From the NCBI GenBank assembly GCA_021730225.1, contig CP072532.1, forward strand, positions 966,564-1,030,563: DNA of 64,000 nucleotides. Reading direction: 5' to 3'. The DNA is from Candidatus Vesicomyidisocius sp. Agig_15_S12 (GTDB lineage: Bacteria; Pseudomonadota; Gammaproteobacteria; PS1; Pseudothioglobaceae). The notes under the pieces were generated by a model, which saw nothing but the letters and a program-made list of their open reading frames with translations, did not search any database and was not told where the DNA came from. The translations under genes and the position numbers were made by a program. Positions 1-64,000 of the stretch are shown piece by piece (position 1 is the stretch's first letter; every line of letters begins with the position of its first letter).

Positions 1-66
1 GAACACTTAATCAATGGTTTCTTAAAGCTCCCTAATGGCAAAATTGAAACTGGTAAATCAAAATAA
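1..66 (+). CDS. C-terminal tail of a gene entering from the left
   Basis: Frame 1 is open from the first base of the window to a TAA at 64-66 and gives about 21 residues ending KIETGKSK. The frame reads smoothly and ends just before an obviously non-coding AT-rich stretch, so it is probably the end of a real gene whose body lies outside the window. I do not recognise the family from so few residues. It could also be a chance open frame. Confidence 0.35.
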   Translation, partial: EHLINGFLKLPNGKIETGKSK

Positions 67-283
67 TAAGTCATCATTAGAAAACTAAAAAAAAGCTGGA
101 TATGCAAATTAAGCAACTAACTCTTCATACAACTATGGTGCATAAATATGAAAATAAAACTGTTTAATTAAGTATTTATAATATAAATCTAATATACAAA
201 TATATCTTTGTAATATTAAAAGTTAAACAATATATTAGTTTAGTATTAAACAAACATTAAAAAATTATAAACTATTACCTACC

Positions 284-853
284 ATGAAAACATTTATCAA
301 TTCCATTGTTCTACCAGATAAATATTGGATCACTCCATCAAACAACCATCAAAGTAATAAATGGATGGAAAAGTTTAACCAAAAACTAACACAAAATATA
401 AAACTCATCCAACTTAGAAGTAAAACCAAAATTAATAATAACTTTATCCAACAAATTCACAACAAATGTAAACAACATAATATCAAATTACTGATTAATA
501 CCGTTAATAAAACTTTTAATGAATCTTATTGCGATGGATGGAATCTAACTACCGCTGAGATGCTAAAATTTGACAAAAGGCCTTGCACTAATAATAAACT
601 ATTAGGTGTATCTACGCACAACCTAACTGAAGCACTAAAAGCCCAAACAATAGGTGCTGACTTTATTATTATTTCCCCTGTACAAACTACAAGAACCCAT
701 CCTGAACTTCTGCCATTAGGCTGGGATAGCGCTAAAGAAGTCGTAAATACACTTAATATTCCTGTCTACTTTTTAGGCGGGATGAGTCTCCAAGACCTAA
801 AAAAAGCACAACAACTTGGTGCACAAGGTATTGCGGGTGTCAGCACCTTTTAG
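284..853 (+). CDS. ThiE-like (thiamine phosphate synthase family) protein, stand-alone
   Basis: A TIM-barrel protein of the thiamine phosphate synthase / TenI family, 189 residues. Visible family landmarks are the start of the barrel (YWITP), QLRSK near residue 43, GVSTHNLTEA, GADFIIISPV and the late phosphate-binding stretch FLGGMSLQDL followed by GAQGIAGVSTF. It looks most like the C-terminal half of the gammaproteobacterial Nudix (MutT)-ThiE-like fusions rather than classical ThiE. No Nudix part is visible upstream, so the barrel stands alone. The usual DGVHL motif reads DGWNL here, with His replaced by Asn, so classical thiamine phosphate synthase activity is uncertain. The gene is isolated, with 217 bp of AT-rich sequence before it. 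Confidence 0.75.
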   Translation: MKTFINSIVLPDKYWITPSNNHQSNKWMEKFNQKLTQNIKLIQLRSKTKINNNFIQQIHNKCKQHNIKLLINTVNKTFNESYCDGWNLTTAEMLKFDKRPCTNNKLLGVSTHNLTEALKAQTIGADFIIISPVQTTRTHPELLPLGWDSAKEVVNTLNIPVYFLGGMSLQDLKKAQQLGAQGIAGVSTF

Positions 854-1020
854 AAAATTAAAATTGCTAAAAAATACATTCTAAATATTAAACAATCCTC
901 GCTGTTTATCAATTCTTTGAATTTAATAATTATCATAACATACAGATGCAAAAATCAATAACATTAAATAAAAATTTAATGCAAAAATTAATCAATAATT
1001 CTATCTTAATATGATTACTA

Positions 1021-1044
1021 AATGTACTACTTTCGTAGTACATT
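1021..1044. promoter_or_regulatory. Palindrome upstream of gltB
   Basis: A perfect inverted repeat (AATGTACTAC, loop TTTC, GTAGTACATT) lies about 76 bp before the gltB start. A -10-like TATAAT sits at 1073-1078, but no good -35 is visible. The hairpin is not followed by a T run on either strand, so it is a poor terminator. It could be an operator or just a chance palindrome. Confidence 0.35.
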
Positions 1045-1119
1045 AGAAACATCAATAGAATATTTTTTACGTTATAATTAAAGGGTTTTAAATTTATTTA
1101 ATTTTATAGATTACAACCT

Positions 1120-4100
1120 ATGAAAACCCAAATATTATACCCGCCTAAAGCTCATGGTCTTTATCATCCAAATAATGAAAAAGAGAACTGTGGCATAGGA
1201 TTTATCGCTCATATCAAAGGTAAACCTTCACACCAAATTACCCTTGATGCCTTAGAAATGCTATCCAGAATGGAACACCGTGGTGGTTGCGGTTGTGAAA
1301 CCAATACTGGTGATGGTGCTGGTATTTTAACTAATATTCCACACGAATTTTTCATTCAAGAAATTAAGCGTTTATTTGGTGTATTAGTTGAAAAAGGTGC
1401 TTATTGCGTTGGTAATATTTTCTTACCACAAGATAAAAAACAAAGAGTACATTGCATGGATTTATTAGAAAAATCTATTGTATGCGAGAATCAAACTTTT
1501 ATTGGCTGGCGTAATGTGCCTATTAACACTAATAAGGCAAATATTGGCAATATTGCTAGAAAATCTCAACCTGTAATTAAACAACTCATTATTGCTCGTG
1601 CTAAGGGACTCGATACACCAGCTTTTGAGCGTGCATTATTTATTATTAGAAAACACACCTCAAACATCATTAGAACAAATGAAGCCTTGTCTCAAGCATT
1701 ATTATTCTATGTTTGCAGTATGTCAAGTAATATTATTATTTACAAAGGCATGTTGTTAGGATCACAAGTGCTTGATTTTTATCAGGATTTATCTGATATT
1801 AAGTATTCAACCTATTTAGCAATGGTGCACTCACGTTTCTCAACCAATACATTCCCTTCATGGGATAGAGCACAACCTTGTCGCTATATGTCACATAACG
1901 GTGAAATCAATACCAGACAAGGTAATTATAATTGGATGCATGCCAGAGAAGGTGTATTAAAAAGTAAGCTTTTTAAGAATAATTTAAACAAGATCTTGCC
2001 TGTGATTGAAACTGAGGTTTCTGATTCTGGTAGTTTTGATAATGTATTAGAATTTTTGATGATGAATGGTCGCACCTTACAAGAAGCGGCATTAATGATG
2101 GTACCTGAGGCCTGGCAGAATGACAATAATATGAGCGCTGAAAAAAAAGCATTTTATGAATATCTCTCTAATATTATGGAGCCATGGGATGGTCCTGCTT
2201 CTATTGCTTTTACCGATGGTTTTTATATTGGTGCAATGCTTGATCGTAATGGTTTACGTCCTTCACGCTACTACCTGACCCACGATGATCGTGTTATCAT
2301 GGCAAGTGAAGTAGGTGTAGTCGATGTAGCAAATGATAATATCAAAACTAAAGGAAGATTACGTCCAGGAAAAATGTTTTTAGTTGATTTTAGCAAAGGT
2401 GAATTGATTAATGATGAAACAATTAAATCTGAATTTGCAGCAAAAAATCCTTACCAAACCTGGTTAAATATCCAGCAAATACATCTATCAGAATTTCACT
2501 GTCAAACTAAAGCGCATAGCCTCCATCCAGAATCATTAATTCATCGTCTAAAAACATTCGGTTATAGCACAGAAACCTTACAATTTATGTTATTACCACT
2601 AATTAATGAGTTACGTGATCCAGTAGGATCTATGGGTAATGATTCAGCACTAGCTTGTTTATCTAACCAATCTCGCATTATTTACGACTATTTTAAGCAA
2701 TTATTTGCACAAGTCACCAACCCAGCAATTGACTCTATTCGCGAAGAAGTAGTAATGTCATTACGTTGTTCCATTGGACCAGAAGGGAATTTATTACACG
2801 ACAGGGCTGAAAATGCACACCGTTTAGTTATTGAACATCCAATTTTAACTAATAAAGAGGTTAACGCATTAAGACATTGCAACCATCGTAACTGGACAAG
2901 CAAAACCATTGATATCACTTATGATATTAATAAGGGTAAAAAAATATCTGAATTACTAGATGATATTTGTATCCAAGGCTCTCAAGCCATTAAAAATAAA
3001 CACAATTTAATTATATTATCTGACCGTAATATTAATCAAAATCGTGTTGCAATATCTAGTCTATTAGCCTCTTCTGCCCTACATAGACACTTAGTTGCCA
3101 GTACCGAACGAACCCAGGTTGGAATTATTGTTGAAACAGGTGAGGCTCGTGAAGTTCATCATTTCTGTTTAATGATAGGGTTTGGCGCAGATGCAATTAA
3201 TCCATATCTTGCATTTGAGGCGTTATGGCAAGCACGTCGTGATGAAATAATTGATATTAAAAGTGATAATGCTATCATATCTTCCTATCGAAAAAGCATT
3301 GCTAAAGGCATGTTAAAAGTCATGGCAAAAATGGGCATTTCTACCTTAGAATCTTACAAAGGTGCACAAATTTTTGAAGCAGTAGGCCTAGCACCAGAAA
3401 TAATGGATAAATGCTTTTTTGGCACAGCTTCTCGTATTAACGGTGTTAATTTTGATATTTTACAAACAGAAAGTGAAAACCGCCATCAAAATGCTTACCA
3501 AACCAATTCTTTAGACAATTTTGGTCAATACTATTGGCGTAATAGTGGAGAAAAACACATGTGGGATCCGCAAACAATTTCTAATTTACAAAATGCGGCA
3601 CGCAATAATAACAAATCAGCTTATTGGGATTTTTCTAAACATGCAAATGAACAAGGCACACGAAACTCAACATTACGTGGGCTTATGTCTTTTAAGAAAG
3701 GAAATCCAATTGCCATTGACGACGTTGAAAATATTAAAGAAATTGTGAAACGATTTGCTACAGGTGCGATGAGCTTTGGTTCTATTTCATCAGAATCACA
3801 CGAAACACTAGCCATTGCTATGAACCGTTTAGGTGGAAAATCAAACACAGGTGAGGGCGGCGAAGACAAAAAGCGCTGGACACCTGATATTAATGGTGAC
3901 TCACGCCGTAGCGCCATTAAACAAGTAGCCTCTGGTCGTTTTGGTGTAACCATTGACTATCTTAACAATGCGGATGAGATTCAAATTAAAATCTCACAAG
4001 GTGCAAAACCTGGCGAAGGTGGTGAATTGCCTGGTACTAAAGTAGATGAAAATATCGCCTCAATACGCCATTCCACACCTGGTGTAGGACTTATTTCCCC

Positions 4101-5661
4101 ACCGCCTCATCATGACATATATTCAATTGAAGATTTATCACAACTTATTTTTGATCTAAAACACTCAAATCCATCAGCACGCATTAGTGTAAAATTAGTC
4201 GCAGAAGTAGGTATAGGAACGATTGCTGCAGGTGTTGTTAAAGCAAAATCGGACCATATTGTTATCGCTGGGCATGACGGCGGTACAGGTGCTTCTCCAC
4301 TAACCTCAATCAAACATGCAGGCTTGCCATGGGAGTTGGGATTAGCTGAAACTCATCAAACATTAGTAATGAATGGATTGCGTTCACGAATAGTTATTCA
4401 AATAGATGGACAATTAAAAACAGGTAGAGATGTTGCCATTGGTATTCTTTTAGGTGCTGAAGAATTTGGATTTTCAACTGCACCCCTAATCACATTAGGA
4501 TGTATTATGATGCGTAAATGCCATCTAAATACTTGTCCAGTTGGTATTGCTACACAAGATACAGAATTACGTAAAAAATTTACAGGTAAACCTGAACACG
4601 TAGTTAACTACTTATTTATGGTAGCTCAAGAATTACGTTTAATAATGGCAGAACTTGGTTTTAAAACTGTTAATGAGATGATTGGTCGTGTTGATATGCT
4701 ACAAGTGAATCAACTACTTAATCATTGGAAACAAGAAACTATTAACCTAGATGCGTTATTAACACCAGCCAAAAAACCTAACAAACACACAGTTACTTAT
4801 CAAACTGTTACCCAAGACCATCAATTAGATCAACAAATTGACAATAAACTAATTGCAAAATCAAAATTAGCTGTTAAAAATACCAAAAAGGTTCATATCA
4901 ATTCTATTATCACTAACGTTGATCGTGCCGTAGGTACAATGTTATCCTCATATATTGTTAAAACAAGAGGTGCTAATAACTTACAAGACGACACTATTCA
5001 TATTAGTTTTAAAGGCTCAGCAGGACAATCTCTTGGTGCATTCCTAGCAAAGGGCGTTACTTTAGAAGTTGAGGGTGATGCTAATGATTATGTTGGAAAA
5101 GGGATTTCAGGAGGTTGTATTATTGTTTACCCGCCTAAAAATTCAACCTTTAACGCTGAAAATGAAATTATTGCTGGCAACGTTTGTGGTTATGGTGCAA
5201 CTGCTGGTGAAATATATTTATCTGGTTGTGTATCTGAACGCTTCTGCGTACGTAATTCAGGAGCTATCGCTGTAGCAGAAGGAGTTGGCGACCATGGTTG
5301 TGAATATATGACTGGTGGTAGAGCTGTTATTCTAGGTGAAGTTGGTCGTAACTTTGGCGCTGGTATGAGTGGGGGTATTGCTTATATTTATAATCCAAAT
5401 CATACATTTGAATCTATGGCCAATCCAATCATGATTGACCTTGACCCTATGGATAGTGAAACGCAAATAGAATTGAAACAATACATCAATAATCACGCTA
5501 AATACACTGGCTCACAAATAGCTACACGTATTCTTGACAACTGGCATAGTGAAATCAAACATTTTATTAAAATTATGCCAAAAGATTTCAAACGTGTTTT
5601 AGCCAAAAAAATTACATCAAAACAATTCAACAAAAATAAAAAAATAGTCCACATAACATAA
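1120..5661 (+). CDS. gltB: Glutamate synthase large (alpha) subunit
   Basis: This 1513-residue protein forms glutamate from glutamine and 2-oxoglutarate, the main route of ammonia assimilation together with glutamine synthetase. The order is the normal one. A 23-residue propeptide precedes the catalytic Cys24 (CGIGF) of the class II glutaminase domain. The central domain follows, then the FMN barrel (QIKISQGAKPGEGGELPG). The 3Fe-4S cluster motif has Cys1128, Cys1134 and Cys1139, and the C-terminal beta-helix contains the repeated Gly motifs GGCIIVYP and GGRAVILGEVG. Length matches the bacterial family. The small subunit gltD, often adjacent, is not in this window; the gene is followed by convergent folA. 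It is preceded by a TATAAT at 1073-1078 and a palindrome at 1021-1044. Confidence 0.97.
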   Translation: MKTQILYPPKAHGLYHPNNEKENCGIGFIAHIKGKPSHQITLDALEMLSRMEHRGGCGCETNTGDGAGILTNIPHEFFIQEIKRLFGVLVEKGAYCVGNIFLPQDKKQRVHCMDLLEKSIVCENQTFIGWRNVPINTNKANIGNIARKSQPVIKQLIIARAKGLDTPAFERALFIIRKHTSNIIRTNEALSQALLFYVCSMSSNIIIYKGMLLGSQVLDFYQDLSDIKYSTYLAMVHSRFSTNTFPSWDRAQPCRYMSHNGEINTRQGNYNWMHAREGVLKSKLFKNNLNKILPVIETEVSDSGSFDNVLEFLMMNGRTLQEAALMMVPEAWQNDNNMSAEKKAFYEYLSNIMEPWDGPASIAFTDGFYIGAMLDRNGLRPSRYYLTHDDRVIMASEVGVVDVANDNIKTKGRLRPGKMFLVDFSKGELINDETIKSEFAAKNPYQTWLNIQQIHLSEFHCQTKAHSLHPESLIHRLKTFGYSTETLQFMLLPLINELRDPVGSMGNDSALACLSNQSRIIYDYFKQLFAQVTNPAIDSIREEVVMSLRCSIGPEGNLLHDRAENAHRLVIEHPILTNKEVNALRHCNHRNWTSKTIDITYDINKGKKISELLDDICIQGSQAIKNKHNLIILSDRNINQNRVAISSLLASSALHRHLVASTERTQVGIIVETGEAREVHHFCLMIGFGADAINPYLAFEALWQARRDEIIDIKSDNAIISSYRKSIAKGMLKVMAKMGISTLESYKGAQIFEAVGLAPEIMDKCFFGTASRINGVNFDILQTESENRHQNAYQTNSLDNFGQYYWRNSGEKHMWDPQTISNLQNAARNNNKSAYWDFSKHANEQGTRNSTLRGLMSFKKGNPIAIDDVENIKEIVKRFATGAMSFGSISSESHETLAIAMNRLGGKSNTGEGGEDKKRWTPDINGDSRRSAIKQVASGRFGVTIDYLNNADEIQIKISQGAKPGEGGELPGTKVDENIASIRHSTPGVGLISPPPHHDIYSIEDLSQLIFDLKHSNPSARISVKLVAEVGIGTIAAGVVKAKSDHIVIAGHDGGTGASPLTSIKHAGLPWELGLAETHQTLVMNGLRSRIVIQIDGQLKTGRDVAIGILLGAEEFGFSTAPLITLGCIMMRKCHLNTCPVGIATQDTELRKKFTGKPEHVVNYLFMVAQELRLIMAELGFKTVNEMIGRVDMLQVNQLLNHWKQETINLDALLTPAKKPNKHTVTYQTVTQDHQLDQQIDNKLIAKSKLAVKNTKKVHINSIITNVDRAVGTMLSSYIVKTRGANNLQDDTIHISFKGSAGQSLGAFLAKGVTLEVEGDANDYVGKGISGGCIIVYPPKNSTFNAENEIIAGNVCGYGATAGEIYLSGCVSERFCVRNSGAIAVAEGVGDHGCEYMTGGRAVILGEVGRNFGAGMSGGIAYIYNPNHTFESMANPIMIDLDPMDSETQIELKQYINNHAKYTGSQIATRILDNWHSEIKHFIKIMPKDFKRVLAKKITSKQFNKNKKIVHIT

Positions 5662-5785
5662 CACTTCAAATTAAAAGTTAATAAAGTCCAAATACACTTA
5701 AGATTAACAATAAATATTCACCAAAAAAAATAGAGAAAGAACTAGAATATATTATAAACCATAATGATAAATTGCTTTATAACTA

Positions 5786-6277
5786 TTAATACGTATTCCT
5801 TTGTAAAACAACAAAATTATAGGTATACAAATTTTTCTCATCAGGTTGATGAGATTCACGACTAAGTTCGATAAATTTAGTACGGTCAAATTCTGGAAAA
5901 TACGCATCACCATCAAACCGACCTTTAACTTCAGTGATATACAATCTATCAACTTTATCTATTATTTGGTCATAAAAAGATGAACCGCCCACAATCATCA
6001 GTTCGTTGTCATTATTAACTAAACTTAATGCTGCCTCAATGCTACTAACAACCTCACAGTTATCAGCTTTAAATTTATTATTTTGACTCATAACAATATT
6101 ACGACGATTAGGTAATGCCCTACCAATAGAATCATAAGTCTTACGCCCCATTAAAATTGTTTTCCCTATTGTTGTCTTTTTAAAATAAGCCAAATCAGCC
6201 GGCAAATACCAAGGCAAAGAATTATCTTTACCAATCAAATAATTGTCATCCATCGCGACAATAATAGATAATTTCAT
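5786..6277 (-). CDS. folA: Dihydrofolate reductase
   Basis: Reduces dihydrofolate to tetrahydrofolate with NADPH. At 163 residues it matches the usual bacterial length. Visible landmarks are the N-terminal IVAMDDNYLIGKDNSLPWYLP (substrate loop and Trp-Tyr), the MGRKTYDSIG NADPH motif, IVMSQ and the late IVGGSSFYDQ. The C-terminal region ends YNFVVLQRN. It is convergent with gltB and divergent from the Maf gene at 6333; the two start codons are about 55 bp apart, so the promoters must be compact. Thymidylate synthase is not adjacent. Confidence 0.95.
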   Translation of the reverse strand: MKLSIIVAMDDNYLIGKDNSLPWYLPADLAYFKKTTIGKTILMGRKTYDSIGRALPNRRNIVMSQNNKFKADNCEVVSSIEAALSLVNNDNELMIVGGSSFYDQIIDKVDRLYITEVKGRFDGDAYFPEFDRTKFIELSRESHQPDEKNLYTYNFVVLQRNTY

Positions 6278-6332
6278 AGAAAAGGTTTCGAATAAAGTAA
6301 AATACTATGTATTTTACAAACTATCAATCATT

Positions 6333-6938
6333 ATGATCCCATTAATTCTAGCCTCCAATTCACCTTTTAGAAAAACATTGCTTGCCAAATTAGGTTTAGC
6401 CTTCAATATACATCCGCCAAAAATTGATGAATCAAGAAAAAAAGGTGAAACACCTGAGAGGTTAGTTTACCGTCTAGCTCAGGAAAAAGCCAGAGAAATA
6501 GGAAAAACACACAGTGGTTTAATCATTGCTTCTGACCAAGTAGCGACAATTAATAATAACTTTAATACTGATGACAACATACTAACCAAACCAAAAAACC
6601 ATAAGGAAGCCATTAAACAACTACAGCAAAATTCTTGTAATACAGTAAATTTTCTTACAAGTTTGTCCCTTTTAAATACAAATACCGGTAATATGCAAAC
6701 TAAAGTTGAAATATTTAAGGTGATTTTTAAAAAATTGAATATTGATCAAATTAACTATTACCTTAAAAAAGAAACTCCTTATAACTGCGCAGGTAGTTTT
6801 AAATCTGAAAGCCTAGGTATTGGATTATTTAAATGCATGATTGGTAATGATCCAAATAGTTTAATTGGTTTACCACTCATTCAACTTATTACAATGTTAG
6901 AAAATGAAGGAATTGACATTTTAACTGACAATATTTAA
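6333..6938 (+). CDS. Maf-family nucleotide pyrophosphatase (YceF-like)
   Basis: Predicted house-cleaning pyrophosphatase that removes non-canonical nucleotides, 202 residues from the chosen start. The open frame runs further upstream, to 6243, but the family begins with the ILASNSPFRK motif, which follows directly on ATG 6333, and the longer frame would overlap folA. Other landmarks are the SDQVA motif and a C-terminal CAGSFKSESLG with LIGLPL. Those tail features resemble YceF (7-methyl-GTP type) more than YhdE (dTTP/UTP type). Its stop is two bases before the mfd start, so the two are probably co-transcribed. Confidence 0.88.
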   Translation: MIPLILASNSPFRKTLLAKLGLAFNIHPPKIDESRKKGETPERLVYRLAQEKAREIGKTHSGLIIASDQVATINNNFNTDDNILTKPKNHKEAIKQLQQNSCNTVNFLTSLSLLNTNTGNMQTKVEIFKVIFKKLNIDQINYYLKKETPYNCAGSFKSESLGIGLFKCMIGNDPNSLIGLPLIQLITMLENEGIDILTDNI

Positions 6939-6940
6939 AT

Positions 6941-9900
6941 GTGATGCCATATCTCTATTCTAACAAGGTTAAATGCTTTGAATTAGGTCGAAAAATGTAT
7001 TGGGGTTCACTATATGGTAGTGCAAATGCATTGGCATTAATTGAATTCGCCAACCAACAACAAGTCATTTTAGTAATTGCTAATGATATTGTACATTTTG
7101 ATAATTTTTATAAATCTTTAAAGTTTTATAACACTGACTTAGAAATTTTAAAATTTGATAATTGGGAAATTCTCGCCTATGATTACTTCTCACCTCATCC
7201 TGATATTACATCAAATAGATTAAAAACCTTATCAAAACTTAAAAGTCTTAAACGTGGTATTGTTATTACTACGTTAGAATCGTTATTTTCACACTTATGC
7301 CCACTAGAGTTTAGCGAAAAATATAGCTTAAATATTCGTATTAATGACAAAATTAATTATGATACTTTTAGTGAGAAATTACTAAAAATTGGATACAAAC
7401 ATGTAATCACAGTAATGGAGCATGGTGAGTTTAATATGCGTAGTTCATTGATTGATCTATACCCAATGGGTGCAAAAACAGCTTATCGAATTAATTTATT
7501 TAACCAAAAAATAGAATCCATTCTCGCCTTTAACACTTCAACTCAACGTTCTAAAACTAAAATACCTGAAATTACGTTATTACCTGCTAGAGAATTCGCG
7601 ACAGATAATGCCAGTATTGAATACTTTAAAATCAATTATAAAAAAACATTTAATGATAATGGTTTTATTTATACCGAGGTTAGTGAAGGAAGATTACCGG
7701 GTGGTATCGAGTTCTATTTACCATTGTTTTTTCACACAACAAATACCTTATTTGACTATTTAGCGAATAACACTATTATTGCTACATCAAAAGAATTTTC
7801 GAGCTTAGTGGATAAAACTTATAGCGAAATACGTGAACGATTTAAAAATGCTAAAAAATCATTAGACAGAGCGCCACTTGACATTCAACGAGTCTTCCTA
7901 TCCAAAGAGTTGCTTTTTAGTGAAGTCAAAAAAAAATCACAGCTTATCCTTAGTACATCTAAACTTGAAAATAAAAATCAGTATTTTAATTTTAACTCAA
8001 GCCTACCACCACCAGTACGTATTGAACTACAAACAAATAATCCGTTAAGAAAATTTTCAACATTTGTCAAAAAATTTACTAACAAGCAAAACAAAAAGAT
8101 ATTAATTGTTTGTGAATCACTCAATAGACAAAATATACTCAGTAATTTACTCATCAATCATAATCTTGATATTAATATCGTTAAGAGCTGGCATGAATTT
8201 ACTACTAGTAGCAAATCGCTTAACATTCTCCATGAGAATCTTATCCATGGTTTACTTATCCATAATATTGCTATTATTACTGAAGAAGATTTATTTGGAC
8301 AAGAAGTAGTTCAACAACAACGTCGTCATGCCAAACATAAAGATTTTGACATGGCCATTAAAAGCTTAATAGAGATTAAAATAGGCGATGCTATTGTGCA
8401 TGAAAATTATGGCGTGGGTAGATATTTAGGGCTCAAAACCAAAATTTTTGATAGACAATCACAAGATTTTCTTGTCCTAAAATATGCCAATAACGCAAAA
8501 TTAATGGTGCCAATCATCTCATTTAATCTAATCTCTAGATATGCTGGAATTTCACTAGAAAGTACGCCATTACACAAACTAGGATCCAACCAATGGAGTA
8601 AGGCCAAGAAAAAAGCAAGTGAAGCTTTATTTGATGTAGCAGTTGAATTATTAAAAATTTCTGCCAAGCGATCATCCCAAACAGGATTTTCTTTTCCTAA
8701 GCCTAATGATGATTACTCTTCATTTGTTGCTAATTTTCCCTTTAAGGAAACTCCAGATCAGATAAAAACCATGAATGAAGTACTAGCAGATATGCAATCA
8801 CAACAACCAATGGACAGATTGGTATGTGGAGATGTTGGTTTTGGAAAAACTGAGATTGCCATGCGTGCAGCTTTTTTAGCAGTTAAAGCAGGTAAACAAG
8901 TTGCAATTTTAGTGCCAACCACACTATTATCCAACCAACACTATCAATCTTTTATCGATCGTTTCACTAATGATCCTGCAAAAATTGCAACATTATCAAG
9001 ATTTCAAACCCTAAAAGAGCAAAAAATAATTATTGAACAACTAAAGCAAGGAACCATTGATATCATTATCGGTACACACAAAATTATTCAAAATAATATT
9101 AAATACAAAAACCTTAGCTTGGTTATTATTGATGAAGAACATCGCTTTGGAGTTAAACAAAAAGAAGCCTTGAAAAAACTACGAGGACAAAGTGATATTC
9201 TAACCATGACTGCCACCCCTATTCCCCGTACATTAAATATGGCACTAGGTTCATTAAAAGAATTATCTATCATTGCAACACCACCAGCTAAGCGCAGTAC
9301 TATCCAAACTTTTGTACAAGAGTGGCATAACAACAACATCAAAGAGGCAATTACAAGAGAAATACACCGTGGTGGGCAGGTTTTTGTACTGCATAATGAT
9401 ATTAATTCAATTGACAATATGGCAGAAAATCTAAAACAAATTATACCAAGATTACAGATTCGTATCGCCCACGGAAAAATTCCAACACGTGAATTAGAAC
9501 AAATCATGAGTGATTTTTACCACGCACGTTTTCACATTCTAGTTTGCACCACGATTATTGAAACAGGGATTGATATTCCTAACGCTAATACCATCATTAT
9601 CAATAATGCACAAAATTTTGGTCTAGCACAATTACATCAACTTAGAGGTCGTGTTGGTCGTTCTCACCACAGGGCTTATGCTTATTTAATTGTTAAATCT
9701 TATCAATCTTTATCTAAAACAGCTAAAAATAGACTTGATGTAATTAAGTCTTTAACAAAACTTGGTTCTGGGTTAATGTTGGCTAATCATGATCTTGAAA
9801 TTAGAGGTGCAGGTGATTTACTCGGTGATAATCAATCTGGACAAATCAGTGAAATTGGTTTTAACCTTTACCATGATTTACTGAAACGCACCATTGATGC

Positions 9901-10378
9901 CATGCGCTCTGGTAAAAAAATTAACCTTAATGATCCAATTAATCATGAAGTACAAATTGATTCTGGCTTACCATCAATTATTCCAGAAACCTATATTTTT
10001 GATGTTCATGAACGGCTTGTACTTTATAAACGCATTGCCAATTGTCAAAACAACAATGAACTTAAGGACTTACAAATTGAGATGATTGATCGTTTTGGTC
10101 TATTACCAGATTCAACTAAAAACTTACTTTACAATACCAAACTGAAACTCTTTTCCCAAATAATTGGGGTTAATAAAATAATTCTTTGTGAAGACAAAGC
10201 CATCATTACCTTTAACGAAAAAAACACTATTAATCCTATAAAAATCACCAACCTTATCCAAAAACAAGCAAAAAAATATCAGCTAAAAGATCAAAATACA
10301 TTAATTGTCAAAAAACAAATGCCCAAAAATATTAAACGAATCAAATTAATAGAATATCTATTAAAAACATTAAATTAA
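6941..10378 (+). CDS. mfd: Transcription-repair coupling factor
   Basis: SF2 DNA translocase that removes stalled RNA polymerase and recruits nucleotide excision repair. It has 1145 residues, essentially the full family length. In order: the UvrB-like N-terminal module, the RNA polymerase interaction region (IGDAIVHENYGVGRYLGL), the helicase motor with Walker A GDVGFGKT near residue 630 and DEEHRFG near 731, then GLAQLHQLRGRVGRS, and the C-terminal TRCF domain. Translation may begin at GTG 6941 or ATG 6944; no clear ribosome site separates them. It follows the Maf gene by two bases and is convergent with the PfkB kinase, only 5 bp apart. Confidence 0.97.
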   Translation: MMPYLYSNKVKCFELGRKMYWGSLYGSANALALIEFANQQQVILVIANDIVHFDNFYKSLKFYNTDLEILKFDNWEILAYDYFSPHPDITSNRLKTLSKLKSLKRGIVITTLESLFSHLCPLEFSEKYSLNIRINDKINYDTFSEKLLKIGYKHVITVMEHGEFNMRSSLIDLYPMGAKTAYRINLFNQKIESILAFNTSTQRSKTKIPEITLLPAREFATDNASIEYFKINYKKTFNDNGFIYTEVSEGRLPGGIEFYLPLFFHTTNTLFDYLANNTIIATSKEFSSLVDKTYSEIRERFKNAKKSLDRAPLDIQRVFLSKELLFSEVKKKSQLILSTSKLENKNQYFNFNSSLPPPVRIELQTNNPLRKFSTFVKKFTNKQNKKILIVCESLNRQNILSNLLINHNLDINIVKSWHEFTTSSKSLNILHENLIHGLLIHNIAIITEEDLFGQEVVQQQRRHAKHKDFDMAIKSLIEIKIGDAIVHENYGVGRYLGLKTKIFDRQSQDFLVLKYANNAKLMVPIISFNLISRYAGISLESTPLHKLGSNQWSKAKKKASEALFDVAVELLKISAKRSSQTGFSFPKPNDDYSSFVANFPFKETPDQIKTMNEVLADMQSQQPMDRLVCGDVGFGKTEIAMRAAFLAVKAGKQVAILVPTTLLSNQHYQSFIDRFTNDPAKIATLSRFQTLKEQKIIIEQLKQGTIDIIIGTHKIIQNNIKYKNLSLVIIDEEHRFGVKQKEALKKLRGQSDILTMTATPIPRTLNMALGSLKELSIIATPPAKRSTIQTFVQEWHNNNIKEAITREIHRGGQVFVLHNDINSIDNMAENLKQIIPRLQIRIAHGKIPTRELEQIMSDFYHARFHILVCTTIIETGIDIPNANTIIINNAQNFGLAQLHQLRGRVGRSHHRAYAYLIVKSYQSLSKTAKNRLDVIKSLTKLGSGLMLANHDLEIRGAGDLLGDNQSGQISEIGFNLYHDLLKRTIDAMRSGKKINLNDPINHEVQIDSGLPSIIPETYIFDVHERLVLYKRIANCQNNNELKDLQIEMIDRFGLLPDSTKNLLYNTKLKLFSQIIGVNKIILCEDKAIITFNEKNTINPIKITNLIQKQAKKYQLKDQNTLIVKKQMPKNIKRIKLIEYLLKTLN

Positions 10379-10383
10379 TTCAA

Positions 10384-11325
10384 TTAGAATAATAATTCTC
10401 CATAGTTATCTTGATAATATCTTTCAATATAAACCATATTAAATTGGTGGTTTTGTGCACCTAAATGTGTAACTTTAATAGCACCAAGTAATCCTGCTAG
10501 TTGTCCTATAGTTTTCCAATCCATATCATTCATTAAACCATATAAAAGTCCTGCACGATAAGCATCTCCACAACCTGTTGGATCTTGAGAAACATCTACT
10601 TTAACAGGAATAATATTGATTACTTTCCCTTCAGTATGAATCTCTGATCCTTGTATACCTTTGGTAATAAATAACGCCCTTACTTTTATAGCAATAGTTG
10701 CCAAATTTAGTCCAGTTCTATCTTGTAACATTTGTGATTCATAGCTATTCACTACCACATAACTGGATTGTTCAATAAAATTGATTAACTCTTCACCTGA
10801 AAACATTGGCATGCCCTGACCTGGATCAAAAATAAATGGGATATTTAACTGCTTAAATTGTGCTGCATGTTCAATCATTCCAATACGTCCATCAGGGGAC
10901 ACAATACCAATATCAACCATACTAACATCAGATACCTTATTTTGATGCGACTGATCCATCGCACCAGGATGAAAAATAGTAATTTGATTGTCACTCATAT
11001 CAGTGGTAATAAACGCCTGGCCTGTATATTGATCTTGGATAATTTTAATATATGCAGTATTCATATGACATCTTGTCATCCATGCTAAATAAGGTGTGAA
11101 ATCACTACCAACTGTTGCCATTGGCACTGAATTAGCTCCTAATAAATGTAAGTTATAAGCAATATTACCAGCACAACCACCAAACTCTTTACGCATAGTT
11201 GGTACTAAAAATGATACATTTAGCATATGCACTCTATCTGATAAAATATGGTTTTTAAAATAATCGTGAAACACCATAATATTATCAAAAGCATAAGAGC
11301 CACAAATTAATGCTGTTTTTGTCAT
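10384..11325 (-). CDS. PfkB-family carbohydrate/nucleoside kinase (adenosine kinase-like)
   Basis: A ribokinase-fold kinase of 313 residues. The N-terminal signature FGGCAGNIAYNLHLLGA and the C-terminal catalytic signature DPTGCGDAYRAGLLYGL are both intact; the Asp of GCGD is the catalytic base. Within the PfkB family the pattern resembles bacterial adenosine kinases, but substrate cannot be settled by reading. It lies downstream of ispH on the same strand with a 55 bp gap and may be the last gene of the hemE-to-ispH run. It ends 5 bp from the end of mfd. Confidence 0.85.
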   Translation of the reverse strand: MTKTALICGSYAFDNIMVFHDYFKNHILSDRVHMLNVSFLVPTMRKEFGGCAGNIAYNLHLLGANSVPMATVGSDFTPYLAWMTRCHMNTAYIKIIQDQYTGQAFITTDMSDNQITIFHPGAMDQSHQNKVSDVSMVDIGIVSPDGRIGMIEHAAQFKQLNIPFIFDPGQGMPMFSGEELINFIEQSSYVVVNSYESQMLQDRTGLNLATIAIKVRALFITKGIQGSEIHTEGKVINIIPVKVDVSQDPTGCGDAYRAGLLYGLMNDMDWKTIGQLAGLLGAIKVTHLGAQNHQFNMVYIERYYQDNYGELLF

Positions 11326-11380
11326 ATTATTTTTAGAGTATTCTATTAAACTTGATTACACCTGTGATAAATAAAAATTC

Positions 11381-12307
11381 CTATCTTAATTCTTTTGGTA
11401 CTGGAAAATGAATATTTTCCTTTACGCCATGTACTTCAATAACTTTAGTTGCGCCCTTATCTCGTAAATAATGAACAACTTCTTGAACTAGAACTTCTGG
11501 TGCTGAAGCACCTGCAGTTACGCCTATTGTATCAACGCCTTTAAACCATAATTCATTAATACCATCAATACCATCAATTAGATAGGCAGGAATACCTATT
11601 TTTTCAGCAATTTCTCTAAGACGATTTGAATTGGATGAATTACTAGAACCTAATATCAACAATACACTAGAAAATTGCATCAAAATTTTAACTGCATCTT
11701 GGCGATTTTGAGTGGCATAACAAATATCATCTTTTTTAGGCATATCAATAGTAGGGATTCTTAATTTTAAATAATCTATAATAGATTGGGTGTCATCAAT
11801 TGAAAGTGTAGTTTGTGTTGTATAAGAAAATGACATGTTTTTTGATAAATTTAAACGCTCAACATCTTCAATTGTTTCCACTAATTGAACATGATTGCCT
11901 TTACTAGATTGACCTAACGTACCCTCAACCTCTGGATGACCTTTATGCCCAATTAGAATCACCTGATAATTTTGTTTTTGTTTTCTAGCGACTTCTTTAT
12001 GCACCTTAGTAACCAAAGGACAGGTAGCATCATAAATAGTTGCGCCTATATTATGTGTTTGCCTACGCACTGCAATTGATACACCATGCGCACTAAAAAT
12101 AACCACTTGATTATTAGGTACATCAGCAATATCCTCAACAAAAACAGCACCTTTATTCTTTAGTCTATCAACTACAAATTTATTATGCACCACCTCATGA
12201 CGAACATATACTGGCGCACCATGTAACTTTAACGCGCACTCCACAATTTCAATTGCACGGTCAACACCAGCACAAAATCCACGTGGATTTGCCAATAAAA
12301 CTTTCAT
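11381..12307 (-). CDS. ispH: 4-hydroxy-3-methylbut-2-enyl diphosphate reductase
   Basis: Last enzyme of the methylerythritol phosphate pathway, producing IPP and DMAPP; a 4Fe-4S enzyme of 308 residues. Visible: [13 protein letters not shown] with the first cluster Cys, [11 protein letters not shown] with the second, and [11 protein letters not shown] near the third region. The active-site TTQTTLS stretch and the C-terminal [12 protein letters not shown] are present. The start overlaps the stop of the upstream FKBP gene (slpA) by four bases, as in many gammaproteobacteria where slpA and ispH are paired. Confidence 0.97.
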
Positions 12308-12711
12308 TGTTTTTGAATGATTTTTACCTGAAAAGAGACATCATTACCGGCCAGTGGATGATTAAAATTAACGGTAATATCATCATTCTTAATTTTATCA
12401 ATACAACCTACATAAGAATCTCCTATAGGAGATTTGAATTCAACAATAGAATCTAACTCAATAATCATAGTTTGGGGGAAATCTAAACGTTTCATAGTTT
12501 GAAAAGCCTCTTCTAGTTCATTACCAAAAGCTTCTGATGCACTTAAAAGGAAAGTTTGCAGTTTTCCAACTTGAGCATCCATAACACATGACTCTAAGCA
12601 AAAATCCAACTGACCATCACCCAATTCAAATTCAAGTGGATCATCCCAAGACTCATCAATCAAAATACCATTTGCATGACTAAATTTATAAAAAATTTTG
12701 TATTTAGTCAT
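12304..12711 (-). CDS. slpA: FKBP-type peptidyl-prolyl isomerase, SlpA-like
   Basis: Small prolyl isomerase of 135 residues. It begins with the strand that leads to the family stretch [18 protein letters not shown] and contains an insert-in-flap region around residues 60-110. The closing stretch is [18 protein letters not shown], typical of SlyD/SlpA proteins. It lacks the His-rich tail of SlyD, which favours SlpA. Its first bases overlap the end of accD and its stop overlaps the start of ispH, so the three are probably translated from one message. Confidence 0.88.
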
Positions 12712-13552
12712 TATTAAACGTCATAGCACTTAATATTCTATGTACTTGAGTACGCAACTCAGAACGATGTACAATCATATCAATCGCACCTTTATCTAAC
12801 AAAAATTCACTACGTTGAAAACCTTCTGGCAATGCTTCACGTACTGTTTGTTTAACCACTCTAGGGCCAGCAAACCCAATCAATGCTCTTGGTTCAGCAA
12901 TATGAATATCTCCTAACATAGCAAAACTAGCAGAAACACCACCCATAGTTGGATCGGTCAGAATCGAAATAAAAGGTACTTTTTTATCACTTAGTAACTT
13001 AATTATTAAAGCTGTTTTACTCATCTGCATCAACGAAAAAAGACCTTCCTGCATACGTGCACCACCTGAGGCTGAAAAACAAATCAGTGGTGTATTAGTT
13101 TTAATGCTTATTTTTGCAGCGCGAACAAACTTTTCACCAACAACAGAGCCCATAGAACCACCCATAAACTTAAATTCAAAAGCCACAACCACAACCTTTA
13201 TACCGTTAAGTGTTCCTATTTTAACTACAAGCGCATCTTTTTCATGGGTAATCCTTTGTGCTTGTAAATAACGGTCTTTATATTTTTTTTGATCTTTAAA
13301 CTTTAGAGGATCAACCGCGCTCAAATCAGCAGCAACTTCTTTCTGTCCTTTCTTGTCTAAAAATCCATCAATACGAGCCCTAGCAGTAAGACGAATATGA
13401 TAATCACACTTAGGACAGACATAATTCAATGTCTTTAACTCTTCTGAATAAAGCGTGGTTTCACACTTAGGGCACTTACTCCATAAACCTTTTGGAATAT
13501 CTTTTTTCACTACACTAGTAATAGAAGGTAAAATTTTTTCTAACCAACTCAT
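12704..13552 (-). CDS. accD: Acetyl-CoA carboxylase carboxyltransferase subunit beta
   Basis: Transfers the carboxyl group from carboxybiotin to acetyl-CoA, the first committed step of fatty acid synthesis. The 282-residue protein has an N-terminal four-Cys zinc ribbon ([12 protein letters not shown], then VCPKCDYH), followed by the crotonase-like carboxyltransferase core with [36 protein letters not shown] and GFAGPRVV. The partner accA is not in the window; accB and accC are at 49.0-50.9 kb. It follows trpA by 19 bp, the classic trpA-accD order. Confidence 0.97.
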
Positions 13553-13571
13553 ACTCTTTTCCTTATTTTAA

Positions 13572-14369
13572 CTATTTAATTATGGTAGAAATCTCATTTG
13601 CCAAGCACCCAACACTTTCTAACATTTTAGTTCTATCATTTGCATATCGTTCAACCAATAAAACCAATGATGAACCTACAATAACCGCATCAGCATATTC
13701 AGACACCATCTTTGCACTTATTGCATCTTTAATACCAAATCCCACTCCAATAGGCAGATTAATTGCTTGACGAATTCTTAAAATATGTGTTTTAACCAAA
13801 TTAATATCCAAATATTCTGCACCCGTTACACCCTTAAGGGAAACAAAATAAATAAAGCCTGATGCAAGGGTAGCTAAAAATACTAAACGCTCATCCATTG
13901 TCGTTGGCGCAACCAAAAATATAAAATTAATTCCGACACCATCCAAGATTTGCTTTAAATCATAGGCTTCTTCTGGGGGCATATCCACTACTAACACACC
14001 ATCAACACCACTTTTACTAGCAGCATTGGCAAAAGATTGATAACCAAAAACTTCAATCGGATTTAAATAACCCATCAACACAATGGCTGTTGTATCATTA
14101 GTTTGTCTAAATTTCTTAATTACAGTAAATACATCAGATAAACTAACGCCATCCTTTACTGTACGCTTATACGACCTAGAAATAATAGGTCCATCAGCCA
14201 TCGGATCTGAAAACGGTACACCAAGTTCAATCACATCTGCACCATTTTTAACTAATACCTGCATCAACTCAAAGGTATTATCAAGTCCACTATCACCTGC
14301 AGTAATAAATGGGATAAAAACCTTATGATTTTTAGGTGAATTAAAAAATATTCTACTAAGACGCGACAT
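13572..14369 (-). CDS. trpA: Tryptophan synthase alpha subunit
   Basis: Cleaves indole-3-glycerol phosphate and passes indole to TrpB. With the start chosen at 14369 (MSRLSRIFF) it has 265 residues, the normal length. An upstream in-frame start at 14408 would run into hemE and adds residues not seen in the family. Catalytic Glu48 (VIELGVPFSDP) and Asp59 (MADGP) are present, as are the phosphate-binding GFGI and VIVGSSLV segments. It sits between hemE and accD, about 7 kb away from trpF-trpB, which in many relatives lie directly upstream of it. Confidence 0.96.
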   Translation of the reverse strand: MSRLSRIFFNSPKNHKVFIPFITAGDSGLDNTFELMQVLVKNGADVIELGVPFSDPMADGPIISRSYKRTVKDGVSLSDVFTVIKKFRQTNDTTAIVLMGYLNPIEVFGYQSFANAASKSGVDGVLVVDMPPEEAYDLKQILDGVGINFIFLVAPTTMDERLVFLATLASGFIYFVSLKGVTGAEYLDINLVKTHILRIRQAINLPIGVGFGIKDAISAKMVSEYADAVIVGSSLVLLVERYANDRTKMLESVGCLANEISTIIK

Positions 14370-14370
14370 A

Positions 14371-15408
14371 TTATCTACATTCCTTACTAAATTTATGCAC
14401 ACAATCAACCAATACCTTTACATTTTCAGGATCAACATCAGGAGTAATGCCATGACCAAGATTAAAAATATAACCTGTATCTCCTTTAAATTGTGACAAT
14501 ACTTTTTTAACTTCACGCTCAATTACTTCAGGTGTAGCATACAAAACAGCTGGATCAAGGTTACCCTGAATAGCAACTTTACTACCTACTTCTTGTTGCA
14601 CTTGATAAAGTTCTACTGTCCAGTCTATACCTACACCGTCACATCCTGTATCAGCAATATGCGTTAAATACTTACCCCCATTTTTACTAAATAACGTAAT
14701 GGGAATATTTGGATGCTGGGCTTTAACACCTTTAACTATTTTTGCCATATAATATAATGAAAAATCTAAATAATTTTGTTCAGATAATACACCTCCCCAA
14801 GTATCAAAAACCATCACACTATCTGCGCCAGATACAATCTGTTGATTGAGATAGGCAATCACACTTTGTGTCAACTTTATTAACAATAAGTGTAATGCTT
14901 CTGGATCATTAAATAGCATTTTTTTAATACTAGCAAATACTCTACCGCCACCATCAATCATATAAGTCGCCAAAGTCCATGGACTACCACTAAATCCAAT
15001 CAAAGGTACACGATTATTCAATGATTTTTTAATGGTTGAAACCCCATCAAAAACATAACTTAAATCGTTATTAAGGTCAGTAGATATTTTTTTAATATCT
15101 TTCAGGTTTTTAATTGGATTTCTGAATTTTGGTCCTTCACCTTCCATAAAATACAAACCTAAACCCATTGCATCAGGAATCGTTAAAATATCTGAGAATA
15201 AAATAGCTGCATCTAAATCAAATCGATCAATAGGCTGCATAGTAACTTCACAAGCCAATTCTGGCGATTTACATAACGTTAGAAAATCTCCAGCTTTTGC
15301 ACGTGTTGCACGATACTCTGGCAAATAACGACCTGCTTGACGCATTATCCAAATAGGTGTGCGTGAAGTGGGTTTTTTTAGTAAGGCATTAATATAATCA
15401 AATGACAT
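14371..15408 (-). CDS. hemE: Uroporphyrinogen decarboxylase
   Basis: Decarboxylates uroporphyrinogen III to coproporphyrinogen III in haem synthesis. Starting at [10 protein letters not shown] the protein has 345 residues. The diagnostic N-terminal [16 protein letters not shown] is present, as are FSDIL with the catalytic Asp, [18 protein letters not shown] and NLGHGI. A nine-residue upstream extension is possible but not typical. Its stop lies one base from the trpA start, so the two are coupled. The rpmE terminator lies just upstream, so hemE likely needs its own promoter or read-through. Confidence 0.96.
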
Positions 15409-15448
15409 AAACTTTAAATATAAAAAAGTAAACACTCTAGTCAGACAT

Positions 15449-15477
15449 AAAAAAGGCCACTCTCGTGGCTTTTTTTA
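15449..15477 (-). terminator. Rho-independent terminator of rpmE
   Basis: The stem GGCCAC/GTGGCT with loop TCTC is flanked by A and T runs, so on the minus strand it ends in a long T tract. It lies 16 bp after the rpmE stop. Being nearly symmetric it could work in both directions. Confidence 0.85.
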
Positions 15478-15492
15478 TTGAATTTTATCTTC

Positions 15493-15705
15493 TTATCTTT
15501 TAAAACTAGCATAGCGTGATTTAAATTTTTCAACACGTCCTGCACTATCCATAATTTTTTGCTTACCTGTATAAAAAGGATGGCAACTAGAACACACATC
15601 CAAATGCAATTCCTTCTTATCAAGAGTTGAACGAGTCTTGAAGGTATTGCCACATGAACAAATAACCTGAACGTCATTATAATTAGGATGAATACTTGTT
15701 TTCAT
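15493..15705 (-). CDS. rpmE: 50S ribosomal protein L31 (zinc-binding form)
   Basis: Ribosomal protein of the large subunit, 70 residues from the family-typical start MKTSIHPNY; an in-frame ATG five codons earlier (15720) is possible. Zinc ligands are visible: CSCG near residue 18 and [12 protein letters not shown] near residue 37, so this is the C+ form rather than the zinc-free paralogue. It is a single-gene unit with its own terminator and an AT-rich upstream region between it and ccoI. Confidence 0.95.
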
Positions 15706-15787
15706 ATTAAAATTAACCATTTTCTAAAATCGTAAAAATTAATGGAGGTTGATTATATACTATTTAGAACTCATAACGATACTATTT

Positions 15788-18193
15788 TTAATTGTTTCTT
15801 AGACGTGCAGCATTACCAATCACAATTAGTGAACTAATAGGCATAACAATAGCTGCAAATAATGGTGTAACTTTTGCCATCATAGCCAATGGTATCATAC
15901 AAGTATTATACAGTAATGCAAAAATAATATTTTGTCTAATAATACTATTAGTATGCTTTGCCAAATTAATCAGATCAATAATTGGGTTAATTGTAGATTC
16001 TAAAATAACTAAATCTGCACTGTTAACTGATACATCACTACCTGAACCAATAGCAATACTAACATCAGCCTGTACCAGAGCAGGAGCATCATTTACTCCA
16101 TCACCTACCATAAGTACTACATGTCTTTGTTGTAATTGTTTTATATAATTGGCCTTATCTTTTGGTAAAGCTTGCGAAATCATATGTTCAATACCTAACT
16201 CTGAAGCAATCGCTTGCGTCACTATTTTACTATCACCACTTAATATACTAACTTGCTTACCTATAGATATAAGCTGATTAATAACCTTAGCAGCATCTAA
16301 TTTAATCTTATCCTGTAAAATAACAAATCCCAACACTTCGGATTCAGTAGCGCACCAAATACAACTAGTCCCTTGCTCCTCTAATATGATAGATTTATTT
16401 AACAAATCAGTATTTACCTTATGATGAACATCCACATAAGATAGATTACCAATTGTATACCGTTGTTGATCAATAATACCACTAACGCCTTGACCATAGT
16501 CAGCGTAAAATTCACTAACTTCTAAATATTTACTAGCAAAATCAATACCAACAATTGCCTTAGCTAATGGATGTTCAGAATACCTTTCAATACTTCTCAT
16601 GATATTGATAAAACTTGTTTTATCAATCACGGTTTCAATGTGGCTAATACTAAATTTACCTCTAGTGAGAGTTCCAGTTTTATCAAAAACTACCCAGTCT
16701 ACTTTATCCAATACTTCTAGTGCATTACTGTTTTTAATGAGTATTTTTTTTTTAATCGCTACACCAGTTGCAACTGCAACACTCATTGGTGTAGCCAAAC
16801 CAAATGCACAAGGACAAGTGATAATTAGTACGCTAGTAGCACTTAACAATGCCAAATCAAAATCATATGGATACCAATAAATAAAGGTCGCTATTGCCAA
16901 TAAGATTGTCATACCAACAAAATAAGGAATAATTTTATCAAGCATACAAATAATTGAACTTTTATTATATTTAGTAGTTTCAACTAAGCTCACAATTTGT
17001 CCCAAAGCTGAGTTCCTTAAAGTTTTAGTTACTTTGATTATCAAACTCCCACCAGCATTAATTGAACCAGAAAACACCTCATCACCAGATTGTTTTCTAA
17101 TCAATAAAGATTCACCTGTCAATAGTGACTCATCTACTTCACTATTACCTGACAAAACAATCCCATCTACAGCTACACGCTCTGCAGGCTTAATCAAAAC
17201 AGTATCGCCTATTTTAATTATGCCTACTGGAGTAATTTGTTCCTCACCTTTATTAATGACATAAGCAACCTTAGGTTGCAACTGCTGCAATGCACTAGAG
17301 GCTGATAAAGTAGATTTTTTAGCTGAACTTTCAAAATAACGTCCAATTAAAATCACAAATATAAAATTAACTACTGTGTCAAAATATACTTCATTCTTAA
17401 CTGATAATCCAAACAACACATATACAGAATAAAAATAAGTACTTAAAGCGCCAATACTAATTGGTACATCCATATTCATAAAACGATTTTTAAGTCCAAA
17501 ATAAGCATTTTTAAGGAATGGCATACCCGCATAAAATAGAGTAGGAGTCGCTAATACAAAACTCAACCATTGAAAATAGTGATGGTATTTACCCTCTGTT
17601 GCTCCTGTGTACAAAGCAATTGAAATCCATAATAAATTCATCATCGTAAATGCACTAAAACCAATACGATAAAGTATCAATCTATTGATTTTATTAGCAA
17701 TAGATTCAGCTATATCTTGTTCATATGGCATTGCTGAATATCCAAGGTCTGCTAATTTTTGCATAATTACAGACAACTGAGTATCAGTATCAATCCAACT
17801 AAGACGAATACGCTTATCAGTTAAATTAACCCGTATCCAAAGTACTCCATTAAGTTCATTAATCGCTCTCTCAATTAACCAAACACAAGCAGCACAATGA
17901 ATGGTATTGCTAATTAAAGTGATAGTTTTAGTACCTCTTTCACAAGAAGACTCTAAAAAAGGCTGCTGAAAAGCCTGTGCATCATAAAACTCTATTGGAT
18001 ATTCCAAATCAATTGCAGGTAATAATGAATTAGTTTGCTGATGATAAAAAGAGCTTAGTCCGCTTAAATAGATAGTTTGACATACGCTTGCACAACCAAA
18101 ACAACAAAAGTCTTGCTGTTTACCCTCAATTGGCACTCTAACTTGATTACGGATAATGACTTCTAATCCACAATGATAACAGGTATTACTCAT
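15788..18193 (-). CDS. ccoI: Copper-translocating P-type ATPase, CcoI/FixI type
   Basis: P1B-type ATPase of 801 residues. The N-terminus has a Cys-rich module (Cys5/Cys8, then Cys30, 31, 34 and 38) typical of the FixI/CcoI group. An HMA domain carries Cys100-Ala-Ala-Cys103. Membrane helices follow, with the ion site Cys460-Pro-Cys462, then the phosphorylation motif DKTGTLT, the SEHPLA loop and GDGVNDAPAL. CcoI proteins supply copper for cbb3-type cytochrome oxidase assembly; the oxidase genes themselves are not in the window. It is a single gene, divergent from the secreted unknown at 18404. Confidence 0.93.
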   Translation of the reverse strand: MSNTCYHCGLEVIIRNQVRVPIEGKQQDFCCFGCASVCQTIYLSGLSSFYHQQTNSLLPAIDLEYPIEFYDAQAFQQPFLESSCERGTKTITLISNTIHCAACVWLIERAINELNGVLWIRVNLTDKRIRLSWIDTDTQLSVIMQKLADLGYSAMPYEQDIAESIANKINRLILYRIGFSAFTMMNLLWISIALYTGATEGKYHHYFQWLSFVLATPTLFYAGMPFLKNAYFGLKNRFMNMDVPISIGALSTYFYSVYVLFGLSVKNEVYFDTVVNFIFVILIGRYFESSAKKSTLSASSALQQLQPKVAYVINKGEEQITPVGIIKIGDTVLIKPAERVAVDGIVLSGNSEVDESLLTGESLLIRKQSGDEVFSGSINAGGSLIIKVTKTLRNSALGQIVSLVETTKYNKSSIICMLDKIIPYFVGMTILLAIATFIYWYPYDFDLALLSATSVLIITCPCAFGLATPMSVAVATGVAIKKKILIKNSNALEVLDKVDWVVFDKTGTLTRGKFSISHIETVIDKTSFINIMRSIERYSEHPLAKAIVGIDFASKYLEVSEFYADYGQGVSGIIDQQRYTIGNLSYVDVHHKVNTDLLNKSIILEEQGTSCIWCATESEVLGFVILQDKIKLDAAKVINQLISIGKQVSILSGDSKIVTQAIASELGIEHMISQALPKDKANYIKQLQQRHVVLMVGDGVNDAPALVQADVSIAIGSGSDVSVNSADLVILESTINPIIDLINLAKHTNSIIRQNIIFALLYNTCMIPLAMMAKVTPLFAAIVMPISSLIVIGNAARLRNN

Positions 18194-18403
18194 AGTGGTT
18201 GATTTTATTGTATTTATACCATTAAACGTTTACAATATTAACCCAAACTTTTCATTAACTCGATACAATTAATGCAGCTCACAAAACAACAATTATTTCA
18301 TATAAAAACTCAACAAATAATAACTAACTACGCCTATTATTTCTCAAATAATAATATACGCTCTATATTTCTAGACGTGTAAATCACACTTTGTATTTAG
18401 ACT

Positions 18404-19072
18404 ATGAATAAATTATCCATACAACTCGTACTACTTAGTTTGTTATTATTTAGCAATCAAAGCATCTCTAAATCTCCAATTCATCTTTATAAACAATACT
18501 TAATTGGTACACCAAGAGCTTATTTACAAAAATCACACCCATTAAAAGATTGTTCTGCCAAATACGAAAAAGGCACGCTGTGTATGAAAAATCACTCATT
18601 AGCAGGTGAGGAAGCTGAAATTGCTTTCCGGTTTTTAAATGACAAACTTGTTTCTATTGTGCTGATAATGACACTAACTGACGTGAGTAAAATTAAGAAA
18701 ATATTTTATGTATTAAAAACACAATTTGATTTAGTCTTAATTGAAGATGGATACAATAAATTAGATATTATTCAAATTAATGCCAGCACTTTTAATAAAC
18801 ATGAGTTTACTAAAATAATCGCTGATTTTGAGAATAAAGCCTACCAAAAGCACAATATTAAATACACTTTTATCAGTAAAGATGAATTTATTATCCAATC
18901 ACGTAAATCACGTAATTTTTCTGATATTTTTAAAAATGCACCCATGCGAATGCGCGCTGCAATTTATAGTATAGGTCGAAAAGATGAACGAGTAATTGGC
19001 ACTATCAGTTTTATTATACCTGGAGTTACCCAATCTTATCTCGATCAAAATCCAATTGTAGAGGATTTTTAA
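18404..19072 (+). CDS. Secreted protein of unknown function
   Basis: I do not recognise this 222-residue protein. It starts with a clear signal peptide (hydrophobic residues 5-18, likely cleavage near SIS|KSP), so it should be exported. The mature part is Lys- and Ile-rich, with two Cys (KDC and TLC) about 12 residues apart that could form a disulfide, an alpha/beta-looking pattern and no membrane helix. It ends ten bases before glmU and probably shares its transcript. It could be an envelope protein, but nothing in the sequence assigns a function. Confidence 0.8.
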   Translation: MNKLSIQLVLLSLLLFSNQSISKSPIHLYKQYLIGTPRAYLQKSHPLKDCSAKYEKGTLCMKNHSLAGEEAEIAFRFLNDKLVSIVLIMTLTDVSKIKKIFYVLKTQFDLVLIEDGYNKLDIIQINASTFNKHEFTKIIADFENKAYQKHNIKYTFISKDEFIIQSRKSRNFSDIFKNAPMRMRAAIYSIGRKDERVIGTISFIIPGVTQSYLDQNPIVEDF

Positions 19073-19081
19073 GTTATCATT

Positions 19082-20431
19082 ATGAATAATATTCATGCTA
19101 TTATTCTAGCAGCAGGCAAAGGTACACGCATGAATTCTACTAAACCAAAAGTCTTACAAGTCTTATCAAATAACACCTTATTGGAACACGTCCTATCTCA
19201 AGTTAAAACCTTGTGTAATAAAATTCATATAGTTTATGGCTTTAAAGGCAGGCAAATACAACAAAAAATTAATAATTCTAGTATTAACTGGGTTAAACAA
19301 GTTAAACAATTAGGCACTGGACACGCCGTAGCACAAGTAATGCCATATATTGAAGATAATTCAATTTCACTCATACTATATGGTGATGTTCCACTAATTA
19401 AAAGATCCACATTGTCCGATTTAATCAACAAAACACAACAAGGCAGCATTACCTTATTATCTGTTGTTTTAGACAACCCAACTGGTTATGGACGTATTAT
19501 TCGCAATAATAAACAGATACAAGCCATTGTTGAACAGAAAGATGCAAGTAATATTCAATTGGATATTAACGAAGTGAATACAGGGGTCATGGCTGCTAAT
19601 TCACAGTTATTAAAACAATATTTAAACGAAATTGACTCAAGAAACACCCAAGATGAGCTTTATCTGACTGATATTATTGCTTGTGCGGTGGCTGATGAAA
19701 AAACTATTTCATCTATTATTAGCAAAAATAAATTTGAGGTATTAGGTGTAAATAACAAAGTACAACTAGCAGAATTAGAACGTCTTTTCCAGAAGAATCA
19801 AGCAACACAATTTATGCAACAAGGTCTTGGCTTAAAAGATCCTGCTAGATTTGATTGCCGAGGAACCTTAACCTTTGGACAAAATTGCGAAATTGACATT
19901 AACATACTCATTGAAGGTAAAGTATCGCTTGGAAATAACACTACAATTAAACCAAATTGTATTATAAAAAACACTACAATTGGTAATCATGTGTCAATTT
20001 TTCCAAACTGCGTTATTGAAGATGCCGTTATTGGAGAAGGTGTCACTATCGGGCCATTTGTACATATTCGCCCACAAACTCATATCCAAACCCATGCTAA
20101 AATCGGTAATTTTGTTGAAATTAAAAAATCAACCATTGGTAAAAATACCAAGATTTCCCACCTAAGCTATGTGGGTGATGCTACTATTGGCAAAAACGTT
20201 AATATTGGCGCAGGTGTTATTACTTGCAATTATGACGGTGTCAACAAGCATCAAACTATGATTGCTGATGGTGCATTTATTGGTTCTGACTCTCAGTTAA
20301 TTGCACCCATAAAAATCGGTAAAAATGCCAAAATTGGTGCAGGCTCTACCATCACAAAATCAGTATCTGAAAATCAGTTAAGTTTAAGTCGTACTAAACA
20401 AAAAAACCTAAAATACCATTCTAAAAAATAA
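19082..20431 (+). CDS. glmU: Bifunctional UDP-GlcNAc pyrophosphorylase / GlcN-1-P acetyltransferase
   Basis: Makes UDP-GlcNAc for peptidoglycan and lipid A. It has 449 residues, full length. The N-terminal nucleotidyltransferase has LAAGKGTRMNSTKPKVL and LYGDVPL, with EVNTGVMA near residue 170. The C-terminal left-handed beta-helix shows many hexapeptide turns (TIGNHVSI, VIGEGVTIGPF, TIGKNVNIGAG) and the acetyltransferase stretch CNYDGVNKHQT. It follows the secreted unknown by nine bases. Confidence 0.97.
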   Translation: MNNIHAIILAAGKGTRMNSTKPKVLQVLSNNTLLEHVLSQVKTLCNKIHIVYGFKGRQIQQKINNSSINWVKQVKQLGTGHAVAQVMPYIEDNSISLILYGDVPLIKRSTLSDLINKTQQGSITLLSVVLDNPTGYGRIIRNNKQIQAIVEQKDASNIQLDINEVNTGVMAANSQLLKQYLNEIDSRNTQDELYLTDIIACAVADEKTISSIISKNKFEVLGVNNKVQLAELERLFQKNQATQFMQQGLGLKDPARFDCRGTLTFGQNCEIDINILIEGKVSLGNNTTIKPNCIIKNTTIGNHVSIFPNCVIEDAVIGEGVTIGPFVHIRPQTHIQTHAKIGNFVEIKKSTIGKNTKISHLSYVGDATIGKNVNIGAGVITCNYDGVNKHQTMIADGAFIGSDSQLIAPIKIGKNAKIGAGSTITKSVSENQLSLSRTKQKNLKYHSKK

Positions 20432-21036
20432 ATTCACTTCTCCTTGTAATATTTTACGATTAACACCATAATACATAATACCCACTTGTCAACCATATCA
20501 TCAAAGGTAATAATTATTCTAGACATTACTAATAAAAAATATTTCTATTATTTTAAGATTAGTAGAGAAGACATATTATCTTAGACATTTGTATTTACAC
20601 AATTGATATAATTACACCTGATATTCACAGCATTACAAATAGAATTTGCTTTATTTATTCTAATTACCCATCTTTTTTGTTGAGTATTACTACAATACTT
20701 TAAATTAATTTAAATTTACTTTCGTTGTAAAAAGTATTCACAAACTAAACATAATAGTAACCTAAAAAATGATTTTTTAGTTATACCATAACTTTCTTAT
20801 AAAAGAACATACATATTTTTAATGCGTATTAAAAATACCTTTAAGAGATAATTATAATGATAAAAAACGCCTAGATTAGTCCTTACACTACAATAATACC
20901 TCTGAAATAAATCTTCAAGAAAATAATCTAATACTTTTAAATTAATTTTTTTGATACAAAATATAGTATTTACAAAAAAGATATAAATTAACCCTATTCA
21001 AAATAATTTTCTTATAAATCTTTTAATTCATATTTA
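20432..21036. other. AT-rich intergenic region, no gene seen
   Basis: This 605 bp stretch lies between convergent glmU and trpB. I see no convincing frame, tRNA or terminator hairpin with a T run. It may be eroded coding sequence, but no family is recognisable. Confidence 0.6.
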
Positions 21037-22242
21037 TTAACATTCAATACCTTCAATTTGAGCAATAGTGTGAATATCCTTATCACCACGACCAGAAAGG
21101 TTAATAATGATACTTTTATTTTTACCTAATTTTTTTGCAAGTTTAATACCATAAGCCACAGCGTGAGAAGACTCTAATGCTGGTAAAATACCCTCAATTT
21201 TAGTAAGTATATGAAATGCTTCTAATGCTTCTTCATCAGTAATCGCCATATATTGCGCACGACCACTATCTTTTAAATACGCATGTTCAGGCCCAACCCC
21301 TGGATAGTCAAGACCTGCTGAAATTGAATGCCCTTCAATAATTTGCCCATTCACATCTTCCATTAAATAAGTGCGATTACCATGTAATACACCAACATTA
21401 CCTGCGCAAAGTGGGGCAGCATGTGCACTTGGGCCTTTTTCCAAGCCATATCCTGCTGCTTCAACACCATAAATCTCAACTGAAATGTTATCAATAAACG
21501 CATAGAACAAACCAATCGCATTTGAACCACCACCCACACAAGCCACCAAAGCATCTGGCAAACCACCTACTTGATCATGAAATTGTACTTTTGCTTCTTT
21601 GCCAATAATACTTTGAAAATCTCGCACCATCATTGGATAAGGATGTGGGCCTGCTATTGTACCAATAATATAAAAAGTATCATCAATATTCTTTACCCAG
21701 TCACGCATTGCTTCATTAAGAGAGTCTTTAAGTGTTTTTGAACCTGAAGTAACTGGAATAACCTTAGCGCCTAATAACTTCATTCGAAATACATTCAGAG
21801 ATTGTCTAGCTACGTCCACCTCACCCATATAAACCACGCACTCCAAGCCTAAACGCGCTGCAACCGTTGCCGTTGCTACCCCGTGCTGACCAGCACCTGT
21901 TTCAGCAATAATACGTGTTTTCCCCATACGTTTAGCAAGTAATGCTTGACCAATAGTATTATTAATCTTATGCGAACCTGTATGGTTTAAATCTTCACGT
22001 TTAAGATAGATTTGAGCTCCGCCCAACTTCTTGCTTAAATTTTTCGCATAGTAAAGTGGAGTTTCACGACCAGCATAATACTTTAAATCCTGCTCAAATT
22101 CAAAAATAAATTTAGGATCTTTTTTAAATCTAGCATAAGCATCTTTAAGTTCAAAAACAGCTGTCATAAGCGTTTCCGCAATAAAAATACCACCATATTT
22201 ATCAAAATGACCATTATCATCTGGTAAGTTATATTTACTCAT
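21037..22242 (-). CDS. trpB: Tryptophan synthase beta subunit
   Basis: PLP enzyme that condenses indole with serine. It has 401 residues and is full length. The PLP lysine is Lys92 in HTGSHKINN; the activity loop [10 protein letters not shown], the phosphate-binding Gly motif GGGSNAIG and the late SGRGDKD are all present. The start overlaps the end of trpF by four bases, indicating coupling. Its usual partner trpA is 7 kb away at 13.6-14.4 kb. Confidence 0.97.
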
Positions 22243-22847
22243 AAGTTTGCCTTCTGAATAAATTGTTTAACCTTATTAATATCTTTAATTCCTTTTTCAC
22301 TTTCAACACCGCTTGACACATCAACCGCATAAGGATGTACTTGATTAATAGCATTAACTACCGTATTAGAATTGAGCCCACCTGCTAAAATAATAGGCAA
22401 ATTAATATCAACCTGGGCCAAACGCCAATCAAAATTCTCACCTGTACCACCATAAATATCTTTGTTGAACACATCTAACAATAAACCACTAGCTTGATGA
22501 TATTCATCTGCCATTTTTTTGATATTAGTCTGTACATTCATATGAAGCGCCTTAATAAATGGTATATTATATTGAGCACATTCGTGTGCTGATTCATCTC
22601 CATGAAATTGTAAAGTATCCAAAGGTACTTTACATAACACCTCATCAATAAAATTAGAGTCAGAATTCACAAACAATCCCACACGATTCACAAATGGCGG
22701 TAATACATTCACAATATCAATTGCAGTTCCAACATTCACGTAACGTGGGGATTTGTCATAAAATACCAAGCCAATTGCATCAATATCAAGTCTAGTAACT
22801 TGATTCGCATTATCTACACTAGTAAATCCACAAACCTTAATCCTCAT
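22239..22847 (-). CDS. trpF: Phosphoribosylanthranilate isomerase
   Basis: Isomerizes phosphoribosylanthranilate to CdRP in tryptophan synthesis; 202-residue TIM barrel. Visible: [11 protein letters not shown] with the catalytic Cys7, the LQFHGDES strand, the LLDVFN stretch with the catalytic Asp, [11 protein letters not shown] and [10 protein letters not shown] near the end. It overlaps trpB and begins directly after the unknown gene at 22848, with one base between them, so these genes are probably one transcript. Confidence 0.96.
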
Positions 22848-23555
22848 CTACTTACCATCAACATCTAATTTTGTCTTAATCTTATCTCTATCAATCCACC
22901 AATCATCAACTACTAGTTGATCAATAGCACCTGAAAGTTTTCTCAAAAACACCTCTGGCTTGTCTAGCTGTAAAGCTTTATACCATAAATCAAAAGTTGA
23001 CTGATCAGTCACATGAGAATGATTATCTGCAACAGATGCCATCATTTGTGATGAGAAAAAAGTTAAATCGTCATCCGCACCACAACGCATAGAAGTAATA
23101 TAATGCGCTGTTGTAGCAGCAATAGCACAAGTATCTGTCTCTTTTGGTGACTCATCAACTAAATGTTGTAACATCGCAACACTTAATTCTGGGTTAATTG
23201 GAAAAGTAACACTCAACCATAACGCATGACCTAATGCCTTTAAAGCGTTTGATTCTCCAGATAAAAACATCACATCACAAGCTTCAACTGCTAACTCCCA
23301 AAGCTCATTATCCCTTGCAATATCAAAGGCAATAAATGCTTTTTCCCAAGCATCTGAACTCTTATAACGCTCAACTTGAATTCTACCGATTTCTAATAAA
23401 TTATTAATTTTCTCTTCAACAGGAGTGTTCTCAGTTTGCAACTTAATTTTCTTGTCAAAAAACTTAAGTCTAGACTTAAGTTGCTCCTTATTGGCATATA
23501 AATCTTCACCATCTTCAGCATCAAAGATTTGTTGTTTATTTAAATACTTTCCCAT
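22848..23555 (-). CDS. Conserved-looking protein of unknown function linked to trpF
   Basis: I do not recognise the family. From the chosen start (MGKYLNKQQ, ATG at 23555) the protein has 235 residues; a longer frame to 23600 would overlap the small upstream gene more. It has no signal peptide or membrane segment. The body is acidic and looks alpha-helical, with a pattern of helix pairs (for example EKAFIAFDIARDNELWELA, then a Cys-containing helix) reminiscent of a TPR-like or ARM-like solenoid, and a tail rich in Asp and Trp (DDWWIDRD). It lies between the 60-residue gene at 23567 and trpF, with almost no spacing. Confidence 0.75.
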   Translation of the reverse strand: MGKYLNKQQIFDAEDGEDLYANKEQLKSRLKFFDKKIKLQTENTPVEEKINNLLEIGRIQVERYKSSDAWEKAFIAFDIARDNELWELAVEACDVMFLSGESNALKALGHALWLSVTFPINPELSVAMLQHLVDESPKETDTCAIAATTAHYITSMRCGADDDLTFFSSQMMASVADNHSHVTDQSTFDLWYKALQLDKPEVFLRKLSGAIDQLVVDDWWIDRDKIKTKLDVDGK

Positions 23556-23566
23556 CCAAACTCTTC

Positions 23567-23749
23567 TTAATAAAAAGAAGACTCTAAGCGATCTTCCCAA
23601 TTATTAGGAACATCAATATAATCAGGTTTCACATCCATCCTAAAGAACAGTTCATCAGATCCTTTGGACACTTTTCCTAAAACAACAACCAATTCCTCAA
23701 AATTATCTACCTGTGGATTAGCAATAATAACTTCACTTAATAATAACAT
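23567..23749 (-). CDS. Small acidic protein of unknown function
   Basis: A 60-residue frame with normal amino acid composition (Val-, Glu- and Asp-rich, one Trp), ending RLESSFY. It lies 11 bp before the chosen start of the 235-residue unknown gene and on the same strand, which supports it being real. No ribosome site is obvious. The protein is probably cytoplasmic; no motif is recognised. Confidence 0.55.
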   Translation of the reverse strand: MLLLSEVIIANPQVDNFEELVVVLGKVSKGSDELFFRMDVKPDYIDVPNNWEDRLESSFY

Positions 23750-24695
23750 AATTTTCAGAGAAAAAATTTAATATTTTACACTTGTATAACTTGATTTATA
23801 TTTGCAACTCTTTTAATATCAAATAAATATGTTCATCCTACTCACACCCAATCCCATATACTATATTTTTTTCATCCTTCATTAATTTAAATATTCTTTA
23901 TACCGCTAAAACATATTTTCTCCGCAATTAATTCTTAATCAAAATAATAAATTTATTTAATACTATTTTCTTTGTTGACAATTACTAATTTCAAAACCCT
24001 TATTAAAACTTCTAGCACTTTTATATCAATAACCATATCGTTGGCTCCAATAATTTTTTATAAACACTTTTTTCAACAAATTCTAATAATCTAATATCTA
24101 TTAATTTATTTAGATATCTCACACTTTTAAATTGATAAATATCTATAAATCTAGATTTTCTAGATTACTCATTAATAGATTTTTATCCAATTTTTATAAA
24201 AAATATATACTTCTCCATACAAGTTGTTAGATTTTAAAAAGTTTTTTTCTATCTAATAAAAAACATATTCAAGATTACTATACATCCTATTGTATGTCGA
24301 TACTATCAATAGTTACACTATTTCTATTAGAAATAGAAATGTATCTTGAATATTTTACTAATTTTAAAAAAGTTTTAGTAAATCTTTTAATTGATTTAAA
24401 AGTTCTATATATATCGTATTGATAGTTTTACATAATAACAGAATAACAGATGCACAATTTTTAAAAAACATTTCATCATCATTGAACACCTACAACTATC
24501 TCTATGAGTTAATCTATTTTATTTGAATATCAAAACTCGATAAATAATTTACAAATTTTTAAGAAAGCCTTAAATTATTTTATCTACACAGCTATTTACA
24601 CAAACAAGATTCATGTTAATTTTATTTTAATAAGACCTTTTAAAACCACAAAATAGATCAACCCTAAGCAATTAAATTGATAAGTGTTTATTACA
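23750..24695. other. Long AT-rich non-coding region with clustered inverted repeats
   Basis: No frame of gene-like quality is visible over 946 bp between topA and the 60-residue gene. The part at 24265-24426 has several perfect inverted repeats: ATATTCAAGAT at 24265-24275 with 24343-24353, ACTATCAATA at 24302-24311 with 24417-24426, and hairpins at 24318-24336, 24354-24382 and 24384-24102+ (CTTTTAA, 24384-24390, with TTAAAAG, 24396-24402). One DnaA-box-like TTATCTACA occurs near 24580. In DNA this rich in A and T some of these repeats are expected by chance. Confidence 0.5.
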
Positions 24696-27029
24696 CTAGC
24701 TATTTTTAGTAACCTCTTTCTTAACTATCTTCTTTTTTAGTTTCAGTTTGCCAGAAATAGCTTTTTTACATTCTTCAAGGGTTAAATTTGCTATAGGTTT
24801 GTTGCCAAAAACTTTCTTAATAGTAATATTTTTTTGGCCCTTTCCTTTCTTTTTTCCATTCCAAATATAAGGACCAAAACGACCGTTAAGAAGCTGTATA
24901 TCAGAACCATCAAATATTTTTATAATACGTTCAGAATCAAATTTTTCTTTAATCTTAATGAGTTCTAGTGCTTTTTCTAAGCTAACTTCTTCTGGGATAT
25001 CTTCTTTAAGAGAGACGTATTTTTTGCCATATTGAATGTAAGGACCGAAACGACCGTAATTGGCTTTAATAGCGCCAAAATTATCAGTTTCACCAAGGTG
25101 ACGAGGCATATTAAATAATTCTAAAGCTTCATCAAGAGTGATACTTTCAATATCTAATAAACCTCTAAATGAAGCAAAGGTTGGTTTATCCTTATCGTCT
25201 GTATGTCCAATCTGGACAAAAGCACCATATCTGCCAACACGCACGCTAACGGGTTTGTCACTTTTTGGATCCACTCCAAGCTTACGCATACCGTGGATTT
25301 CTTCTCTAGAAATATTAGCAGCATCTTCTATTTTTTGATGAAAAGGTATATAAAAATTCTCAACCACGCCTTGCCACGAAATATTTTGTGTAGCTATCAT
25401 ATCAAAATCACTTTCAAGTTTAGCAGTAAATTTATAATCAATAATATTATTAAAATATTTGACTAAAAAATCAGTAAGTAAATAAGCAATATTAGTTGGA
25501 AATAATTTATTCTTTTCACCACCTATCACTTCGCTTGGTTGTGATTGAATCACTTGATCGTCTTTAATTTCAATCAATTGATATTCACGTTCCACACTTC
25601 TTCCAATTTTTTTTGTGACATAATTTCTATCTTGTACTGTAGATACCATAGTAGCAAATGTTGAGGGTCTACCAATACCCATTTCTTCAATTTTTTTCAC
25701 CAATGAAGCTTCAGTATAACGTGGCTTAGCACGAGAAAAGCTCTCTCTAGCTTTAAAATTAACTATATTTAATATATTACCTTTATTTAACCTTGGTAAT
25801 AATTTATCTTCTGACAAGATATAATTATAGATCCTTAAAAACCCTGAAAATATCAATACTTCTCCATTCGCTAGAAATATCTCATCAAGTCCTTCAATAT
25901 TAATTTTTATTTTAGTTTTTTGTAACTGAGCATCGCTCATTTGGCAAGACAAAGTACGTTTATAAATAAGGCTATATAATTTAGCGTCTTGCTCTTCAAT
26001 ATCAAAAATATTAGGCTTGGTTAAATCAGTTGGACGAATCGCCTCATGTGCTTCCTGTGCCCCGAATTCTTTAGATTTATATCGTCTTGTATTATAATAT
26101 TCACTGCCAAATTCTCTTACAATAATTTTATGAACTGCCTCAATTGCAGTTTCTGATAAAATAAGTGAATCAGTTCGCATATAAGTAATAAAACCCTTAC
26201 GATATAAATTTTGTGCCAAAATCATAGTTTGTTTAACTGAGAAGCCTAATTTTTGAAAAGCTTCTTGTTGTAAGGTTGAAGTAATAAAAGGGGGTTTGGG
26301 AGAACGTTTAAAGGGTTTTTTTTCAATCGATGTAATGGTTAAGTTAGCCGATAAAAGTGTATTAGCAAAGGCTAATACTTGCTTTTTAGATTTAAACTCT
26401 TTGTTCAATTTAACCTTAAATATCTCACCGCCTTCGCTCGATAACTCTGCTTTGACTTTATAAGTAGAGTTATCAATATGTTTGATAATTTCTCGTTCTC
26501 TTTCTACAACAAGACGTACTACTGGAGATTGCACCCTACCAGCAGAACGTGCACCAGAAATCTTTCGCCATAAAACAGGAGATATTTCAAAACCCACTAA
26601 TCTATCAATAATACGACGTGCTTGTTGAGCATCTACCAGATGATAGTTAACTACCCTAGGCTCTGCAATAGCATGAATAATTGCATTTTTGGTAATTTCA
26701 TGAAAAACAATTCTTGGAGTGTCTTTAGGCAAATTAAGTGCCTCTAACAAATGCCAAGCAATAGCTTCACCCTCACGATCTTCATCTGTTGCAAGATAAA
26801 CTTTTTCTGCTACCTTTACAGCCTTACGTAAATCAGCAACCACCTTTTTCTTGTCTGGGGTGATTTCATAGGTAGGGGTAAAGTTATTATCAATATCTAT
26901 ACCCATATTTTTCTTAGGCATATCACGAATATGACCAATGCTAGATTTAACAATAAAGTTTTTACCTAAAAATTTTTCAATAGTTTTTGCTTTGGTAGGA
27001 GACTCAACAATAACAAGATTTTTTGCCAT
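24696..27029 (-). CDS. topA: DNA topoisomerase I
   Basis: Type IA topoisomerase that relaxes negative supercoils; 777 residues. The TOPRIM start IVESPTKAKTIEKFLG, the DEDREGEAIAWHL motif and the catalytic Tyr283 in ITYMRTDS are all intact. The tail differs from the E. coli enzyme. There are no four-Cys zinc ribbons; instead there are three related stretches, GRYGAFVQIG, GRFGPYIQYG and GRFGPYIWNG, of the zinc-free C-terminal repeat type, then a Lys-rich end. It directly follows smg, with touching stop and start codons. Confidence 0.96.
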   Translation of the reverse strand: MAKNLVIVESPTKAKTIEKFLGKNFIVKSSIGHIRDMPKKNMGIDIDNNFTPTYEITPDKKKVVADLRKAVKVAEKVYLATDEDREGEAIAWHLLEALNLPKDTPRIVFHEITKNAIIHAIAEPRVVNYHLVDAQQARRIIDRLVGFEISPVLWRKISGARSAGRVQSPVVRLVVEREREIIKHIDNSTYKVKAELSSEGGEIFKVKLNKEFKSKKQVLAFANTLLSANLTITSIEKKPFKRSPKPPFITSTLQQEAFQKLGFSVKQTMILAQNLYRKGFITYMRTDSLILSETAIEAVHKIIVREFGSEYYNTRRYKSKEFGAQEAHEAIRPTDLTKPNIFDIEEQDAKLYSLIYKRTLSCQMSDAQLQKTKIKINIEGLDEIFLANGEVLIFSGFLRIYNYILSEDKLLPRLNKGNILNIVNFKARESFSRAKPRYTEASLVKKIEEMGIGRPSTFATMVSTVQDRNYVTKKIGRSVEREYQLIEIKDDQVIQSQPSEVIGGEKNKLFPTNIAYLLTDFLVKYFNNIIDYKFTAKLESDFDMIATQNISWQGVVENFYIPFHQKIEDAANISREEIHGMRKLGVDPKSDKPVSVRVGRYGAFVQIGHTDDKDKPTFASFRGLLDIESITLDEALELFNMPRHLGETDNFGAIKANYGRFGPYIQYGKKYVSLKEDIPEEVSLEKALELIKIKEKFDSERIIKIFDGSDIQLLNGRFGPYIWNGKKKGKGQKNITIKKVFGNKPIANLTLEECKKAISGKLKLKKKIVKKEVTKNS

Positions 27030-27520
27030 TATTGAATAGTACGATTTTCATCAAGAAACACGATGGATTCTAACCATTGTGTTGATGTTTCACCATCGAC
27101 ACTATTACCTAATACCATCATAACTACCCACTTAAGGTCTTCTAAAGAGATACTAGTATCACCTAATAACATAATCTGATCAATAATCATTTCACGCTGA
27201 TTACCATTTAGCTGACCAATATTTTCCATAAACAACAAAAATCCTCTAGATTTAGCATTGAGTTTTATTTTTTCAGTCTTAGTATAAATACGTATACTAC
27301 CTTGATAAGTCGTCTTAAATGGCTTAATCTTTCCATCTTGAATGGTGGCTATTTTTTCTAGCCAACTAAGTGCTTTATCAATACGGGTTGTGTCAAATCC
27401 GATATCTGAAAGATGTGCTTTTAACTCAGTATTATCAATTTCATGAGTAGCATCTTGCTCTGCCTCTTCAAAAAGATAATCAAACATGTAAGTTAGAACA
27501 TCAAGAATATTATTTGTCAT
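27029..27520 (-). CDS. smg: Smg/DUF494 family protein
   Basis: Protein of 163 residues in the Smg (DUF494) family, whose role is not known. It begins ILDVLTYMFDYLFEEAE, contains the GFDTTRIDKALSWLEKI helix-turn region and ends with a motif around IVFLDENRTIQ. In gammaproteobacteria the usual order is dprA-smg-topA. Here topA follows but dprA is missing from the expected place, which is a 1 kb eroded stretch. Confidence 0.88.
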   Translation of the reverse strand: MTNNILDVLTYMFDYLFEEAEQDATHEIDNTELKAHLSDIGFDTTRIDKALSWLEKIATIQDGKIKPFKTTYQGSIRIYTKTEKIKLNAKSRGFLLFMENIGQLNGNQREMIIDQIMLLGDTSISLEDLKWVVMMVLGNSVDGETSTQWLESIVFLDENRTIQ

Positions 27521-28595
27521 AAAAATCTCACTTAGTTAGTTACATAACCTAAATCCGTTAATTTAAGCTACCTTATTTTCAGGCTTAAGATAATCTACGA
27601 GCTACGATTCTTATTTATCAACCCTCACTACATCATAACTCAGACATTTTAATAGTATAGAGTCTATTTTGTCTACACTTTTTACATAAGCAAACTCACA
27701 CCTTTAATATAATTAGATAGTTTAGCACCTTTCTTAATAAATTGATGATAGCCTTTTGATAAAAGGTTCTTGATCTAAATATTGAAAATACCTCTTTATC
27801 TTATATAAATAAATAATTTTTCAGTAACTATAGTACTACTTCTAATGCTCACTACTATCAAAACTCAATTTGCTAATCTCATAATACGATTACTAAATAA
27901 CGTGGTTACTCGCTATAAATAAAATATCAATGAACAGTTCTTACAATAAGTACGTTACATATTAAAATTTTAAATACTAAAGATTTATATTTTGCTGAAT
28001 TTGATTTTATCAAGCAAAATCACAAACTATAATCGTTCATCTATATAATAATTATATTGAATCATAAATTTTGTTTAATAACAAAAGACCAATATAATGC
28101 TTCAACATCAAATACTACTTATCATATCTAAAATAATCATCATATCAAACTCAAATAATTCAAAAATAAATACACAAGTATTTTACTACCAACAATAATC
28201 AATTATAATATATAAACTATACATTCAATATCCTCTCTAACATATAACAATGTTAGAGAATTTGAAATAATTTTTAGTTATTTGAAGTATCTTTTATACA
28301 TTAAGATGAAGATATAATACATTTTTCACCTACACCTAATTCATGTGTCTTAACTAGTTATTTACCAACTTATTACAAATATATTTAGAACAATTTTAAC
28401 AACATTAACCAATAAACAATACCACTTAAAACTTTTACCCTAATCCCCAAATTAATAATTGTGGTATTTTTTAGATAAGAGCATAAAAAACGATATAATA
28501 TTAGAACATTAAAGCTCTAACAAGATAACAAATATAAGGCTAGAGAATTAAATTATGGTAGAATTGCAAGATTTTATCTTATAAGATATTTCATC
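27521..28595. other. Eroded region upstream of smg; expected site of dprA
   Basis: About 1.08 kb without a gene-like frame lies between divergent smg and rpmH. By the usual gammaproteobacterial order this should hold dprA on the minus strand; I see no surviving DprA motif. A strong hairpin (TCTCTAACAT, loop ATAACA, ATGTTAGAGA) lies at 28234-28259, without a T run. A TATAAT at 28494-28499 may be the -10 of rpmH. Confidence 0.5.
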
Positions 28596-28736
28596 ATGAA
28601 GCAAAAGAGAACCTTTCAACCAAGTGTTATTAAACGTAAACGTACACACGGTTTCAGATTAAGAATGAAGACAAAATCAGGTCGTGCTATTATTAATGCA
28701 CGTAGAAAAAAAAAGCGTAAGCGTCTAGCAGCCTAA
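28596..28736 (+). CDS. rpmH: 50S ribosomal protein L34
   Basis: A 46-residue, very basic ribosomal protein. It starts [20 protein letters not shown], with the family stretch [20 protein letters not shown], and ends KRLAA. It is the first gene of the rpmH-rnpA-yidD-yidC set. A TATAAT at 28494-28499 lies about 97 bp upstream. Confidence 0.97.
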
Positions 28737-28745
28737 CTAATTTAA

Positions 28746-29087
28746 GTGTCCTTTAGGCTAACACGTAATTTAAGAGTTTTAAAACCATTTGACTATAAAA
28801 TTATATTTAAACATGGTAGAATGATTAAAAGCCAATACTGGCAAGTTTTAGCACGAAAAATTGATACTCCAGAGCCCCGCCTCGGGCTTGCTATTTCAAA
28901 AAAAGTTCATCGTCTAGCCATTAATAGAAATAAAACTAAAAGAATTGCACGTGAAACTTTTAGGACACACCAAAATGATTTAAATCATTGGGAATTTGTA
29001 GTAATGGCAGAACATTCAAAACCCGCTAAAAACTCTATAATGACTAATGATTTATTACATTTATTCAAAAAAATAATCACCTATTAA
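28746..29087 (+). CDS. rnpA: Ribonuclease P protein component
   Basis: Protein subunit of RNase P, which matures tRNA 5' ends. It has 113 residues, a GTG start at 28746 nine bases after rpmH, and the normal family order: [33 protein letters not shown] and the basic helix [13 protein letters not shown]. Its stop overlaps the yidD ATG. The RNA subunit gene is not in the window. Confidence 0.96.
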
Positions 29088-29302
29088 TGCATTATTTACT
29101 CTTAATTATAATTAAATTTTATCAACTGTTTATCAGTCCTTTGTTAAGCTCTAATTGTCGTTTTCAACCTACTTGTTCACAATATGCCTATGATGCAATC
29201 AAAACACATGGCTTTTTTAAGGGATTAAGTCTTAGTTTAAAACGTATTAGCAAGTGCCATCCATGGCATGATAGTGGATTTGATCCCGTACCAAAAAAAT
29301 AA
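29087..29302 (+). CDS. yidD: YidD membrane protein insertion factor
   Basis: Small membrane-associated protein of 71 residues. It has an N-terminal hydrophobic helix followed by [24 protein letters not shown], then [13 protein letters not shown], with three conserved Cys. It always sits between rnpA and yidC and is thought to assist YidC-dependent insertion. The ATG overlaps the rnpA stop. Confidence 0.96.
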
Positions 29303-29330
29303 TTCCGCTATTTAATTAATAAATAATATT

Positions 29331-30956
29331 ATGAACAATCAAAAATTCTTTCTCATTATTGCTATTTTTTTAAGTATTTTCCTCTTGTGGGACAAGTGGG
29401 AAATAACACACGCAATAGATGAAAACAATAACCTGATTAACCAAACCAAGATTAAAGATACTAGCACGATAAATAATTTATTAACAAATCAAAACCTAGA
29501 TATACCAAGTGTTATAAATCGAAATGATAAATTAGACCTTCCTAATACTGATACAAAAAATCAGATCCCATTTACAACAGTCAAAACCGATTTACTTACT
29601 CTAGAAATTAGCCACAAAGGTGGTACTATCCAAAATGCATGGTTAAACGATTATCCAATAGAAATTAATTCTGAACAAAGATTCCAACTACTTAGTGATA
29701 AAACTGGTGAAATATTCCAAGCCCAAAGTGGCTTATTGCCCCAAGGAAAAATGCCTAATCACCATTCAATATTTAGTTCAAAAAATATCTATTATCAAAT
29801 GGATGGTAATAATTTAATTGTACCATTTACTTGGAAAAGTGAAAACGGAATCATAGTTAATAAAAGATATCACTTTAACAAAAATAGCTACGTAGTTGGC
29901 ATTGATTACCAAGTAACTAACACCACTAATAGCACATTACACATAACTAGCTACACACAATTAATTCGTAATATGCCTGATCAAGATAACATGATCATGC
30001 CAACTTATACAGGTGGTGCAAGATTTAATGACCAAGATGTGTATGAAAAAATAGAGTTTGAGGACTTTAACGATCAACCAAAAACCAGCTATAAAGGTGG
30101 ATGGATGGCAATGATTGAACATTACTTCTTTGTAGCAGTAATTCCAAATTTAAACCAAATACATACTTATTCTTCAAAGATTATAAATGATAAGTATTTA
30201 TTAACTGTTGTAAATCCAGAACTATCAATTGCGCCTGGTACAACAAAAACCATAACAAATAATAATCTTTATATCGGACCTAAAGAACAATCTCATATTG
30301 ATAATGTTGCACCAGGTTTAGATAAAACTGTTGATTATGGCATATTATTTATTATTGCCAAGCCATTATCTGAATTACTTAATTGGATTTATTCAATAAT
30401 TCATTCTTGGGGTTATTCTATTATCATCCTTACTTTGTTAATCAAATTAGCATTTTATAAACTCAGTGAAAAATCATACCGCTCAATGGCAGGTATGCGA
30501 CAGCTTGCTCCAAGATTAACAAAACTTAAAGAAACCTATGGTGATAACAAACAAAAACTAGGTAAAAAAACCATGGAATTATACAAAAAGGAAAAGATCA
30601 ATCCTGCATCTGGTTGTTTACCTATCTTAGTACAAATTCCTGTATTTATCTCACTCTACTGGGTACTATTAGAGATGGTTGAATTACGACAAGCACCGTT
30701 TTGGTATTTAACTGATTTATCAGCACCAGATCCATATTATATATTACCACTTATCATGGGTATTTCGATGTTTATTCAACAAAAACTAAATCCCCCTCCA
30801 CCCGACCCAATGCAGGCAAAAATTATGATGGCATTACCTTTTGTATTCACTATCTTCTTTTTATGGTTCCCTTCTGGATTGGTGCTTTATTGGATGATCA
30901 ACAATATCTTATCAATTACTCAACAATGGGTGATTAATAAACGCATTAATAGCTAA
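29331..30956 (+). CDS. yidC: Membrane protein insertase
   Basis: Oxa1/YidC insertase of 541 residues, full gammaproteobacterial length. It has an N-terminal membrane helix (residues 5-20), a large periplasmic beta-sandwich domain up to about residue 330, then the conserved membrane bundle with KPLSELLNWIYSIIHSWG, the KLSEKSYRSMAGMR cytoplasmic hairpin, PASGCLPILVQIPVFISLYW and a late FLWFPSGLVLYWMINN. It needs no partner for small inner-membrane proteins, including Fo subunit c. The often-following mnmE is absent here; an oxygenase gene follows after 8 bp. Confidence 0.96.
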   Translation: MNNQKFFLIIAIFLSIFLLWDKWEITHAIDENNNLINQTKIKDTSTINNLLTNQNLDIPSVINRNDKLDLPNTDTKNQIPFTTVKTDLLTLEISHKGGTIQNAWLNDYPIEINSEQRFQLLSDKTGEIFQAQSGLLPQGKMPNHHSIFSSKNIYYQMDGNNLIVPFTWKSENGIIVNKRYHFNKNSYVVGIDYQVTNTTNSTLHITSYTQLIRNMPDQDNMIMPTYTGGARFNDQDVYEKIEFEDFNDQPKTSYKGGWMAMIEHYFFVAVIPNLNQIHTYSSKIINDKYLLTVVNPELSIAPGTTKTITNNNLYIGPKEQSHIDNVAPGLDKTVDYGILFIIAKPLSELLNWIYSIIHSWGYSIIILTLLIKLAFYKLSEKSYRSMAGMRQLAPRLTKLKETYGDNKQKLGKKTMELYKKEKINPASGCLPILVQIPVFISLYWVLLEMVELRQAPFWYLTDLSAPDPYYILPLIMGISMFIQQKLNPPPPDPMQAKIMMALPFVFTIFFLWFPSGLVLYWMINNILSITQQWVINKRINS

Positions 30957-30964
30957 AAATTATT

Positions 30965-31825
30965 ATGTCCATTCTTAATAATTTAGATGAATATAAATGT
31001 TGGAGAGATGATAAATTAGAAAACTCTAACACTAATATTGAAACCTGTTTGATTGAAATTAACAATCCTTTCAAAATTATAAAATCAGAAAAAGACAAAA
31101 TTAAGCTTTTATGCCAAAAAAATAATTTTGTCTTATTTCATATTAAACAACAAAGCAACTATCCAAAAGCTATCATCGCTATTAACAAACAGCTTGGGTT
31201 AGTAGATTATGATTCACATTTATACGTTCTAAATCAAGGTTTAGCAAATATTACCAAGAACGTTAAAAAAGACCAATCTAAATTTATTCCCTACACCGAT
31301 AAAGCCATCGGCTGGCACACAGACGGGTATTACAACAAAATATCTCAACGCATACGAGCATTTTCTTTGTTTTGTGTCACGCCTGCCAGTTATGGTGGAG
31401 AAAATAAGTGGATTAACCAACAAATAGTGTATTTACAATTAAGAGAATCTAATCCAGATGTTGCCATGGCTCTTACTCATATCCAAGCTATGAATATACC
31501 AGAACACGCTATAAACAACATTGTTAAACGTAAAGCTTCTATAGGTGCAATTTTTTTTATTGATCAACCCACCTCACAACTTTATATGCGTTATACGCAA
31601 AGAAAAAAAAATATTATTTATTCAAATTCCCAAGAAGTTAGACAAGCTATTACCGTTTTAGATAAATATTTAAAAACTACCACCAAATATCATTTCAGTC
31701 ATACAATGACTGCTAATCAAGGTATATTATGTAATAATATCTTACATAAGCGCTCTGCATTTACTGACAACCCAACCAATCCAAGATTACTACTAAGGGG
31801 ACGTTACTTTAATCGATTAAATTAG
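30965..31825 (+). CDS. TauD/TfdA-family Fe(II)/2-oxoglutarate-type dioxygenase
   Basis: Protein of 286 residues with TauD/TfdA features. The iron ligands HxD are visible in GWHTDGYYN (about residue 118) and a distal His in ILHKRSAF, followed by the 2-oxoglutarate Arg region RLLLRGRYF. The segment between has the family's jelly-roll pattern. The substrate cannot be told; family members act on taurine, other sulfonates, betaines or lipids. It follows yidC by 8 bp on the same strand, but the pairing suggests co-transcription rather than shared function. Confidence 0.8.
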   Translation: MSILNNLDEYKCWRDDKLENSNTNIETCLIEINNPFKIIKSEKDKIKLLCQKNNFVLFHIKQQSNYPKAIIAINKQLGLVDYDSHLYVLNQGLANITKNVKKDQSKFIPYTDKAIGWHTDGYYNKISQRIRAFSLFCVTPASYGGENKWINQQIVYLQLRESNPDVAMALTHIQAMNIPEHAINNIVKRKASIGAIFFIDQPTSQLYMRYTQRKKNIIYSNSQEVRQAITVLDKYLKTTTKYHFSHTMTANQGILCNNILHKRSAFTDNPTNPRLLLRGRYFNRLN

Positions 31826-32285
31826 AATTATAATTTATATGTTATATTAATAGTCACCGACTGGGAAAAAATAAACAAATTAGTTTACCAAATTTTAATC
31901 AACGACCCAATTAAATCATCTTCTTAATTATTATTTATAGCATTTCATTACCACCTGAAAAATTTGGTCATCACTATATCGAAGATTTTTTCACAATCAA
32001 CTAGAGACTAATCAACACACTTATTGATTAAATGAAATGGCATGATAATTTAGTTTATACCTTTTAATCAATAAACTTGGCATGTAATCTAGAAGATAAA
32101 GTATATTTCATAAAATTCAAGAAGACAATAATATACTATATGAATCGGTACACAATATGATATCTTAAATAAGATGGTAAAATTACTAAAAGATCATTAT
32201 CTAATAAGTACCATTAAAGATCACATTAATATTTATCCAGAAATAAAAACCGATCCTAACCCTTATTTTAAATGGAATAAATCAC
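31826..32285. pseudogene. Degraded sequence with a short surviving frame before kdsC
   Basis: This 460 bp gap holds several short gene-like frames broken by stops, for example WHDNLVYTF and NLACNLEDKVYFIKFKK stretches around 32035-32160. The last, from ATG 32174, encodes 41 residues (ending YFKWNKSHANI) and its stop overlaps the kdsC ATG, the geometry of translational coupling. It reads as an eroded gene that once preceded kdsC. I could not assign a family; KdsD would be an expected neighbour but no KdsD motif is visible. Confidence 0.35.
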
Positions 32286-32819
32286 ATGCAAATATCTAAT
32301 AAATTCTATTTAAAAGCCAAAAACATAAAACTAATTATTTTTGATGTAGACGGCGTACTAACAGATGGTGGCTTATATTTTTCTGACAAAGGTATAGAAT
32401 TTAAACGCTTTAACTCTCTTGACGGGTTAGGCATTAAACTACTAAAACAAAATGGTATTGAAACCGCTATTATTAGTGCTAGAAGTTCCAAAAATGTAAT
32501 GTATCGAATGAAAAATTTAGACATTAAACATTTCTACCAAGGACAAGATACCAAAATGGTTGCTTTTAATAATCTCATCAAAAAACTATCACTTAAAACT
32601 GAGCAAGTTGCTTACATAGGTGATGACATAATTGATTTACCCGTTATGAGAAAAATTGGTCTGCCAATCGCTGTTTCGAATGCTCATGAACTAATTAAAG
32701 AAAATGCTTATTTTATAACTAAAAAAATAGGTGGTCACGGAGCAGTAAGGGAAGTTTGTGATTTATTACTAAAATCTCAGAATACTTATAATAAAACTAT
32801 GAAAAAATACCTAACATAA
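32286..32819 (+). CDS. kdsC: KDO-8-phosphate phosphatase
   Basis: HAD-superfamily phosphatase that releases KDO for lipopolysaccharide. The 177-residue protein has Asp20 and Asp22 in FDVDGVLTDG, then FNSLDGLGIKLL, the IISARSS motif II region and GDDIIDLPVM as the acidic metal motif, with the C-terminal GGHGAVREVCDLLL tail that closes the tetramer site. Neighbours usual in other bacteria (kdsD upstream; lptC, lptA and lptB downstream) are missing; both flanks look eroded. Confidence 0.93.
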   Translation: MQISNKFYLKAKNIKLIIFDVDGVLTDGGLYFSDKGIEFKRFNSLDGLGIKLLKQNGIETAIISARSSKNVMYRMKNLDIKHFYQGQDTKMVAFNNLIKKLSLKTEQVAYIGDDIIDLPVMRKIGLPIAVSNAHELIKENAYFITKKIGGHGAVREVCDLLLKSQNTYNKTMKKYLT

Positions 32820-33444
32820 TACCATTTTAACAAAAATATTACCAAGCCCAGTTTTTACTGAAAAAATCATACAATCCTGCCCTTTCTTATAAAACAAAAT
32901 ATTTTTTGCCATCGCGTAATTAAGTAAAATAGAGATATAGATAAATTCTACAGAAGACAATCTACCCAAGAAGATATTATAATAACAAAATAATTTTTTC
33001 ATCAAAAAGCTATTAATATATGAATCACATTAAACCAATTATTCTACCTTGATTTGAGAAAATCTTATAACAAGCCAAAATCTTGTATAACTCCAGCATT
33101 AATATATTTTTTACATTCTAAATTTATTCAAATTTAAAAATCATCCAACTTTGTTAGGAAACTTCTGAAACAACAAACCAAATTATCTATAATTTCTCCA
33201 TTAAGTAAAGATTCAAGAAATAGAGTTTTACAGGCTGTTACTTTCATTTGTTTAAGGTATTACAAACAATAATAATTCTAATCAGAGATCTTCTTTAGTG
33301 ATTCTATTAAGACTTTAATCAGTTGTTTACTGACAATAAATAATCATTTTAATTTTACTTAGTTACTGTTGTATTACAATCTTCGTTAATATAAAAATCA
33401 AAACATAAACATTAAAAATAATATTTTTTCACGTATTATTATTT
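32820..33444. other. AT-rich gap between kdsC and atpC, no gene seen
   Basis: This 625 bp stretch carries no gene-like frame. A 64-residue minus-strand frame at 32811-33005 overlaps kdsC and looks random. An all-AT inverted repeat (AAAATAATA, 33415-33423, with TATTATTTT, 33437-33445) lies at the end of atpC and might be a weak terminator of the atp operon. Confidence 0.5.
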
Positions 33445-33861
33445 TCAACACTTTTTACCACGCATTTTATTAATCATTTGCAATTGTGCTATAGACTCAG
33501 AAAGTGCTGCTTGTGTTGCTGAAATATCTTTAGTATCAATTGAATTATCCATTTCATCTTGCGCACGTTGTTTGGCCTCTAATGCCTTAAATTCATCTAA
33601 GTCATTTGCTCTAATTGCAGTATCAGAAAAAATAGTAACAACATCTGGCTGAACTTCTATGATTCCACCAGAAACATAAATTGACTCTATACCTTTATCA
33701 GTTTCTATTCTAACTTCACCTGGTTTTAATATTGATAAAAGTGCCGTATGTTTTGGGTATATACCCAGTTCTCCTGTAGATGCAGGAGCAAATACACACA
33801 ATACCTCACCCGAATAAAGAGATTCTGTTGCACTAACAACATCAACATGAATGGTCGACAT
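33445..33861 (-). CDS. atpC: ATP synthase F1 subunit epsilon
   Basis: Central stalk subunit of 138 residues. The N-terminal beta-sandwich is clear (IHVDVVSATESLYSGE, GELGIYPKHTALL), as is the C-terminal helical hairpin (KALEAKQRAQDEM onward) that can inhibit the motor. It is the last gene of the atp operon, and its first base lies next to the atpD stop. Confidence 0.96.
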   Translation of the reverse strand: MSTIHVDVVSATESLYSGEVLCVFAPASTGELGIYPKHTALLSILKPGEVRIETDKGIESIYVSGGIIEVQPDVVTIFSDTAIRANDLDEFKALEAKQRAQDEMDNSIDTKDISATQAALSESIAQLQMINKMRGKKC

Positions 33862-35256
<1,395 letters not shown>

Positions 35257-35263
35257 TTAAACT

Positions 35264-36127
35264 CTAAACAGCTGTAGCACCACTAACAATCTCAGAAATT
35301 TCTTGCGTAATTGCTGCTTGCCTTGCTTTGTTATAAATCAATTCCAATTCCTTAACCATATCAGCTGCATTGTCGGTCGCACTTTTCATTGCAATCATAC
35401 GTGAAGATTGCTCACAAGAGATGTTCTCAACCAAACCTTGATAAACCAAAGCCTCAATATAACGTACTAATAACGCGCTTAGAACTTCTTGTGCATTAGG
35501 TTCATAAATATAGTCCCAATAATAGTTTATATTGTCTGATTTGATTGATACTATTGGTACTAATTGCATAATTGTTGGTATCTGAATCATGGTATTTTCA
35601 AATTTATTATAGGCAACTGATAATTGCTGTATTTCACCTAAATCAAACCCATCAAGCATGATTTTAATCGTTCCTAATAAATCATCAAAATGGGGTGCAT
35701 CGCCTAAATCTGTCAATACAGATTTAACATTTAAACCAAAATTTTTAAAAAATAAAGTTGCTTTCTTACCAATCGTACAAATGTCAACTTTAATACCCTT
35801 ATCTTGATATTCAACAACTTGCCTTAAAATATATCTAAATAAGTTAGTATTCAAACCACCACACAAACCCCTATCACTTGAAATAATAATAATACCAATG
35901 CTCTGAAGTTTTTTAAAACTATTCATATAAGGATGTTTAAATTCTGAATGCGCATAAGCTAAATGACCAATAATATTAGAAATTTTCTCGCAATAAGGGC
36001 GTGATTCTAACATTCTATCTTGTGCTTTTTTCATCTTAGAAGCTGCCACCATTTCCATAGCTGAAGTAATCTTCTGAGTATTTTTAATACTCGAAATTTG
36101 CGTTCTAATTTCTTTTCCGGCTGCCAT
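35264..36127 (-). CDS. atpG: ATP synthase F1 subunit gamma
   Basis: Rotating stalk subunit of 287 residues. The conserved N-terminal helix ([27 protein letters not shown]), the [16 protein letters not shown] Rossmann strand and the C-terminal helix ([29 protein letters not shown], shortened here) are all normal for the family. The gap to atpD is 22 bp. Confidence 0.97.
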
Positions 36128-36140
36128 TATCTACCTTATT

Positions 36141-37682
36141 CTACCAAGTATAGTTTGTTTTAAAATCATCAATTGCTACTTGTAATTCATTTGAAATCTT
36201 ATCATTATAATTACCTATTTCATTAATCCTATTCATTAATGATACTTGGTTTACCTTCATATAAGCAATTAGTGACACTTCAAAATTAACTATTTTATTT
36301 ACATCAATATCATCTAATAAACCTGAATTAGCAGAAAACAATAAAGTAGCCATTTCAGCAATTGATAAAGGCGAGTATTGATTTTGCTTCATTAACTCAG
36401 TAACACGTTGACCACGATCAATTTGAGCTTTAGTTTCTATATCAAGGTCAGAAGAAAATTGTGCAAAAGCTACTAACTCTCGATATTGTGCTAAATCAAG
36501 ACGAATACCTCCACCTAATTTTTTAATAATATTGGTTTGTGCTGCACCGCCCACACGTGATACTGATAAACCCACATTAATCGCTGGACGAATGCCTGCA
36601 TTAAATAAATCTGTTTCTAAAAAAATTTGACCATCCGTGATTGAAATAACATTAGTAGGCACAAATGCTGATACATCACCACCTTGGGTTTCAATAATTG
36701 GCAACGCTGTTAAAGAACCTGTTTGTCCTTTAACTTTACCATTGGTCATTTTTTCTACATAATCTGCATTAACACGTGAAGCACGCTCAAGTAGACGTGA
36801 ATGTAAATAAAATACATCACCCGGATAAGCTTCTCGGCCTGGAGGACGTTTAAGCAACAAAGAAACCTCACGATAAGCCCAAGCTTGTTTAGTTAAATCA
36901 TCATAAACAATCAGTGCATCTTCACCTCGATCACGAAAATATTCAGCCATGGCACATCCTGCATAAGGTGCGATATATTGTAACGCTGGAGAAACTGCAG
37001 CACCCGCAACAACTATAATAGTATTTGCCAATGCACCATATTCTTCCAATTTACGTACAACTGTAGCTACTGATGAGTCTTTTTGACCAATAGCAACATA
37101 TACGCAACGAATACCACTGTCTCTTTGGTTAATAATTGCATCAATTGCTACCGCTGTTTTACCTGTTTGACGATCACCAATAATTAGCTCTCGCTGACCA
37201 CGACCCACAGGCACCATTGCATCAATTGCTTTAATACCAGTTTGAATGGGCTGGTCTACTGATTTACGATCAATCACACCAGGTGCCATTACTTCTAATG
37301 GGCGTACGCCTTGAGTATTAATATCGCCTTTACCATCAATAGCCTTGCCTAGAGGATTAACTACTCGACCCAACATAGCCTCACCAACAGGCACTTCAAC
37401 TAAACGATTAGTACATTTAACAATATCACCTTCTAAAATATGTAAATAATCGCCTAGAATAACTGCACCGACACTATCTTGTTCTAAATTAAGTGCCATA
37501 CCAAAGGTATTATTTGAAAATTCAATCATCTCACCAAATTGTACATCACCCAAACCGTGAATACGAACAATACCATCACTCACACTAACCACACTACCTT
37601 CTGTACGTGCCTCAGCAGTAAAATCAAACCCTTCTATTTGCTTTTTAATTAAATCACTGATTTCATGAGCTTTTAATTGCAT
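36141..37682 (-). CDS. atpA: ATP synthase F1 subunit alpha
   Basis: Non-catalytic nucleotide-binding subunit of 513 residues. The start is set at ATG 37682 ([12 protein letters not shown]) because AGGAG lies at the right distance before it; a GTG two codons earlier is possible. Walker A GDRQTGKT near residue 170, the VYVAIGQK strand, the [21 protein letters not shown] motif (catalytic Arg region further on) and the SVSRVGG signature are intact. Confidence 0.98.
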
Positions 37683-37708
37683 AGTCACTCCTCTTTAAAT
37701 TTTAATAA

Positions 37709-38260
37709 TTAATGTGTTTTTGATAAACGCAAACATAGCTTGTCCACTCTAGCTTTGATTGAGATATCAATAACTTTATCACCATCTTTAATAATAACGC
37801 CACCTACTAAATCTTTATCTATGGTAATGTCAATACTTACTGCTTTATTGTATTGATTCATCAAATCACTCACAATTTGTTCTTTTTCAGATTTTTTTAA
37901 CTCATAAGAACTAATGATAGTAAATATTTTAGTATTATTTGTTATGTTAATCAAACTTGCAAACAAGATTGCAATACTTGGCAAAATACTAATACGATTA
38001 TTATCTAATAACACGCTAATAAACATCGATTCATGTTTGCTTAATTCTCTGTCTAATATTGACCTAAGCAATGCTTTAATAGTGCTTAATTTATCTTGTT
38101 CTAAAATGTTAGGAGAAGCAATCAATCTACGCATCTTCTTATCAAGAAGTAAATGCGCTCCTACATCTAAAACCATCTTCCACTGTAAATGCGAACTATC
38201 CTGCTGTGCTAATTCAAAAATTGCATTAGCATAAGGTTTGGCGATAACAGCTAATTTCAT
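37709..38260 (-). CDS. atpH: ATP synthase F1 subunit delta
   Basis: Peripheral stalk cap of 183 residues. It starts with the helix AVIAKPYANAIFELA and has the conserved C-terminal stretch VDITIDKDLVGGVII-like pattern (here SIDITIDKDLVGGVIIKDGD) followed by SIKARVDKL. It lies between atpF and atpA in the normal order. Confidence 0.95.
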   Translation of the reverse strand: MKLAVIAKPYANAIFELAQQDSSHLQWKMVLDVGAHLLLDKKMRRLIASPNILEQDKLSTIKALLRSILDRELSKHESMFISVLLDNNRISILPSIAILFASLINITNNTKIFTIISSYELKKSEKEQIVSDLMNQYNKAVSIDITIDKDLVGGVIIKDGDKVIDISIKARVDKLCLRLSKTH

Positions 38261-38266
38261 AGCTAA

Positions 38267-38740
38267 TTACAACAGTGATTCTGACAATTTACCTAACATT
38301 TGTTGATGTAATTTAACATCAACCTCCTTATCAAGGACCGCATTAACACCTTGTATAACCAAATCAGACACTTGATTCTTTAGCTTATTACGAACACAAA
38401 TTGTGTCTTGTTCGAGCTGCGCTTGTGCTTGCTCCTTTACCTTACCTACTTCTTTTAAAGCGATATATTTTGCATCTTCAATCATATTTGATGCCTGACG
38501 AGTAGCATTTGCAATAATCTCAGTTGCTAAACTTTTAGATTGATTAATAATTTTCTTAGCTTTAATTTGCGCCTCTGCTTTCTCAAAACGACCACGCTCT
38601 GCCGCTAATAAACCATCTTCAATACGTTTTTGACGTTCTTCCATAGCCATTATAATAGGTGGCCAAATAAATTTCATACAAAACCAAGTAAACATGGCAA
38701 ACATGATTAATTGCCCAAACATTGTCAAATTAATATTCAT
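38267..38740 (-). CDS. atpF: ATP synthase Fo subunit b
   Basis: Peripheral stalk subunit of 157 residues. One N-terminal membrane helix (about residues 5-25, [20 protein letters not shown]) is followed by a long charged, coiled-coil-like helix rich in Ala, Lys and Glu. Slightly unusual is the Cys in the membrane helix (Cys21); the length matches the family. It lies between atpE and atpH. Confidence 0.95.
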
Positions 38741-38775
38741 AACTCAATCCTTGCATTTTAAATCATTTTTTTATT

Positions 38776-40238
<1,463 letters not shown>

Positions 40239-40376
40239 AATATCTATTCGCCTATATCGAATTTACAAAGTTTAAATTATACAGTCTAGCTTGTAAAAAA
40301 ATCGCTTTTTTATGACTTCCGATCAATTAAATTATTCCTTAATTAAATATGATTATATAAGCATATTGTGATACAT

Positions 40377-40405
40377 TTGACAAGTATGCGTATTATCAGA
40401 ATAAT
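40377..40405 (+). promoter_or_regulatory. Sigma70-type promoter of sqr copy 1
   Basis: Perfect -35 TTGACA at 40377-40382, a 17 bp spacer and -10 AATAAT at 40400-40405. The Shine-Dalgarno AGGAGAG lies at 40418-40424, just before the ATG, so the leader is very short. The gene should be strongly expressed. Confidence 0.75.
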
Positions 40406-40428
40406 TAACTTATTTTTAGGAGAGATAT

Positions 40429-41715
40429 ATGTCTCATATTGTTGTTATTGGCGCAAGCACAGGCGGACTCCCTTTTGCCTATGATATTAGAAAAACATTA
40501 GGAAAAGATCATCAGATAACGGTTATTTCCAATAATCCAAACTTTAACTTCATTCCTTCAAACCCTTGGTTAGCTGTTGGTTGGCGTAGTGAAGAAAATA
40601 TTAGTTTTTTACTTGAACCTCATTTAAAACGCAAAGATATTGAGCTTATTATTGGTGAGGCTAGTGAAATCAAACCTAATGATAACCAAGTTATAGTTGG
40701 TAACCAAGTTATAAACTATGATTATTTAGTGCTAGCTACAGGCCCTAAACTTGCTTTTGACGAGATTGAAGGTTTAGGTCCTGAAGGTCATAGTGTTTCA
40801 ATTTGCACTACTGCCCACGCTGAATCAGCACGCCAAAAATGGAAAAAGTTTTGTGCAAATGGTGGCGGGCCAATTGTTGTAGGAGCTGTACAAGGTGCCT
40901 CATGTTTTGGTCCAGCTTATGAATTCGCTACTATTATGGATACTGATCTTAAAAAACAAGGTATTCGTGACAAATGTCCTATTACTTTTATTACAGCAGA
41001 GCCATATATTGGCCATCTAGGATTGGGTGGTGTAGGTGACTCAAAAGGTTTATTAGAATCAGAATTTAGACAACGTCATATCAAGTGGATTACTAACGCT
41101 AAAGTTACTAATATTGCAGCTAATAAAGTTACGGTAAATCAAGTTAATGATGAAGGAGAAGTAGTTAAAACAATTGAAACATCCACTCAATACACTATGA
41201 TGTTACCGGCCTTTAAGGGTGTTGATACAGTTGCAAAATTAGCAGATATAGATGCAGGTTTTGTCAATCCACGTGGATTTGTCATGGTAAATGATTATCA
41301 ACAATCTCCTGTTAAAGATAATATCTTTTCAATCGGTGTAAATATTGCCATTCCACCTGTTGAAAAAACACCTGTAATGTGCGGCACACCCAAAACAGGT
41401 TATATGATTGAATCCATGGTCACCGCTGTTGTACATAATATTGAAGAAATGATTGCTAATAAAGCACCTACTCATATCCCAACTTGGAATGCTGTTTGTA
41501 TTGCTGATATGGGTGACACAGGTGTTACCTTTGTCGCCATGCCTCAAATCCCTCCCAGAAACGTTACCTGGGCCAAAAAAGGTAAAATGATGCATCTTGC
41601 TAAAATAGCCTTTGAGAAATTTTTCATTCGTAATATGAAAACTGGCAATTCTGAACCCGCTTACCAAAAATACATTTTTAAAATATTAGGAATTGAACGT
41701 TTAAAAAAAAAATAA
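40429..41715 (+). CDS. sqr: Sulfide:quinone oxidoreductase, copy 1
   Basis: Flavoprotein of 428 residues that oxidizes sulfide to zero-valent sulfur and reduces the quinone pool; it sits at the cytoplasmic membrane. Visible: N-terminal FAD-binding strand and Gly loop (VVIGASTGG), a central VLATGPKL motif, and the three cysteines expected for SQR: Cys126 (SICTTAHA), Cys159 (GASCFGPAYEF) and Cys318 (PVMCGTPKTG). Cys142 and Cys183 are additional. The C-terminal basic amphipathic tail (FEKFFIRNMKTG onward) fits membrane anchoring. Flavocytochrome c FccB is the nearest alternative, but the Cys pattern favours SQR. A near-identical copy lies 1.77 kb downstream. Divergent from the atp operon. Confidence 0.9.
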   Translation: MSHIVVIGASTGGLPFAYDIRKTLGKDHQITVISNNPNFNFIPSNPWLAVGWRSEENISFLLEPHLKRKDIELIIGEASEIKPNDNQVIVGNQVINYDYLVLATGPKLAFDEIEGLGPEGHSVSICTTAHAESARQKWKKFCANGGGPIVVGAVQGASCFGPAYEFATIMDTDLKKQGIRDKCPITFITAEPYIGHLGLGGVGDSKGLLESEFRQRHIKWITNAKVTNIAANKVTVNQVNDEGEVVKTIETSTQYTMMLPAFKGVDTVAKLADIDAGFVNPRGFVMVNDYQQSPVKDNIFSIGVNIAIPPVEKTPVMCGTPKTGYMIESMVTAVVHNIEEMIANKAPTHIPTWNAVCIADMGDTGVTFVAMPQIPPRNVTWAKKGKMMHLAKIAFEKFFIRNMKTGNSEPAYQKYIFKILGIERLKKK

Positions 41716-41730
41716 ATTTTTAAAGATTAG

Positions 41731-41863
41731 TAGTTAACCAGCTTTGAGGATCACTATGAAATTCACAAGCACATAAATTCTTAATGCGTTGGAAAATAGA
41801 AATAAATTGTTAGATTGCTTTTTCTAAAAGTTCTATCGCTAGTGATTATAGCTCGGTTAACTA
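41731..41863 (+). ncRNA. Candidate structured 3' element after sqr copy 1
   Basis: Nested inverted repeats fold into a three-way junction: an outer stem TAGTTAACC (41731-41739) with GGTTAACTA (41855-41863), extended by AGC/GCT; a second stem ATCACTA (41750-41756) with TAGTGAT (41840-41846); then two hairpins, CAAGCA (41766-41771) with TGCGTTG (41785-41791, one bulge) and ATAGAA (41796-41801) with TTCTAT (41831-41836) capped by TTAGA/TCTAA. The only difference from the second copy (41777) falls in a loop. No T run follows. Confidence 0.45.
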
Positions 41864-41869
41864 AATTTT

Positions 41870-42083
41870 AAAAAAGCATGTAGGATAAAATTTATACAAA
41901 TATTTGTAATTAATGTTTGTAATTAATAGCTTAAACACATAGCATTGGATATACAAATAAAATATTAATTACCAACAAAATATTCTGATTATTAAATATA
42001 CTTCTGACTATTAATTATACTATATCCTTGTAAAATATATCATACTCATACAATAAGTAAAAATATTCATAAGATGACTAAAA
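41870..42083. other. Unique spacer between the two sqr repeats
   Basis: A 214 bp AT-rich spacer with no gene. It contains a short tandem duplication of TTTGTAATTAAT at 41903-41914 and 41916-41927. Confidence 0.6.
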
Positions 42084-42149
42084 TATGACTTTCGATCAAT
42101 TAAATTATTCCTTAATTAAATATGATTATATAAGCATATTGTGATACAT

Positions 42150-42178
42150 TTGACAAGTATGCGTATTATCAGAATAAT
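42150..42178 (+). promoter_or_regulatory. Sigma70-type promoter of sqr copy 2
   Basis: Identical to the first: -35 TTGACA at 42150-42155, spacer 17 bp, -10 AATAAT at 42173-42178, and AGGAGAG at 42191-42197. The second copy thus carries its own complete expression signals. Confidence 0.75.
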
Positions 42179-42201
42179 TAACTTATTTTTAGGAGAGATA
42201 T

Positions 42202-43488
42202 ATGTCTCATATTGTTGTTATTGGCGCAAGCACAGGCGGACTCCCTTTTGCCTATGATATTAGAAAAACATTAGGAAAAGATCATCAGGTAACGGTTATT
42301 TCCAATAATCCAAACTTTAACTTCATTCCTTCAAACCCTTGGTTAGCTGTTGGTTGGCGTAGTGAAGAAAATATTAGTTTTTTACTTGAACCTCATTTAA
42401 AACGCAAAGATATTGAGCTTATTATTGGTGAGGCTAGTGAAATCAAACCTAATGATAACCAAGTTATAGTTGGTAACCAAGTTATAAACTATGATTATTT
42501 AGTGCTAGCTACAGGCCCTAAACTTGCTTTTGACGAGATTGAAGGTTTAGGTCCTGAAGGTCATAGTGTTTCAATTTGCACTACTGCCCACGCTGAATCA
42601 GCACGCCAAAAATGGAAAAAGTTTTGTGCAAATGGTGGCGGGCCAATTGTTGTAGGAGCTGTACAAGGTGCCTCATGTTTTGGTCCAGCTTATGAATTCG
42701 CTACTATTATGGATACTGATCTTAAAAAACAAGGTATTCGTGACAAATGTCCTATTACTTTTATTACAGCAGAGCCATATATTGGCCATCTAGGATTGGG
42801 TGGTGTAGGTGACTCAAAAGGTTTATTAGAATCAGAATTTAGACAACGTCATATCAAGTGGATTACTAACGCTAAAGTTACTAATATTGCAGCTAATAAA
42901 GTTACGGTAAATCAAGTTAATGATGAAGGAGAAGTAGTTAAAACAATTGAAACATCCACTCAATACACTATGATGTTACCGGCCTTTAAGGGTGTTGATA
43001 CAGTTGCAAAATTAGCAGATATAGATGCAGGTTTTGTCAATCCACGTGGATTTGTCATGGTAAATGATTATCAACAATCTCCTGTTAAAGATAATATCTT
43101 TTCAATCGGTGTAAATATTGCCATTCCACCTGTTGAAAAAACACCTGTAATGTGCGGCACACCCAAAACAGGTTATATGATTGAATCCATGGTCACCGCT
43201 GTTGTACATAATATTGAAGAAATGATTGCTAATAAAGCACCTACTCATATCCCAACTTGGAATGCTGTTTGTATTGCTGATATGGGTGACACAGGTGTTA
43301 CCTTTGTCGCCATGCCTCAAATCCCTCCCAGAAACGTTACCTGGGCCAAAAAAGGTAAAATGATGCATCTTGCTAAAATAGCCTTTGAGAAATTTTTCAT
43401 TCGTAATATGAAAACTGGCAATTCTGAACCCGCTTACCAAAAATACATTTTTAAAATATTAGGAATTGAACGTTTAAAAAAAAAATAA
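42202..43488 (+). CDS. sqr: Sulfide:quinone oxidoreductase, copy 2
   Basis: The 428-residue product is identical to the one encoded at 40429 except for Val instead of Ile at residue 30, a conservative change away from the redox Cys126, Cys159 and Cys318. The promoter, ribosome site and 3' element are also copied, so both genes should be active and produce essentially the same enzyme. This points to a gene-dosage role rather than a new function. The near-identity down to synonymous sites suggests a very recent duplication or ongoing homogenization. Confidence 0.9.
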   Translation: MSHIVVIGASTGGLPFAYDIRKTLGKDHQVTVISNNPNFNFIPSNPWLAVGWRSEENISFLLEPHLKRKDIELIIGEASEIKPNDNQVIVGNQVINYDYLVLATGPKLAFDEIEGLGPEGHSVSICTTAHAESARQKWKKFCANGGGPIVVGAVQGASCFGPAYEFATIMDTDLKKQGIRDKCPITFITAEPYIGHLGLGGVGDSKGLLESEFRQRHIKWITNAKVTNIAANKVTVNQVNDEGEVVKTIETSTQYTMMLPAFKGVDTVAKLADIDAGFVNPRGFVMVNDYQQSPVKDNIFSIGVNIAIPPVEKTPVMCGTPKTGYMIESMVTAVVHNIEEMIANKAPTHIPTWNAVCIADMGDTGVTFVAMPQIPPRNVTWAKKGKMMHLAKIAFEKFFIRNMKTGNSEPAYQKYIFKILGIERLKKK

Positions 43489-43503
43489 ATTTTTAAAGAT
43501 TAG

Positions 43504-43636
43504 TAGTTAACCAGCTTTGAGGATCACTATGAAATTCACAAGCACATAAGTTCTTAATGCGTTGGAAAATAGAAATAAATTGTTAGATTGCTTTTTCTAA
43601 AAGTTCTATCGCTAGTGATTATAGCTCGGTTAACTA
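43504..43636 (+). ncRNA. Candidate structured 3' element after sqr copy 2
   Basis: Same nested stems as at 41731-41863. All paired positions are unchanged; the single substitution (G at 43550) falls in a hairpin loop. The downstream gene is convergent nadK, 120 bp away. Confidence 0.45.
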
Positions 43637-43755
43637 AATTTTGAATAGGTTTTCACCAACCTGTTTCGTTTGTAATAACACTCTTATCTCGCCTACAAAA
43701 AATCTAGCATTTCAACAACCTACAAATTTTTAACACTTAACTAAAAAAACATAGA

Positions 43756-44574
43756 CTAGAGTTTGTGACCCCAGTGTAATTTAGATCGAATAATCTCAAA
43801 ATAATTATAATCCTTGGGGTGTAATAAATTAATAAAACTATTATGCTGATGCACACAAATATCTTGACCAACTTTAATAACAATCGAGGTTTGCCCATCA
43901 AAGCTAACAATCGTACCATCATCTGAATCTTTCACTTGAATCATCACTTCACTATCACCTGGAATCAATAAAGGGCGATGACTCATAGTATGTGGACAAA
44001 TTGACACTAAACCAATAGCATTAACACCTGGATGCATAATAGGTCCACCACTTGATAATGCATAAGCGGTTGATCCTGTTGGTGTGGTAATAATCAAACC
44101 ATCAGCACGCTGATTATTAACGAGTTTATTATCAATATAAACATCAAACTCAATCATTTTTAAATGTTCTTTTCGATGAATAATCACATCATTTAATGCT
44201 AAAAAATTATCTAATATTTTATTATTTTGTTTTATTTGACAAGACAACAAACAACGTTCTTCTTTAATATACTTACCATTTAAAACTTCTAAAACAATAT
44301 CAAACATATCTGTTAACGGTACATCAGCCAAAAAACCCAACCGCCCAAGATTAATACCTAAAATTGGAATATTGTTGTCAACAAAACTACGTGCAGTACT
44401 AAGTATCGAACCATCGCCACCCACAACAATAATCAAGTCTGCTTGTTGAATAATACTTTTATTCCCAGATACTACATCTACGCTATGGATTAATAAAAAT
44501 TCACTCAATTTAATAGCCGTGTCTTCACTCACAGAATCATTGGGTTTAGTAATAATACCAATCGTATTAAACAT
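43756..44574 (-). CDS. nadK: NAD kinase
   Basis: Phosphorylates NAD to NADP. The 272-residue protein has the GGDGSILSTAR motif with the catalytic Asp, the following NLGRLGFLADV, and the second signature TPTGSTAYALSSGGPIMHP near residue 165. The C-terminal beta domain ends normally. It is divergent from grpE and convergent with the second sqr copy; no operon partner. Confidence 0.96.
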   Translation of the reverse strand: MFNTIGIITKPNDSVSEDTAIKLSEFLLIHSVDVVSGNKSIIQQADLIIVVGGDGSILSTARSFVDNNIPILGINLGRLGFLADVPLTDMFDIVLEVLNGKYIKEERCLLSCQIKQNNKILDNFLALNDVIIHRKEHLKMIEFDVYIDNKLVNNQRADGLIITTPTGSTAYALSSGGPIMHPGVNAIGLVSICPHTMSHRPLLIPGDSEVMIQVKDSDDGTIVSFDGQTSIVIKVGQDICVHQHNSFINLLHPKDYNYFEIIRSKLHWGHKL

Positions 44575-44708
44575 ATTTGTTAATCATTAAGATTAAATTC
44601 TTTAAAATAGTCATTATAATAATTAATAATTAATTTATTTTATAGATAATTTCATTTATTATCTATAAATCAATACTTTCAATAAATATACATGAATTGA
44701 GTAACAAA

Positions 44709-45272
44709 ATGACAAAAAAGAAATCAGAAAAAAATAATCAGAAAAAACCTTCAGTAGAAAAAAAAGATATTGAAAACACTACTAAAGTTGACTTACAAGC
44801 ACCTCAAGATGATGATTTACAAGAACAACTAGCCCAAGCACAACAATCTGCTAAAGATAATTGGGACAAACTTTTAAGGTCTCGAGCAGAAATGGAAAAC
44901 CTGAAACGCCGGAATACTAAAGATGTCGAAAATGCACACAAATTTGCATTGGATAGTTTCGTCAAAGCTTTACTTGAAGTAAAAGACTCACTAAGCATGG
45001 GTATTAAAACTGCACAAGAAGAAAAAGCAACTGTTAAACATATTGTGGAAGGATTAGAAATGACTGATAAAGTTTTTCTATCAACTCTAAAAAAATTTGG
45101 TGTAGAAATGATTAATCCTGAAGGTGAAACCTTTAATCCAGAATTACACGAAGCTGTTACAATGATACCTATGACAGACAAAGACCCAAATTCTGTTTTA
45201 GAAGTCGTACAATTTGGCTTTACTTTAAATGAACGCTTAGTTCGCCCAGCAATGGTCGTTGTTGTTCAATAG
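44709..45272 (+). CDS. grpE: Nucleotide exchange factor GrpE
   Basis: DnaK co-chaperone of 187 residues from ATG 44709; a TTG four codons earlier (44697) keeps the frame open but is less likely. It has a Lys-rich disordered N-terminus, a long coiled-coil helix ([28 protein letters not shown]) and the C-terminal beta-wing with [13 protein letters not shown] and the ending [12 protein letters not shown]. dnaK and dnaJ, often adjacent, are not in the window; a 1 kb gap follows. Just after the stop lies a doubled AGCTTTATAA. Confidence 0.94.
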
Positions 45273-46284
45273 ACAATCAACTTATAGCTTTATAAAGCTT
45301 TATAAAAGTTAGAGGATACTTAAATGAATACTGACTATTCACTAAATTTATAGCATATATTTTATAGCATATATAATATGTTGAACATATTCTTGTTCAC
45401 CATAAACAACGTATTGCATATGTTGCTACTAAACTACTCAATATTTTATTACTCTAGCTGATGAGAGTCATATAGAGTTACTGATAAAACACCCTTAATT
45501 ACTAATAATCTTCTTGAAACAAGAAGACAGAACAATAAACATATGTTGTTATTCATTTTAACTAAATAAATATTCTTATTACGAATAAATGGTAAAACTT
45601 ATTTAATAAAATTAAAACATAATTTCAATTAATATTGAAGGTAATAAAAAAGTTATAATTAACAAAAACTAGTCTTTTAAGTTAAGAGTGAATGACAACA
45701 TAAATCGAAATGCAATATAAACTAACACTGATTTCTTTAAATCAAAAAAAATAGTAGCATAGATTAAAAACTATTAAAAACCTGAAAAAATAAAAAAAAC
45801 TCTTCAACTATAGAAATAACAAGCAAATTAACTTTAGAACAATATATTAAAATAAAGTAACAGTTACAAACTATAATATTCTTTAAAAAAAAATGATATC
45901 TATATTTTTAGAACTCAATTAACCATATTCATAAAAATAAAAGTTGCAATACTTACGCTTATTTTTTTAATGCTAAATCCAAAGACAAAGTCTATCGTCA
46001 ATTAATTTAACTCTTTCTAGCATGGTACATTATGATACCTATCTATAAATAATTTATTACTAAAAATTAAAGACAACCAAATCACGCCTAAAATGGAGTG
46101 AGGTAACTCAAACTTAACTATCGACCTGACATTATTTTATTTAAAAAAGATGATAAAATCACCAGTATTTATTGATATAAAACTTCCATTTTCAAAAAAT
46201 ATTGATATTCATAAATAATATTTACTTGTTAAAATTAAGCGTATAACATATTAGAATTGCAATTGATTCTTCTATAAAAGAAAC
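45273..46284. other. 1 kb AT-rich gap between grpE and dsbD
   Basis: No gene-like frame is visible. Two exact short tandem duplications occur: AGCTTTATAA at 45286-45295 and 45296-45305 (which also creates a 14 bp palindrome), and TTTATAGCATATAT at 45347-45360 and 45361-45374. The rest may be decayed coding DNA without a recognisable family. Confidence 0.55.
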
Positions 46285-48516
46285 ATGAAACATTTACTAT
46301 TATCCTTAACTTTAATATTATCTACATTTTTATTAGCACAAGTAGAAAATGATTTATTGCCAGTAAACAAAGCATTTGTCTTTAAAGCTGAAGTGGTTAA
46401 TAACAAAATATTACTTAATTGGAAAATTAAGAAAAATTACTTTCTTTATAAAGAAAAAATTAATATTTCTGCTGATTTTTCAGCACAGCTAGGTAATGCT
46501 AAGTTTCCAAAAACAAAGATTATAAATGATGAGTTTTTTGGAAAAATTGGGGTTTATCGTGATAATGCCATAGTGATTGTACCTATCCTTAAAGGGAGGG
46601 CTAAATCTATTTTATTAACCGTTAATTATCAAGGTTGTTCTGATTTAGGTGTGTGTTACCCTCCTATTACTAAATCAGTTGTACTTGACATTAGTTCAAT
46701 ACATTCGACTTCCTTAGATAATAATTCATTTAATCTCTTACCACAAGTAACTAACAAAGTGCAATCACTTGTTAAAAACAGCATACCAACTTCTGATAAG
46801 CCTTTGTCTGTAGACAATGCATTTAAATTTTCAGTGGTGACAATTAATGACAATACACTACTAGCTAAATGGGATATTCATCAAGGATATTATTTATATC
46901 ATAATAAATTTTTATTTGACATTAAAGGAGCAAAAATTGGCAATATTGTAATCTCGAAAGGTAGAATTAAAGACGACAAGTTTCTTGGTAAAATTGAGGT
47001 CCACAAAGATGTGTTAGAAGTTGAAATTCCACTCACTGATATTAATACTAAGTCAATTACTCTTATCATTAAATATCAAGGATGTTGGGAAGGTGGTGTT
47101 TGTTTTTCTCCACAAGAAAAAACCATTAATATTATGTTACCTTCTCAAACAAACAATCCTAAAATTAATATTTTATCTGAAAAAAAATCAATATACACAC
47201 CTAATATTCTTCAGATTGAATTGAACGAAACTGATCAAATTACTGCACTATTTCAACAAGACAACACATTATTAGTATTAGCAAGTTTCTTTAGTTTTGG
47301 CTTATTGTTATCATTAACTCCTTGTGTATTTCCAATGATTCCAATTCTATCAGGCATTATTATTGGTCAAAAAGAAGAAATCAGTACTAAAAAAGCATTA
47401 ATTATGTCCATTGTATTTGTATTATCCATGAGCATCGCCTACTCAATCGTGGGTGTATTTGCAGGTTATTTTGGTGAAAATTTACAAGTATTATTCCAAG
47501 CTCCTTGGATTCTGTCTATTTTTAGTTTGATCTTTGTTACTTTAGCATTTTCTATGTTCGGCTATTATGAAATCCAACTACCTACCAGGTTACAAGAAAA
47601 AATTACAAAAATTAACAATAATCAAGAGGGTGGACACATAATTAGTGTAGCTGTTATGGGTTTTTTATCAGCACTTATTATTGGGCCTTGTGTTGCACCA
47701 CCGCTAGCAGGTGCATTAATTTACATTGGACAAACTGGCGATGCATTATTAGGTGGAATATCACTGTTTATAATGAGTTTAGGCATGGGTTCACTACTTA
47801 TTATAGTTGGTGCAGGCGTAAGCAAGTTACCTAAAGCAGATGGTTGGATGGAAAATGTTAAGTACGTCTTTGGTATTTTAATGTTAGCTGTAGCAATTTA
47901 TCTACTCGATAGAATTATCTCACCCATTACTTCACTTATCTTGTGGGCAATGCTTATTACCATATCACCAATTGCAATGGGTACATTAAACACACAAATA
48001 AATACTTCAAAACCTTGGCAGCGTATTTTTAAAGCTTTAGGATTAATTATACTAGGCTACGGCATTTTACTTTGGATATTAGTAGCACGTGGAGGTGGTG
48101 ATATGTTACAACCACTATCTAGCTGGAGGTCACCAAATGTAGGAACTGAATCAGACCATTTAAAATTTAAACAAATTAAATCTATAAACGACTTAGAACA
48201 GGTTTTAGCACAAGCTAAAAACAATAACCAAATTGTTATGCTAGATTTTTATGCTAATTGGTGTATCTCTTGTAAAGAACTTGAACTCTTTATATTTTCC
48301 AATGCCAATATAGTCAATGAGATGTCTGATGTTATTGCACTCCAAGCTGATGTGACTGAAAATAATATCAATGATAAAGCCTTAATGAAACGATTCAACA
48401 TTGTTGGACCCCCTGCTATTTTATTTTTCAAAAACGGTATTGAAAATCGCTCACAAAGAATTATTGGAGAAATCAACGCACAAAACTTTCTTAGTCATCT
48501 TAACAAAATTAAATAA
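46285..48516 (+). CDS. dsbD: Thiol:disulfide interchange protein DsbD with two N-terminal alpha domains
   Basis: Carries electrons from cytoplasmic thioredoxin across the membrane to periplasmic proteins such as DsbC or cytochrome c maturation factors. At 743 residues it is about 170 longer than E. coli DsbD because the periplasmic alpha domain is present twice. After the signal peptide (about 18 residues) the first alpha domain has the redox pair Cys118/Cys124 (YQGCSDLGVCYP) and cap loop NDEFFGK; the second has Cys267/Cys273 (YQGCWEGGVCFS) and KDDKFLGK. The membrane CcdA-like part has Cys347 (TPCVFP) and Cys469 (GPCVAP). The C-terminal thioredoxin domain has Cys660-Ile-Ser-Cys663. All redox sites look intact. 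Confidence 0.95.
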   Translation: MKHLLLSLTLILSTFLLAQVENDLLPVNKAFVFKAEVVNNKILLNWKIKKNYFLYKEKINISADFSAQLGNAKFPKTKIINDEFFGKIGVYRDNAIVIVPILKGRAKSILLTVNYQGCSDLGVCYPPITKSVVLDISSIHSTSLDNNSFNLLPQVTNKVQSLVKNSIPTSDKPLSVDNAFKFSVVTINDNTLLAKWDIHQGYYLYHNKFLFDIKGAKIGNIVISKGRIKDDKFLGKIEVHKDVLEVEIPLTDINTKSITLIIKYQGCWEGGVCFSPQEKTINIMLPSQTNNPKINILSEKKSIYTPNILQIELNETDQITALFQQDNTLLVLASFFSFGLLLSLTPCVFPMIPILSGIIIGQKEEISTKKALIMSIVFVLSMSIAYSIVGVFAGYFGENLQVLFQAPWILSIFSLIFVTLAFSMFGYYEIQLPTRLQEKITKINNNQEGGHIISVAVMGFLSALIIGPCVAPPLAGALIYIGQTGDALLGGISLFIMSLGMGSLLIIVGAGVSKLPKADGWMENVKYVFGILMLAVAIYLLDRIISPITSLILWAMLITISPIAMGTLNTQINTSKPWQRIFKALGLIILGYGILLWILVARGGGDMLQPLSSWRSPNVGTESDHLKFKQIKSINDLEQVLAQAKNNNQIVMLDFYANWCISCKELELFIFSNANIVNEMSDVIALQADVTENNINDKALMKRFNIVGPPAILFFKNGIENRSQRIIGEINAQNFLSHLNKIK

Positions 48517-48603
48517 AACAAGCTAAAACGCTGTCAGAACTTACTATCTTACATAATATTGATGGTAAAATTATCTTTATTTTTATCTTGCTTATTTGAA
48601 TAA

Positions 48604-49053
48604 ATGGATGTTCTTTTATTAAACGGACCTAACCTTAATCTACTTGGTTTTCGTGAACCTGACTATTACGGCACACAAACATTGGATGACATTACCAGTA
48701 ATCTTACAAAAATAGCAAATAATGTTAATCTGACGTTTGAACACCATCAAGATAATTCAGAAGCAAAGCTGATTAAATATATTCACAACGCTGCCGATAA
48801 CGGAGTTCAATACTTAATTATCAATCCTGCAGCTTTTACACACACATCGATCGCTTTACGTGATGCTATACTTGCTGTAGGTATTGAATTTAGTGAAGTT
48901 CACTTGTCTAATATATATAAGCGTGAAAATTTTCGCAAAAAATCTTATTTTTCAGATATTGCACAAGGAATTATTTCAGGCTTTGGCCCTCAGGGTTATG
49001 AATTCGCGCTACAAGCTGCAATTCAACATATTCAACAATTAAAGAGGTTGTAA
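48604..49053 (+). CDS. aroQ: 3-dehydroquinate dehydratase, type II
   Basis: Third step of the shikimate pathway. At 149 residues it matches the type II dodecamer family. The catalytic Tyr is in EPDYYGTQT, preceded by [11 protein letters not shown]. The [16 protein letters not shown] motif and [14 protein letters not shown] (with the catalytic His) follow. It precedes accB with no gap, the common aroQ-accB-accC order. Confidence 0.96.
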
Positions 49054-49503
49054 ATGGACATTCGTAAAGTAAAAAAATTAATAGAATTACTAGAACAATC
49101 TAGCATGAGTGAAATTGAAATTATTGAGGGTGAAGAATCTCTGCGTATCTCACGCTATAGAAATGCTACAATAACGCCACCAGTAGCAATTACAACTCCA
49201 TTAATAGCGCCAATAGAAGCCACTAATGGGATAGTAACTCCGTCTGAAAATAATCTATCCACAATAGATGGTCATCCAATTACTTCACCTATGGTTGGTA
49301 CTTTCTATAGCGCAGCATCACCTAATTCTGATGCTTTTGTTAAAATTGGACAACATGTCAACCAAGGCGATACAATCTGTATTGTTGAGGCAATGAAAAT
49401 TATGAACCAAATCGAAGCAGACCAATCTGGAACAGTAACTGAAATATTATGCACAGATGGTGATGCAGTTGAATTCAGTCAAACACTAGTCATTATTCAA
49501 TGA
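49054..49503 (+). CDS. accB: Biotin carboxyl carrier protein of acetyl-CoA carboxylase
   Basis: Carries biotin for acetyl-CoA carboxylase. The 149-residue protein has an N-terminal helical region, a Pro/Thr/Ala-rich linker (about residues 40-72) and the biotinyl domain with Lys115 in the canonical EAMKIMN. It starts one base after the aroQ stop, and its own stop overlaps an ATG of accC. Confidence 0.97.
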
Positions 49504-50864
49504 CATTAATGAAAAAAATAAGTAAAATTCTCATCGCTAATCGTGGTGAAATTGCGCTTAGAATTTTAAGGACTTGTAAAGAGCTAGGCATTAAAACTGT
49601 TGCTGTCTATTCAACAGCAGATAAAGACCTTAAGCATGTTCGCTTATCTGACGAAGCTGTATGCATTGGTCCACATCCATCAAAAGATAGCTATTTAAAC
49701 ATCCCAGCACTGATTGCTGCAGCAGAAGTTACTCATGCCGATGCAATTCATCCTGGTTATGGTTTCTTATCTGAAAACGCAGATTTTGCACAACGTGTTG
49801 AAGAAAGTGGCTTTATTTTTATCGGGCCGCGTGCTGATAATATCCGCATAATGGGCGATAAAGTTGCTGCCATTAATGCCATGCAAAGATCGGGAGTGCC
49901 TTGTATTCCCGGATCAAATGGAAGTTTAACTGAAGACAATGCTCAAAATACCAAACTTGCACGTGATATTGGCTTTCCAATTATAATCAAAGCCTCTAAC
50001 GGAGGCGGAGGACGTGGTATGCGCGTGGTTGAAGAAGAAGCTGACCTAGTTGACTCAATTGAAGCGACTAAAACAGAAGCGCTTAACTTTTTTGGCAACT
50101 GCAAAGTATACATAGAAAAGTTTTTAACTAAACCTAGACATATTGAAATTCAAATATTAGCTGACGAATACGGTAACGCCATACACTTAGGTGAACGAGA
50201 CTGCTCAATGCAAAGACGCCACCAAAAAGTCGTAGAAGAAGCACCAGCACCTGGCATCAAACCAAAATTACTCGATAAAATCAGTAGTGCTTGTACAGAT
50301 GCTTGTAAAGCCATTAGTTATCGTGGTGCTGGTACATTTGAATTTTTATTTGAAAATAATAAATTCTATTTTATTGAAATGAATACACGGATCCAGGTAG
50401 AGCATCCTGTTACCGAAATGATTACTGGTATTGACATTGTACGTGAACAAATACGCATTGCTGACGGTCAAATATTATCATTCACACAAAATGAAGTACA
50501 CATTAAAGGTCATGCGATTGAATGTCGTATTAACGCCGAAGACCCTAATAATTTCATGCCCTCACCAGGAAAAATCACCCAATACCATATAGCTGGAGGG
50601 TTGGGTGTACGTGTTGACTCTCATGTATATAACGGTTATGTCGTGCCGCCCTATTACGACTCTATGATTGGTAAACTAATTACTTTTTCTGATACTAGAC
50701 TAGGTGCTATTATTAAAATGCAAAATGCACTTGATGAAATGGTAATTGATGGCATTAAAACCAATATTGCCTTACAAAAAAGAATCATAGATGATAAAAC
50801 TTTTCAACAAGGTAGTACAAATATCCACTATCTTGAAAAAATGCTGGGAAACTCTTTAATATGA
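49500..50864 (+). CDS. accC: Biotin carboxylase
   Basis: ATP-dependent carboxylation of the biotin on AccB. Two starts are possible: ATG 49500, overlapping the accB stop as ATGA, or ATG 49509 ([14 protein letters not shown]), which better fits the family N-terminus. Full length (about 450 residues). Visible: [23 protein letters not shown], the Gly-rich ATP loop [23 protein letters not shown] and [14 protein letters not shown] with the catalytic Arg. The carboxyltransferase accD is at 12.7 kb. Confidence 0.97.
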
Positions 50865-51883
50865 TCAAAGTAGGTATTATTGGTTCTACTGGATATACAG
50901 GACTAGAGCTTGTACGTCTTATACATAACCACCCAAATGCAAAAATTATCGCACTATGTTCAAGAATAAATGCTAGTAAATCCGTTATTAAAGAATTTCC
51001 TAGTCTAATAAGCTATATTGATCTTGACTTTGTTACGCCAGATGAAAAAAAATTATTTGAATGTGACATTATCTTCTTTGCTACCCCACATGGCGTAGCA
51101 ATGAATAGCGTTAGTAAATTCTTAAATAAAGATATTAAAATAATTGACTTAGGTGCTGATTTTCGCATTAAAAATAGCACTGAATGGAGTAAATGGTATG
51201 GTATGGCACATACACAAGGTGATTTATTAAAAGATGCTGTTTATGGCTTACCTGAAGTTTATAACTCACAAATCAAAAACGCCACCTTAATTGCCAATCC
51301 TGGATGCTATCCAACTGCAATCATTCTAGCACTCAAGCCTTTGCTTGAAACAAATGTAATTGACACAAAAAGCATTATTGCTGATTGCAAATCAGGTGTT
51401 AGCGGTGCAGGAAGAAGTGCTAATATTGCCACACTTTTTTGCGAAGTAAACGAATCTTTAAAACCTTACAATGTTAATCAACATCGTCATAAACCTGAAA
51501 CGCAACAAGTGTTAACCGACATCGCTGGCAAAGAAGTTAATTTTTTCTTTACCCCGCATTTAATACCCATGACTAGAGGTATGCTTGCTAGCATTTACGT
51601 TGATTTAACAAAAGATATAAACGTAAAAAAATTATTTGAAAAACACTACCAAAACAACAGATTTATTCATATATTACCAACTAATGTTTATCCACAAACA
51701 AAATCAGTTAAAGGCACAAATAATTGTCATATTGGTATTCAAAAATCGAATAACAAACTTATAATTATGTCAGTTATTGACAATATTATTAAAGGTGCCT
51801 CAGGGCAAGCTATACAAAACATGAATCTTATGTTTGGGCTTGATGAAGGATTAGGATTGGAACAGATTGGATTACTACCATAA
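50861..51883 (+). CDS. argC: N-acetyl-gamma-glutamyl-phosphate reductase
   Basis: NADPH-dependent step of arginine synthesis, 340 residues. The N-terminal [17 protein letters not shown] loop is present. The catalytic Cys149 sits in NPGCYPTA and the active-site His region is [11 protein letters not shown]. The start overlaps the accC stop. Other arg genes are not in this window. Confidence 0.97.
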
Positions 51884-51892
51884 AGGAATAAC

Positions 51893-52246
51893 ATGGAAAT
51901 AAAACAAGTTTTAGAAAAAGCAGATATCATTTTTAGTGATAATGCAGCTAAAAAAGTATCAACACTAATTGAAGAAGAACAAAATAATAACCTGTATTTA
52001 CGTGTTTATATCACAGGTGGTGGCTGTTCTGGATTTTCCTATGGTTTTACTTTTGATGAAAAACGTAAAGAAGGTGACTCAAGCGTTACAAATAATGGCG
52101 TTCAATTAGTGGTTGATCCAATGAGCTATCAATACTTGATTGGCGCAACTGTTGATTACCTGGAAGACTTACAAGGTGCACGTTTTATTATTCATAACCC
52201 AAATGCTAAAACTACTTGTGGTTGTGGCTCATCTTTCTCTGTATAA
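51893..52246 (+). CDS. erpA: Iron-sulfur cluster insertion protein ErpA
   Basis: A-type carrier of Fe-S clusters, 117 residues. The three ligand cysteines are Cys45 ([11 protein letters not shown]), Cys109 and Cys111 ([10 protein letters not shown]). It is known to be needed for IspG/IspH-type enzymes in E. coli; ispH is in this window at 11.4 kb. The ATG follows a good AAGGA at about 51883. Its argC-erpA link is also seen in other gammaproteobacteria. Confidence 0.94.
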
Positions 52247-52249
52247 ATT

Positions 52250-53386
52250 ATGATTAAATACATCCCTGGCTTAGCAGGCGTTCCTGCAACAGAATCCTCC
52301 ATCTCTTCCATTGATGGAAAGAATGGTATTTTAACTTATCGTGGTTACTCAATTGAGGATTTAGTGAAATATGCTTCTTTTGAAGAAGTTTCTATGCTAC
52401 TCCGAGATGGAGAATTACCAGACAAAAACAGATTAGATAACTTTAAAGATGTTTTACATAAACGATATGAAGTAAAACGTAATATCCACTCCATGATGTG
52501 GTCTTTACCCTCCACTGGACACCCAATGAATGTTTTACAAACCACCATTGCCGCTATGGCAACATTCTATCCTGATGCAGGTGCACAAAATCCAGATTCT
52601 AATTGCACGCAAAGTGCGCTAACTAAAATTATTTCTAACATGAGCACTCTGGTAGCAATGTGGACACGTATTAGTGCTGGTTATGATCCTATCCCACCTA
52701 GTAAAGGGATGTCATACGCAAAGAACTTTTTATATATGTCATCTGGAGAAGAGCCTAATAATAATATTGTCAAGCTTTTTGATGCTTGCTTAATTTTACA
52801 TGCAGAACACACGATTAACGCCTCAACTTTTTCCGCCATGGTAACTGCTTCTACACTTGCCAATCCATTTGCCTCAATTTCAGCTGCAGTTGGCACTTTA
52901 GCAGGTTCTTTACATGGTGGTGCAAATGAAGATGTGCTTAAAATGCTAGACGAGATTGGCAATGCCAAAAATGTACGTACTTATATTGAGAATCGCCTAA
53001 AAAATAAACAAATCATTTGGGGTATGGGACATAGAGAATATAGTGTTAAAGACCCTCGAGCAAATATTTTACAAAACATGCTTGAATCCTACATCAAAAA
53101 ATCTAATATGCATTTTTCTAAACGTTTTGAAACTGCACTAGAGGTAGAAAGAGTTTGTGAAGAGTTGCTATCAAATAAAGGTATTTATCCAAATGTAGAT
53201 TTTTACTCAGGAATTGTATATGCCGAAATTTTCAAAATTCCACAAACACACTTTACACCTATTTTTGCTATGGCTCGCTCAAGTGGATGGACAGCTCATT
53301 GGCACGAACAAGTTAAACACAACCGTATTTTTAGACCCACGCAAATCTATACAGGGGCTGATTTTAGAAGTTATCCTAAGAAATAA
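52250..53386 (+). CDS. gltA: Citrate synthase family protein
   Basis: Condenses oxaloacetate and acetyl-CoA. At 378 residues it is the short dimeric-type length rather than the about 430 residues of E. coli GltA. Active-site His stretches are visible: GSLHGGANE and WGMGHREYSVKDPR; a conserved Arg lies in GADFRSY. The N-terminal AGVPATESSIS followed by GILTYRGYSIEDL is typical. A 2-methylcitrate synthase is the alternative, but no prp genes are nearby. It follows erpA by 3 bp. Confidence 0.9.
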   Translation: MIKYIPGLAGVPATESSISSIDGKNGILTYRGYSIEDLVKYASFEEVSMLLRDGELPDKNRLDNFKDVLHKRYEVKRNIHSMMWSLPSTGHPMNVLQTTIAAMATFYPDAGAQNPDSNCTQSALTKIISNMSTLVAMWTRISAGYDPIPPSKGMSYAKNFLYMSSGEEPNNNIVKLFDACLILHAEHTINASTFSAMVTASTLANPFASISAAVGTLAGSLHGGANEDVLKMLDEIGNAKNVRTYIENRLKNKQIIWGMGHREYSVKDPRANILQNMLESYIKKSNMHFSKRFETALEVERVCEELLSNKGIYPNVDFYSGIVYAEIFKIPQTHFTPIFAMARSSGWTAHWHEQVKHNRIFRPTQIYTGADFRSYPKK

Positions 53387-53388
53387 TC

Positions 53389-54129
53389 ATGGAAAATACT
53401 ACACATTTTGGATTCAGGGAAGTAGCTACAAATGACAAACAAAATTTAGTAAGAGATGTCTTTAACTCTGTTGCAAGCAAATATGATTTAATGAATGATA
53501 TATTATCTTTTGGTACACATCGACTTTGGAAACATTATGCAATCGCTTCAGGTAATATTAAAATAGGTGACAAAGTACTTGATATTGCTGGTGGCACAGG
53601 TGATTTAACAATAGAATTTACACGACAAGTTGGCGATCATGGACAAGTTATACTCAGCGATATTAACACTACCATGCTGCACGAGGGTCGAAAAAAATTA
53701 ACTAACAAAGGTATTTTTGGTGTTGATTTTATACAACTCAATGCACAATACCTACCTTTTAAAAATGACACATTTGATTGTGTCAGCATTGCCTTTGGCC
53801 TTAGAAATGTAACTAATCAAGACCAGGCGCTTGAAGAAATGTATCGTATTCTAAAACCTAGCGGTTGTTTGTTAATTCTAGAATTTTCTACAACCAATTC
53901 TGTATTACTAAAAAAAATATACGACTTTTATTCATTCAAAATTATACCAAAACTCGGTGATATTATTGCTAACGATAAAAACTCATACCAATACTTAGCT
54001 GAATCAATCCGTAAACATCCAAACCAAGAAACTCTTAAAAATATGATACTAAATGCTGGATTTGACTTTTGCGAATATCACAATCTATCAAATGGTATTG
54101 TTGCCTTGCATAAAGGCATCAAAGCATAA
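53389..54129 (+). CDS. ubiE: Ubiquinone/menaquinone biosynthesis C-methyltransferase
   Basis: SAM-dependent C-methylation in quinone synthesis; 246 residues. Motif I VLDIAGGTGDLT, the family signature YDLMNDILSFGTHRLWK, and the second signature FDCVSIAFGLRNVTNQDQALEEMYRIL are visible. It lies 3 bp after gltA and starts the ubiE-ubiJ-ubiB set, which supplies the quinone that SQR reduces. Confidence 0.96.
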   Translation: MENTTHFGFREVATNDKQNLVRDVFNSVASKYDLMNDILSFGTHRLWKHYAIASGNIKIGDKVLDIAGGTGDLTIEFTRQVGDHGQVILSDINTTMLHEGRKKLTNKGIFGVDFIQLNAQYLPFKNDTFDCVSIAFGLRNVTNQDQALEEMYRILKPSGCLLILEFSTTNSVLLKKIYDFYSFKIIPKLGDIIANDKNSYQYLAESIRKHPNQETLKNMILNAGFDFCEYHNLSNGIVALHKGIKA

Positions 54130-54135
54130 AAGACA

Positions 54136-54657
54136 ATGCAACTTTTTTGGCATAAGAAAACTGCCATAATGAACAGAACATTAAATCAATTAATTACTAA
54201 CAATGAAGTTGCCATCTATACATTCAACAAAAAAACAATTGGTTTTTCTTTACAAAATTTACCGTTGAACTTACATTTTATATGCACTAAAAATCAAATA
54301 TTTGTCTTACCTATTACTAACAAATCCACAAACGTCAATATTAAACTAAAATCTATAGTGTTTATATCCTTACTTCAATATAAAAATTTAACTCAATTAA
54401 TCAGACAAAATAAAATTAACATCCATGGTAATGTTAAAACTACTCAACTATTGGTTAATCTATTGAAAGAGGTTGATATTGACTTTATAGTTTCTCATCA
54501 AATAACAAAACTAACGAAAAAAGTCCAAAAAGTTAATATACAACAAATAAATTCGCTTGAAATGATTAAGAATAGATTATCCACTCTGTCGATCAATAAA
54601 ATCAAAACAAAACAAAACAAGCGTAAAAATAATTGGCCTCTATGTATAGCATTCTAA
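54136..54657 (+). CDS. ubiJ: Ubiquinone biosynthesis accessory factor UbiJ (diverged)
   Basis: Assigned mainly by position between ubiE and ubiB. The 173-residue protein has the SCP2-like lipid-binding pattern at the N-terminus (LNQLITNNEVAIYTFNKKTIGF) and a Lys-rich helical tail, as in UbiJ. Sequence is strongly diverged and AT-biased. A later ATG at 54169 is a possible start. The end overlaps the start of ubiB by 25 bp. Its family role is to bind ubiquinone intermediates for the Ubi hydroxylase complex. Confidence 0.75.
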   Translation: MQLFWHKKTAIMNRTLNQLITNNEVAIYTFNKKTIGFSLQNLPLNLHFICTKNQIFVLPITNKSTNVNIKLKSIVFISLLQYKNLTQLIRQNKINIHGNVKTTQLLVNLLKEVDIDFIVSHQITKLTKKVQKVNIQQINSLEMIKNRLSTLSINKIKTKQNKRKNNWPLCIAF

Positions 54658-56246
54658 GATTTATTAAGATTTCTCGTGTTTTAATGCGCTATCGTCTTGA
54701 TTCTTTAGTGCTATCAACGCCACTACTAAAAAGTTTTAAACCCTTAGTATATCTCATTCCTTGGCATTACTTTCCCGTTAAAAAATACACACGAGGTCAA
54801 CGAATTCGATTGGCACTAGAAGAATTAGGACCTATATTTATCAAATTTGGACAAACGCTTTCCACTAGACGTGACTTAATACCAAAAGATATTGGAGATG
54901 AATTAGCAAAATTACAAAACAACTGCCCTGCATTTGACCCAATAAAAGCTAAAAAAATTATTGAACAATCACTCGGTGCATCCACTGAAAATTTATTTAA
55001 ACGCTTTGATATTAAACCTCTAGCCTCAGCCTCAATTGCACAAATACATACTGCACTAACAAATGATGACAATGAAGTGGTAATTAAAGTCGTCAGACCA
55101 AATATCAATAAGATAATCCAACATGATATTAAATTAATGTACACCTTAGCAATATTATTTAACAAACATCAACTTAGTAAAAAACTACGTCCTATAGAAG
55201 TGGTTGCAGAGTTTGAAACTATTATTCTAAATGAATTAGATATGCGTATTGAGGCCAAAAACTGTTTAACAATTGGCAAAAATTTTAAAAACTCCAGCCT
55301 ACTTTACATTCCAAAAATTTACCCGAACTTATGTCATAAGAATATTCTAACAATCGAACGAATTCATGGTATTCCAGTTAATGACATTGAACAACTAAAA
55401 GCCAATAATATTGACATGAAACAACTAGCAGAAGAAGGTGTAATTATTTTCTTTACTCAAGTTTTTAAACATAATTTTTTCCATGCTGATATGCATCCTG
55501 GTAATATTTTTATTAACACTAATGGACAATATATGGGAGTTGATTTTGGTATCATGGGTACGCTAACCAACACCGATAAAGATTTTTTAGCAGATATTTT
55601 CATAGCATTTTTCAACCAAGATTATAAAAAAGTAGCGCAAATATATATTGATTCTGGTTGGATAAGCTCAACAACAAACATATTTTCCTTTGAAACTGCT
55701 GTTCAAAGAATTTGTGAACCAATGTTTGAAAAACCTTTAGGTGAAATATCTTTTGGTCAAGTATTGCTTGAACTTATTCAAGAAGCTAAAAATTTTGACA
55801 TCACTATTCAGCCACAACTGTTATTATTAGACAAAACTTTACTAAACATTGAAGGGCTCGGCAGACAACTATACCCCCAACTTAACTTATGGACAACAGC
55901 AAAACCATTTTTAGAAGATTTGGTTAAAGAAAAATATAGTATAAAACACACCTTTGAAAAAATAAAAGACCAGACTCCTCAACTGCTAAAAGACATCCCA
56001 GAACTACCATCCATGACTATTAATGCAATCAAACAGTTAAACCAAATAAAAGATATAGGACATCTTTATGTCCAACAAACCAATATTATTGTTAACCAAC
56101 TTAAAAACAACGAAAACAAACAAACTTCAGCCATTTTAGCTGGCTCCATGACCATCCTTAGCGGTATTTTAGCAGTTAATACATTTTGGCTTCCAAGTAT
56201 ATTCAGTAGTATCATTGCTTTAATATTTTGGTTACAAAGTATATAA
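54633..56246 (+). CDS. ubiB: UbiB/ABC1-family kinase-like protein
   Basis: Atypical kinase/ATPase needed for aerobic ubiquinone synthesis; 537 residues. The KxGQ motif (FIKFGQTLSTRRDLIP), the Ala-rich loop ASASIAQIHTA, HADMHPGNIFIN and VDFGIMG are present. The C-terminus carries two hydrophobic helices (from about residue 490) for membrane binding. It is followed by a hairpin with a T run at 56361. Confidence 0.96.
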   Translation: MASMYSILRFIKISRVLMRYRLDSLVLSTPLLKSFKPLVYLIPWHYFPVKKYTRGQRIRLALEELGPIFIKFGQTLSTRRDLIPKDIGDELAKLQNNCPAFDPIKAKKIIEQSLGASTENLFKRFDIKPLASASIAQIHTALTNDDNEVVIKVVRPNINKIIQHDIKLMYTLAILFNKHQLSKKLRPIEVVAEFETIILNELDMRIEAKNCLTIGKNFKNSSLLYIPKIYPNLCHKNILTIERIHGIPVNDIEQLKANNIDMKQLAEEGVIIFFTQVFKHNFFHADMHPGNIFINTNGQYMGVDFGIMGTLTNTDKDFLADIFIAFFNQDYKKVAQIYIDSGWISSTTNIFSFETAVQRICEPMFEKPLGEISFGQVLLELIQEAKNFDITIQPQLLLLDKTLLNIEGLGRQLYPQLNLWTTAKPFLEDLVKEKYSIKHTFEKIKDQTPQLLKDIPELPSMTINAIKQLNQIKDIGHLYVQQTNIIVNQLKNNENKQTSAILAGSMTILSGILAVNTFWLPSIFSSIIALIFWLQSI

Positions 56247-56332
56247 TAAATTCCTCCAGCTCAACATAAAGAATTTATTATTGTACTTTTAGCCAAGTTT
56301 TCAGGTAAAATAACTTCTTGATATAAATATAT

Positions 56333-56361
56333 TTGATCACAAAATATATCTTTTATATAAC
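56333..56361 (+). promoter_or_regulatory. Candidate promoter of rplY
   Basis: -35 TTGATC at 56333-56338, spacer 17 bp, -10 TATAAC at 56356-56361. The predicted transcription start (about 56368) falls inside the terminator hairpin of the upstream gene, so the hairpin is not part of the new transcript. Confidence 0.5.
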
Positions 56362-56384
56362 GTCGCCCATTGCGGTGTTTTTTT
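56361..56384 (+). terminator. Terminator after ubiB
   Basis: Short stem CGTCGC/GCGGTG (two G-T wobbles) with loop CCATT, followed by seven T then A and six more T. Weak stem but good T tract. It overlaps the rplY promoter. Confidence 0.5.
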
Positions 56385-56402
56385 ATTTTTTGGAGTATCA
56401 AT

Positions 56403-57080
56403 ATGAATCTAACAATTAACGCTTTAACAAGAAATTGCCAAGGCAAAGGTGCGAGCCGTCGTCTACGTAGAAATAATAAAATTCCTGCTATTGTTTATGG
56501 TACTGACAAAAAACCCAGCAAGATAACCTTAGATATTTTTGAAATTACTCACCTATTAGAAAATGAAGAATCTTACACTTCAATACTTAACTTAATAGTT
56601 AACAAAAAAAAAGAAGCAGTAATTATTAAAAATCTACAACGCCACCCCGCTAAAAATAGCATTACTCATATTGACTTCTTGCGTATTAACTTAAAACAAT
56701 CTATTATCACCAGTATCCCTATACAATTTAACGGCGAGGAAAATAATAAAGATATGCGTCTAGGTGCAGTTCTTAATCAATTTATGACTGCCATTGAAAT
56801 TTCTTGCTTACCAACAAATTTACCTCACAGCATTAATGTAGATATCAGTCATCTTGCAATAGGTGAACATATTAACTTAACAGATATTAATATACCAAAA
56901 GGTGTAGTTATTACCGCGTTAACACACGGTGATATTGAAACTCATAACCAAAGTATTGCTATAATTCAAGAACCTAGAAAGATGGCTGAAATTGAAGAAA
57001 ATATCCTTGTTAAAGCTGAAGATAATAAAAATAAAATATCTAAAGATAGTGAACCCAACAAAGATAAATTAAATTCATAA
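56403..57080 (+). CDS. rplY: 50S ribosomal protein L25 (long, CTC-type)
   Basis: Binds 5S rRNA. From ATG 56403 (GGAG at 56392) the protein has 225 residues: an L25 domain (ALTRNCQGKGASRRLRRNNKIPA, shortened here) and the C-terminal TL5/CTC domain, as in most bacteria other than E. coli. The tail after about residue 195 is charged and low in complexity. The open frame extends upstream to 56370, but that start has no ribosome site. It heads the rplY-pth-ychF run, a common gene order. Confidence 0.95.
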   Translation: MNLTINALTRNCQGKGASRRLRRNNKIPAIVYGTDKKPSKITLDIFEITHLLENEESYTSILNLIVNKKKEAVIIKNLQRHPAKNSITHIDFLRINLKQSIITSIPIQFNGEENNKDMRLGAVLNQFMTAIEISCLPTNLPHSINVDISHLAIGEHINLTDINIPKGVVITALTHGDIETHNQSIAIIQEPRKMAEIEENILVKAEDNKNKISKDSEPNKDKLNS

Positions 57081-57091
57081 TTTATCCAAAC

Positions 57092-57679
57092 ATGACGATA
57101 AAATTAATTGTTGGCTTAGGCAACCCAGGTAAAAACTATAAATATCATCGTCATAATGTTGGATTTTGGTTTTGTGACGCTTTAGCTAAACTATACGCTG
57201 GAAATTTTAAAAAAAGAGCTAAGTTCTTTGGTGAAATCACCCAGATTAATATATTTAATCACAAAATTCAATTACTCAAACCTACTACATTTATGAATTG
57301 TTCTGGTCAATCGATTCAAAATGTTGCTAATTTTTATCAAATTAATGCTGATGAAATATTAATCGTACACGATGAACTAAACATCGACCCAGGCATTGCC
57401 AAAATTAAATCAGGTGGTGGTCATGGGGGGCATAACGGCTTAAGAAACACTATTAAAATCTTAGAAACTGAAGCATTCCACAGGCTAAGAATTGGCATAG
57501 GTCATCCAGGTAACAAATTACAGATAGTTAATTTTGTACTAAATACACCAAGTAAGGACGAATTAGAAAAAATACAAAGTGCATTGAATAATTCATTACA
57601 AGTGATTGAAGATGTGATTAAAAATAACTTGGATAAGGTTATAAAAACTTTACAAAAAAGAAATAATCTAGAGGAGTGA
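57092..57679 (+). CDS. pth: Peptidyl-tRNA hydrolase
   Basis: Releases tRNA from stalled peptidyl-tRNA. The 195-residue protein has [20 protein letters not shown] with the catalytic His, [14 protein letters not shown] and the [12 protein letters not shown] motif, followed by [12 protein letters not shown]. It lies 11 bp after rplY and 4 bp before ychF. Confidence 0.97.
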
Positions 57680-57683
57680 TAAA

Positions 57684-58775
57684 ATGGGATTTAAATGTGG
57701 CATAGTTGGTCTACCAAATGTTGGAAAATCAACCTTATTCAATGCATTAACTCAATCTAATATTGAATCTGCCAACTACCCTTTTTGTACAATTAAATCA
57801 AATATTGGTATTGTGCCTATTAGTGATACACGCTTAAATAAATTAGCAAAAATTATTAACCCTAAAAAAATTATACCTGCCACAATAGAATTTGTTGATA
57901 TTGCTGGATTAGTTAAAGGCGCTTCAAAAGGTGAGGGACTGGGCAATCAATTTTTAACTAATATACGTAAAACAGATGCCATTATCCACGTTATTCGTGC
58001 TTTTGATAATGATGATATTATTCACGTATCAGGAAAAGTTTCACCACTTGATGATATTGAAATTATCAACACTGAACTTATTTTAGCCGATTTGAATATA
58101 GTTGAAAAACTGTATAAAAAATCCCTTAAAAACACCAAGTCTGGTCAAAAAGATGGTATACCCCTTAAAAATATATTGACAAAAATATTATCTGTGCTTA
58201 ACAATGGCAATAGTATACGTACGCTCTCGTTTGATAAAGAAGAATTAAAATTACTAAAAGGCTTTCAATTACTTACTATTAAACCAGTTTTATACGTTGC
58301 CAATGTAAACGAAGTAGGCTTTTTTGATAATCCTTATTTAAAGATAATAAAAAAATTATCCAACAAAGAAAATACACAAGTTGTCACAATTTGTGCTAAA
58401 ACAGAAGATGAAATTTCAGAATTAAATAAAAATGAAAAACAAGAATTTCTATCCGACATAGGGCAAAGTGAATCAGGACTAAATAGATTAATTAAAGCAG
58501 GATATAAATTATTAGGATTGCAAACATATTTTACTGCTGGCGCTCAAGAAGTACGTGCTTGGACAATTAACATTGGTGATAAAGCTCCACAAGCTGCTAG
58601 TAAAATTCATGGTGATCTTAAAAAAGGCTTTATTCGCGCACAAACTATCGCATTTTCTGATTTTATTAAATTTAACGGTGAAAAAGGCGCAAAAGAAGCT
58701 GGGAATTTACGTTCAGAAGGCAAAGAATACATCGTTCAAGATGGTGATATTATACACTTTCTGTATAATATATAA
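57684..58775 (+). CDS. ychF: Redox-regulated ATPase YchF (OBG family)
   Basis: P-loop protein of 363 residues that binds ribosomes and prefers ATP in characterized relatives. G1 [10 protein letters not shown], switch II stretch [19 protein letters not shown], then a coiled helical insert (about residues 125-195) and the C-terminal TGS domain. The nucleotide base motif reads YVANVNE, the non-GTP type seen in YchF. A good GAGGAG precedes the ATG. Confidence 0.96.
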
Positions 58776-58796
58776 ACTTATTTAATATTAAACTAA

Positions 58797-60335
58797 ATGA
58801 AATCTAAAAAACAAACAAAACTATTGTTAATTCTAGATGGCTGGGGTTATTCTAAAACAACCAAAAATAATGCTATTGCACTAGCAAATACTTCAGTTTG
58901 GGATAAATTAAATCAAACCTTCCCGCATTCTTTAATTCATACCAGTGGCAAAGACGTTGGCCTACCTGGAAAACAAATGGGAAATTCAGAAGTCGGGCAT
59001 CTTAACCTAGGCGCAGGACGCATTGTAAAACAAGACTTTACTCGAATTTATAACGAACTTCAAAATGGCGATTTCTTTAGAAATCCAATTCTAAGAAACT
59101 CGTTAGAATACGCAAATGATAACAATAAAGCTATTCACATTATGGGACTTTTATCTGATGGTGGCGTACACTCACACGAAGAACAAATCCACGCCATGTT
59201 AGAAATGACACATAGACAAGGTTGTAAAAACGTTTATTTACATATATTTACAGACGGTAGAGATTGCGCACAAAAAAGTGCAAAAAAATACATTAAAAAA
59301 CTTGAAAGTAAAATGAAAGAGCTTAATACGGGAGAGATTGTTAGTCTTATTGGTCGATACTTTTCAATGGATCGAGATAATCGTTGGTCACGTATACGTT
59401 GTGCTTATGAACTTATAGCAAAAGGTAAAGCAAAGTTTTTAGCTAAGTCTGCTTTAAACGCTATAGAATTAGCATACACACGTGGTGAGACTGATGAATT
59501 CATCCAATCAACCTCAATTAAAGCACCAATCTCAATAAAAAAAGGTGATGTGTTAATTCTTATGAATTACCGTGCAGATCGTGCTAGGCAAATTACATGT
59601 GCTTTTACTGATGAAGCTTTTCAAGGGTTTTCACGTGGAACATTCGTACCAACACAATTTGTTTGTCTAACTGAATACAAAAAAGACTTTAACCTACCAG
59701 TAGCTTATCCTTCTTCTAAACTAAACAATGTTCTAGGAAAATATTTATCAAATTTAGGTATGACCCAACTTAGAATTGCCGAAACTGAAAAATATGCACA
59801 TGTAACCTTTTTCCTTAACGGTGGTATAGAACAAGCTTTTAACGGTGAAGAACGTGTATTAATTCCTTCACCTGATGTAGCTACTTATGACTTACAACCT
59901 GAAATGAGCGCATTTGAACTCACTGATGCATTGGTTGAAAATATTGAAAGCCAAAAATATGATTTAATTATTTGTAATTTTGCTAACACTGATATGGTGG
60001 GACATTCTGGCAAATTAGACGCCACTATTAAAGCTGTTGAAGCCGTTGATACTTGCTTAGGGATTATTTACAAAGCTATGTTTGCCATTGGTGGTGAAAT
60101 GCTAATCACTGCTGATCATGGCAATGCAGAACAAATGATTAACCCGCAAACAAATGAAGTACATACAGCACACACCAATAACCCAGTGCCTTTAATCTTT
60201 GTTAGTAATCGAAAGGCAGATATTATGAAACCAGGGAAAGGCGCATTATCAGACATTGCACCAACATTATTAGCAATGATGGATATTAAAAAACCAGATG
60301 AAATGACTGGAAATAGTTTATTAACATTTAAGTAA
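58797..60335 (+). CDS. gpmI: 2,3-bisphosphoglycerate-independent phosphoglycerate mutase
   Basis: Interconverts 3- and 2-phosphoglycerate with two metal ions; 512 residues. The first metal site LLILDGWGYS, the phosphorylated Ser in MGNSEVGHLNLGAGR, the RYFSMDRDNRW region and the late metal residues ADHGNAEQM and HTNNPVPL are present. It links lower glycolysis to the pentose-phosphate/Calvin-type carbon flow that the next gene (rpe) also serves. Confidence 0.97.
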   Translation: MKSKKQTKLLLILDGWGYSKTTKNNAIALANTSVWDKLNQTFPHSLIHTSGKDVGLPGKQMGNSEVGHLNLGAGRIVKQDFTRIYNELQNGDFFRNPILRNSLEYANDNNKAIHIMGLLSDGGVHSHEEQIHAMLEMTHRQGCKNVYLHIFTDGRDCAQKSAKKYIKKLESKMKELNTGEIVSLIGRYFSMDRDNRWSRIRCAYELIAKGKAKFLAKSALNAIELAYTRGETDEFIQSTSIKAPISIKKGDVLILMNYRADRARQITCAFTDEAFQGFSRGTFVPTQFVCLTEYKKDFNLPVAYPSSKLNNVLGKYLSNLGMTQLRIAETEKYAHVTFFLNGGIEQAFNGEERVLIPSPDVATYDLQPEMSAFELTDALVENIESQKYDLIICNFANTDMVGHSGKLDATIKAVEAVDTCLGIIYKAMFAIGGEMLITADHGNAEQMINPQTNEVHTAHTNNPVPLIFVSNRKADIMKPGKGALSDIAPTLLAMMDIKKPDEMTGNSLLTFK

Positions 60336-60365
60336 AATAATGAGATTAACCTCTCAAGGAGACTC

Positions 60366-61037
60366 ATGAAACAAGCTAATTTTATTGCCCCTTCAATTCT
60401 TTCAGCAGACTTTTCCAGACTAGGTGAAGAAGTTGATAATGTACTTAAAGATGGTGCTGATATCATCCACTTTGACGTAATGGACAATCACTATGTACCA
60501 AATTTAACCATCGGGCCTTTGGTATGTGAAGCACTTAAAAATCATGGCGTTAATGCACCAATTGATATCCACTTAATGGTGAAACCCGTTGATAACATTA
60601 TCCCTAATTTCATAAAAGCTGGCGCGTCATATATTACTTTTCACCCAGAAGCATCAGAGCATATCGATAGAACATTAGGTATGATTAAAGAAGGAGGTTG
60701 TAAAGCTGGGCTAGTATTAAATCCTGCAACACCAATACACGTACTAGAAAACGTCATGAGTAAACTAGATATAATTTTATTGATGTCTGTCAATCCCGGC
60801 TTTGGTGGACAGTCCTTTATTACTCATACATTAGAAAAATGTCGTGAAGTCAGAAAACTAATTGATGCAAGTGGTAGAAACATTCGTTTAGAAGTTGATG
60901 GCGGTATAAAAATTAATAACATTCATGAAATATCCAAAGCTGGTGCAGACACATTTGTTGCTGGCTCTGCAATCTTTAAAACCGACAATTACAAAACAAC
61001 CATAGATGCAATGCGCATGAAGCTTGTTGAAATTTAA
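60366..61037 (+). CDS. rpe: Ribulose-phosphate 3-epimerase
   Basis: Interconverts ribulose-5-P and xylulose-5-P, needed in the pentose-phosphate and Calvin cycles. The 223-residue TIM barrel has [30 protein letters not shown] (metal His and catalytic Asp), the [10 protein letters not shown] strand, [12 protein letters not shown] and the LEVDGGI end. Ribosome site AGGAG lies at 60356-60360. No RuBisCO gene is in the window. Confidence 0.96.
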
Positions 61038-61042
61038 TTAAC

Positions 61043-61071
61043 TTGAAGAGTTAACCTAACTTTGGTATAAT
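61043..61071 (+). promoter_or_regulatory. Promoter of rpsB-tsf
   Basis: -35 TTGAAG at 61043-61048, spacer 17 bp, -10 TATAAT at 61066-61071. It starts right after the rpe stop and implies a leader of about 220 nt before rpsB. Confidence 0.7.
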
Positions 61072-61077
61072 ACATTG

Positions 61078-61301
61078 CTAGAATAAATCTTTGTATACCT
61101 ACAAATAACAATAGATTTAAAGTTAAACTTAGGGTTATATGATTCTAAGTTCAAAGGTAAAGACACCAAACTTATTTTAATGTACCACATAACTCGAAAT
61201 ATATTTAGTCAGGAGTCTTGTAAAAGAATTGACTAATAGAAGTTTTGAAAGAAGGTGTCAATAAGTTCTTTACTAACTCTAACCTCCTTGGAGAAAATAT
61301 A
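61078..61301 (+). promoter_or_regulatory. rpsB leader, candidate S2 autoregulatory region
   Basis: The long leader contains two perfect 7 bp stems: AACTTAG (61126-61132) with CTAAGTT (61145-61151), and TTAGTCA (61205-61211) with TGACTAA (61230-61236). The ribosome site GGAG just before ATG 61302 is preceded by a complementary CTCC. In gammaproteobacteria S2 is known to repress its own rpsB-tsf message through the leader; whether this leader fits that consensus needs alignment. Confidence 0.5.
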
Positions 61302-62087
61302 ATGGCAAAAACGTCAATGAAAAAAATGCTAGAAACTGGTGTACACTTTGGTCACCGCGCTCGTTTCTGGCATCCAAAAATGAAGCGCTTTATTTATGGT
61401 ACTCGTAATGGTATTCATATTATCAACCTAGAAAAAACACTTCCCATGTTTAATGATGTGCTTAACTTTATAAACAAAACTGTAAAGGCTGGTAGATCTA
61501 TTTTGTTTGTAGGTACAAAAAGAGCAGCAAGCGACATTATCAAACAAGAAGCTATACGTTGTGGCATGCCATACGTCAATCACCGTTGGTTAGGCGGCAT
61601 GATGACTAACTATAAAACCATCAAAGCCTCTATTAAACGCCTAAAAGATCTCGAATTCTTAGCAGAAGAGAACTTTAATCAATTTGGCAAAAAAGAAGCA
61701 CTCATAATGAAGCGTGAAATGAAAAAATTAGAACGTAGCCTTGGAGGTATTAAAGATTTAGGAAGTATTCCAGATGTTGTCTTTGTGATTGATACTGGAA
61801 TTGAAAAGAATGCAGTAGCAGAGGCTAAAAAACTACATTTACCCATTATTGGCATTGTAGATACTAATCATAACCCTGAAGGTATTGATTATGTTATCCC
61901 TGGTAATGATGATTCCATTAGAGCAATTGGTTTTTACGCAAGAGAAATTGCAAACACTATTTTAGAAACCAAAGCTACTTATAACTCACCAATAGATAAA
62001 AAAGTATCAGTTAAGAAATCAGAAACTCAAAAACCAAACATTAAAAAAATACCCGTTGAACAAACACTAGTAAAAAAAAGTTACTAA
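61302..62087 (+). CDS. rpsB: 30S ribosomal protein S2
   Basis: Small-subunit protein of 261 residues. The start at 61302 ([18 protein letters not shown]) is fixed by GGAG and by family alignment; the frame extends upstream to 61245 without support. Landmarks: [16 protein letters not shown], the [12 protein letters not shown] motif, [10 protein letters not shown] and the [16 protein letters not shown] stretch. The Lys-rich tail after about residue 230 is longer than needed for the fold. Confidence 0.97.
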
Positions 62088-62263
62088 CACACCTATGAAA
62101 AAATTAAGAACCTTTAAATAAAATAAAAACTGATTTAATTGTTTCTACTGAAACAAAGCAAAATACAGCTGTTAACAGTTCAAACAAATACTAAGACTAA
62201 ACAACACATTATACCAATACATTGTTTTATCTTAAAAGATATAACAAAAACAGGAGATTAATT

Positions 62264-63136
62264 ATGAAAATTACAGCCTCTTTAGTTAAAAAGTTAAGAC
62301 AAAAAATAGGAGCAGGCATGATGGATTGTAAAAAAGCATTAGATACAACCAATGGTAATATAGAAAAAGCTATTGATTTAATGCGCACTTCAAGTACTAC
62401 CAAAGCCGCTAAAAAATCAGATCGTATTACAATCGAAGGCTTGGTCAAGATTAACATTAGTGCTAATAAAAAAATAGTTACTATTTTAGAAGTTAACTCT
62501 GAAACTGATTTTGTTACCAAAAGTGATGCTTTTATTGGTTTTGTTAATATGCTAGGAATATTAGCACTGAAAACAACACCTGCTAATATTAAAGAATTTT
62601 TATCTCAACCACTAAACAACGGAGACTCAATAGAAAAAGCACGTGAAGAAATTATTGCAAAAGTAGGTGAAAATATTACAATCAGGCGTGTACAAACAAT
62701 CAAAACAAATAATGGTATTATTGGTACATATAAACATAGGGATCGTATTGCTGTAGTTACAATATTAGAAAATGGAGATGAAACACTTGCAAAAGACATT
62801 GCAATGCATATTGCTGCTACCAAACCAGAATGTATTACTGAAGCAGAATTATCATCAAATCTTTTAGAAAGAGAGAAAGCAATTTTTATTGAACAAAGCA
62901 AAAAATCTGGAAAACCAGATAATATTATTGAAAAAATGATTATTGGTCGTATGAAAAAATTTGTCAACAGGGTAACACTATATGGTCAACCTTTTATAAA
63001 AGACCATGACATAACAATAGGAAAACTTATGCAATCAAATAATACACAGGTGGAATTTTTTGTACGATTTGAAGTTGGTGAAGGCATTGAAAAAAAAGAA
63101 AAAAACTTTGTTGATGAAGTTATGGCACAAATTTAA
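62264..63136 (+). CDS. tsf: Elongation factor Ts
   Basis: Nucleotide exchange factor for EF-Tu; 290 residues from ATG 62264, preceded by AGGAGA. The UBA-like N-terminal helix (VKKLRQKIGAGMMDCKKAL) and the EVNSETDFV motif followed by the core (GTYKHRDRIAVV) are present; the coiled-coil and C-terminal module are complete. It follows rpsB after 176 bp and ends before a strong hairpin at 63226. Confidence 0.97.
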   Translation: MKITASLVKKLRQKIGAGMMDCKKALDTTNGNIEKAIDLMRTSSTTKAAKKSDRITIEGLVKINISANKKIVTILEVNSETDFVTKSDAFIGFVNMLGILALKTTPANIKEFLSQPLNNGDSIEKAREEIIAKVGENITIRRVQTIKTNNGIIGTYKHRDRIAVVTILENGDETLAKDIAMHIAATKPECITEAELSSNLLEREKAIFIEQSKKSGKPDNIIEKMIIGRMKKFVNRVTLYGQPFIKDHDITIGKLMQSNNTQVEFFVRFEVGEGIEKKEKNFVDEVMAQI

Positions 63137-63225
63137 AACTAACATTTATTCTTGTAATTTAAAGTATTTAATATAAAAATACAAAAAATTTAACAAACAA
63201 ATTATACCTTAATTTATGTAAATGT

Positions 63226-63258
63226 AAAAGACCACCATAAAGAGTGGTCTCTTTATTT
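63226..63258. terminator. Bidirectional terminator between tsf and the repeat protein gene
   Basis: Stem AGACCAC (63229-63235) with GTGGTCT (63244-63250), loop CATAAAGA. Plus-strand reading continues CTTTATTT, minus-strand reading TTTTACATTT, so it can end both convergent transcripts. Confidence 0.8.
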
Positions 63259-63323
63259 AATCCTTAACACTAAACTTAACCAAGAAGCACTAGCCTGGCC
63301 TACTCAACAAGGAAAAAATAATT

Positions 63324-63848
63324 TTACTTAGAAATCATTTGATCGCGACTATCGGCAGTTGCATTAGCTTTAGCATCTGCATACCCCTTAGCATATGCAT
63401 CAACCTGTGCTTTAGCATATGCATCAGCTTGTCCTTTAGCATATGCATCAACTTGTCCTTTAACCTTAGCATTAGTAATACCTTCATATTTTCCATCAAC
63501 ACTTACATTAGAAACATTTTTAGTTCTATTCTTGTTGTTATAATGAAAACCCCAATCAGAATCATTGTCCATGTTATTATTATTAGAAAAAGGACCCCAA
63601 TTATTAGCGCCGTTAAAAGGGCCCCAATTAGAACCCCCATCAAATGGTCCCCAATTATTAGCACCATTCAAAGGGCCTATATTTGAACCAGTATTCATTG
63701 GACCCCAATTAGAACCCCCATCAAATGGTCCCCAATTATTTGAACCATTACCATAACCGTAGCCATTATTATTTGAACCATTGTTAAAGAAACCAGCTGA
63801 TGCTGATGTAGTAGCTACTAAAGTAGCAATAGCAATTATCTTTTTCAT
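63324..63848 (-). CDS. Secreted Asn/Gly/Trp-rich repeat protein, possible sulfur-globule protein
   Basis: Protein of 174 residues from ATG 63848, which has a perfect GGAG; an upstream extension to 63908 lacks a ribosome site. Signal peptide of 18 residues with A-S-A before Gly19. After an Asn/Gly/Tyr-rich start come six 9-residue repeats whose NWGP or NIGP cores fall exactly at residues 38, 47, 56, 65, 74 and 83. A linker rich in Asn follows, then four 8-residue repeats from residue 132 of the type QVDAYAKG. It has no Cys after the signal. Gly/Asn/Tyr-rich exported proteins coat periplasmic sulfur globules in sulfur oxidizers such as Allochromatium, which is the likeliest role here, but this is inference from composition and lifestyle. 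The promoter is excellent, so it should be abundant. Confidence 0.8.
   Translation of the reverse strand: MKKIIAIATLVATTSASAGFFNNGSNNNGYGYGNGSNNWGPFDGGSNWGPMNTGSNIGPLNGANNWGPFDGGSNWGPFNGANNWGPFSNNNNMDNDSDWGFHYNNKNRTKNVSNVSVDGKYEGITNAKVKGQVDAYAKGQADAYAKAQVDAYAKGYADAKANATADSRDQMISK
63360..63455 (-). repeat. Four 24 bp tandem repeats encoding an 8-residue motif
   Basis: Codes for residues 132-163: QVDAYAKG, QADAYAKA, QVDAYAKG and YADAKANA. DNA of the first three units is nearly identical (repeated GCATATGCATC on the plus strand). Confidence 0.85.
63576..63737 (-). repeat. Six 27 bp tandem repeats encoding a 9-residue motif
   Basis: Codes for residues 38-91 with pattern N-(W/I)-G-P-(F/M/L)-(D/N/S)-x-x-x. 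Units alternate DGGS and NGAN endings, which suggests an older 18-residue double unit. Confidence 0.9.
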
Positions 63849-63873
63849 ATTAATCTCCAAATTTAAAAGTATT

Positions 63874-63897
63874 AACCCTCTTATTATTAAGAGGGTT
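63874..63897 (-). promoter_or_regulatory. 5' leader hairpin of the repeat protein gene
   Basis: Perfect 9 bp stem AACCCTCTT / AAGAGGGTT with loop of six, lying between promoter and ribosome site. No T run follows in the gene's direction, so it may protect the message or regulate it rather than terminate. Confidence 0.55.
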
Positions 63898-63930
63898 TTA
63901 AGTATCAAACTTCATAGTCTTGATAAAAAT

Positions 63931-63958
63931 ATTATACGATAAATATATTATAAGTCAA
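63931..63958 (-). promoter_or_regulatory. Near-consensus promoter of the repeat protein gene
   Basis: On the minus strand: -35 TTGACT (63953-63958), 16 bp spacer, -10 TATAAT (63931-63936). It is one of the two best sigma70 matches I see in the window; the other is at the sqr genes. Leader of about 76 nt. Confidence 0.75.
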
Positions 63959-64000
63959 TAATATTCTAATATATTTTTTAGAATACGACTAGAAAAACTA

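Follow-up and report, generated by a model that had tools for sequence, protein, structure and literature searches.

Most of what is known about sulfur-globule coats comes from purple sulfur bacteria. At the end of the window (the whole stretch of 64,000 nucleotides analysed here) a gene on the minus strand encodes a small repetitive protein, which a sequence-only reading had put forward as a candidate sulfur-globule coat protein. The question raised by this locus is what such a protein does in a bacterium of the Thioglobaceae, and whether it is related to the coat proteins already described.

The gene and its product

The gene begins with ATG at 63848 and ends with a stop codon at 63324-63326 on the minus strand, with tsf as its convergent neighbour. 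Five parts could be recognised in the protein, namely a signal peptide, a short stretch rich in Asn, Gly and Tyr, an array of nonapeptides (nonads), an acidic core and a module of Ala-rich octads (C-module). The main features are listed below.

63324 to 63848, minus strand: coding sequence of an exported repeat protein of 174 aa (Thioglobaceae sgp-like type A), from the open reading frame and its orthologs
63795 to 63848, minus strand: Sec-type signal peptide MKKIIAIATLVATTSASA, residues 1-18, identified in the sequence by eye, cleavage expected before GFF
63579 to 63737, minus strand: array of six nonapeptide units, N(W/I)GP(F/M/L), repeating at exactly 9 residues, residues 38-90, from the sequence
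63522 to 63578, minus strand: conserved acidic core linker NNMDNDSDWGFHYNNKNRT, residues 91-109, from the sequence and profile comparison
63354 to 63473, minus strand: Ala-rich octad module with X-[Ala/Gly] alternation, residues 126-165, from the sequence

The signal peptide claimed earlier is present and showed, by eye, clear n, h and c regions and a site between SASA and G. Six exactly phased NWGP nonapeptides had been described; there are six, with Pro at residues 41, 50, 59, 68, 77 and 86 (spacing exactly 9), five of them reading NWGP and one NIGP. Of the four DAYAKx octapeptides counted before, three are exact (DAYAKG, DAYAKA and DAYAKG) and lie between degenerate octads, while the fourth (ADAKANA) is itself degenerate. 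In the window copy the X-[Ala/Gly] alternation is partly eroded by Val. In the C-module of relatives Ala or Gly occupies every other position for up to 28 steps, far above shuffled sequences, because small residues fill the four even positions of the octad. The mature protein of about 155 aa contains 19% Asn, 15% Gly and 14% Trp, Tyr and Phe together, and is small, repetitive and rich in Gly, Asn and aromatic residues, as sulfur-globule coat proteins are.

AlphaFold2, run with a 37-sequence alignment whose first row had one extra upstream codon and lacked the last residue, gave a mean pLDDT of 40.6 and a pTM of 0.16, and its sole helix lay in the C-module at very low confidence. The Ala/Tyr/Lys array is present as described earlier, with its helical form unproven; so strict an alternation, with a period of two residues, would be just as compatible with an extended strand of the silk type. 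Searches of Pfam and NCBIfam with the window protein returned no family, in line with the earlier remark that no named family was recognised. Three features had escaped the earlier reading, namely the acidic core, the alternation in the C-module of relatives, and the inverted repeat that spans the -35 box.

Paralogs, selection and gene conversion

A paralog with 82% protein identity was located near icd at C1:568955-569479, 460 kb away from the window gene. At least four paralog types (A to D) could be distinguished, with the signal peptide, nonad-like repeats and core in common. Type A is the window gene and type B comprises the tandem neighbours at the icd locus, type C carries the signature PWMPWDN...GYARADGKYA...FPAP, and type D the signature ...SNWNPM...PSNWLQETDF...SPAAS. 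The number of paralogs per cell ranges from two to seven, and they belong to several types. Genome G030, which we take to be perhaps isolate EF1 (Ca. Thioglobus autotrophicus), carries four copies in tandem (L073) and one A and one D copy at a second locus (L074), which adjoins DUF1302, LolA-like and MMPL exporter genes. Past the edge of the window, an eroded type-D relative follows the window gene (L071:2772-3179, corresponding to C1:1030771-1031178); in free-living relatives the type-D gene is intact.

Purifying selection was found both at the window locus, with dN/dS of 0.24-0.39 (0.24 against the nearest ortholog), and at the second locus, with 0.05-0.07 among copies. The window gene is not a chance reading frame, because it has an 82% identical paralog, orthologs in most of the family and purifying selection. 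Within single genomes the two distant copies share 98.9% (G002), 99.8% (G009) and 95.5% (G030) identity, and the copies of G002 and G009, assigned to their loci from map position, diverge by about 12% between these genomes. This combination suggests ongoing gene conversion between the two distant copies in all three genomes. In the genus branch of the window genome the copies group by locus, which suggests that conversion has stopped there.

Distribution of the family and dsrA

The family was found in 50 of the 83 Thioglobaceae genomes. Compared with true dsrA, 47 genomes had both, 30 had neither, 3 had dsrA only (G025, G046 and G054) and 3 had the family only (G051, G059 and G117), the six discordant genomes all being drafts; in this count G016, with dsrA in split pieces, was scored as having the gene, and G015, with a scrap of 35 residues, as lacking it. 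The window genome has dsrA. The group with neither consists mostly of one dsr-less genus of 29 genomes, which is also without the family, so the co-occurrence partly reflects clade structure and stands for few evolutionary events, not for 83 independent ones. With this caveat, the dsrA table places the family in bacteria capable of storing and reusing sulfur, as judged by reverse Dsr. A distribution of homologues chiefly among organisms without sulfur storage had been named earlier as a result that would speak against a coat protein; the gene instead follows dsrA within Thioglobaceae.

In a class-wide profile search of 369 genomes, only weak or spurious matches were obtained outside Thioglobaceae, with the exception of the bridge proteins treated below. 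Membership of the family is limited to Thioglobaceae (SUP05 and the symbionts of bivalves), with members in clam and mussel symbionts and equally commonly in free-living SUP05 relatives. The first class-wide matches, unrelated long proteins (L108-L118), were matched mostly in the Ala-rich module and were set aside as an effect of composition.

Relationship to PF17228 sulfur-globule proteins

PF17228 is the family that we take to be the likely Pfam home of the SgpA/B/C-type coat proteins. The window protein gave no match to PF17228 at E values up to 10 and did not reach the gathering cut-off, and the model had 0 matches in the 83 Thioglobaceae genomes, where control genomes were silent too. Two bridge proteins of family f103 (L106 and L107) were matched by the Thioglobaceae family profile with E values of 1e-5 and 2e-4. 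They have a signal peptide, a WN/GPFGG stretch, the core NTDVEWDLNVDTK and a Tyr/Pro/Gly tail. The bridge profile in turn matched further loci, most of them in other families, and 4 of the 5 tested matches outside f103 exceeded the PF17228 cut-off. Genomes with bridge-profile matches carried dsrA in 7 of 9 cases, against 117 of all 369 (p 0.0055). Next to the f103 bridge gene on L107 another exported Pro/Tyr/Gly repeat protein is encoded (L107:2289-3179), possibly a second globule protein.

Profiles were also compared by hhalign on mature sequences, after removal of the signal peptides and with 30 column-scrambled controls per comparison. The scores were 33.1 for the family and the bridge proteins (scrambled maximum 19.4), 77.4 for the bridge and PF17228-type proteins (16.6) and 27.5 for the family and PF17228-type proteins directly (16.4). 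The aligned columns include the acidic core, and the profile-level relationship to PF17228 is that of this short core only: NNMDNDSDWGFHYNNKNRT is the counterpart of NDTDFGLKF in the rest of the family and of GDTDFNMSF in PF17228 proteins. The homology lies in a short core reached via intermediates, within low-complexity sequence. Since it fails the PF17228 model, the window protein is, on profile evidence, to be regarded as a divergent relative and not as a filed Pfam member.

Both groups are small proteins with a putative Sec-type export signal, rich in Gly, Asn, Tyr and Trp, and found in dsrA-bearing genomes. Besides the similar acidic core, some PF17228 members have W(G)PF close to the N terminus of the mature protein, and the PF17228 type also has X-[Gly/Ala] alternation, with runs exceeding those of shuffled sequences, and the same upstream palindrome. 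The Thioglobaceae family differs in that the single WGPF is amplified to 6-9 phased nonads, Ala octads replace the Tyr/Pro/Gly tail, and its members are restricted to Thioglobaceae and escape the PF17228 model.

Promoter and leader

The following elements were located upstream of the window gene.

63953 to 63958, minus strand: -35 box TTGACT, from the sequence, kept across the family
63931 to 63936, minus strand: -10 box TATAAT, from the sequence, invariant in 21 leaders
63943 to 63971, no strand: operator-like inverted repeat over the -35 box, from the sequence and family comparison
63903 to 63925, minus strand: leader hairpin H1, 7-bp stem, near the expected 5' end of the transcript, from folding
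63874 to 63897, minus strand: leader hairpin H2, perfect 10-bp stem, from folding
63855 to 63858, minus strand: Shine-Dalgarno sequence GGAG, from the sequence

The promoter (boxes 16 nt apart) and the GGAG are as described before, and the leader hairpin reported earlier proved to be two. Such a promoter would be expected to drive strong expression. The window leader folds with an MFE z of -3.6 relative to shuffles, and single leaders were more stable than shuffles (z below -1.5) in 17 of 21. The H2 stem is preserved in relatives with altered sequence. RNAalifold gave no consensus structure on the leader alignment because the hairpins misalign, and Rfam gave no significant match. Among the leaders of the window (63874-63925), L014, L016, L017, L018, L042 and L073, pairing is kept while stem sequences differ between genera. 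Free-living members have an extra inverted repeat around the ribosome site (TAATCT-AGG-AGATTA).

A palindrome common to sgp-type genes

Type-A promoters carry an inverted repeat across the -35 box. A 24-bp palindrome, CTATATTA-N8-TAATATAG, precedes genes of types A, C and D as well as phage-borne copies. PF17228-type genes of unrelated families have it too, at a distance of about 120-135 nt upstream, with 0 mismatches at L125, 1 at L126 and 2 each at L127 and L132 (L125, L126 and L132 belong to one genus). Its positions include L125:1374, L126:2144, L127:259, L132:2123, L092:790 and L094:7817, besides other loci. The window copy at 63943-63966 has 3 mismatches and lies in a longer dyad, TATTAGAA..TTATAATA; about 2.6 chance occurrences at this level are expected in the window, and this copy would not stand alone.

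The non-redundant loci, 723 kb in all, contain 36 sites with no more than 2 mismatches, 31 of them near starts of sgp-type genes, whose neighbourhoods cover 5.25% of the scanned bases; the loci had been collected around sgp-type genes, and related sites are not independent. The 31 sites belong to phage copies (7), type D (7), types A/B (7), type C (6) and the PF17228 type (4). Twelve composition-matched control palindromes had 0-4 sites each and 0 near sgp-type genes. Among the 5 remaining sites, two precede type-A genes that are truncated at the end of a contig, and one precedes a porin-like gene of a phage. The bridge genes are without the palindrome, and it was not found at the dsr operon in three dsr regions, where the sole strong match was a 1-mismatch site at the carB-greA junction of the window genome. 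The palindrome may be an operator bound by a common regulator that sets sgp expression. ArsR-type repressors responsive to sulfane sulfur control sulfur oxidation elsewhere (PMC10451225); nothing in this analysis connects such a repressor to CTATATTA-N8-TAATATAG.

Phage-borne copies

Short sgp-like genes were revealed on about 11 viral contigs, ten of them together with an eleventh recognised through its leader motif. They encode proteins of about 108-137 aa with one to four nonads, the core and one or two octads.

L083:5004-5366; L086:8004-8381; L088-L090:8001-8414; L091:5682-6038: viral sgp-like genes
L092:896-1258; L093:2168-2533; L094:7920-8246; L095:7914-8246; end of L134: viral sgp-like genes, continued

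Their neighbours encode PhoH, a T4-type major head protein, a tail tube protein and a ClpP-like protease, and the contigs are therefore phages. On most of them a porin-like gene (beta-barrel-like product of 275-293 aa) lies beside the sgp-like gene. Four sgp-bearing contigs, three of which are near-identical, have dsrA above the cut-off and DsrC-family genes, and L091 has, in this order, sgp-like, porin-like, dsrA, tusA, iscU/nifU, ferredoxin and iscA-like genes. The association of sgp and dsr on phages is not independent of the host, because SUP05 phages often carry dsr genes. An ammonium-transporter-like gene, assigned by eye, was noticed near the sgp-like gene on a T4-like phage contig (L093:2628-3788). 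Viral leaders upstream of the sgp gene (L092, L089, L095 and L134) share a hairpin-like motif, GAGGAAA(A/G)GATCGACCTC, which among viral contigs occurred only on sgp-bearing phage contigs and in two unrelated chance matches. GenBank phages (INPHARED) gave no match to a viral copy.

The accessible portions of two SUP05 phage surveys list dsrA, dsrC, TusA, NifU and IscA, and a term search of that text gave no mention of a globule protein gene (PMC8190135, PMC4164917). The phage type and the dsrA/TusA/NifU/IscA cassette agree with those found here, while the viral sgp-like gene, unlike the sulfur genes in those portions, would act on storage rather than on oxidation.

Function of the family

Very probably the product of the window gene is a structural protein that coats periplasmic sulfur globules, as a divergent, repeat-expanded cousin of PF17228 that seemingly replaces it in Thioglobaceae. 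The earlier coat proposal is supported, with the qualification that the protein is divergent and lies outside the PF17228 model. Three fairly independent lines speak for it, which are the tracking of dsrA, the core homology and the common palindrome. The phage-borne copies, one of them beside dsrA, tusA, iscU and iscA, and the globules and putative Sgps reported for a SUP05 isolate (PMC6509183) count in its favour as well. The carB-greA palindrome, the bridge genes without one, the weak window palindrome and the failure of PF17228 count against it. Sulfur-oxidizing symbionts of Bathymodiolus are without large inclusions, and S0 was not found in mussel gills (PMC4612132), yet these symbionts carry the family; small or transient globules, which is a guess, would reconcile the two. 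Clam symbionts contain electron-transparent vesicles that may store sulfur (PMC4892456).

We infer the following course of events. The signal peptide would direct the protein through Sec to the periplasm, where many copies may assemble as a low-complexity layer around S0, itself the product of truncated Sox, Sqr or Fcc. The N(W)GPF nonads, which are rich in turns, could form a flexible aromatic skin which adsorbs to hydrophobic sulfur and stretches as the globule grows, while the X-[Ala/Gly] module may pack copies together. The acidic core is, on the profile comparison, the ancestral element common to both groups. A regulator acting at the observed CTATATTA-N8-TAATATAG element would set expression, and the stored sulfur would later be oxidized by reverse Dsr.

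An exported, repetitive and abundant protein in clam and mussel symbionts could also belong to the cell surface, as an outer coat or in contact with the clam bacteriocyte, and the beta-barrel-like protein of about 290 aa next to the short phage copy has a weak homolog in the window genome. This reading is unlikely, given that the family is just as common in free-living relatives, including G030, tracks dsrA, and has its core and palindrome in common with PF17228 sulfur-globule proteins; moreover, the S-layer candidate of the clade is a separate 34-kDa protein (PMC6509183). That SUP05 S-layer protein (about 34 kDa, hexagonal surface lattice) was itself rejected as an identity by size, the window protein having 174 aa including the signal peptide. 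The regulon-like palindrome, the exporter-rich neighbourhood in G030 (DUF1302, LolA-like, MMPL) and the mussel symbionts with the gene but no visible globules would suit a periplasmic matrix or scaffold that serves under sulfur stress or keeps the envelope intact, and that shares its regulation with sulfur metabolism without binding to globules. This is very unlikely, as the relationship seen in the sequence points to globule coat proteins, and sgpD of Allochromatium vinosum also adjoins an exporter gene although its product is globule-bound (PMC10386293).

Decay of a non-functional copy in a reduced genome would account for the Val residues in the octads, the degenerate window palindrome, the eroded type-D neighbour and a dN/dS higher at the window locus than at the second one. 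With an open frame, exact nonad phase, intact promoter, leader hairpins and ribosome site, and dN/dS well below 1, it is the least credible explanation, and the coat protein is retained as the preferred one.

SgpD was located to globules by an mCherry fusion, and it resembles the present family, by description, in being repetitive and, as predicted for the family, exported, with predicted loops and helices, its own promoter and an adjoining exporter gene; it differs in being almost exclusive to Chromatiaceae in that study (PMC10386293). For a free-living SUP05 isolate, the available text of Shah et al. (2019) reports periplasmic sulfur globules, four proposed sgp genes and three Sgps detected by proteomics (PMC6509183). 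These genes are probably the family described here, so the sulfur-globule proposal is likely not the first. The EF1 genes are from the same clade and number four, where G030 has four in tandem and two elsewhere, and that portion of text describes neither palindrome nor phage copies (PMC6509183). The short phage-borne copies (about 11 viral contigs, four with dsrA) and the shared palindrome are apparently unreported.

It is possible, though we propose it tentatively, that infecting SUP05 phages co-express the coat gene under a host-type operator, remodel or loosen the globules and feed S0 to phage-boosted Dsr, and that the operator marks an sgp regulon spanning distant families of sulfur-oxidizing Gammaproteobacteria. 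With the coat protein as the very probable function, the marine SUP05 and chemosymbiont group would gain a defined family of coat proteins, set apart by its design of two arrays, and the failure of the Pfam model to detect coat proteins in this group would be explained. The DNA element ties sgp genes together across distant families and may allow a direct search for the regulator of globule formation, and the phage coat genes suggest that viruses target the sulfur store of the host, beyond its oxidation enzymes.
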